The notes below the pieces were generated by a model that was not told the origin of the DNA, ran no database searches, and saw nothing but the letters and a program-made list of their open reading frames with translations. Both the position numbers and the translations under genes were made by a program. DNA of 32,954 nucleotides from Methylovulum psychrotolerans (GTDB lineage: Bacteria; Pseudomonadota; Gammaproteobacteria; Methylococcales; Methylomonadaceae): NCBI RefSeq assembly GCF_002923755.1, contig NZ_PGFZ01000001.1, positions 931,109-964,062 on the forward strand. Direction: 5' to 3'. Positions 1-32,954 of this stretch are shown in pieces (the stretch's first letter is position 1; every line of letters starts with the position of its first letter).

Positions 1-1925
1 TTTAACCGTTGCGGCCTGGCAAGGCTGCATAAACTAGCGGGTGTGAATCCCGCCCAGGTAATCGCTAGCCACGAGCCTGGTATCGAGCCATGCAGGCATA
101 TCGGTAACGATGTGCTTGATGCGTAGGCACGAAAGGAAGCGAGGCGCAAAGGTAACAGGTGAAGCTGACCCTGAAGGATAAAGTCCCGAAATAACCGCAT
201 TGGATAAGGCCGATAGTTTGGTTAAGCTAGCAGGCAACAGGTGTCATAGCGTATAGGCGAGCTATGGCAACCATCCCGGGATCTCAGTCCGTACCGAGCT
301 TTACATTGAGTTTATGCAGTAACCAGGGAGATCCAATGGTCGGCGCACAAGCGCACCTCTTGCCAAGTCTAAACAGCGAGAATAGAGGCGGAGTCCATTG
401 GAAGTCGGAGATGCCTATAGTAGCAATGAAGTCTGGTAATTCGGATGGAGTGAAGGGGCATCGGTTTGAGATAATGGGTAATGGATACATGACCCGACAC
501 CGGGCGGACTCTGTTCATGACAACACAAATTATTCATTTCACACAGTGGGCCCGTGATAATCCACAGCGAAAATACAATTCGCTGTTAGGGATGCTGTTT
601 GATCCCGATGGATTAAATGAGAGCTTCGAGCGCCAAGCGGCAAACAAGGCGCCCGGGGTTGATGGGATGCGCAAGGCAGACTATGGGGGCTATGGACTGC
701 CGGAAAGGCTGAAGGATTTGTCGGCCAGAGTGCGCCGTTTAGGGTATCGGCCTAAGCCGGTGAGGCGAGTGTTTATACCCAAGTCGAACGGCGGCCGCCG
801 CGCATTGGGAATTCCCAGCTTTGAAGACAGGATCGTACAAGATCGGACGAGTCTGATTTTGCAGGCGATCTGGGAGCCGGAGTTTCGAGACTGTTCGTAT
901 GGTTTCCGTCCAGGGCGAAATGCGCACCAAGCGCTAAAACGTTTAGCGGAAATCATTACGATAGAGCGCACGCAGTGGATCGTAGAGGCAGACATCAAAG
1001 GATTCTTTGACAACGTCAGTCATGATCATTTAAGGCGTTTCTTAGCACATCGAATTTCGGATCCGAGACTGCTACGGATTATTGACCGATTCCTCAAGGC
1101 GGGGGTGCTGGAAGATGGCGTATTTAAGGCAAGTGAGCAAGGCACTCCGCAAGGCGGATTGGTTTCGCCCGTGCTTGCCAATATTTACCTGCACTATGTA
1201 TTGGATATGTGGTTTGAAAAACGCTATGCGAAGACATGTCACGGTACTGCACGGTTGGTGAGGTATGCGGATGATTTTGTCGCCTGCTTCCAATGGGAAG
1301 ATGATGCCAAACGATTCTTGCAAGAATTAAAGATTCGGTTGGCGCAATTTGACCTTGAGGCAGAACCAAGTAAAACAGCCATTTATCGGTTCGGACATTT
1401 GGCGCAAGCGCGTTGCAAACAGGATGGGCATCGTCGCCCACCAACCTTCAATTTCCTAGGCTTCACGCACTATGTGGGACGTAGCCGTAAAGGTAACTTT
1501 GTGGTGAGTCATAAGACACAGCGTGAGCGCATTCAGAAGAAACTTATAGAACTGAATGTTCGTTTGGCTAGTTTGAGGGTTCAGGGTGGTAAGGCTATGA
1601 TGGAATATGCCTATCGTCATCTTCAAGGCCATATCCAGTATTTTGGGGTCAGTGGAAACAGCAGGAGCTTGCGTCAATATCGGTATCAAGTACAACGGCT
1701 CCTGTTTAAGTGTCTGAATCGTCGAAGCCAACGCCGAAGTTTTACTTGGCAGCAGGTTGGCGAGGCTATAAATCACTATCTTCCTCGAACATGTATTGTT
1801 CGCAACCTTTACCCGTCACCATGGTGGATGACTCAAGCTGGGAGCCGGATGGTGTAACGCTCCAAGTCCGGTTCTGCGAGGGCGGTAGCGCGTATCATGA
1901 AAATGAGATCGCTGCCGCTACTCTC
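1..1925 (+). mobile_element. Group II intron (5' end at or just before the window edge)
   Basis: A reverse-transcriptase ORF is flanked by structured non-coding sequence. Downstream of the ORF a domain V hairpin can be drawn at 1842-1874: GAGCCGGA pairs with TCCGGTTC and carries the catalytic AGC triad. A domain VI hairpin follows at 1878-1923, with GAG pairing with CTC at the base and a long G+C-rich stem. The 3' splice site is therefore near 1923-1926. About 500 bases of non-coding RNA sequence precede the ORF, as expected for domains I-IV. The exact 5' boundary (normally GUGYG) is not clearly visible and may lie within the first ten bases or just outside. The intron subclass was not determined. 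Confidence 0.85.
517..1857 (+). CDS. ltrA: Group II intron reverse transcriptase/maturase
   Basis: This 446-residue protein is encoded inside the intron and is expected to bind the intron RNA, help it fold and splice, and copy it into DNA at new sites. The reverse-transcriptase domain spans roughly residues 45-320. It includes the early motif KAPGVDG, the Y-G-F-R-P-G block, the QGTPQGG-SP motif and the catalytic YADDF at 250-254. The C-terminal 110 residues match the position of the maturase (X) domain. No HNH endonuclease domain with its cysteine pairs is seen, so this is an endonuclease-less type. The reading frame is intact. Its stop lies inside the domain V stem, an overlap of coding sequence with a ribozyme element. 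The N-terminal start is not strongly supported by a ribosome-binding site and could be slightly downstream. Confidence 0.93.
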   Translation: MTTQIIHFTQWARDNPQRKYNSLLGMLFDPDGLNESFERQAANKAPGVDGMRKADYGGYGLPERLKDLSARVRRLGYRPKPVRRVFIPKSNGGRRALGIPSFEDRIVQDRTSLILQAIWEPEFRDCSYGFRPGRNAHQALKRLAEIITIERTQWIVEADIKGFFDNVSHDHLRRFLAHRISDPRLLRIIDRFLKAGVLEDGVFKASEQGTPQGGLVSPVLANIYLHYVLDMWFEKRYAKTCHGTARLVRYADDFVACFQWEDDAKRFLQELKIRLAQFDLEAEPSKTAIYRFGHLAQARCKQDGHRRPPTFNFLGFTHYVGRSRKGNFVVSHKTQRERIQKKLIELNVRLASLRVQGGKAMMEYAYRHLQGHIQYFGVSGNSRSLRQYRYQVQRLLFKCLNRRSQRRSFTWQQVGEAINHYLPRTCIVRNLYPSPWWMTQAGSRMV

Positions 1926-1950
1926 CGATAAGGCATTAGCATGATTAATC

Positions 1951-2412
1951 ATGACCAAACACCCCGCGCAATGTCATGAACGGGAAGTCATCTTCCCTCT
2001 GGAGCTGCCGCTGCCGCTTACGCTATTAGATGCCCTGCGCGGCCTGATTATGCAAGCCCGCCAGCAGGTCTTACGCGCTGCCGACGTGGCGCAAGTGCAA
2101 ACCTATTGGCAAATTGGCAGACATATTGTTGGATTTGAACAAGGCGGGCAAGTGCGGGCGGCTTATGGCAAACAGTTATTGCCGCAATTGGCGCAAACCC
2201 TGACCCACGAATTTGGTAAGGGCTTTGATACCTCAAACTTGCGCTACATGCGGCTGTTTTACCAAGCGTTTCCAAATTGTGACGCACTGCGTCACGAATT
2301 GAGCTGGACGCACTACCGCTTACTGCTACGCGTTGATACGCCAAAAGCCCGTGCAAGAGGCGACGTGGCAAAATTGGAGCACACGGGTACTGAGACGACA
2401 AATAGCCATTAA
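1951..2412 (+). pseudogene. DUF1016-family (YhcG-like) nuclease gene, frameshifted and truncated
   Basis: The first ~130 codons match the N-terminal helical domain of the DUF1016/YhcG family: a QTYWQIGRHIV-type segment, a GYG-like AYGKQLL segment, then SWTHYRLLLRV. After PKAR the frame diverges and ends within 24 codons. Shifting the frame at about 2351 recovers the expected family sequence QEATWQNWSTR-VLRRQI, so there is a frameshift. The normal residues EWYM between PKAR and QEA are missing, which fits an 11-nt deletion. The C-terminal PDDEXK nuclease domain is absent: the sequence runs straight into the 3' end of the convergent cytochrome gene at 2409. The family is often tied to restriction-modification or mobile loci. 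It begins only ~25 bases after the intron 3' end. A nonfunctional remnant is the simplest reading. Confidence 0.75.
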
Positions 2413-3662
2413 GGCCGACCCGCAAACGGCGACGGTGTACCCGGCGGCACTAGCGGATCGTTGCCCCATTCGGGATAATCGTCAGTCAAGGTCTTCATAA
2501 ACGCCACCACCGCCTGTTCCTGCGCCGGGGTCAGCCCCAAGTTGCCCAGTTCGTCATGGTTGACGTTTTTCAGCACTTCCGGCTTCGGCCACCCGGACAC
2601 GCCAAAATCGGGGCTTAAATTATTCGCCACTTGCCCTAAGACATCACGGGTATTATAAAAATGGGTAATCTGCTCCAGCGTCGCAAAGACACCGTTATGG
2701 CCGTACGGCGGGGTGATGGCGATATTACGCAATGACATGACCTTATGCTTGCCCCATTCCAGCTTATCCGGGTCGGATTGCCTAATGTCGCTACGCTCAC
2801 CCAGCCCTAAGTTTGGCTTAGGCTGGCCGGGAATCTTGAAATTGCGCGGCAAACCGATATTGTCATAAGTAAAATCGGTAAACAACGGCGGCTGCGGGTG
2901 GCCTTGGGCATCCGTACCCATGCTGCTGATATGGCAACCGGAACAGCCCGCCTTGCCGTCGAACAATTTTCTGCCCTGCTCTTCCAAGGCCGTAAAATGG
3001 GTTTGCCCGGCAAGGACAAAATCAAATTTGGCATTAAACTTATGGAAGGCGGGCGACATTTCAAACGCCGCTATCGCTTGGGCCAATTTCTGATAAATGT
3101 CCGCCACCGCTTGCGGAGCCTGTTGTTGGAATTGCGCGTCTTTAATATCAGGCACAGCGGCCAAATCCAGTTGGTACAGCTTATAAAACAGCCGTATATA
3201 AGCCGGGTCGGCTTTCAGGCGGCTGACCACCGCCCATTCGTTAGGCATCGCCATTTCTACGGGGTTTAACAGCGGCTTTTGTGCCTGTTCGGCTAAATCA
3301 TTAGCCCGCCCATTCCAAAACTGCCCACCTTCATAAGTACCGTCTTTCGCTTCCCAATGGAACGGCGGGCTGAACCCCGCATAAGCCGCACTCGGCGCAT
3401 TCAGCGTTCCCGTAGCAAACTCAATCGAACCCAGAGACACAGGCGTGCCTTGTTTGACATTGGCGGGATCGACAAAAGCCGGGGCTTTGCCCGCTATTTT
3501 TTTAAGGCTATGGCACGAAGCGCAAGACTGGTTACGGCTGGCGGACAAATTCACATCCTGGTAAAGACGCTGGCCTAATTGTTGTTCCGGCGTTAAGTCG
3601 GCGGCGGCGGGGGCGGCAAAACACAAATACAGTGCGGTGGTAAGCAAGGGCTTGGCAAGCAT
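2409..3662 (-). CDS. Di-haem cytochrome c peroxidase / MauG-family protein
   Basis: This 417-residue periplasmic protein reduces peroxides or performs MauG-like oxidation using two c-type haems. The start at 3662 is preferred over the upstream ATG at 3680 because GGAG lies 8 bases before it and a Sec signal peptide (MLAKPLLTTALYLCFAAPAAA) follows directly. Haem-binding motifs are CASCH at residues 47-51 and CSGCH at 240-244, spaced as in the bacterial cytochrome c peroxidase family. The TPPYGHNG segment fits the distal haem region. It stands alone, convergent with the DUF1016 remnant, and a strong Fur box lies about 55 bases upstream. Whether it is a true peroxidase or a MauG-like enzyme cannot be decided from sequence alone. 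Confidence 0.88.
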   Translation of the reverse strand: MLAKPLLTTALYLCFAAPAAADLTPEQQLGQRLYQDVNLSASRNQSCASCHSLKKIAGKAPAFVDPANVKQGTPVSLGSIEFATGTLNAPSAAYAGFSPPFHWEAKDGTYEGGQFWNGRANDLAEQAQKPLLNPVEMAMPNEWAVVSRLKADPAYIRLFYKLYQLDLAAVPDIKDAQFQQQAPQAVADIYQKLAQAIAAFEMSPAFHKFNAKFDFVLAGQTHFTALEEQGRKLFDGKAGCSGCHISSMGTDAQGHPQPPLFTDFTYDNIGLPRNFKIPGQPKPNLGLGERSDIRQSDPDKLEWGKHKVMSLRNIAITPPYGHNGVFATLEQITHFYNTRDVLGQVANNLSPDFGVSGWPKPEVLKNVNHDELGNLGLTPAQEQAVVAFMKTLTDDYPEWGNDPLVPPGTPSPFAGRP

Positions 3663-3716
3663 GGTGGTCACTCCGGTCAATAGCGGGCAAGAAAAACAAA
3701 CAGATATTGCATTAAA

Positions 3717-3731
3717 TGATAATGATTATTA
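3717..3731. promoter_or_regulatory. Fur box
   Basis: TGATAATGATTATTA matches the 7-1-7 Fur consensus TGATAATnATTATCA at 13 of the 14 specified bases and sits in an A+T-rich stretch. It lies ~55 bases upstream of the di-haem cytochrome start (3662, minus strand) and ~120 bases upstream of ppnP (3850, plus strand). Iron-dependent repression of the cytochrome gene is the most economical reading; an effect on ppnP is possible. Confidence 0.75.
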
Positions 3732-3849
3732 TTTATAACAACCATACTGTCAACCCAACTATGCAAAAATTATGTAAACTGAAAAATTTTCGCCCTTAAT
3801 TCTGCTATCATGCCAAAATTTTTTATCCCGCTAATTTCAGGAGCACACC

Positions 3850-4164
3850 ATGTCAGAATTTACTAACGTCACCGTCGTCAAAAAAGCCAATGTGTATTTT
3901 GACGGCAATGTCAGTAGCCGCACCATCCGCTTTGCCGACGGCAGCAGCAAAACCTTAGGCTTTATGTTGCCCGGTGAATACACGTTTAACACCGGAGCCG
4001 CCGAAATTATGGAGATTATGGCGGGCGATCTGGACGTTCTGCTGCCCGGTTCTGAGCAATGGCAAACGGTTACGGGCGGCGAATCGTTCGACGTGCCCGC
4101 TAATGCCCAATTCACCGTCAAAATCCGCACCGCTACCGATTATTGCTGCTCTTTCCTTAGCTAA
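3850..4164 (+). CDS. ppnP: Pyrimidine/purine nucleoside phosphorylase (YaiE/PpnP family)
   Basis: This 104-residue cupin-fold protein matches the PpnP (formerly YaiE, DUF1255) family in length and pattern, including [20 protein letters not shown], the GAAEIMEI-G segment and the [10 protein letters not shown] motif. Family members phosphorolyse a broad range of ribonucleosides to base plus ribose-1-phosphate in the cytoplasm. The start is supported by AGGAG seven bases upstream. The NYN-domain gene begins three bases after its stop, so the two are probably co-transcribed. Confidence 0.93.
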
Positions 4165-4167
4165 GCC

Positions 4168-4641
4168 ATGCAAAAAGTCGCCATTTTTGCCGATGTGCAG
4201 AACATTTACTACACCACCCGGCAACGTTATCAACGGCACTTCAACTACCACGCCTTCTGGGAGCTGGCAACAGCAAACCGGACGGTGGCGGCGGCGTTTG
4301 CCTACGCCATTGATAAGCGCGACAGCAAACAGCAAGGTTTCCAGCAAATCCTCCGCACGATTGGCTTTGACGTTAAGTTAAAGCCTTATATCCAACGCAG
4401 CGACGGCTCGGCCAAAGGCGACTGGGATGTCGGCATCACCTTAGATGTCATTGACTATGCCAGCCAAGCGGATGTGGTGATTTTACTGTCCGGTGACGGC
4501 GACTTTGACCTATTGCTTAACAAAATCCGCACCGTGCATCAGGTCAAAACCGAAGTCTACGGCGTACCCACCCTGACCGCCCCCTCGCTGATCCAAGCTT
4601 GCAACCGCTTTATCGCCATTGATGACCAGCTGTTGCTGTAA
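4168..4641 (+). CDS. NYN (PIN-like) domain protein, LabA/DUF88 family
   Basis: This 157-residue protein has the NYN-fold signature: a first strand with FADVQNIYY (acidic D9, N12), then DWDVGITLDVIDYA, then the LLSGDGDFDLLL core with clustered aspartates, and a final strand VEVYG-like segment. These acidic residues form the metal-binding site in PIN/NYN ribonucleases, so an RNA-processing or RNA-decay role is likely, though substrates in this family are mostly unknown. It starts three bases after ppnP stops, which suggests one transcript with translational coupling. Confidence 0.85.
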   Translation: MQKVAIFADVQNIYYTTRQRYQRHFNYHAFWELATANRTVAAAFAYAIDKRDSKQQGFQQILRTIGFDVKLKPYIQRSDGSAKGDWDVGITLDVIDYASQADVVILLSGDGDFDLLLNKIRTVHQVKTEVYGVPTLTAPSLIQACNRFIAIDDQLLL

Positions 4642-4704
4642 TGGCTTACCTAAACACTCATCCGCCCAAAGCTGGCTACCTTTTGAGGCTGCTCCCTGGA
4701 AAGC

Positions 4705-7554
4705 ATGGGCGTGTCCCGCCCCTTTGCAGGTAAATATGGCCTAAGCTCCGCTCCACTTTTTCCGCCCCAAAACCATTCATTGTTACCCCAAACGCTAATT
4801 AATCGGTTATTATTCCGATATGCGCCATTTAGATTGCTTACCGCCTGCCGAACAGTGAACACGCACCCAAAAAACGTCCGCACCACTGCCGAAACCGCCG
4901 CCCTGCGTAGCCAACAAGTACCGATTTTATACGCCAGCATCCCCGTCTCCCTGTTGGGCAACGCCCTGATCGCTTTAATTCTGGCAGGTATCCAAAGCCA
5001 AGTATTGGCGGCTTCGGCATTGCTTATCTGGCTTACCGTCCTGGGCGTAGCACTGGCATTCCGCTGGCTGCTGCTCTTGCGCTACCGTAAAGCCAGCCAA
5101 CCGGAACCCGACTTATGGCTGCGCCGTTTCCGCCTCAGCATGTTAGCAACAGGCGTGGCGTGGGGGCTGGCAAGCATCCTGACCTTCCCCGTCAACACCC
5201 TCCCCCACCAAGCCTTTTTGGCGTTCGCCATTGCCGGCCTGACCGCCGGAGCCAACACCACCTTATCGGTTGACCGCCAGTCTTTATTGGCGTTTACCTT
5301 GCCTACCCTTATCGGGCTGATTACCCGCCTGCTAACGGCAGGCACAACTATGCACATCGCCATGGCGGCCATGGTAATGCTTTATCTGCTGTTCACCGAC
5401 ATGATCGCCCGCCGTACCCATGCCGCCATTGTCGAAAACATCCTGTTACGGCACGCCGGAACATTACGCGAGCAAGCCCTGCGCTCCAGCATGGAACGCA
5501 TGAAACAAGCCCAACAAATCGCCCATTTGGGCAGTTTTGAATGGGATTTGCGCAACAACACCCTACAGTGGTCCGATGAGCATTTTCGGCTGTGGGGACT
5601 GCCGCCGCACAGCACCACACCTAGCCAAGCGTTATTTCTGCGCGGCATACACCCCGACGATACCGACAAAGTCGCCCAAACTATCGGAAATGCCCGCCGT
5701 AGCCGGCAACGTTACACCCTTAACCACCGTGTCGTTTGGCCTGACGGCAGCGAACGCTATATGCAGAACCGTGGCGAAGTGGTCACTGATACCGTCGGCA
5801 ATGCCGTCGCCATCAAAGGCACGGTACAGGACATTACCGAACGGCGGCAAACCGAAGAAGATTTGCGCATCGCCGCCATTGCCTTTGAATCGCTGGAAGG
5901 AATTGTCATTACCGATACCCAAAAACTGATCCTAAAAGTTAATCGGGCTTTTACCCATATTACCGGCTATAGCTCCGCCGAAGCCATCGGTAACCCGCTA
6001 GGGGCACTACTGAAATCCAGTTACCATGACAGCGATTTTTATCGGCAGCTTTGGCAAACCCTTGATAATGAAGGTTCTTGGCAGGGCGAAATTTGGAGCA
6101 GCCGTAAAAATGGCGAAGCCTTCCCCGCCGCCCTGAATCTGACCAGCGTCACCGCAAAAGACGGCGTAACCAGCCATTATGTCGCGACGTTTTTCGACAT
6201 TACCGAACAAAAAAAATCCGCCGCGCTCATCCATAATCTGGCTTTTTACGACCCGCTGACCGAACTGCCCAACCGCCGCCAGATGCAAGATAAGCTGCAA
6301 TTTGCCCTATTGGCGGGCTTAAAGCACCACCAGCACGGTGCCTTACTGTTTATTGACCTGGACAAATTCAAGGAGCTGAACGACACCAAAGGCCACCATA
6401 TCGGCGATTTGTTACTGGTGGAAATCGCCAAGCGCATGAAACGTTGCGTCGGTAACGACGATACCGTGTCACGGCAAGGCGGCGATGAATTTGTCGTCAT
6501 TCTCACCCACCTCAGCGACGATTTTGACGAAGCCACCGCCCAAGCCGAACAGGTTGCCGAAAAAATCCGTGATGCCATCAACCAGCCCTTCAATTTGCAA
6601 GGCCAAGACCATTACAGCTCGACCAGCATCGGCATCAGCCTGTTCCGCCACAATGAATTTAGCGTCGACGAACTGCTGTTACGCGCCGACACCGCCATGT
6701 ACCAGGCCAAACGCTGTGGGCGCAACACCATCCGCTTTTTTGACCCGACCACCCATGCGGCAATGGAAGTGCGCATCGGCCTGGAGGCCGACCTGCGCAC
6801 CGCCCTGCTGAATAACGAATTCAGCTTGTACTACCAGATACAGACCCTCGACTCAGGCTACATTACTGGAGCCGAGGCCTTGTTGCGCTGGCACCATCCC
6901 GAACAAGGCCTCATAGCCCCAGTCAAATTTATCCCGCTGACCGAAGAAATTGGCCTCATCACCGAAATCGGCTATTGGACTTTAGAAACCGCCTGCATCC
7001 AGCTTAAGGCCTGGGCAGATAACCCTGCCACCGCCCACCTGCAACTGTCGGTCAATGTCAGCCCCCGGCAATTCCACCAAGACCAGTTTGTCGAAAAAGT
7101 CAGCGCCATCATCACCAATACCGGCATTGATGCCAGCAAACTGAAATTGGAACTGACCGAAAGTCTGGTGCTGGACGACATGAACGACACCATCAAAAAG
7201 ATGAACCGGCTGAAAAAAATGGGGGTGCAATTTTCTTTAGACGATTTTGGCACAGGTTACTCGTCTTTATCGTATCTGACCCAATTGCCGCTAGACCAAC
7301 TGAAAATCGACAAAAGCTTTGTCCATAACCTGACTTTAAAAAATGCCGATAACGTCATAGTCCAGACCATTATCGGCATGGCGATTACGTTAGGCTTGGA
7401 TGTGATTGCCGAAGGCGTGGAAACCGCCGAACAGGCGGCTTTTCTCAAAGCCAACTACTGCTACCACTATCAAGGCTACTTGTTCGGCAAGCCCGTACCC
7501 TTGGCAGAATTTGAAGCGGCACTGGCGGACATGCCGCCGATAAAGCAGGATTGA
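4705..7554 (+). CDS. Membrane PAS-PAS-GGDEF-EAL cyclic-di-GMP protein
   Basis: Up to 949 residues. Order: hydrophobic N-terminal region with about five or six membrane helices (~70-250), PAS 1 with a PAC segment ending in GTVQDITERR (~265-385), PAS 2 ending in ATFFDITEQKK (~390-505), GGDEF domain (~515-680) and EAL domain (~690-940). The cyclase motif GGDEF is intact at 592-596. The phosphodiesterase motif EAL is intact at 724-726, as is the later DDFGTGYSS metal-binding loop. It may therefore make and break cyclic-di-GMP in response to a membrane or redox/ligand signal. The true start is uncertain: the first 50 residues do not look like a protein N-terminus, and GTG at 4855 (residue 51) just before the first helix is a reasonable alternative. 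Confidence 0.92.
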   Translation: MGVSRPFAGKYGLSSAPLFPPQNHSLLPQTLINRLLFRYAPFRLLTACRTVNTHPKNVRTTAETAALRSQQVPILYASIPVSLLGNALIALILAGIQSQVLAASALLIWLTVLGVALAFRWLLLLRYRKASQPEPDLWLRRFRLSMLATGVAWGLASILTFPVNTLPHQAFLAFAIAGLTAGANTTLSVDRQSLLAFTLPTLIGLITRLLTAGTTMHIAMAAMVMLYLLFTDMIARRTHAAIVENILLRHAGTLREQALRSSMERMKQAQQIAHLGSFEWDLRNNTLQWSDEHFRLWGLPPHSTTPSQALFLRGIHPDDTDKVAQTIGNARRSRQRYTLNHRVVWPDGSERYMQNRGEVVTDTVGNAVAIKGTVQDITERRQTEEDLRIAAIAFESLEGIVITDTQKLILKVNRAFTHITGYSSAEAIGNPLGALLKSSYHDSDFYRQLWQTLDNEGSWQGEIWSSRKNGEAFPAALNLTSVTAKDGVTSHYVATFFDITEQKKSAALIHNLAFYDPLTELPNRRQMQDKLQFALLAGLKHHQHGALLFIDLDKFKELNDTKGHHIGDLLLVEIAKRMKRCVGNDDTVSRQGGDEFVVILTHLSDDFDEATAQAEQVAEKIRDAINQPFNLQGQDHYSSTSIGISLFRHNEFSVDELLLRADTAMYQAKRCGRNTIRFFDPTTHAAMEVRIGLEADLRTALLNNEFSLYYQIQTLDSGYITGAEALLRWHHPEQGLIAPVKFIPLTEEIGLITEIGYWTLETACIQLKAWADNPATAHLQLSVNVSPRQFHQDQFVEKVSAIITNTGIDASKLKLELTESLVLDDMNDTIKKMNRLKKMGVQFSLDDFGTGYSSLSYLTQLPLDQLKIDKSFVHNLTLKNADNVIVQTIIGMAITLGLDVIAEGVETAEQAAFLKANYCYHYQGYLFGKPVPLAEFEAALADMPPIKQD

Positions 7555-7693
7555 TGGGGCTAATTTAAGAAACGCCTCCCCCAGCCTTAGCGGCTTGGGC
7601 GAGTTGATATGCCTGTTCCACCCGCTCAGCACCCCGTTTGCCGAGATGCAATACGGCGATGCCTGTTATACCTTACGGGGTTCGGTTAGTTGT
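7555..7693. other. Convergent intergenic region with a possible short gene remnant
   Basis: It lies between the 3' ends of the GGDEF-EAL gene and the TPR gene. On the minus strand, 7565-7672 encodes an uninterrupted 35-residue stretch (AVLHLGKRGAERVEQAYQLA and a short tail) that reads like the end of a real protein, but it has no start codon in frame and I do not recognise it. No clear terminator hairpin with a T-tract is seen. Confidence 0.3.
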
Positions 7694-9500
7694 TCAATGC
7701 GGTTTGGCTTGTTCGATGAGTTCTAAAATATGAGCGTACTTATCGCCAAAAACCGTGGGGGCTTGTTTTGCAAACGGCTCCAATAAAGCCGCCGATTCTT
7801 GTAAATAAACCAATGCTGTTTGTGGATCTTGCCAGTTTAAATAAGCCCATCCGAAAGCAAACAGCGTATTGGCGACAGCGGGCAAAGAAACGGCGGGGTT
7901 GTCCTGTGCCAGTTGCCGCCTAATCGCCAAAGCCTCTTGGTACAGGCTTTCCGTCTCGTTGCGGCGGCTGCTATCTTGTAATACCAAGCTCCCCAAGTTG
8001 TGCAATATCTCTGCAAGATAAGGCAAATAAACGGCAGGGCTGTCTTTTACGAGTTGCCGCCTAATCTTCAAAGCCTCATGGAACAGGCTTTCCGCCTCGC
8101 TACGGCGGCTGCTGTGTAATGATACCAAGCCGCCCAAGTTGTTCAATATCCCTGCAACATAGGGCAAATAAACGGCAGGGGTATCCTTTGCTAGTTGTTT
8201 ATAAATCTCCAAAGCCTCTTGGAACAGGCTTTCCGCCTTCTTGTGGCGGCCGCTATCACCTGCCACCAATATACCTAGGTTTTTAAATGTCGTAGCAACA
8301 TAAGACAAATAAACGGCGGGGTTGTTATTTGCCAATTGCCTATAAATCTCCAAAGCCTCCTGGTACAGGCTTTCCGCCTCGTTGTGGCGGCTGTTATCGT
8401 CTGATACCAAGTTGCCCAAATTGTTCAACGTCATCGCGACATCAGGCAAATAAACGGAGTTGTCCTGTGCCACTTGCCGCCTAATCCTCAAGGCCTCTCG
8501 GTATAGTATTTCCGCCTCGCTACGGCGGCTACTGTCATTTATTACCAAGTTTCCTAAGTTGTTCAACGTCATCGCGACATCGGACAAATAAACGATGGAA
8601 TTGCCTTTTTCCAGTTGCCCATAAATCTCCAAAGCCTCTTTGTACAGACTTTCCGCTTCGCTACTGCTGCTGTCTGCTGCTATCAAGCTGCCCAAGTTGT
8701 TCAGCGTCATCGCGACATCGGGCAAATAAACGGCGGAGCTGTCCTGCGCCAGTTGCCGCCTAATCCTCAATGCCTCTCGGTGTAGTATTTCCGCCTCGCG
8801 GCGGCGGCTGCTGTCTGCCGCCACCAAGTTGCCTAGGTTGTTTAATGTCATCGCAATATTGGGCCAATAAACGGCAGAGCCGTCCTTCACCAGTTGCCTA
8901 CAAATCTCCAAGATCTCTTTATACTGGGCTTCTGCGACAGAAAATTGATTGTTTGCTTGTAAAAAAACGGCGTAAGCAAAAATGTTTTTAGGCGTTTTGG
9001 CTGATTTTAGGGCGGACTCAAAAAAATAGCTGGTTTGGGCTATCCGGTCAAGCAAGCTGTAATCGATGGCGGTCAAACGGGCTTTGTATAAAAATTCGGT
9101 GGCGTTGTTTTCAAGCTGGGTGGTGACTTCGGTTTGTTCGGTTTGCAAGCGTTGTTGTTTGGCTAATAGTGCCGTTTGGTCTTGGGTTATTTCAGTTGCG
9201 TTTAAAATGTCGCGGGCGGCTTGGTAGTTGCCTTCGTCAAAGAATTGTTTAGCTAAGCGTAGCCGCTCGGTGTTGATGGGGATTTTATTAAAATCTTCCG
9301 CTAGCTTTAAGACCTCACGTTTAAAATCTTCTAGCTTTTGCTGTAGAGTTTCCAAATCTTGCCAAAAGTCAGTATCACCTGGATATTTGTTAACGTTTTG
9401 CTGGGCTTTTTCGAGTTGGGCTTGTAGGGCTTTGTAGTCGGCTGAATGGTAGAAATTGATACTGGAATTGTCACCAGTGATGATTCCAATAGTAGAGCCT
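7694..9500 (-). pseudogene. TPR-repeat protein gene, 5' end cut off by IS copy 1
   Basis: The surviving part encodes about 600 residues of a tetratricopeptide protein. After a charged coiled-coil-like segment come two single TPR-like units, then seven near-identical ~46-residue kinesin-light-chain-type units (pattern AVYLPDVAMTLNNLG ... EAESLYQEALEIYRQLA) and a diverged eighth. Such arrays are protein-binding scaffolds. The frame is open up to the IS edge at 9500, where the element supplies a stop. Joining across the IS after removing one CCT target duplication gives a perfect 615-residue frame starting at 10875. Any protein made now would need an internal start, for example TTG at 9355. Before the insertion it was probably a membrane-associated partner of the small protein at 10859-11095. 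Its function is not known. Confidence 0.85.
9498..9500. repeat. Target-site duplication (CCT), left of IS copy 1
   Basis: CCT at 9498-9500 is matched by CCT at 10832-10834 directly beyond the other end of the element. IS3-family elements make 3- or 4-bp duplications. Confidence 0.85.
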
Positions 9501-9566
9501 TATAGTGGACCCATAAAAACAGACAATAATTTAAGATGGTGTCCATCATAAAACAGGTGGACGAAA

Positions 9567-9860
9567 ATGAGTGAGAAAAAGCGTAAATTGATGACCGGCG
9601 CACAAAAGGCGAAGGTGGCGTTGGAGGCGGTCAAAGGTACAAAGACGGCCAATGAGATAGCCCAAGAACACGGTGTCCATCCGACGCAAGTCGGCCTCTG
9701 GAAAAAAGCCTTGCTGGAGAATGCCGGGCAACTGTTTGAGACGAAGCGCGGCCCGAAGGCGGTTGACCCGCAAAGCGACCCCGAACGCCTGTACGCCAAG
9801 ATAGGACAGCTCAACATGGAGTTGGACTGGCTGAAAAAAAAGTCCGGGATCAACCCTTAA
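9567..9860 (+). CDS. IS3-family transposase OrfA (copy 1)
   Basis: This 97-residue protein has an N-terminal helix-turn-helix of the HTH_Tnp_1 type (MTGAQKAKVALEAVKG ... ANEIAQEHGVHPTQVGLWKK) that binds the terminal repeats, followed by a helical segment (YAKIGQLNMELDWLKKK) that probably mediates multimer formation. The last codons contain a run of eight A residues at 9834-9841, a likely slippery site where a -1 shift joins OrfA to OrfB. Residue 37 is valine here and alanine in copy 2. Confidence 0.92.
   Translation: MSEKKRKLMTGAQKAKVALEAVKGTKTANEIAQEHGVHPTQVGLWKKALLENAGQLFETKRGPKAVDPQSDPERLYAKIGQLNMELDWLKKKSGINP
9834..9841 (+). promoter_or_regulatory. Programmed -1 frameshift site (A8 run)
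   Basis: Eight consecutive A residues near the end of OrfA. OrfB lies in the -1 frame, open from this point, and lacks a good start codon of its own (its first candidate is TTG at 9899 without a ribosome-binding site). A -1 slip at A-AAA-AAG gives a continuous OrfAB transposase. The same run is present in copy 2. Confidence 0.75.
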
Positions 9861-10792
9861 GCCTGCGGCAAGCGTGGGTTGCCCCCAATGACGGGCAGTT
9901 GCCAGTAACAGCCCAATGCCGTTTGGCGGGCATCGCCCGGTCGACCGTGTATGCGGGTAAAGCGGAAAGGGTGGACGGGTTCGAACTGATGTTGCTGCGC
10001 TTGTTGGACGAGGAATACACCCGCCGCCCCTTTTACGGCAGCCGGAAAATGGTGGCTTGGCTACGCGCCGAAGGCCATTGCGTCAACCGCAAGCGCGTGC
10101 AGCGCCTGATGCACATCCTGGGCTTGGCAGGGATGGCACCCGGCCCCAACACCAGCAAAAGCCACCCGGCGCACGCGGTTTACCCGTATTTGCTCAGGGG
10201 CTTGGGCATTGTCCGCCCTAACCACGTTTGGAGTACGGACATAACCTATATCCGGCTGGCGCACGGTTTTGTCTACCTGGTGGCGGTCATCGACTGGTAC
10301 AGCCGTAAGGTTTTGGCTTGGGAAGTGTCGAACACGATGGATGTCGGCTTTTGCGTGGATTGCTTGGCAACTGCGCTCAGGCTCTACGGGATACCCGAAA
10401 TCTTCAACACCGACCAAGGGGCGCAGTTCACCAGCGACAAATGGATAGCCGTACTCAAGGACAACGGCATCACAATCAGCATGGACGGACGCGGCAGGGC
10501 ATTGGACAATATTTTTGTCGAACGGCTGTGGCGGAGCGTCAAGCATGAGGATGTTTATCTGAAAGGTTACGCCCATTTGCCGGAATTGCTATCAGGGCTG
10601 GCCGACTATTTTGTTTTCTACAACAGCGGACGTTACCATCAATCACTGGGCTATAAAACGCCCGATGAAGTCTATCGGACGGCGGTCGGCGGCGGGGCAA
10701 AAATAGCAGATCATTTTAGCGATAAACGAAATGCTTCAAACGGAGAAACGGGGCAGCGCCAATCCGCTGCAATGGCAATGACACTATCTTAA
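9842..10792 (+). CDS. IS3-family transposase OrfB, DDE integrase domain (copy 1)
   Basis: This is the catalytic part of the transposase, most likely made as an OrfAB fusion by -1 frameshifting. The region from the TTG at 9899 encodes 297 residues. It begins with a HTH_21-type segment (RPFYGSRKMVAWLR). The rve integrase core follows: first Asp in WSTDITYI, second Asp in FNTDQGAQFT and the Glu in NIFVERLWRSVKHE, with the 35-residue spacing typical of the family. The tail has YHQSLGYKTPDEVY. All catalytic residues are present, so the element looks active. The protein sequence is identical to that of copy 2. Confidence 0.93.
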   Translation, partial: VRDQPLSLRQAWVAPNDGQLPVTAQCRLAGIARSTVYAGKAERVDGFELMLLRLLDEEYTRRPFYGSRKMVAWLRAEGHCVNRKRVQRLMHILGLAGMAPGPNTSKSHPAHAVYPYLLRGLGIVRPNHVWSTDITYIRLAHGFVYLVAVIDWYSRKVLAWEVSNTMDVGFCVDCLATALRLYGIPEIFNTDQGAQFTSDKWIAVLKDNGITISMDGRGRALDNIFVERLWRSVKHEDVYLKGYAHLPELLSGLADYFVFYNSGRYHQSLGYKTPDEVYRTAVGGGAKIADHFSDKRNASNGETGQRQSAAMAMTLS

Positions 10793-10831
10793 ACTAGGCT
10801 AAATATTGTCTGGACAATGGGGGCCACTTAA

Positions 10832-10834
10832 CCT
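10832..10834. repeat. Target-site duplication (CCT), right of IS copy 1
   Basis: It matches CCT at 9498-9500 on the other side of the element. Confidence 0.85.
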
Positions 10835-10875
10835 TTAACATCTGAAACGTTAATGGAATCATTTGATTTTAACAT
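10832..10875 (-). pseudogene. 5' end of the IS-split TPR gene
   Basis: ATG at 10875 is preceded by GAGGA five bases upstream and opens a frame of 14 codons plus two bases that stops at the IS edge. Joined to 9497 downwards it continues exactly in frame (KGSTIGIITGDNSSINFY...). The start lies inside the last codons of the small membrane-protein gene in another frame, a 17-base overlap that suggests translational coupling. The N-terminus has short alternating polar/hydrophobic strands (SINV, GIIT, SINF), like the beta-rich leader seen in some TPR and NTPase proteins. Confidence 0.82.
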
Positions 10876-11095
10876 CCGAATCCTCGTTTTCTTTGACGCT
10901 AATGTCTTGTCCTTCGCGGGTTTCGATGTCTATTTTGCTTTTTTTGTTCTTTTCAACCGCAGCAAGGTCTTTTGATTTATTTTTATCCGCCGACAAACTT
11001 ACGCCGTCTTTGGTTAATTTAAAACCGACTGTTTTGGCCAGTAACAAGGCAAAAATAACTACAACGGCGATAACGGCGGCAATTTCTAAATTCAT
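10859..11095 (-). CDS. Small single-pass membrane protein, partner of the TPR protein
   Basis: This 78-residue protein has one membrane helix at residues 5-23 (IAAVIAVVVIFALLLA) followed by a highly charged cytoplasmic-looking tail rich in Lys, Asp and Glu. The tail ends with short beta-like repeats (KIDIET, QDISVKE, SDVKIK). No known domain is recognised. Its 3' end overlaps the original start of the TPR gene, so the two formed an operon. A membrane anchor or docking partner for the TPR protein is a reasonable guess only. The reading frame is intact and ends 27 bases from IS copy 1. Confidence 0.65.
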   Translation of the reverse strand: MNLEIAAVIAVVVIFALLLAKTVGFKLTKDGVSLSADKNKSKDLAAVEKNKKSKIDIETREGQDISVKENEDSDVKIK

Positions 11096-11309
11096 TTCTC
11101 AAACCCCAATCAGTTAAAAACCAAAAATTAACCGTAAGTTTACAATAAATTTATCAGCAGCACATGTCGGGTTACGCTACCACTTTTATGTCCCGTGGGT
11201 AAACCCGATCTACGCCTGCCAGCCATTCGGCATCAAGGTCACGGTGCGCATCGCGTTTTAGCCGTCCGTTTTCAGATAATCTCAGCATGGTCGGCAACTT
11301 CGCGCGGGT
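11096..11309. other. Intergenic region upstream of the small membrane-protein gene
   Basis: It should contain the promoter for the 10859-11095/TPR operon in its A+T-rich left half. In its right half the minus strand has a 38-codon frame (11172-11288, beginning MLRLSENGRLKRDAH) with an amphipathic composition but no recognised family and no convincing ribosome-binding site. It could be a remnant of a toxin-antitoxin or regulatory gene next to higA. No RNA gene is seen. Confidence 0.35.
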
Positions 11310-11579
11310 TTAGCGGTTTAATGGTCGGGCTGAGTTTTGTTCGGCTTGCCACAAATCCCACTGTGTCTGCATCCCCAGCCACACATCGGGGGATGTGCCT
11401 AGCCACGCGGCAAGCCGCAAGGCCATGCCCGCCGTCACCCCTGCCTTGCCGTTCAGCACTTTGGAAAGTGTGACCCGTGAAACCTGCAAGGCTTGGGCGG
11501 CTTCCGTCACCGTCATATCTTCGGGTAGCCAGTCGCGCAACACTTCGCCAGGGTGCGCCGGATTGTGCATTCTGCTCAT
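11310..11579 (-). CDS. higA: HigA-family antitoxin
   Basis: This 89-residue XRE-type helix-turn-helix protein begins with the hallmark HPGEVLRDWL. The HTH follows (TVTEAAQALQVSRVTLSKVLNGKAGVTAGMALRLAAWLG), then the SPDVWLGMQTQWDLW tail characteristic of HigA/VapI antitoxins. It normally binds and silences the HigB ribonuclease and represses the operon. It sits downstream of a higB remnant (toxin-first order, as usual for higBA), with an AGGA element upstream of ATG 11579. As the toxin is truncated, HigA is now an orphan DNA-binding protein. Confidence 0.92.
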   Translation of the reverse strand: MSRMHNPAHPGEVLRDWLPEDMTVTEAAQALQVSRVTLSKVLNGKAGVTAGMALRLAAWLGTSPDVWLGMQTQWDLWQAEQNSARPLNR

Positions 11580-11591
11580 AGTCGTTTGTTC

Positions 11592-11705
11592 CTAATGATA
11601 ATCCAAATAGTCCACCAACTCTGCATCTTCATCATTAAAGGTGAAGATCAGCCGCCAGTTGCCGTTGACCGTCACCGAGTAATAGCCGGCAAGATTGCCT
11701 GTCAT
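11592..11705 (-). pseudogene. higB: HigB toxin remnant (C-terminal part only)
   Basis: A 37-codon frame encodes the conserved HigB C-terminus: a GNLAGYYSVTVNGNWRLIF segment, an acidic stretch and a terminal VDYLDYH. Full-length HigB is about 90 residues; here the frame is closed by an in-frame stop just upstream of ATG 11705, and the N-terminal half cannot be found in the preceding ~110 bases. The gene lies 12 bases upstream of higA on the same strand. Loss of the toxin with retention of the antitoxin is the likely history. Confidence 0.8.
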
Positions 11706-11815
11706 CTGCGTTGCTTAATGACGGACTTATTGCGCCCCGTTTTGCCAAAAACTTATCAGACAAGACTAACGGTAAAGTTAGGCGACGGCTTTGCCAGCCG
11801 CCGCCTTATATAGCC

Positions 11816-12715
11816 TTAAGGTTTCTTTTTCAAAGTCTCTTGCGCTAAAGCCCACAGTTTAGTTACGCCTTGAACCACGACAGGCTTAACCCAAAGGAAA
11901 GCGTTTTTAAAGCCCGCCAACAGCTTATCCACCGCCGAGGCTTCTTTGCTGTCGCGCCACAACAAGTATTGCGAGCCGATACCGTCAATAAACACAGGTT
12001 TAAACAGCCACATTTCCAAAATCGACGTGACCCACATAAACATAAACGACACCGCCATGCCCATACCGGCAAAAATGACCAGCCAAGCGAAAATCGGGTC
12101 GATTTTAGTCAGCCACCACGACAAGATGTCGGCAATCAAAAACGTATACGGCATCCCAATGGCAATACACTTGTACTGCACCGTCGTGGTCTCGGCAAAA
12201 CTGAAAATCAGCCCGACAAACATGAAAATAAAGCTGATACCAAATAAATGGATATGCGAGACCCGCGTCAACGAAGCAAACGTCGCCCCTTGATCTTCCG
12301 CCGTCAAGGCTTTCAACTGCTTAAAGTCCTTAAAGTTAGGCAAGCCGGAAGCGGCTTCGTTATGGCACATCACGCAACGTTCTTCGACAATTTTTTCGAT
12401 ACCGTCTGCTTTATAATCGGCTTCGTCGGCACCGTTTCTGACCCATTCAATGATGTCAAAACGCTCTTGCGCCGAAGCATTCGCCTTCATCGCCCCGTTC
12501 AACTGGTTTTCTAACACTGTTCCTGAGCGGTTACCGTAGTAGCTATAAACAATATCGTCAATCGATAAACCGAACTTACCGTCCGCCATGCCATGCGTGA
12601 ATAATATCTGCATTAGCGCGAACAAATACCCTATGCCGACCGTACAGAGATAGCCGGTAAACAACACCTTAATCGGCGTGTCGTGATCTTTTAAGGGCGT
12701 GAATTTTGCTGTCAT
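11816..12715 (-). CDS. Membrane-anchored c-type cytochrome with four predicted helices
   Basis: This 299-residue protein has a first membrane helix at ~17-39, then a hydrophilic segment carrying one haem-binding motif CVMCH at 114-118, then three further helices at ~150-170, ~180-200 and ~205-232, and a soluble C-terminal tail. The haem segment lies between helices 1 and 2 and so should be periplasmic. The HIHLFG segment at the start of helix 2 offers extra histidines that could ligate haem. It resembles conserved but uncharacterised cytochrome-containing membrane proteins of proteobacteria. A role in electron transfer from the quinone pool is inferred. It stands alone, with a ~550-base non-coding region upstream. 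Confidence 0.75.
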   Translation of the reverse strand: MTAKFTPLKDHDTPIKVLFTGYLCTVGIGYLFALMQILFTHGMADGKFGLSIDDIVYSYYGNRSGTVLENQLNGAMKANASAQERFDIIEWVRNGADEADYKADGIEKIVEERCVMCHNEAASGLPNFKDFKQLKALTAEDQGATFASLTRVSHIHLFGISFIFMFVGLIFSFAETTTVQYKCIAIGMPYTFLIADILSWWLTKIDPIFAWLVIFAGMGMAVSFMFMWVTSILEMWLFKPVFIDGIGSQYLLWRDSKEASAVDKLLAGFKNAFLWVKPVVVQGVTKLWALAQETLKKKP

Positions 12716-13269
12716 AATGCCACCTGTGAAGTTGAGAAAAAATAGAAAAAATCTGTGGCCGTACGCCGCTAGCCAATAACGCTTTTATGATAAGTCTACC
12801 TGATTACATTATTATTGCCATGGTTTATAGTAAGCCATCTGTTCATCAGGCTATTTCCTAAAACACCCTAAATAAGGTCGCCAACCCTTTAAGCGCTGCT
12901 GGCCCCAAACCTTATTTATCCCTATCCCTAACCGATAATACTGTAAAATATAAGCAGTTTTTATACCCATATACCACTTAACACCGCCACACTGCCGAAT
13001 CCATCCACCCTGGCAAACACCAGCACCGACAACAGCCAAAATCCTCCGAACGGCTAGCAAAACATCAGCTAACATGAAACAATACGCGCCCTAAATAAGG
13101 GCATTAACGCTGCCGCCGCCCTTAAAATACCGCCACCCGCCATAAAGCCTGTATGGTATGTTACTTGCTGGATTTGAGTAGCGGCCAGAGTTGTGTTTTG
13201 AACGCCCCCACCGTTGGTAAACCAACGCTTTTACCCGACCCCATACCCTAAGCATACGATACGCCCATT
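12716..13269. other. Long divergent intergenic region with repeated CCTAAATAAGG hairpins
   Basis: No convincing gene lies in these 554 bases. Two copies of the palindromic core CCTAAATAAGG are present: ACCCTAAATAAGGT at 12865-12878 and GCCCTAAATAAGGGC at 13088-13102. The region must hold promoters for the membrane cytochrome (minus) and the ANTAR gene (plus). A hairpin followed by a short T-run lies at 13212-13231 and is listed separately. Confidence 0.5.
13212..13231 (+). terminator. Possible attenuator/terminator hairpin in the ANTAR gene leader
   Basis: A perfect 6-bp stem CGTTGG/CCAACG with a TAAA loop is followed by CTTTT, about 40 bases before the ANTAR start codon. A terminator-like hairpin in this position would suit a gene encoding an RNA antiterminator, but the T-run is short and the assignment is tentative. 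Confidence 0.4.
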
Positions 13270-13839
13270 ATGTTAAATGTGTTATTGATGGACAGCGACT
13301 GCGACAACGCCTTGTTAGAAGCCAACCTTGGCCTACTGGGATTTAACTGCTTAAGGATCCGCTACGGTGCCCAGTTTTTGGCCTTAAGCAAAGACATCAA
13401 GCCCGATGTTATTATTTTTAACTTGCACACACCCTCAGAAAACCTTTTGGCCGACCTGCACCAGCTCAACCAGCACACCCCCCTACCCGTGGTGATGTTT
13501 GCCACAGACGGGCATATCGACACCATTAACCAAGCCATTAAAGCCGACATCAGCGCCTACATCGTCGACGGTTTTGCCGGTGGCCGCCTCGCCAGCATCA
13601 TCTATGTCGCGCTCGCCCGCTTCCGCCACCAGCAAACCCTAAAAACCGCCTTAGAAGAAGCCCGCGTCCAACTGGAAGACCGCAAGCTAATTGACCGCGC
13701 CAAAGCCATTTTGATACAAACCCAAAACTTTACCGAAAATGAAGCTTATCATACGCTCAGAAAACTGGCGATGGACCGCAACATCACCCTCGGCGAAATG
13801 GCGAAAAATGTCATTGCCATGGCGGCATTGCTTAAATAA
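13270..13839 (+). CDS. ANTAR-domain response regulator (NasT/AmiR-like), pseudo-receiver
   Basis: This 189-residue protein has an N-terminal receiver-like domain (~1-120) and a C-terminal ANTAR domain (~130-187: LIDRAKAILIQTQNFTENEAYHTLRKLAMDR) that binds paired hairpins in mRNA leaders and prevents termination. The acidic pocket DSD is present at residues 8-10, but the expected phospho-acceptor aspartate is asparagine at residue 51 (DVIIFNLHTP). Control by phosphorylation is therefore unlikely. The neighbouring triple-GAF protein, 35 bases downstream on the same strand, is a candidate sensor partner in the way NasS partners NasT. Its target RNA was not identified. Confidence 0.88.
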   Translation: MLNVLLMDSDCDNALLEANLGLLGFNCLRIRYGAQFLALSKDIKPDVIIFNLHTPSENLLADLHQLNQHTPLPVVMFATDGHIDTINQAIKADISAYIVDGFAGGRLASIIYVALARFRHQQTLKTALEEARVQLEDRKLIDRAKAILIQTQNFTENEAYHTLRKLAMDRNITLGEMAKNVIAMAALLK

Positions 13840-13874
13840 ACCGTAGTGTTACTAAGACTTCTTAAAAAAATCCC

Positions 13875-14795
13875 ATGAAAACGTTTATCAAGGTTACAGA
13901 AATTTGGATTCCAGACCGGCAACGCACCCAGTTGGAATTCGGCTCCGGCTTATACGGGGCATTAAGCGAATTTAAGGCCGCCAGCGAACAACAACATTTT
14001 GCCTACGACGAAGGCCTACCCGGCAAAGCCTGGTCGCAAGGCCACCCTGTCATGCTGACCACCTTTGAACACTCTTACTTTAAACGCACCGCAGCCGCCC
14101 AAAAAGCCGGGCTGACTTGCGGCATCGCCATCCCCATTTTTTCCGGCGACTTCCTGCTTGCCGTCGTCATGTTCTTATGTGGCGACGACGAAGACCACGC
14201 CGGGGCGATTGAAGTATGGAGCAATGCCGCCAACCCCGACAGCCTCAGCGTCATAGACGGCTATTACGGCACCTTGCAACATTTTGAGCAATTGTCCAGG
14301 CAACTTGCCATGGCCAAAGGCGAAGGCATACCCGGACAAGTTTGGGCTTCGGGTATGCCGGTACTGATCGAAGACATCGGCCAACCGGCTATTTTCGTAC
14401 GCGGAGTCGAAGCGCAAAAAGCCGGCATCACCACTTGCTTAGGCATCCCCATCGCTGACCACGGCCAGCAAACCTATCTGATGACCTTCCTTTCTGCTAA
14501 AGCCACCCCGCTCGCCAAGCGCATCCAAATCTGGATACCCGATGCCCAAGGCAAGCACCTGATTTGCCAACAAGGCTACAGCAAAACCAATAACGAGCTG
14601 GCACAAATTTTTGAGACTATCACCATCAGCAAAGGCGAAGGTGCCTTAGGCCGGGTCTGGCTAACCGGTATGCCCGTCATCACCGGCGACCATGAGGCCG
14701 AATACAACCCAGAATTGGATAACCTCAGCGCTATGCTGGCAATTCCGGTCATTGAAAGCGGAAAATTAAAAGCGATTGTCACTTTTTTGTTTTAA
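13875..14795 (+). CDS. Triple GAF-like sensor protein
   Basis: This 306-residue soluble protein is built of three related modules of about 100 residues. Each has the GAF core: EGLPGKAWSQGHPV, KGEGIPGQVWASGMPV and KGEGALGRVWLTGMPV, each followed by an AIPI/GIPI strand. Modules 1 and 3 also open with the same strand, EIWIPD or QIWIPD. No kinase, cyclase or DNA-binding domain is attached, so output must pass through a partner. The ANTAR protein encoded immediately upstream is the obvious candidate. The ligand is unknown; no cysteine or histidine set typical of haem or NO binding is seen. Confidence 0.8.
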   Translation: MKTFIKVTEIWIPDRQRTQLEFGSGLYGALSEFKAASEQQHFAYDEGLPGKAWSQGHPVMLTTFEHSYFKRTAAAQKAGLTCGIAIPIFSGDFLLAVVMFLCGDDEDHAGAIEVWSNAANPDSLSVIDGYYGTLQHFEQLSRQLAMAKGEGIPGQVWASGMPVLIEDIGQPAIFVRGVEAQKAGITTCLGIPIADHGQQTYLMTFLSAKATPLAKRIQIWIPDAQGKHLICQQGYSKTNNELAQIFETITISKGEGALGRVWLTGMPVITGDHEAEYNPELDNLSAMLAIPVIESGKLKAIVTFLF

Positions 14796-14958
14796 AACGG
14801 CTTGTTATCAGGCGACAACTTGAAAGCCAAGAAAATTAACCATCCTAAGCCCAAGCACTGACTACCCAAGCAGTAAACTGACCACTATAATTAAACATGT
14901 TGCCCGATTGGCGGGCTAAGCCATCAGGCAAGTTAAACATTATGAGGGGAAAGTTGAC
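14796..14958. other. Intergenic region before the RDD gene
   Basis: 163 bases with no gene. A hairpin GCCCG/CGGGC (around 14904-14918) lies upstream of the RDD start. No T-run follows it. It could be a leader structure but shows no clear ANTAR-type six-base loops. Confidence 0.35.
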
Positions 14959-15705
14959 ATGCTGCTGACTAGGCTCAGAAGATTATGGCGAAGATTCTGC
15001 AACAGCGATGTGTATGACCGCTATGCAGCCCAAACCACCGGGCAGCTGCTGGAGTCCCGCGAGCAGTTTTTAGACCAGCACCGCCAAGGCGTAATGGTCG
15101 ATTTAACTGCCGAAGCCCTATTACAAAAAGTTCTGATTACCGAAAGGAATGTGGGGCCGATTATCGGTTGCTTAGCCCCTTACGAAGCGCGTAATATCGC
15201 CAAGCTCATTGATTGGGGCATCGTCTGGCTGTTGTTTTATGCGTGTGCCGCCCTAAAAAACCACTTGGCTCCCACAACTGTCGGTTTTGACCCGCAGGCC
15301 TACCTCTTACCTATGGCGTATTTCCTGTTCGCCGATGCCCTACCCAATGGGCAAAGCGTAGGCAAGCGGCTGCTCGGCATAGCGGTCATCCACGAAATCA
15401 CCCGCCAACCCTGCGGCTTCTTCAGGGCGGCGGGCAGAAACCTGTCATGGCTGCTGCTCACCACAGTGTGTTCGCTCATCCTCGGCCCCCATTCCTACTT
15501 AGCTCTGTACATCGACATAGCCTTCGCCGCCGGCCCCAGACACAGGCGGCTGGGCGACCTGCTCGCCGCAACGGCGGTGATCAAAGTCGGCACACCCTGC
15601 AAATGGCCCTATTACCTGATTATCCTAACCTTCTGGGCAGGCGTACTCAGTTGGTTGGCTTTTGCTTTTGTCGTTGGCATCCAAGGCTGGCAAACCATCA
15701 GGTAA
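14959..15705 (+). CDS. RDD-family membrane protein
   Basis: This 248-residue protein has an N-terminal soluble segment of ~70 residues and then the RDD domain: NIAKLIDWGIVWLLFY helix, YFLFADALPNGQSVGKRLLG with the family's G-S-x-GK pattern, a further helix and RHRRLGDLLAATAVI, then a last helix at the C-terminus. In other families the Arg-Asp-Asp residues give the name; here the first helix keeps Asp. RDD proteins are membrane proteins of poorly defined function; some have been proposed to act in ion transport. An AGGGG element lies ~10 bases before the ATG. It may be transcribed with the ANTAR-GAF pair but has its own leader. Confidence 0.85.
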   Translation: MLLTRLRRLWRRFCNSDVYDRYAAQTTGQLLESREQFLDQHRQGVMVDLTAEALLQKVLITERNVGPIIGCLAPYEARNIAKLIDWGIVWLLFYACAALKNHLAPTTVGFDPQAYLLPMAYFLFADALPNGQSVGKRLLGIAVIHEITRQPCGFFRAAGRNLSWLLLTTVCSLILGPHSYLALYIDIAFAAGPRHRRLGDLLAATAVIKVGTPCKWPYYLIILTFWAGVLSWLAFAFVVGIQGWQTIR

Positions 15706-15718
15706 GACCACCTGCCCC

Positions 15719-15979
15719 CTAATGCTGTTGCTGCCGCCAACGGTAATACGTCTGCCCGTCGTCGCATAGCCAACTGACATGCCCGGTGCCTTGCCCGCCC
15801 GTTTGCAAAACACAGTGGTGCTCGGCCTTAAATTGTTGCCAATGCCCATCATCCACTTCGACACTGGTGTATAAACCGTATAATTTGACTAACGCCAAGG
15901 CCAGCCCCACCGCCAGCAAAGCCCCAAACGGGTTTTGGCGTATAAAGGTAATGGCCGGGCGGACGCTAAACTCAGGCAT
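15719..15979 (-). CDS. Small single-pass membrane protein, unknown function
   Basis: This 86-residue protein has one membrane helix at ~18-36 (GALLAVGLALALVKLYG) and a C-terminal periplasmic-looking domain of ~45 residues with two cysteines (HHCVLQTGGQ, SWLCDDGQTYYRW) that could form a disulfide. ATG at 15979 is preferred because GGAGG lies six bases upstream; the ATG at 15985 would overlap that element. It converges with the RDD gene, the stops being 14 bases apart. No known family is recognised. Confidence 0.65.
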   Translation of the reverse strand: MPEFSVRPAITFIRQNPFGALLAVGLALALVKLYGLYTSVEVDDGHWQQFKAEHHCVLQTGGQGTGHVSWLCDDGQTYYRWRQQQH

Positions 15980-16269
15980 GATCATCCTCCAAGGTTTTTA
16001 CGCCCCACTATACACCCGAAACAACCTTTCTGATACCCGCCAAACACCCGCACTTACCCGCCCGCCTTCAGGTTTGTACCCACCTGCCGCCTTTGGCAAA
16101 AAATTCTTGCCCTCCCTATACTATTCGTAGCGTTTGCCGCTATCATAAGTTACCGCGTCCTTTTACCCGCGCGGCAAGCCCTAAACTCTTTTTTGTCCCC
16201 GTCAATATTACTGTCATGGACACAATGGTATAACAAGAACTATAAGCAGAAAAATAATTGAGGAAGTGC
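15980..16269. other. Divergent intergenic region
   Basis: 290 bases between the small membrane-protein gene (minus) and the acetylxylan-esterase-like gene (plus). It should carry two promoters. The last 70 bases become A+T-rich with several TATAAT-like stretches. No RNA gene or strong repeat is seen. Confidence 0.4.
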
Positions 16270-17253
16270 ATGTCAGACGATAGTTGTAATATTATTAATA
16301 AAAACGGATACGGATTCGATCCCAGCTATGGCTATTCTTTAGAACAATTATTAAATGTTGGCAGCCCCAAGCCCCCGAAGGACTTTCTGGCGTTCTGGCA
16401 GCAGCGTTACCAACAGGCGTTACGGATAGCACCCTTGCCAAAAATCACCTTTATCAGCACCGACAAATCCGGTTGGCAAATCTTCCACATCAGCTACACC
16501 TCCACCGACCAGCGTCGGATCCGTTGCTGGCTGATGCTGCCCACGCACGGCGTGGTCAAGCGCGGTTTTGTCATAGGGCATGGTTACGGGGGGCGTACCG
16601 CGCCGGATTTTCACCTGCCGTTTCAGGACGCGGCCTTGCTGTTCCCCTGCTTTCGTGGCCTGGGCCTAAGCCACGAAGCGGATATATCACCCGACCCGTT
16701 CTGGCATGTCCGCCACCATATCGAAGATGCCGACCAGTATGTGCTGGGCGGTTGTGTAGAAGATCTCTGGCTGGCGACCAGCACCCTCCTCAACCTATTT
16801 CCGTATTTAAGCGGCCATTTAGGCTATCTGGGCATCAGTTTCGCCGGAGGCATAGGGGCACTGGCTTTAGCCGTGGAACAACGTATCGCCAGGGCGCATT
16901 TCAACGTGCCGACCTTTGGCAACCAGCCCCTGCGCCTGCGCCTGCCCTCGCAAGGCAGCGCCAGCAGTGTCCAGCAATATTATTGCGGGCATAAAAAACA
17001 GACGTTGAAAGTGTTGCGCTACTACGACGCGGCCACCGCCGCCCAGCATATTACCCTGCCCGTGCATTGCGCCTGCGCCACCTTTGACCCTTGCGTAGCG
17101 CCGCCTGGACAATTTGCTATTTACAATGCCTTACCCGGAGAAAAACAGTTATTTGTCTTAGAGGCCGGACATTATAACTACCCAAACCAAGCCCAACAGC
17201 AAGATCAGCTAATTAATGAGCTGGCGGCTTTTTTTGCACCACTAGCAAAATAA
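16270..17253 (+). CDS. Acetylxylan esterase/cephalosporin-C deacetylase-like hydrolase (AXE1 family)
   Basis: This 327-residue alpha/beta-hydrolase starts at ATG 16270, with GAGGA six bases upstream. Family features are the N-terminal P-KDFLAFWQQ segment, the GHGYGG oxyanion loop, FRGLGLS, the nucleophile elbow GISFAGG, the acid residue in ATFDPCVAPPGQFAIYN and the catalytic histidine in EAGHYNY. The enzymes remove acetyl groups from sugars. No signal peptide is seen, so it acts in the cytoplasm on small acetylated sugars. A second esterase gene follows 42 bases later on the same strand. Confidence 0.87.
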   Translation: MSDDSCNIINKNGYGFDPSYGYSLEQLLNVGSPKPPKDFLAFWQQRYQQALRIAPLPKITFISTDKSGWQIFHISYTSTDQRRIRCWLMLPTHGVVKRGFVIGHGYGGRTAPDFHLPFQDAALLFPCFRGLGLSHEADISPDPFWHVRHHIEDADQYVLGGCVEDLWLATSTLLNLFPYLSGHLGYLGISFAGGIGALALAVEQRIARAHFNVPTFGNQPLRLRLPSQGSASSVQQYYCGHKKQTLKVLRYYDAATAAQHITLPVHCACATFDPCVAPPGQFAIYNALPGEKQLFVLEAGHYNYPNQAQQQDQLINELAAFFAPLAK

Positions 17254-17295
17254 CCCTTACACCTATAACCCACACAAGCAATCAGGAGTTGTGCG

Positions 17296-18024
17296 ATGAA
17301 CCGCGAATATCACAAATGGTGGAGTGATAATTTACAACGCGATATGGAATTACTGATTTTCGGCCATGCAGGCGCGAAAGTGCTGGTATTTCCCACCCGT
17401 GACGGACGGTTTGACGAATATGAAAGGCTGGGCATGGTCAAGGCGCTAAAACACAAGATAGATGAAGGCTGGCTGCAACTGTACTGCATTGATGCCGTTT
17501 ATGCGGAAACCTTTTATTGCTGGTGGGCGCACCCCTCAGGCCGTATCCAACGGCATATTGCTTATGAAGATTATGTGATAAAAGAAGTGCTGCCGTTTAT
17601 GGACAGCCTAAACCCGCACGAATGCACCATTTCGCACGGCCTAAGCCTAGGCGCGTTTCATGCCGCCAACACTGCCTTCCGGCATCCGCACTTATTTAAA
17701 AAACTGGTGGCGTTTTCAGGCCGTTACGACCTGACCTTAAATGTTGAATATTTCAATGACTTGCTGGACGGCTTTTACAATGAAGACGTGTACTACCACA
17801 CCCCCTCACATTTTTTGCCCAATCTGGAAAGTGATGATGTGTTAAGCAAACTGAAAGAAATGGATATTATCTTGGTCATCGGCAATGAAGATCCGTTTTT
17901 GGAGAATAACCAACAGCTTAGCACAACCTTAGCACACAAGGGCATCCGCCATCAGCTCATTTTATGGAATGAACGGGCGCATAGCGGCTATTACTGGCGG
18001 CGTATGGCACCGTTATATATTTAA
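17296..18024 (+). CDS. Putative alpha/beta-hydrolase esterase
   Basis: This 242-residue protein has an alpha/beta-hydrolase fold: an early strand KVLVFPTRDGR, the nucleophile elbow HGLSLGAFHAAN, a candidate acid at VIGNEDPF and a candidate histidine at NERAHSGYYWRR. It matches a family of cytoplasmic esterase-like proteins without defined substrates. The start has AGGAG eight bases upstream. It follows the AXE1-family gene in the same direction and is probably co-transcribed, so both may act on acylated sugars. Confidence 0.8.
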   Translation: MNREYHKWWSDNLQRDMELLIFGHAGAKVLVFPTRDGRFDEYERLGMVKALKHKIDEGWLQLYCIDAVYAETFYCWWAHPSGRIQRHIAYEDYVIKEVLPFMDSLNPHECTISHGLSLGAFHAANTAFRHPHLFKKLVAFSGRYDLTLNVEYFNDLLDGFYNEDVYYHTPSHFLPNLESDDVLSKLKEMDIILVIGNEDPFLENNQQLSTTLAHKGIRHQLILWNERAHSGYYWRRMAPLYI

Positions 18025-18032
18025 GACAGCCA

Positions 18033-18061
18033 GCCTTTCAGGCCACCAAAACCTGAAAGGC
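18033..18061. terminator. Inverted-repeat hairpin between convergent genes
   Basis: A perfect 10-bp inverted repeat GCCTTTCAGG/CCTGAAAGGC with a nine-base spacer lies nine bases after the esterase stop and 48 bases beyond the Hsp20 stop. There is no T-run, so it may act as a transcript-end stabiliser or bidirectional terminator. Confidence 0.5.
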
Positions 18062-18108
18062 CGACTTCACAAGCACCTAACTAAGGCAAACGCCCCACAA
18101 TAAAGGCG

Positions 18109-18546
18109 TTATTCCTCCGTCGCCACATTGATCTTTTTCGGCTGTACGGCGGCGCGTTTGGGGATAACGATTTCCAGTACACCATGCTTGGACTTGGCGC
18201 TGATAGCCTCGGCATCGGCGGTGTCCGGTAAGCTGAAGCGGCGGTAAAAGCTGCCAAAAGAACGCTCGACCCGCTTATAGCCTTCCTGCTCGGTGGTGGC
18301 TTCGGTCTTTTTCTCACCCTTCACCGTCAACACCCCATTCTCCATGCTGATGTCGATCGCTTCGGGTTTAACGCCCGGAATATCGGCATGTAAAATAAAT
18401 TTATCGCTTTCTTCTTTAATATCCACTGCGGGCGCCCACTCCGCCGTGGCAATCGAACCTTCACCGACACTGCTTTGATAACCGCGCTCCAGCTCTTTTT
18501 GCAATTGGTTTAATAAGCCCCAGGGCTGATAACGGACAATAGCCAT
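18109..18546 (-). CDS. Hsp20/alpha-crystallin small heat-shock protein
   Basis: This 145-residue chaperone has an N-terminal arm (RYQPWGLLNQLQKELER) and then the alpha-crystallin domain from ~45 to 135: APAVDIKEESDKF, ADIPGVKPEAIDIS, NGVLTVKGEK, RSFGSFYRRFSLPD, HGVLEIVIPK. These match the IbpA/Hsp20 class A pattern, though the usual I-x-I tail is replaced by KKINVATEE. It holds unfolded proteins in the cytoplasm during stress. ATG 18546 is chosen over 18558 because GGAGG lies six bases before it. Confidence 0.95.
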   Translation of the reverse strand: MAIVRYQPWGLLNQLQKELERGYQSSVGEGSIATAEWAPAVDIKEESDKFILHADIPGVKPEAIDISMENGVLTVKGEKKTEATTEQEGYKRVERSFGSFYRRFSLPDTADAEAISAKSKHGVLEIVIPKRAAVQPKKINVATEE

Positions 18547-18701
18547 AATAACCTCCAATCTATTCAGTGATAATAACCTTACAATGAAAAAGTTTATTGG
18601 GTACCCGATGACGATATAAGGTAGGCTAATAGGGTTTTCAATAGGGCCGAAATAATTTTTTTTCTAAGGCTTGAGGTTTATCCGGCCTAACGACCACCGA
18701 T

Positions 18702-18770
18702 TGTTTCAATTATATTTCATATTAATTTTATGAAACATCAATCTGTTTCATAATAAACAAAAATGAAACA
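18702..18770 (+). promoter_or_regulatory. Paired inverted repeats upstream of the sigma-54-type promoter (likely activator sites)
   Basis: Four half-sites alternate in direction: TGTTTCA at 18702-18708, TGAAACA at 18731-18737, TGTTTCA at 18744-18750 and TGAAACA at 18764-18770. The last pair forms the longer palindrome TGTTTCAT-N11-ATGAAACA. They lie about 80-150 bases upstream of the transcription start predicted from the promoter at 18825, the usual place for a sigma-54 enhancer-binding protein. The regulator is not encoded in this window. Confidence 0.6.
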
Positions 18771-18824
18771 CTACTAAGCTACTAAATCTGATAAAAATAT
18801 TATTATAACAATAAGTTATAATAA

Positions 18825-18840
18825 TGGCATAAGCATTGCT
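18825..18840 (+). promoter_or_regulatory. Sigma-54 (-24/-12) promoter
   Basis: TGGCATAAGCATTGCT has the GG and GC elements at the exact consensus spacing (TGGCAY-N5-TTGCW). It lies 80 bases before the persulfide dioxygenase ATG. Known FisR-type regulators activate persulfide dioxygenase genes through sigma-54 in other proteobacteria, which makes the site biologically sensible. Confidence 0.7.
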
Positions 18841-18919
18841 ATCCACAAGATATAACCATAACAATACAAAAATCCTGCACAACAGGCATCCCTCCCCATT
18901 AAACACACGAGGCCGCACC

Positions 18920-20008
18920 ATGTTATTTAAACAACTCTTCGATACCGAAACGTGGACTTACACTTATCTGATTGCCGACCCTATCAGCAAAGATGCCGTG
19001 TTTATCGATCCCGTCAACACCCATATCGACGATTACATCAGCTTATTGGCGACGCACGGCTTGCAGTTGAAATACACGTTTGAAACCCATGTCCATGCCG
19101 ACCACATCACCGCAGGCGGTTTGTTACGCCAACGCTTAGGCACACCCACCGCCGTTAGCGAACTGTGCGGGGCGACCACCGCCGACATCCAAATCCAAGA
19201 TGGCGACGTGTTTGCCTTTGGCGACAACGAACAGATCAAAGTCATTGCCACTCCAGGCCATACCCCCGGCAGCTTATCGTTTTTATGGCGTGACCGCTTA
19301 TTTACCGGCGACTCCTTATTGATTGGCGGCTGTGGCCGTACCGATTTCCAAGGCGGCAATGCCGGGGCTTTATACGACTGCATCAACCAACGCCTGTTCA
19401 CCTTAGCCGACGAAACCTTGGTCTACCCTGGCCATGACTACCAAGGCCGCTGGGTCAGCAGCATTGGCCAAGAACGCACCACTAACCCGCGCCTGGCAGG
19501 CAAAACCCGCGAGCAGTTTATCGACATTATGGCGAATTTGGACTTGCCCAAGCCCCGCCTGATCGACGAGGCCGTACCCGCCAACCGCTATTGCGGCTTG
19601 GATGAAAAAGAACGCCAAGATGCGGTGGCGGTACGCGAACACAACACCCCAGCCAGACAAACGGGCACTGTCCAAGATTGGGTCGCCCAAGCCAAGCAGC
19701 AGATTACTGAAGTCACCGTCGACACCGCCAAAAAACTGCTGGCCGAAGGCAATGTGGTGTTAGTCGACACCCGCGAAGAAAGCGAATATGCCGCCGGACA
19801 TATTGATACGGCACTCCTGCTGCCGCGCGGCGTATTGGAATTTAAGATCGGTGGCATTCCCGAACTGGCCGACCACAGCAAAGCGGTGCTGATTTATTGC
19901 CGCACGGGCGGACGCTCGGCCTTAGCGGCACAAAGTATGCAGCAATTGGGTTATAAAAATGTGTTGTCTATGGCGGGCGGCTTTGAAGCTTGGCAAAAAA
20001 GTGCCTAA
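18920..20008 (+). CDS. Persulfide dioxygenase-rhodanese fusion
   Basis: This 362-residue protein has an N-terminal metallo-beta-lactamase-fold, ETHE1-like persulfide dioxygenase (~1-240) and a C-terminal rhodanese domain (~262-360). Metal ligands are in HVHADH (H57, H59, D61, H62), with GHTPGS, TGDSLLIGGCGRTDFQGG and YPGHDY also conserved. The rhodanese active loop is CRTGGRS with its catalytic cysteine. The enzyme oxidises glutathione persulfide to sulfite, and the rhodanese part can transfer sulfane sulfur between thiosulfate and glutathione. The start at ATG 18920 is supported by GAGG seven bases upstream. A sigma-54-type promoter precedes it and a SulP transporter follows 42 bases downstream. 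Confidence 0.93.
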   Translation: MLFKQLFDTETWTYTYLIADPISKDAVFIDPVNTHIDDYISLLATHGLQLKYTFETHVHADHITAGGLLRQRLGTPTAVSELCGATTADIQIQDGDVFAFGDNEQIKVIATPGHTPGSLSFLWRDRLFTGDSLLIGGCGRTDFQGGNAGALYDCINQRLFTLADETLVYPGHDYQGRWVSSIGQERTTNPRLAGKTREQFIDIMANLDLPKPRLIDEAVPANRYCGLDEKERQDAVAVREHNTPARQTGTVQDWVAQAKQQITEVTVDTAKKLLAEGNVVLVDTREESEYAAGHIDTALLLPRGVLEFKIGGIPELADHSKAVLIYCRTGGRSALAAQSMQQLGYKNVLSMAGGFEAWQKSA

Positions 20009-20050
20009 ATACGCCATAAAGCCAGCAGCCAATTCTTGGAGACCGCGATA

Positions 20051-21820
20051 ATGCCACCTTATTTATCTTTTCTTTATCTAAAGCTTAATAACCGGAACCA
20101 AGACATGCACGCTGAACGGGCTGCATTGGCAGCGTTTTTCCCCATTGTGGACTGGCTAAAAAACTACCGCCGCGAAGATATTAGCGATGATGTCTTTGCA
20201 GGTGTCATCACCGCGATTTTGTTAGTGCCGCAAGGCATCGCCTACGCATTACTGGCAGGTTTGCCGCCGCAATTGGGCTTGTACGCCAGCATATTACCGC
20301 CCATCGTTTATGCCCTGTTGGGCACTAGCCGCACCTTATCGGTAGGGCCTGTGTCGGTGGCCGCCATTATGATCGCCAGCGCCTTAACCGCCCCCGAAAT
20401 CAGCGCCTTGGGCAACCCTATCCAAAGCGGCCTGATTTTATCGGCGGAAATCGGCGCGATTATGCTGGCGATGGCGATGTTGCGCATGGGCGGCTTGGTG
20501 AATTTCATCAGCCACCCAGTCTTGGCGGGCTTTACCAGCGGCGCGGCCTTGCTGATTATCGTCAACCAATTGCCGCAAGTCTTCGGCGTAAAAATGCCCA
20601 CCTGCGCACTGGATTTGGGCTGTTACGCCCAAGCGGTGGGCAGCTTTTCCGCGCCGACCCTAGCCATCAGTTTAGGTTCTTTGGCGTTGTTAATTTTTTT
20701 CGGCTCGCCCCTCACCCGCTTACTGAAAAAATTGCGCGTTAACCTCTCGGCGATTACTGCTATCAGCAAATGCGGGCCGCTGTTAACCGTCATCCTGTCC
20801 ACCCTAGCCGTCAGTTACGCGGATTTTGGCGGCAACCCGGTGGCGATTGTCGGCCCTTTACCGTCAGGCTTCCCCAGCCCGCATTTTACTAGCGCCCATC
20901 TGGAAACCTGGCGGCTGTTACTGCCGTATGCGGGGTTTATTGGCCTGATCTCTTATGTCGAAAGCGTCGCCATCGCCAAAGTCACCGCCAATTTAAGGGG
21001 CGAAAAAATTGCCCCTAACCAAGAGCTGATTGCCTTGGGCAGTGCCAACTTAACTGCCTTCCTGTTCGGGGGAATGCCCGTAGCGGGCGGCTTTAGCCGG
21101 ACGATGGTCAACTTTTCGGCGGGCGCACGCACCCAAATGGCGATGATTATTGCCGCCACCTTGCTGGGCCTATCGGTGATTTTTTTAAGCGCGTCGTTTG
21201 CCAATATCCCCAAAGCGGCTCTGGCGGCGATTATCTTGGTCGCTATCTTCCGCTTGGTGCGCATTAAGCACATACTCCATACTTGGCGCTACGACGGCGG
21301 CGACGGCATGGCGGAATTGGCGACCTTGTTAGGCGTACTGGTGTTCGGCATCGAGCAAGGCATCACCTTAGGGATTATCCTGACCATCGCCAGCCATTTG
21401 CGCAAAACCAGCCAACCGCATATCGCCGTGGTTGGCCGAGTACCCGACACCGAGCATTTCCGTAACATCAAACGCCATAGCGTCGAAACTTGGCATCATT
21501 TGTTACTGGTGCGCATAGACGAAAGCATCACCTTCGCCAATGTCAGCTATATTGAAGATTATCTGGCCGGGGAATTGAAACGCCAACCCAACACCCGCCA
21601 TATCGTGCTGATTTTGAGCGCGGTCAATGACATTGATGCCACCGCCTTAGACGCGCTGGAACTGTTTAACCAAGGCCTGCAAGCGGCGGGGAAAACCCTG
21701 AACTTGTCGGAAGCCCAAGACAAAGTCATGGATAAGCTGGAAAAAACCGACTTTTTTGAGCAATTGCAGCCGGGCAAAGTATTCGCCAGAACCGAGGATG
21801 CCGTTAAAGCCTTGGGCTAG
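20051..21820 (+). CDS. SulP-family anion transporter with STAS domain
   Basis: This 589-residue transporter has ten or more membrane helices from ~30 to 430, with SulP hallmarks VFAGVITAILLVPQGIAYALLAGLPPQ, LGTSRTLSVGPVS and PVAGGFSRTMVNFSAGARTQ, followed by a cytoplasmic STAS domain (~435-560: HHLLLVRIDESITFANVSY ... LILSAVNDIDATALDALE). It probably carries sulfate, or another small anion such as bicarbonate. Placed 42 bases after the persulfide dioxygenase, it is likely part of the same transcript and may move the sulfite/sulfate formed. ATG 20051 is chosen, with GGAG nine bases before it; ATG 20105 is also possible. Confidence 0.93.
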   Translation: MPPYLSFLYLKLNNRNQDMHAERAALAAFFPIVDWLKNYRREDISDDVFAGVITAILLVPQGIAYALLAGLPPQLGLYASILPPIVYALLGTSRTLSVGPVSVAAIMIASALTAPEISALGNPIQSGLILSAEIGAIMLAMAMLRMGGLVNFISHPVLAGFTSGAALLIIVNQLPQVFGVKMPTCALDLGCYAQAVGSFSAPTLAISLGSLALLIFFGSPLTRLLKKLRVNLSAITAISKCGPLLTVILSTLAVSYADFGGNPVAIVGPLPSGFPSPHFTSAHLETWRLLLPYAGFIGLISYVESVAIAKVTANLRGEKIAPNQELIALGSANLTAFLFGGMPVAGGFSRTMVNFSAGARTQMAMIIAATLLGLSVIFLSASFANIPKAALAAIILVAIFRLVRIKHILHTWRYDGGDGMAELATLLGVLVFGIEQGITLGIILTIASHLRKTSQPHIAVVGRVPDTEHFRNIKRHSVETWHHLLLVRIDESITFANVSYIEDYLAGELKRQPNTRHIVLILSAVNDIDATALDALELFNQGLQAAGKTLNLSEAQDKVMDKLEKTDFFEQLQPGKVFARTEDAVKALG

Positions 21821-21859
21821 GCCAAATCACCAACATAGCCTATTGGGTCGGCATCCCCA

Positions 21860-22852
21860 TTATAAAACGCTAAACTGCCCAAGCAGTTGCTTGTAATCGT
21901 CAGCAATCGGATGGCCTGCCTCAGATTGCCCTAACCTATGCCTGTCCAGCAGTCCGTCAGCCGAAACTTGGTGTTCGGCTGACCATTGCTTAGGCCTAAC
22001 CAATTGATGCGGACGCACCTTACCATCAGTACCGAGGCAATGGCTACAAGACTGTAACGGCTCCGAACTGGTCAAATAACGGTACAGCTCTTCTACAAAG
22101 GCTGGTGAGTCGGTCAATTTGATGCCGTCTTGAGCCAGCCTTTCCATAGGCAGATGGCGTAGCTGCGGAATATAAATGCTTTGCGGACATTTATAAAAAT
22201 ACCCTTCATGGACGGAATGGCAACCCCAGACATGCGCCAGTTTACAGCTTTTATAAACCCGCCGCGCCAAAGCCTGATCCTCGTAACCGGCGGTGGCAAA
22301 AGTCGCCCGGAATTGGTCAAAATAATACACGCGCAAGCGCACCCCATATTTTATCGCCTGCTGTTTGGCCGCTGCCAGCACATTTTCGGGCAAGCGTGAA
22401 TCTGGATACACCGATATTTCTAACTCATTAATCAGCGTCCAAACGGCTTCCGGCATACGCGGCAATAACAGGCCGTTAGTTACTAACAGAATATAACCGC
22501 AGATGCCACTGCTGCGGATGGCTTGCAGTACCGCAGGCAAATCGGGGTGAAGCAAAGGTTCACCCCCTAACACTTTTACAAAACGGGGGCTATAGAATTT
22601 AGCCAGCAGTGAAAAATCCCGCAACACAGTAGCCGGATCAGCCACTTTCTTTTTCACACCCGGAGACGCGTGGTTACAATCCAAACAGGTCAGGTTACAA
22701 TGGTCAACAACGTTTAATTCACAGCCATTTTGTGGCTGTAGCTTGCCGTTGACTAAGGTGACAGATGATGTCGCGGACAGGCCAATTGTCGGGCCGGCAA
22801 CGGCATCAGGCCGGGCAAAGCGGGATATAAGCCGCTGCTTTATATTCAACAT
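21860..22852 (-). CDS. Radical SAM enzyme, operon-terminal gene
   Basis: This 330-residue protein has the canonical CxxxCxxC iron-sulfur motif CNLTCLDC at residues 52-59, a KVLGGEPLLHPDL motif for SAM binding and LLVTNGLLL. Additional cysteines in CKLAHVWGCHSVHEGYFYKC and CSHCLG suggest a second cluster or a twitch/SPASM-type region. It may modify a peptide, carbohydrate or other substrate of the HPr-kinase/PqqD operon. It is the last gene of that operon. The original upstream stop lay only 14 bases before its ATG; IS copy 2 now separates them, so expression may be lost or driven by IS transcription. Confidence 0.85.
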   Translation of the reverse strand: MLNIKQRLISRFARPDAVAGPTIGLSATSSVTLVNGKLQPQNGCELNVVDHCNLTCLDCNHASPGVKKKVADPATVLRDFSLLAKFYSPRFVKVLGGEPLLHPDLPAVLQAIRSSGICGYILLVTNGLLLPRMPEAVWTLINELEISVYPDSRLPENVLAAAKQQAIKYGVRLRVYYFDQFRATFATAGYEDQALARRVYKSCKLAHVWGCHSVHEGYFYKCPQSIYIPQLRHLPMERLAQDGIKLTDSPAFVEELYRYLTSSEPLQSCSHCLGTDGKVRPHQLVRPKQWSAEHQVSADGLLDRHRLGQSEAGHPIADDYKQLLGQFSVL

Positions 22853-22866
22853 AAGATTCTTTGCTT

Positions 22867-22903
22867 TTAGTCGCCGTTATTATTGGGTAAAACGGCGACA
22901 CGC
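22867..22903 (-). other. Residual 3' end of the HPr-kinase/GT2 gene beyond IS copy 2
   Basis: After removing the IS and one CGC duplication, the frame from LDRQR continues with VAVLPNNNGD and stops at TAA (22869-22867), 14 bases before the radical SAM ATG. This gives a 606-residue original protein. The bases are a non-coding remnant at present. Confidence 0.8.
22901..22903. repeat. Target-site duplication (CGC), left of IS copy 2
   Basis: It matches CGC at 24235-24237 on the other side of the element. Confidence 0.85.
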
Positions 22904-22942
22904 TTAAGTGGCCCCCATTGTCCAGACAATATTTAGCCTAGT

Positions 22943-23893
22943 TTAAGATAGTGTCATTGCCATTGCAGCGGATTGGCGCTGCCCCGTTTCTCCGTTTGAA
23001 GCATTTCGTTTATCGCTAAAATGATCTGCTATTTTTGCCCCGCCGCCGACCGCCGTCCGATAGACTTCATCGGGCGTTTTATAGCCCAGTGATTGATGGT
23101 AACGTCCGCTGTTGTAGAAAACAAAATAGTCGGCCAGCCCTGATAGCAATTCCGGCAAATGGGCGTAACCTTTCAGATAAACATCCTCATGCTTGACGCT
23201 CCGCCACAGCCGTTCGACAAAAATATTGTCCAATGCCCTGCCGCGTCCGTCCATGCTGATTGTGATGCCGTTGTCCTTGAGTACGGCTATCCATTTGTCG
23301 CTGGTGAACTGCGCCCCTTGGTCGGTGTTGAAGATTTCGGGTATCCCGTAGAGCCTGAGCGCAGTTGCCAAGCAATCCACGCAAAAGCCGACATCCATCG
23401 TGTTCGACACTTCCCAAGCCAAAACCTTACGGCTGTACCAGTCGATGACCGCCACCAGGTAGACAAAACCGTGCGCCAGCCGGATATAGGTTATGTCCGT
23501 ACTCCAAACGTGGTTAGGGCGGACAATGCCCAAGCCCCTGAGCAAATACGGGTAAACCGCGTGCGCCGGGTGGCTTTTGCTGGTGTTGGGGCCGGGTGCC
23601 ATCCCTGCCAAGCCCAGGATGTGCATCAGGCGCTGCACGCGCTTGCGGTTGACGCAATGGCCTTCGGCGCGTAGCCAAGCCACCATTTTCCGGCTGCCGT
23701 AAAAGGGGCGGCGGGTGTATTCCTCGTCCAACAAGCGCAGCAACATCAGTTCGAACCCGTCCACCCTTTCCGCTTTACCCGCATACACGGTCGACCGGGC
23801 GATGCCCGCCAAACGGCATTGGGCTGTTACTGGCAACTGCCCGTCATTGGGGGCAACCCACGCTTGCCGCAGGCTTAAGGGTTGATCCCGGAC
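22943..23893 (-). CDS. IS3-family transposase OrfB, DDE integrase domain (copy 2)
   Basis: Identical in protein sequence to OrfB of copy 1, with all three catalytic residues (WSTDIT, FNTDQG, FVERLW) intact. Normally produced as an OrfAB fusion after a -1 slip at the A8 run near 23894-23901. Without a slip the first candidate start is TTG at 23836. Confidence 0.93.
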   Translation of the reverse strand, partial: VRDQPLSLRQAWVAPNDGQLPVTAQCRLAGIARSTVYAGKAERVDGFELMLLRLLDEEYTRRPFYGSRKMVAWLRAEGHCVNRKRVQRLMHILGLAGMAPGPNTSKSHPAHAVYPYLLRGLGIVRPNHVWSTDITYIRLAHGFVYLVAVIDWYSRKVLAWEVSNTMDVGFCVDCLATALRLYGIPEIFNTDQGAQFTSDKWIAVLKDNGITISMDGRGRALDNIFVERLWRSVKHEDVYLKGYAHLPELLSGLADYFVFYNSGRYHQSLGYKTPDEVYRTAVGGGAKIADHFSDKRNASNGETGQRQSAAMAMTLS

Positions 23894-24168
23894 TTTTTTT
23901 TCAGCCAGTCCAACTCCATGTTGAGCTGTCCTATCTTGGCGTACAGGCGTTCGGGGTCGCTTTGCGGGTCAACCGCCTTCGGGCCGCGCTTCGTCTCAAA
24001 CAGTTGCCCGGCATTCTCCAGCAAGGCTTTTTTCCAGAGGCCGACTTGCGTCGGATGGGCACCGTGTTCTTGGGCTATCTCATTGGCCGTCTTTGTACCT
24101 TTGACCGCCTCCAACGCCACCTTCGCCTTTTGTGCGCCGGTCATCAATTTACGCTTTTTCTCACTCAT
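23875..24168 (-). CDS. IS3-family transposase OrfA (copy 2)
   Basis: 97-residue helix-turn-helix protein, identical to copy 1 OrfA except alanine instead of valine at residue 37. Overlaps OrfB and carries the same A8 frameshift run near its end. Confidence 0.92.
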   Translation of the reverse strand: MSEKKRKLMTGAQKAKVALEAVKGTKTANEIAQEHGAHPTQVGLWKKALLENAGQLFETKRGPKAVDPQSDPERLYAKIGQLNMELDWLKKKSGINP

Positions 24169-24218
24169 TTTCGTCCACCTGTTTTATGATGGACACCATC
24201 TTAAATTATTGTCTGTTT

Positions 24219-26021
24219 TTATGGGTCCACTATACGCTGCCTGTCCAAAGCTTTTTTAAAGACCCGCAAGGTATTCAGTTCGACTAGGGATTTGCCCGCT
24301 GTCATATTTTGCCCATGCCGACGCACATGCAGCGTCACCGCTTCGGGACGGGCAATGGCCAATGCACAGGCACTGGCGCGGTTAAACCAGTCGGTATCCT
24401 CGGCAAAACGCAACTCGCTATCAAACAAACCCACACGGGTAAAGGCGCTGCGCCGATATAAGCCCGCGCCAATATAAAAGCGGAATGCTTCGCCGGGATT
24501 ACCGACCATATCATAACCGTTGTGTTCAGCATTATGCACCAGCAATTGTGCCCGGCCATGGACAGCATCCAATGCCGGATCGTTAAGCAAAACTTCCGCC
24601 AGCATCAGCAAATTGCCTTCCGGCCACAGATCATCCACATCCAAAAAAGCGATAAAATCACCTGACGCATCCTTAATGCCGCGATTACGCGCCGCCGCCG
24701 CCCCAGCATTTTCCTGCCGGAAAAACCGGACATCCACGGGCAATTGCGCCACAACGGCTTCAATATCATCGGTAGAACCATCATCAACGACAATAATCTC
24801 CAAGGTCGGATAGTGTTGCGCCAAGACATTGGCTATCGCTTCAGGCAAAAAGCTGGCCCCGTTATAAACAGGGATAATGACGCTCAGCAAGGGCTTAGTA
24901 AATTCAACGGCAGAACTTTCCACAGCGGCCAACTTTGCGATGTCCACCGCACCCGTTTGCAACAAATGGCTGATTGCCGCCGGAACGGCACTGATGTCAC
25001 TGCCTAAAGCCATACCCAAACAAGGCACATTGTTCAGTAACGTATCGATAAATTCATAGGTTTTACGCCCGGCATAAGGCAATTGCGACAGCGTGGTGAA
25101 CGCAGCGGCACTGCGCAATGCCAATTTGGCTATAGGCTGGAAACGGGTTTCGGCAATACTGCCAAAATGCGGGGCAACAACCGTTTTTAGCGGCAAAGAC
25201 AGGCGGATTTGCCCCTGATAAGCCGGCCACAATTGCAAGACAGCTTTTTCCCTATCGAGATGGCGAGTATTGGTAAGCGATGCCGCCAAACCCGGAAACT
25301 GCCGCAACTGCTCAGGCACCAGCTTAGCGGTGGCATAAAGGCTGTAGACCCGTGGCTCCGGGTTCAGCCCGACCACCAGATAATCATCGGCAAGATAATG
25401 CAATCCGGCGGCCAAGCCTGCCAAAGCCGTTGTCGATTTGCCGACCCCACCCTTGCCGGTGATCAGCAACGCGCCATTCTCATCACCTAAGGCGGCGGCA
25501 TGTAACAACTGGTGGCCGCACTGCGCCATCCACCAATGGAATAAGGTGCGTAACGGCGAAGCATCGCACCAATAAGGTAAGGCCGCAGGGTCTTGTACCC
25601 AATAAATGGCATGGCTGCTGGTCAAATCCATCAGATTAACCGAACACTCAATCCAATGGAAAGCCGTACGGATACGCGGGCTGTTCATGCCCCAAATATC
25701 ACCACGATCGGTAAAACACTGTTGGGGAAACGGTGGCGGCGGCATTGCTATGTGCGTCGAAGTGCTGTCCCAAATATGAAACGTCATATCCGGCCCGCGT
25801 ATCGGCGTGACTTCCAAATGCGCCAAGGCCGCGCCAAAATGCCCCAACAAGGCTTCGCCTGCATAGACTAGGCGAATTAGCGTCCCGGCTAACTGCAAAT
25901 GGCGGATAACAACACCCGTCTGCGCCTCGGCACGCATGGCACAGTCCATAACTTGATCAAAAAATGCTATCTGGGCGGCTTCAGAAAAAGCCGGGGTATC
26001 GGAAAGGTGTGCGTGGTCCAT
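24219..26021 (-). CDS. HPr-kinase-like/GT2 glycosyltransferase fusion (3' end altered by IS copy 2)
   Basis: About 600 residues. N-terminal ~370 residues match the HPrK-related kinase family seen with PqqD proteins, including Walker A GKGGVGKST at 189-197 and ADDYLVV downstream. C-terminal ~220 residues form a GT-A/GT2 domain: SVIIPVYNG at ~380, VVDDGSTDD with the DD near 413, NAGAAAARNRG and FLDVDDLW, then ED-type DTDWFNRA and an RRHGQN tail shared with the two neighbouring GT2 proteins. The join of a kinase and a glycosyltransferase in one chain is unusual. The last residues (IVDP) come from the IS end; the native C-terminus was VAVLPNNNGD. Activity may survive, since only about ten residues are replaced. 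It starts 22 bases after the ABC gene stops. Confidence 0.85.
   Translation of the reverse strand: MDHAHLSDTPAFSEAAQIAFFDQVMDCAMRAEAQTGVVIRHLQLAGTLIRLVYAGEALLGHFGAALAHLEVTPIRGPDMTFHIWDSTSTHIAMPPPPFPQQCFTDRGDIWGMNSPRIRTAFHWIECSVNLMDLTSSHAIYWVQDPAALPYWCDASPLRTLFHWWMAQCGHQLLHAAALGDENGALLITGKGGVGKSTTALAGLAAGLHYLADDYLVVGLNPEPRVYSLYATAKLVPEQLRQFPGLAASLTNTRHLDREKAVLQLWPAYQGQIRLSLPLKTVVAPHFGSIAETRFQPIAKLALRSAAAFTTLSQLPYAGRKTYEFIDTLLNNVPCLGMALGSDISAVPAAISHLLQTGAVDIAKLAAVESSAVEFTKPLLSVIIPVYNGASFLPEAIANVLAQHYPTLEIIVVDDGSTDDIEAVVAQLPVDVRFFRQENAGAAAARNRGIKDASGDFIAFLDVDDLWPEGNLLMLAEVLLNDPALDAVHGRAQLLVHNAEHNGYDMVGNPGEAFRFYIGAGLYRRSAFTRVGLFDSELRFAEDTDWFNRASACALAIARPEAVTLHVRRHGQNMTAGKSLVELNTLRVFKKALDRQRIVDP
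24235..24237. repeat. Target-site duplication (CGC), right of IS copy 2
   Basis: It matches CGC at 22901-22903. Confidence 0.85.
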
Positions 26022-26043
26022 GAAGATAATTGCTTAAGCTGAG

Positions 26044-27777
26044 TCAAAGAGGGTTTGTTTTTTGCACCCGCTCCAAACGGCCTTGGTGCAAACGGTATAC
26101 CTGATCGGCGCAGGCAACCACGTCAGGATCATGGCTGACGATAAGAATCGTCGGATGGTAAGGCGCGTTGACCAGCCCTGCCATTAATTGGGCAATCGCC
26201 CCGACATCCAGATGATTAGTGGGTTCATCGAGAATCAACAGCGCAGGCTCGGCCAATAAAGCGCTGGCAATGCCCAGCCGCTGCCGCTCGCCGCCTGACA
26301 ATAACATGCCGCCTTCGCCAATTTCGGTCGCATACCCATCCGGTAACGCATTAATGAACGTCTCCGCCAACGCCAACCGGGCAGCGGCGGCGACTTGCGC
26401 CATGCTGGCCTCAGGTCGGCCATAACACAGGTTTTCCAATATCGTGCCGGAAAAAATCCCCGGTTGCTGCATCACCACCCCCATAGCCTTCCGTAAACCC
26501 GCCATATCAAGGTCATCGTAAGCAACGCCGCTGGCATAGAGCTGACCCTGCTGGGGCTTACAAAAACCGACCAGCAAATTGAGCAGCGTGGTTTTACCTG
26601 TACCGTTCGCACCGACAATCGCAATTTTACTACCCGCCGGAATCTCCAAATCCACAGACCGCAACACCGTATGGCTACCGTAAGCAAAGGTCACGCCCCG
26701 CAAAGACAAACTGCCGTCAAACGCCAGCAGACGCTGGCCTTGATACGGCTCTATTTCGCCTTCATGCAGCACACCGTATAGCTTTATTAAGGCCTCATTG
26801 CCCGTGATCAGTTCGGGTAAACCGCCGATCACATTATCGGCTTGACCGTTCAGCAAACCGGCGGCGACATAGAACGTCAGCAAATCGCCTAAACTCATTG
26901 TGCCTTGGGCGACGCTTACCCCGCCCGCCACCATAATCATAATGCCCGCGAATCCGGTCAAATTACGCTGTATTTGTCCATGCCACGCGTAACTCATCGC
27001 CATACGCTTACCCGTGCCGCTCAGTTCGTCAAGACATTGCCGCTGACTCTCCTGCTCTTGGCCGACACAGGCTTTCAGGCGGATCATATCCATATACCTC
27101 AAAGCAAAACGCGTCCGCTTACTGAACAGCTCAAATGCCGACTGAAACAACTGCACATCCCGTTTCACGGACAGGCCGACCCGCCGCGAAGCCCACAGCA
27201 AGACTGGCAAGACCAGCACCGCCAACGCCACCAGTTGCCAATTCAATATCAGCAATACACACAGCAACACCAACCCGGTCGCCACCGCCGGCAACATACC
27301 CGATAACAAGCGGTTGCTCAGGTTATCAAAACGCTCACTGTCCAAAACAATACGGCTATGTAACTGGTCAATATCGGCATGGCTAATAGTCTCCCGCGAC
27401 AAAACTGCCAGCCTGGCCAACACATCACGCCGCAATTGGCCGACGACCTCTTTAATAATCCCCAGGATAAAGTGCCGCAACCACAAGCCGACGGCACTGT
27501 GCAGCAAACGCATGACCACCACGCCCAAACCTAGCCATAGCAAGCCGGACACATTACCCTGCGGCAAAGCGTGGTCGAACAACTGCCGGATCATAAACAG
27601 AATAGGTATGACCATTAACGATTGCAAAGCAGCGGCCAAAGCGTAGGCCAGCAACTGCCGCCAACAATGCCGATAGTAATGGCGGAACAAGCCTAGCGCA
27701 TTCTTATCGAACAGATTAAAGCGCTGCCAGTGTTGATGCAGCCATATCCGCACGGCACTCAAACTAGCCGCCGCCAT
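26044..27777 (-). CDS. ABC exporter (fused membrane and ATPase domains)
   Basis: From ATG 27777 this is a 577-residue half-transporter: six membrane helices (~40-320), then an ABC ATPase with Walker A GANGTGKTT, signature LSGGERQRLG, Walker B LLILDEP followed by TNHLD, and the H-loop IVSHD. The layout matches type-I exporters of peptides, lipids or glycans. It lacks an N-terminal C39 peptidase, so it does not cleave a leader peptide. The frame is open further upstream to 27828 with a poor start codon; ATG 27777 overlaps the 3' end of the nucleotidyltransferase gene by 19 bases. It probably exports or flips the product of the operon. Confidence 0.87.
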   Translation of the reverse strand: MAAASLSAVRIWLHQHWQRFNLFDKNALGLFRHYYRHCWRQLLAYALAAALQSLMVIPILFMIRQLFDHALPQGNVSGLLWLGLGVVVMRLLHSAVGLWLRHFILGIIKEVVGQLRRDVLARLAVLSRETISHADIDQLHSRIVLDSERFDNLSNRLLSGMLPAVATGLVLLCVLLILNWQLVALAVLVLPVLLWASRRVGLSVKRDVQLFQSAFELFSKRTRFALRYMDMIRLKACVGQEQESQRQCLDELSGTGKRMAMSYAWHGQIQRNLTGFAGIMIMVAGGVSVAQGTMSLGDLLTFYVAAGLLNGQADNVIGGLPELITGNEALIKLYGVLHEGEIEPYQGQRLLAFDGSLSLRGVTFAYGSHTVLRSVDLEIPAGSKIAIVGANGTGKTTLLNLLVGFCKPQQGQLYASGVAYDDLDMAGLRKAMGVVMQQPGIFSGTILENLCYGRPEASMAQVAAAARLALAETFINALPDGYATEIGEGGMLLSGGERQRLGIASALLAEPALLILDEPTNHLDVGAIAQLMAGLVNAPYHPTILIVSHDPDVVACADQVYRLHQGRLERVQKTNPL

Positions 27778-28901
27778 AGCCCGGCCAATACCGTGGGCAG
27801 GATTTCCAACCGTCCCCGCAAGCGCCAACGATAGCGCAGATAATGGGAATAGCCATTCAAAAACGGCAACAGGCTATCCGTATCCGCCAGACCGCAATAT
27901 TCGGCAAAAATCACCCATTGTTTCGTCAAAGGATGTTCATACCAACGCCCCCGTTCGCTGAGAATGACCCCATTTTCGATACGTTCGCGCCAACTACGCC
28001 GCAGAGGATTATGTAAACGCCCAACCACGGCTTCGGGCAGTTCCAAGGCGAAATGTTCCGACAAATAACCTAAGCCCAACGCCAAACGCTGGCTCAGACG
28101 CTGGGCATCAGCAAAAGCGAACAAACGCTGCCAATCCACATCGCCCCCGCGTTGCTTTAAAATCATCAATGCGTCGGGAATCCAGCGTATCGGCGTTTCC
28201 TCATTCCACCGCATACCATGTAAAATCGTATGCGCCAGCAAAGCGGTCGGCGCCAATTGCCAAACCATGACCCCTTGAAAATCCAAAGTCTCGACATCTT
28301 CCCAAAACCAAGTATCGGCGGCGGCGTTCAGTCCGTCCCGCGAAATATGAAAATGCACATCCAAACGCTGATTAAGGTTACGCACACAGCCGATGGCATG
28401 TTGATAACGCAGATCATCCGCTGAAGGGTCCGGCCCCGTATCCCAGCCTATTTCCCGCAATAACGCCAAAGCCTTCGGTAACTGCCCGATACGGACAGCC
28501 AGGTCAATATCGGACATAGGGCGCAAAGCGTAATTGCCATAATACGTTAACGCCAAGGGTGCGCCTTTCAGCAACAGCAAATCCACTCCGCCTTGCTGAA
28601 GATGCTGCACTAACGGCAACACATCAAAAAATAACTGCTGGTTTTCACACCAAAACCGTCGGTACACCCCTTTTAACCTGCCCATCAAAGGGTCTTTTGC
28701 CCCTAGCCGCAGTAAATTATGATAAACCAACGGCAACAACCGCAATACCGGATAACCCAGTTCAGCATCCAAATCAATGCCCGCCCGCCAATCACAAAAT
28801 GCCCGGATGGCCTTATCATCAGCAAGCAACGCGGCTTGCAGCAAATGCAATTGTTCCGCAGAAGGCCATAAATGCACAGAATGTCGCAGTTGCACTGACA
28901 T
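27759..28901 (-). CDS. Nucleotidyltransferase-family protein (NTP_transf_5-like)
   Basis: This 380-residue protein has a nucleotidyltransferase core: LLLKGAPLALTYYGN followed by PMSDIDLAVR, with the paired aspartates D131 and D133 that bind metal. The N- and C-terminal helical regions fit the NTP_transf_5 family, often found next to PqqD and HPr-kinase-like proteins in peptide or exopolysaccharide clusters. Its substrate is unknown. The ATG directly abuts the stop of the preceding GT2 gene (TAA-ATG), which means tight translational coupling, and its 3' end overlaps the ABC gene. Confidence 0.82.
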   Translation of the reverse strand: MSVQLRHSVHLWPSAEQLHLLQAALLADDKAIRAFCDWRAGIDLDAELGYPVLRLLPLVYHNLLRLGAKDPLMGRLKGVYRRFWCENQQLFFDVLPLVQHLQQGGVDLLLLKGAPLALTYYGNYALRPMSDIDLAVRIGQLPKALALLREIGWDTGPDPSADDLRYQHAIGCVRNLNQRLDVHFHISRDGLNAAADTWFWEDVETLDFQGVMVWQLAPTALLAHTILHGMRWNEETPIRWIPDALMILKQRGGDVDWQRLFAFADAQRLSQRLALGLGYLSEHFALELPEAVVGRLHNPLRRSWRERIENGVILSERGRWYEHPLTKQWVIFAEYCGLADTDSLLPFLNGYSHYLRYRWRLRGRLEILPTVLAGLWRRLV

Positions 28902-29618
28902 TTAAGCCTCCGTTGAGGCTTGCAGACCGGGATCGGCCCGCCGCCTAGCCATAGCCGCATGTAAGATATGCAGATAATCGCGTTGTAAGCACTGGGTTTT
29001 CCTGACCGTATTCACCGTATGGATACGTCGGCGCAACACTACCGAACCGACTTGCCCAAAGGCAATATGCCGCTCCTGCGCCCGCGCAATCCAGTCCATC
29101 GTTTCTCCTACTTGCCACTCGCCATTAAATCCGCCTACCCGTGTAAACACTGACTGCCGCACCAAGAGTCCCCCCGCTAAACGCCCGGATTGGATACCCG
29201 GCAATTCCGCCAATTGCTGTTGCTCGGCAACGGATAACTCCGGGCTGACAAACGCCTCAATCAACCCGAACACCCCGTCCAAAGCGGGCGTGTCGGCAAA
29301 TGCCGCTAGCCGGGCAGACAAACTGTCCGTCGGCCAGTAATCATCGGCATCCAGAAAAGCAATAAAGTCACCCTGCGCCTGTTGTACCCCTGCGTTACGG
29401 CTGGCAGCGATACCCTGATGGCTATGGCGGATACAGGTGACGATACCGCCATAACCCTCAGCGATCTCGGCACTGGTATCGGTCGAGCCATCATCAATCA
29501 CCAACACTTCATAAGGCAATACTTGCTGCGCCAATAAACTGTCCAAAGCTTCAGGCAAATAAGCGGCGGTGTTGTAACACGGCACAATCACACTGACACG
29601 GGGTGGTTTATTCATCAA
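28902..29618 (-). CDS. GT2-family glycosyltransferase (second in operon)
   Basis: 238 residues with the GT-A fold: SVIVPCYNTAAYL, VIDDGSTDTS, RNAGVQQAQGDFIAFLDADDYW and the later GETMDWIARA region, ending with LRRRIHTVN. Soluble, without membrane helices. It overlaps the preceding GT2 gene by 11 bases and abuts the nucleotidyltransferase gene. It likely transfers a sugar during synthesis of the product made by this operon. Confidence 0.9.
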   Translation of the reverse strand: MMNKPPRVSVIVPCYNTAAYLPEALDSLLAQQVLPYEVLVIDDGSTDTSAEIAEGYGGIVTCIRHSHQGIAASRNAGVQQAQGDFIAFLDADDYWPTDSLSARLAAFADTPALDGVFGLIEAFVSPELSVAEQQQLAELPGIQSGRLAGGLLVRQSVFTRVGGFNGEWQVGETMDWIARAQERHIAFGQVGSVVLRRRIHTVNTVRKTQCLQRDYLHILHAAMARRRADPGLQASTEA

Positions 29619-30348
29619 TAGCCTTTCCTGTCCGTTTACGCTGAATAGAACGGCGTAAGGCGCGTAATAGCAAATGGTTAATATCAGGGTTCAGTAATGA
29701 ACTGTTCCGGTCATGGACACGTTTGCGCACCAGCACCTCCGGCAACATCATCGGCGTAAATCCCGCATCTAACGTCCGCGCAAACCAATCACTGTCTTCC
29801 CCTACCGCAAAACTGGCATCAAAACCGCCTACGCTCATAAACAGCTCCCGCCGCGCCACCAACGCCTCCATAATCCAACCGGGCCGCGCCGCCACCAATA
29901 GCTCCTGCCGAAAACCTTCCGGCACGGCACTACCCGAATGCAGAAAATGCTCGACCAAACCTAAGCTATAGGCAAATTGCGGATGAGCTTGCAAGGCAGC
30001 AAGCTGACGATCCAATTTATGGGGCATCCACTCATCATCATGGGAGATAAAGGCGATAAAGTCACCCTGCGCTTGGGCAATGCCTTCGTTATAGGCATTG
30101 GGTATGCCGTGGGAGATTTGCGGGCAGATCCGCACTTTCGGAAATTGCTGGGCGATACTGACCGTCGCATCGTCAGAACCGCCATCAATAACCAGTATCT
30201 CAAGGGGTTGAAGGTCAGACAGATAGATGCTGCGTAAGGCATCAGCGATAAAATCAGCCCCATTACGGACAATTAAAATGACGCTGACGGCGGGTGTGTT
30301 CTCGCTCTCAGAGACAGAAGCAGGCTCTGCTAATGGGACACTGGACAT
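29608..30348 (-). CDS. GT2-family glycosyltransferase (first in operon)
   Basis: 246 residues, GT-A fold: SVILIVRNGADFI, VIDGGSDDATV, YNEGIAQAQGDFIAFISHDDEW and a later GEDSDWFARTLD region, ending with VRKRVHDRNSS. It starts 14 bases after the PqqD-like gene and overlaps the next GT2 gene by 11 bases. It is clearly paralogous to the next GT2 and to the GT2 part of the fusion, all three sharing the R-x-H-x-x-N tail. Confidence 0.9.
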   Translation of the reverse strand: MSSVPLAEPASVSESENTPAVSVILIVRNGADFIADALRSIYLSDLQPLEILVIDGGSDDATVSIAQQFPKVRICPQISHGIPNAYNEGIAQAQGDFIAFISHDDEWMPHKLDRQLAALQAHPQFAYSLGLVEHFLHSGSAVPEGFRQELLVAARPGWIMEALVARRELFMSVGGFDASFAVGEDSDWFARTLDAGFTPMMLPEVLVRKRVHDRNSSLLNPDINHLLLRALRRSIQRKRTGKAIDE

Positions 30349-30362
30349 GATGAAGTTAAGGC

Positions 30363-30824
30363 TTACTCAGCGGGGCGGGAAGGTTTGGCGACAGGCCAAC
30401 CCTGCTCGGCAATGTCGTGGATAGGATCTAACAACAGCAAATCCTGCATATCCGAAAAAACCTCCAATACCGGAGGCGAGGTAAACTTATCAAGCAAGGG
30501 CTGCCCCATGATCTGGTCAGCAGCCCAAGTATTCGGCCCTTGGGCCACCATAGCCTGTGACACCAGATCATTATCAAGCAAACTTTTGATAAACAAAAGA
30601 CTTTGCCCAATCATTGACGGTATGTCGCCATTATAGACATCAGTCAGCAACGCGAGCATTTCATCTTGGCTACAGCCCTTTTCCAGTGCCGACCACAGAA
30701 AAACCCCCGTATCGCGCACACTGTAATAATTACCTGATTTAAGATTCATGATGACCAGTTCGCCATCAATTAACTCACTGACAATATAAGGGCTGTTAAC
30801 CTTGAATATACCTTTCTGTTCCAT
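30363..30824 (-). CDS. PqqD-family protein (putative peptide-binding RRE)
   Basis: This 153-residue protein carries a PqqD-like domain over residues ~10-90: a VSELIDGELVIMNLKSGNYY segment, DTGVFLWSALEKG and a following helical part. PqqD domains bind leader peptides or act as adaptors for radical SAM and kinase enzymes. The C-terminal ~55 residues are an extra region of unknown role. It is the first gene of the operon and has a ~570-base regulatory region upstream. Known HPr-kinase-related systems of proteobacteria include a PqqD family member, so this fits the rest of the operon. Confidence 0.85.
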   Translation of the reverse strand: MEQKGIFKVNSPYIVSELIDGELVIMNLKSGNYYSVRDTGVFLWSALEKGCSQDEMLALLTDVYNGDIPSMIGQSLLFIKSLLDNDLVSQAMVAQGPNTWAADQIMGQPLLDKFTSPPVLEVFSDMQDLLLLDPIHDIAEQGWPVAKPSRPAE

Positions 30825-31396
30825 GATGTAAACTTCGCAAAAATTAAGAAATAGGCTTTTTAAAGCTAAGCCTTAGCTAACTTGAAACTGCGTAGCTTTT
30901 GTTAACAAGCTATAACATTACAAAACACATGACATTGTTCAAGCCGTGCCTTCGTGTCCCTTGGGGAAATGACGCTTTTGTAACTAGGAATTTCAAGATG
31001 AATGGATTGCTATACTGTCCTAATAGGCCATTAAAGTCCAGCATCACAAAGACAAAAACCACCATTAAGCACCATAGCCCACTATCCGCGAAGGCAGATA
31101 CTTATTAATGGTATTTATAATCAACAATTTAAAAATACCATTTAAACTATACTGTTATCTGTTGATGATAACACTCTGCGGCAGAAGATACCTCTATTTG
31201 CCTTTTCCGGGAATAACAGCATAACTCAGGTGATTTTTCGAAGCAGGACAGCCGCAACAATAGCCGATTATTTTTCAGACCTGTTGATGCTGATAGGTGA
31301 TGGCAGGCAAGCAGAAGCACTTTGCCTGCCTTAAACAATAAAGTGGTTTTCTATACCGGATGACTAGATGCCGAGCTTGCCCAGCGATTAAGCCTA
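30825..31396. other. Regulatory region upstream of the PqqD/GT2/HPrK operon
   Basis: No supported gene. It contains three inverted repeats: AATGGTATTT/AAATACCATT (31107-31116 and 31133-31142), TGTTATC/GATAACA (31153-31159 and 31167-31173) and the G+C-rich hairpin at 31302-31330 described separately. Short frames exist on both strands (for example a 63-codon cysteine-containing frame at 31147-31338, minus) but none has an ATG with a ribosome-binding site. The promoter of the operon should lie here. Confidence 0.5.
31302..31330 (-). terminator. Hairpin downstream of metF
   Basis: GGCAGGCAA/TTGCCTGCC with an 11-base internal part that can itself pair (GC-AGAA-GC). It lies ~70 bases after the metF stop. 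No T-run follows on the minus strand, so it may be a weak terminator or processing stem. Confidence 0.5.
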
Positions 31397-32239
31397 CTAA
31401 CGGAGCCCGTCCAATATCGCCAAAGTCAACGCCGATTGGTTCATGGTGTAAAAATGCAGCCCCGGTGCACCATTATCCAGCAAGCGTTGGCATAATTCCG
31501 TCACCAACTCCAAACCGAACGCCTGTACCGAAGCGCGGTCATCACCGTAGCTCTCCAGCTTTTTCCGCATCCAACGCGGAATGTCCGCCCCGCACATTTC
31601 CGAAAACCGGAACAACTGGGTATATTGGCTAATCGGCATAATGCCCGGCACAATAGGAATATCAATGCCGTGCTTGGCGCAATTATCAATAAAATAAAAA
31701 TACGCTTCGGCATTATAAAAATACTGGGTAATGGCGGCATTCGCCCCCGCTTCCACCTTACGCTTAAAATTCTTAAAATCTTCCGTGGCATTCAGTGCCT
31801 GTGGATGCACTTCAGGATAAGCGGCGACATGGATTTGGAAATGGTCGCCCGTCTCCTCACGGATAAAGCCGACCAACTCATTGGCATAACGGAACTCGCC
31901 CGCCGACATCATGCCTGACGGCAAATCACCGCGCAGGGCAACAATCTTACTGATGCCGTTATCCTGATAATCTTGCAAAATAGTGCGGATACTGTGCTTG
32001 GTCGAGGCGACACACGACAAATGCGGTGCCGCCGCTATGCCCTTGGTCTGAATATCGACCACCGTATCAAAAGTCTTATCACGGGTCGAACCGCCCGCCC
32101 CAAACGTCACCGAGAAAAAATCCGGCTGACGTTCCGCCAATTGGCTCTGCACCAACTGTAAACTGGCCGTCCCTTCGTGGGTTTTTGGCGGGTAAAACTC
32201 AAAACTGAACAACTGCGGATGGTGTTTTTGTGTGTGCAT
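31397..32239 (-). CDS. metF: Methylenetetrahydrofolate reductase
   Basis: This 280-residue flavoenzyme reduces 5,10-methylene-THF to 5-methyl-THF for methionine synthesis. Family features are FSFEFYPPKT at the N-terminus, DFFSVTFGAGGSTRDKT, HLSCVASTK, VALRGDLP, AAYPEVHP, AITQYFYNAEAYFYFID and PIVPGIMPI. Length is normal for bacterial MetF, and all the substrate- and FAD-binding segments are present. The start is clear but has only a weak ribosome-binding site. It is a single gene between vapBC and the operon regulatory region. Confidence 0.97.
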   Translation of the reverse strand: MHTQKHHPQLFSFEFYPPKTHEGTASLQLVQSQLAERQPDFFSVTFGAGGSTRDKTFDTVVDIQTKGIAAAPHLSCVASTKHSIRTILQDYQDNGISKIVALRGDLPSGMMSAGEFRYANELVGFIREETGDHFQIHVAAYPEVHPQALNATEDFKNFKRKVEAGANAAITQYFYNAEAYFYFIDNCAKHGIDIPIVPGIMPISQYTQLFRFSEMCGADIPRWMRKKLESYGDDRASVQAFGLELVTELCQRLLDNGAPGLHFYTMNQSALTLAILDGLR

Positions 32240-32316
32240 GTTATATCCGTGGCTAAACTGAGTGTTTAGGATGGGGGAAGGATCTGCCCCGATTGAAACA
32301 AGTCCAAAGAAAATTT

Positions 32317-32341
32317 ACCTGCGCATCCAAAACAAGCAGGT
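32317..32341 (-). terminator. Possible terminator after vapC
   Basis: Inverted repeat ACCTGC/GCAGGT followed on the minus strand by AAATTTTC, 11 bases beyond the vapC stop. Stem is short (6 bp) with a long loop, so support is modest. Confidence 0.35.
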
Positions 32342-32351
32342 TTTATCGGCA

Positions 32352-32759
32352 CTAATTGACAATCAATTTATATAGCTTAATTGGCAAGTGCTTTTGATAA
32401 TTATAAAAATCTTTATCGGTAGTATAAATTTGCATTTGCAAGCGTACTGCAACGGCACAAATTAAAAAATCAACAGATGAACCTTGAACACCATTTTTTC
32501 GGCAAATATTAGCAAACATTGCCGCTTGAATATAATCCGCGTCTATCACCCGAACATTTTCAAAGCCGCTCAATTTATTTTTTAACGCTTCAAACTTATT
32601 AAGGTCACTATATCCCGACAAGATTTCTTGCCGTATAGCCCCTATAAGAGCAACACGCCGCTCTATAATTAGCCTCTTAAAGCTTTCTATATAGTTTTCA
32701 AAATCAGCATTATTAGACCTAAAAGCATAAGACCAAATAGGCGTATCAACCAATACCAT
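32352..32759 (-). CDS. vapC: VapC-type PIN-domain toxin
   Basis: This 135-residue PIN ribonuclease has conserved acidic residues in MVLVDTPIWS (first Asp), AIRQEILSG (Glu), SSVDFLICAVAV (Asp) and YTTDKDF (Asp), forming the metal site. ATG 32759 overlaps the antitoxin stop by one base (TGATG). Such toxins cut tRNA or rRNA when the antitoxin decays. The gene appears intact. Confidence 0.9.
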   Translation of the reverse strand: MVLVDTPIWSYAFRSNNADFENYIESFKRLIIERRVALIGAIRQEILSGYSDLNKFEALKNKLSGFENVRVIDADYIQAAMFANICRKNGVQGSSVDFLICAVAVRLQMQIYTTDKDFYNYQKHLPIKLYKLIVN

Positions 32760-32954
32760 CAAGGCTTACGCCCCTGTTTATAATCATAATCAGGATCTGG
32801 ATCAAATTTACCAAATGATTCGATGACCTCAAGCTGCTTACGGCTATTGATAAATTCACGCAAAGCCGCATTGACCGTTTCTTTTTTGCTTTTAAGCCCG
32901 CTGAACTGTAAGGCTTCGTTAAGCAATTCGCTATCTATGACAAGATGGGTATTC
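32759..32954 (-). CDS. vapB: VapB-family antitoxin (5' end beyond the window)
   Basis: 64 codons are visible, ending at TGA 32761-32759. The sequence HLVIDSELLNEALQFSGL followed by SKKETVNAALREFI matches the VapB (PF09957-like) ribbon-helix-helix domain. The C-terminal tail (FGKFDPDPDYDY) is acidic and should wrap around the PIN toxin. Only a few N-terminal residues are missing. The one-base overlap with vapC makes translational coupling likely. Confidence 0.88.
   Translation of the reverse strand, partial: NTHLVIDSELLNEALQFSGLKSKKETVNAALREFINSRKQLEVIESFGKFDPDPDYDYKQGRKP

Follow-up and report, generated by a model that had tools for sequence, protein, structure and literature searches.

The reverse-strand gene at positions 30363–30824 of the window (the whole 32,954-nucleotide stretch of Methylovulum psychrotolerans DNA analysed here) encodes a 153-residue PqqD-family RRE adaptor with a fused C-terminal tail, the first half of which resembles a peptide leader while the second is nearly invariant among bacteria of many phyla. 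From sequence comparison we tentatively favour, at close to an even chance, a phosphate- and sugar-adding peptide-tailoring cassette derived from LPP and lasso peptide systems, in which the precursor would have become a fixed, fused part of its own recognition protein.

The PqqD operon and its boundaries

Six reverse-strand genes run from the PqqD gene (Pfam PqqD, 1e-8) through two family 2 glycosyltransferases (GT2; 246 aa at 29608–30348, Pfam PF00535, 1.3e-22, and 238 aa at 28902–29618, PF00535, 4.4e-34), an NTP_transf_5 nucleotidyltransferase with K-G, R and D-x-D motifs present (380 aa, 27759–28901, Pfam PF14907, 1.7e-37) and an MsbA-like ABC exporter (26044–27777; best model MsbA, 245 bits against a cut-off of 602) to an HPrK-like kinase fused to a GT2 domain (600 aa, 24219–26021; Pfam and NCBIfam). 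The intergenic distances in this order are 14, -11, 0, -19 and 22 nt. The preferred exporter start, ATG 27777, gives the 19-nt overlap with the nucleotidyltransferase gene, as also found in G050, a genome of the same genus. Because G050 repeats all six genes in identical order at 49–70% identity, the set exceeds chance.

The profile searches suggested with the original prediction bear out the PqqD and nucleotidyltransferase assignments, while the kinase has a P-loop but matches its NCBIfam model weakly (27.4 bits against a cut-off of 200). The nucleotidyltransferase motif letters are conserved in 47–49 of 55 aligned relatives (a crude regular expression for the active site had matched 33/58); a first scan of genome contigs with this protein as query gave no match. 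Direct reading agrees that all three GT2 domains of the window contain R-x-H-x-x-N, a motif that is common among the GT2s of related loci, occurring anywhere in the protein in 68/95 GT2 matches from the first 80 loci and 89/131 from 89 loci. The kinase–GT2 fusion had been called unusual, but 13 other distinct loci have it as well.

Tight packing had been claimed for seven genes. It holds for the six from PqqD to the kinase–GT2 fusion (gaps of -19 to 22 nt), but not for the seventh, a 330-aa radical SAM protein with a CxxxCxxC motif (21860–22852, reverse strand; Pfam 26.6 bits against a cut-off of 29.5), which is a doubtful cassette member lying 1,366 nt from the kinase–GT2 stop, behind an IS3-family insertion sequence (22904–24234, reverse strand). 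The element contains orfA (24168–23875) and orfB (23836–22943), both recognised by Pfam and NCBIfam, is bounded at both flanks by a 3-bp duplication, GCG, and has seven more near-full-length copies in the same genome at 94–100% identity. It supplies the stop codon and last residues of the kinase–GT2 gene; only 4 residues follow DRQR in the window against 16 in the G050 relative, and the GT2 domain itself is therefore complete. Since only about 50 nt of flank separate the right end of the element from the radical SAM start, this gene may have directly followed the kinase–GT2 gene before the insertion. However, it has no match at E ≤ 1e-15 in the 200 other genomes of the family (of 201), and the six genes of G050 have no radical SAM gene beside them, so that its inclusion in the set finds little support. 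Other radical SAM ORFs occur in 2/84 tail loci, one over and one under the Pfam cut-off.

A hyperconserved tail on a peptide-binding adaptor

The PqqD protein consists of an RRE-type PqqD domain, a variable linker and the tail (residues 114–153; 30366–30485, reverse strand), which comprises a leader-like segment followed by DMQDLLLLDPIHDIAEQGWP. The tail consensus is [FY]xxPxLxxYxDMQDLLLLDPIHDVDExGWP, and most relatives have a leader-like [FY]xxPxLxxY and then a hyperconserved D[ML]xxLhhhDP[IV]H[DE]...GWP, the hyperconserved residues being D125–P144 (30452–30393) in the window. A DNA pattern for part of the tail matched on 78 contigs bearing 16 phylum names. The tail lies 3–24 residues from the ORF end in all 78 pattern loci, and in 77 of them (88/89 over all tail loci) the ORF matches a PqqD-domain profile, which for the pattern loci was built without the tail. 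The pattern itself fixes D18, P19, H21 and GWP in the loci it finds; the same residues are also kept in 11/11 tails found without it, namely those recognised by a tail profile. Among plasmid records the tail occurs in 1 of 72,556, from Crinalium, where the PqqD, nucleotidyltransferase and HPrK genes stand side by side. Two PqqD proteins (L170 and L172) have leader-like ends without the DPIH..GWP segment. Three strings of the tail motif gave no match in the literature text searched, which covered few subscription journals, and no description of a leader-like tail on an RRE was found in the literature searched, including passages of PMC13381572, PMC12710340, PMC7470986 and PMC8498205.

The genes around the tail bear out the claim that the set belongs together. 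Within 9 kb of the tail, in 50 tail loci with at least 3.5 kb of downstream sequence, HPrK is found in 46, GT2 in 48, the nucleotidyltransferase in 37 and the ABC exporter in 27 (46, 48, 32 and 25 on the same strand). The last two are absent nearby in many tail loci. A single change splits the kinases of 61 tail loci from those of 15 tail-less loci (SH-aLRT 97), and 58 of the 61 retain the P-loop. An Asn synthase occurs in the tail-less PqqD loci L171, L173 and L176.

The first half of the tail aligns in register with the lasso-type leader of L173, a locus with a free lasso-type precursor near a tail-less PqqD gene. The mean ungapped BLOSUM62 score over 85 tails is 23.0 (shuffled -13.5, sd 8.4), and in 79/85 no register elsewhere in the protein scores better than the tail anchor. 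The leader motif is not universal: among the 11 pattern-independent tails the proline is in register in 6 and the aromatic residue in 5, and the window protein has its aromatic one residue more distant (FxxPxV). Because the motif is incomplete in part of these tails, the RRE-binding half is under weaker constraint than the last half, a difference that would not be required of a pure captive leader. The NCBIfam lasso-leader models did not match the three tails tried.

Relation to LPP, lasso and HPr-rel-A systems

A profile of 47 PqqD relatives matches TbiB1 (8.9e-19), PbaB1 (3.1e-13), TfuB1 (3.4e-8) and LppB (6.5e-6), making the lasso and LPP leader-binding domains the nearest solved relatives and placing an RRE of this kind in the window. 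Two leader-pocket positions are conserved, F78 in 35/47 and L87 in 43/47; visual comparison pairs them with PbaB1 F83 and L92, which are named in PMC13381572. The closest structures, the lasso RREs TbiB1 and TfuB1 (PDB 5v1u/5v1v and 6jx3), have 91 and 99 residues, and it is only the profile's domain portion that matches them; their leader is a separate peptide, whereas the window PqqD carries a leader-like segment in its fused tail.

Similar pathways, in which small peptides receive phosphate and sugar, have recently been described. The closest known system is that of the linear polyphosphorylated peptides (LPP; LppA/K/B/S/D/N; Popov et al. 2026, PMC13381572), whose core set is an RRE, an HprK-like kinase, an NTP transferase, an MsbA-like exporter and a signal peptidase. 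The two share a discrete RRE, the kinase, the NTP transferase (PF14907 in the window and presumably also in LPP), the transporter, the absence of a cyclase, YxxP-type RRE recognition and glycosyltransferase-rich surroundings. Peptide or glycan modification, the area originally proposed, is thus well placed, since the core set matches that of LPP minus the signal peptidase.

There are also differences. LPP has an SpI peptidase and a free precursor, and neither was found for the window cassette: no SpI-like leader peptidase is present at 21860–30824, nor among the 45 small neighbours examined out of 83 at tail loci (25 of 29 families listed), and the leader-like peptide is fused to the RRE. Against the LPP motif YxxPxVLxHQxIxFETxxS the tail agrees only at Y/F-P-L. 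The LPP precursor is cleaved after Thr and phosphorylated on Ser3; in the tail Thr(-1) is replaced by Leu and Ser3 by Asp, and in 88/88 counted tails the Thr position is hydrophobic and the Ser position Asp (the Asp by construction in 77). The GT2 genes and the kinase–GT2 fusion are additions relative to LPP, and tail loci carry 16 phylum names (one locus labelled Bacillota), whereas LPP is reported as restricted to Bacillota.

The phosphorylated lasso peptides paeninodin and pseudomycoidin likewise share an RRE, an HPr kinase homologue, a nucleotidyltransferase and an exporter (PMC8498205), and a leader of the [Y/W]xxPx[L/V] kind, as in the tail. In contrast, no macrolactam synthase (Pfam) or lasso core was seen in the window operon, no Asn synthase was matched by a profile of four in 84 tail loci except in a separate tail-less system in L171, and no B2-type family occurs among 45 small neighbours of tail loci. 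A strict regular expression recognised no free lasso precursor with a YxxPxL leader and penultimate Thr, and the fused tail lacks this Thr. With no cyclase and no B2 found in these searches, we reject the reading as a lasso cluster.

The HPr-rel-A system (TIGR04352, TIGR04353) has a PqqD-type protein and an HPrK-like kinase in common with the cassette, judged by model names. NTP_transf_5 is also part of that system, and the Methylovulum genome itself holds another type of HPrK-like and NTP_transf_5 pair (G000:C3). The HPr-rel-A cut-offs are not reached, however, as the window kinase scores 27.4 against 200 bits and TIGR04353 does not match the window PqqD at E ≤ 0.01.

Possible roles of the tail

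In the reading that we favour, the leader-like half of the tail would occupy the peptide-binding cleft of its own or a neighbouring PqqD domain, so that the adaptor would be permanently loaded with its own leader. The hyperconserved half would then be a fixed docking piece for tailoring enzymes rather than a diversifying product. Because Leu and Asp take the place of the residues that are cleaved and phosphorylated in LPP, we read the tail as a putative scaffold or pseudosubstrate that is not consumed but gathers HPrK, NTP_transf_5 and the GT2s, which may make a surface phosphoglycan or glycopeptide handed to the ABC exporter.

A bolder version, which we consider doubtful, holds that these are widespread systems with precursor and recognition element in one protein, the RRE bearing its leader together with a frozen, hyperconserved 'core'. 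This core would act as acceptor or primer (through His, or through Asp where the phospho-Ser formerly stood) for a phosphoglycan exported to the cell surface. It is rather unlikely that the tail is itself the substrate, with the kinase, nucleotidyltransferase and GT2s building a phosphoglycan on the conserved Asp or His and PqqD serving as a peptide primer or carrier feeding the exporter. The LPP phospho-acceptor position (Ser3, 18 residues past the leader Tyr) does coincide with the Asp common to the 88 counted tails (77 by construction), and the kinase and nucleotidyltransferase active-site motifs are mostly retained; moreover, the shortened tail of L170, outside those 88, ends IGSVS, with Ser at the acceptor position, and adjoins HPrK and GT2 genes. 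However, L170 is a single case, the hyperconserved stretch has no conserved Ser, Thr or Tyr (one of these occurs at tail positions 11–24 in 6/11 pattern-independent and 17/77 pattern tails), and LppK failed to phosphorylate Thr or Tyr substituted for its Ser (PMC13381572).

The original prediction had also noted a missing precursor. While it is correct that no free precursor is recognised, a candidate was overlooked in the leader-like, hyperconserved peptide fused to the PqqD C-terminus, which may explain the absence of a separate precursor gene. The proposed search for a conserved small ORF near PqqD yielded nothing convincing: a strict regular expression, a weak test, returned 21 tails and 30 other ORFs from 83 tail loci, with nothing shared by eye. 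This bears on an unlikely alternative, an LPP- or lasso-like system with a free precursor encoded elsewhere, in which the tail would be an autoinhibitory plug displaced by the true leader. LPP and lasso RREs do bind free YxxP-type leaders (PMC13381572), a free precursor lies near the related tail-less PqqD gene in L173, and a free tail may exist at L084, where the pattern hit falls in an 83-aa ORF and none of the frames of the 3.5 kb available encodes a PqqD domain. Against this, no second tail-like sequence was found in the Methylovulum genome itself, and conservation of the last half across phyla is not needed for a plug. The least likely alternative is a polysaccharide biosynthesis operon in which PqqD and its tail merely tether glycan-assembly enzymes, no peptide being involved: GT1/GT4 glycosyltransferases are the commonest kind among 70 other neighbours scanned (13), and sulfotransferase and other polysaccharide-type genes occur at some tail loci, but the RRE domain falls in a leader-binding family, and glycan neighbours do not discriminate, since LPP and paeninodin clusters also occur in capsule loci (PMC13381572).

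A peptide-binding adaptor with its own peptide-like tail, near-invariant over many phyla, sets the cassette apart from LPP-type systems. Methylovulum, Bacteroidota, Chloroflexota, Acidobacteriota and Cyanobacteriota share an almost unchanged motif of about 20 residues, carried on such an adaptor and mostly encoded close to the same enzymes, which indicates a conserved function. The tail may account for the failure of precursor searches around such PqqD genes, and it provides a simple handle for purifying and testing the system. If the favoured reading is true, a diversifying peptide natural-product pathway would have been converted into a fixed cellular machine.

Operon layout and the IS3-family element

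Of the seven tightly packed genes in the original prediction, six stand as a unit, encoding PqqD, GT2, GT2, an NTP_transf_5 nucleotidyltransferase, ABC and HPrK-GT2 (30824 to 24219, minus strand; intergenic gaps 14, -11, 0, -19 and 22 nt), and the predicted R-x-H-x-x-N motif is present in all three GT2 domains. The radical SAM gene does not belong to this packing, as it lies 1,366 nt from HPrK-GT2 and is separated from the six-gene set by an IS3-family element (22904–24234, GCG flanking both sides). HPrK-GT2 takes its stop codon from this element and retains a complete GT2 domain. The genome holds seven additional near-full-length copies, one of them within the window (9501–10831, flanked by CCT on both sides); near-identical full-length copies lie on contigs C56, C23, C12 and C20. 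The window also contains a group II intron domain match (44–291; Rfam RF02005, 122.7 bits) and, by eye, an overlapping pair of small ORFs resembling a VapBC-type toxin-antitoxin (32352–32953).

Relatives of the nucleotidyltransferase occur in 22 of 201 family genomes, our own included (E ≤ 1e-5), with a close one (67% identity) only in the same-genus genome G050. This genome keeps all six genes in identical order (49% identity for PqqD, 67% and 63% for the GT2 proteins, 67% for the nucleotidyltransferase, 70% for ABC and 69% for HPrK-GT2), with no radical SAM gene adjoining. The radical SAM protein had no match in the 200 other family genomes (E ≤ 1e-15) and, besides itself, a single 29% match among 20 genus genomes (E ≤ 1e-10). 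In G050 three inverted repeats (locus L035, 8756–9126; arms of 37, 33 and 18 nt, 86–97% complementary) precede the PqqD gene, all within 400 bases of it, and our genome carries a second, tail-less pair of HPrK-like and NTP_transf_5 genes (contig C3, 71951–72583).

A conserved tail on the PqqD protein

When the PqqD proteins of the window and G050 are aligned, the linker varies and the C-terminal end, hereafter the tail, is almost the same. A degenerate DNA pattern for L-L-D-P-I-H-D/N ... G-W-P, run on a species-level genome collection, returned 78 stretches, in all of which the tail lies 3–24 residues before the ORF end. A PqqD-domain profile, built without the tail from 47 of the pattern-locus and related proteins, matches 77 of these 78 ORFs, and 88 of 89 tail ORFs once later loci are added. 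The sole exception, L084 (1701–1952), is an 83-aa ORF that bears the tail motif, with no recognisable PqqD domain in any frame of the 3.5 kb covered; it may be a PqqD that has diverged or a tail that stands free. One duplicate (L093, the same locus as that of G050) was left out of the later counts, and the near-copies L091 and L097 were retained. Among the remaining 77 pattern loci 16 phylum names occur (three loci have none), and individual assignments may be wrong because nearly all the genomes are metagenome-assembled. Counting from the leader aromatic as position 0, residues outside the pattern are also conserved: position 0 is aromatic in 65, position 3 is Pro in 71, position 8 is Tyr/Phe in 75, position 10 is Asp in 75 and position 11 is Met/Leu in all 77.

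A whole-protein profile yielded recognisable tails in four genomes of the class (n = 369) and six of the phylum (n = 398), our own being in both; its remaining matches stop at or shortly past the domain, as judged from coordinates rather than one by one. Eleven tails were thus obtained without using the pattern (the window, G050 by synteny and nine by profile). All eleven keep D18, P19, H21 and GWP, partly a result of their recognition as tails, while Pro at 3 is found in six and an in-register aromatic in five. That the second half stays conserved even in tails whose RRE-binding half has degenerated argues for docking to one and the same partner throughout. In two further PqqD proteins, L170 and L172, the end is leader-like and the DPIH..GWP part is missing; L172 retains Asp-Pro at 18–19. 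The L170 protein (8695–9069), which adjoins HPrK and GT2, has a shortened leader-like tail ending YSVPLLRVFKDLQEYVIGSVS (IGSVS), with Ser at 18, the phospho-acceptor position of linear polyphosphorylated peptides (LPP).

Partner genes and tail-less loci

Partner profiles started from the window proteins and were refined iteratively with the first 80 loci, and are thus not independent of those loci. Within 9 kb, 68 of 89 tail loci have HPrK, 69 GT2, 54 the nucleotidyltransferase and 38 ABC; among the 50 loci in which 3.5 kb or more of sequence follows the tail gene the counts are 46, 48, 37 and 27, or 46, 48, 32 and 25 on the same strand. The next same-strand gene (n = 89) is HPrK in 43, with two further ABC+HPrK calls, the nucleotidyltransferase in 19, GT2 in 16, ABC in four, another gene in four and none in one. 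ORFs matching both HPrK and GT2 profiles occur at 14 of 80 loci (G050 counted twice). In a Pfam scan of 70 of 107 other same-strand neighbours, GT1/GT4 glycosyltransferases were foremost (13, among the best 25 of 94 families). For 45 of 83 small neighbours of tail loci, neither a signal peptidase nor a B2-type family appeared (best 25 of 29 families). Individual tail-type cassettes are adjoined by ATP sulfurylase/APS kinase (L169, 4585–6219), a phosphodiesterase/nucleotide pyrophosphatase (L074, 337–1707) or a sulfotransferase gene (L171, 4035–4925). On contig G679:C45 a cassette of the tail type and a locus with a lasso leader occur together (L228, L232), like LPP and paeninodin in Bacilli.

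Asn synthase was not found in 84 tail loci, save in a separate tail-less system inside L171. It was found at three loci with a tail-less PqqD (L171, L173 and L176) and at L040, which has no recognised PqqD; in L174 a sulfotransferase/Asp-hydroxylase protein takes its place. In a quick kinase tree with long branches (61 tail-locus, 15 tail-less and two degenerate pieces), a single branch (SH-aLRT 97) sets the tail-less kinases apart, with the degenerate ones among the tail kinases; the kinases of the tail-less loci L173, L174, L040 and L046 are missing because tail-locus pieces shorter than 220 aa, and other pieces shorter than 150 aa, were excluded. A small ORF in L173 (5670–5843) encodes a lasso-type leader; two lasso models of NCBIfam match it at sub-cut-off level (4.1e-5 and 0.011).

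Leader likeness and possible roles of the tail

Over its first 17 residues the tail can be aligned gap-free with lasso-type leaders. With the L173 leader, 85 tails (G050 counted twice) score 23.0 on average, compared to -13.5 (sd 8.4) for shuffled tails, and in 79 the tail anchor outscores every other register of the protein. For leaders L179, L178, L185, L184 and L180 the mean scores are 25.5, 20.5, 15.7, 15.0 and 12.4, and the anchor is best in 84, 74, 75, 71 and 56. NCBIfam leader models matched none of three tails tried. Among known structures the PqqD domain is nearest to leader-binding RREs, and two leader-pocket positions named in PMC13381572, equated by eye, are mostly kept.

The cassette set of RRE, HPrK, NTP transferase and MsbA-like exporter equals the LPP set minus the peptidase (PMC13381572), and the set of phosphorylated lasso peptides minus the cyclase (PMC8498205); we count the cassette as akin to these systems, not as one of them. 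The penultimate Thr of lasso leaders is conserved; in LPP, cleavage follows Thr(-1) and phosphorylation occurs solely at Ser3 (PMC13381572). The cleavage Thr corresponds to tail position 15, where none of 88 counted tails has Thr (L058 excluded), and Ser3 to position 18, which is Asp in the counted tails (by construction in 77, and in 11 of 11 otherwise). In place of the precursor there seems to be a tail on the RRE, one without the residues at which cleavage and phosphorylation usually occur. That the tail is itself the acceptor is unlikely. We think it a little less probable again that the tail is a plug, with the precursor encoded at a distance, a reading raised slightly by L084. A pure glycan operon is the least probable reading.

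The motifs LLLLDPIHDV, DMQDLLLLDPIH and LLDPIHDVDE had no match in the text of the literature searched. According to a 2025 RRE survey, 21% of PF05402 proteins exceed the usual size and lack a further Pfam domain; the part of it consulted makes no mention of a tail (PMC12710340). The cassette set, the tail without cleavage or phosphorylation residues and the conservation of its second half lead us to prefer, at slightly under even confidence, the reading that the tail is a captive leader-scaffold for the tailoring enzymes, one that would not be consumed.
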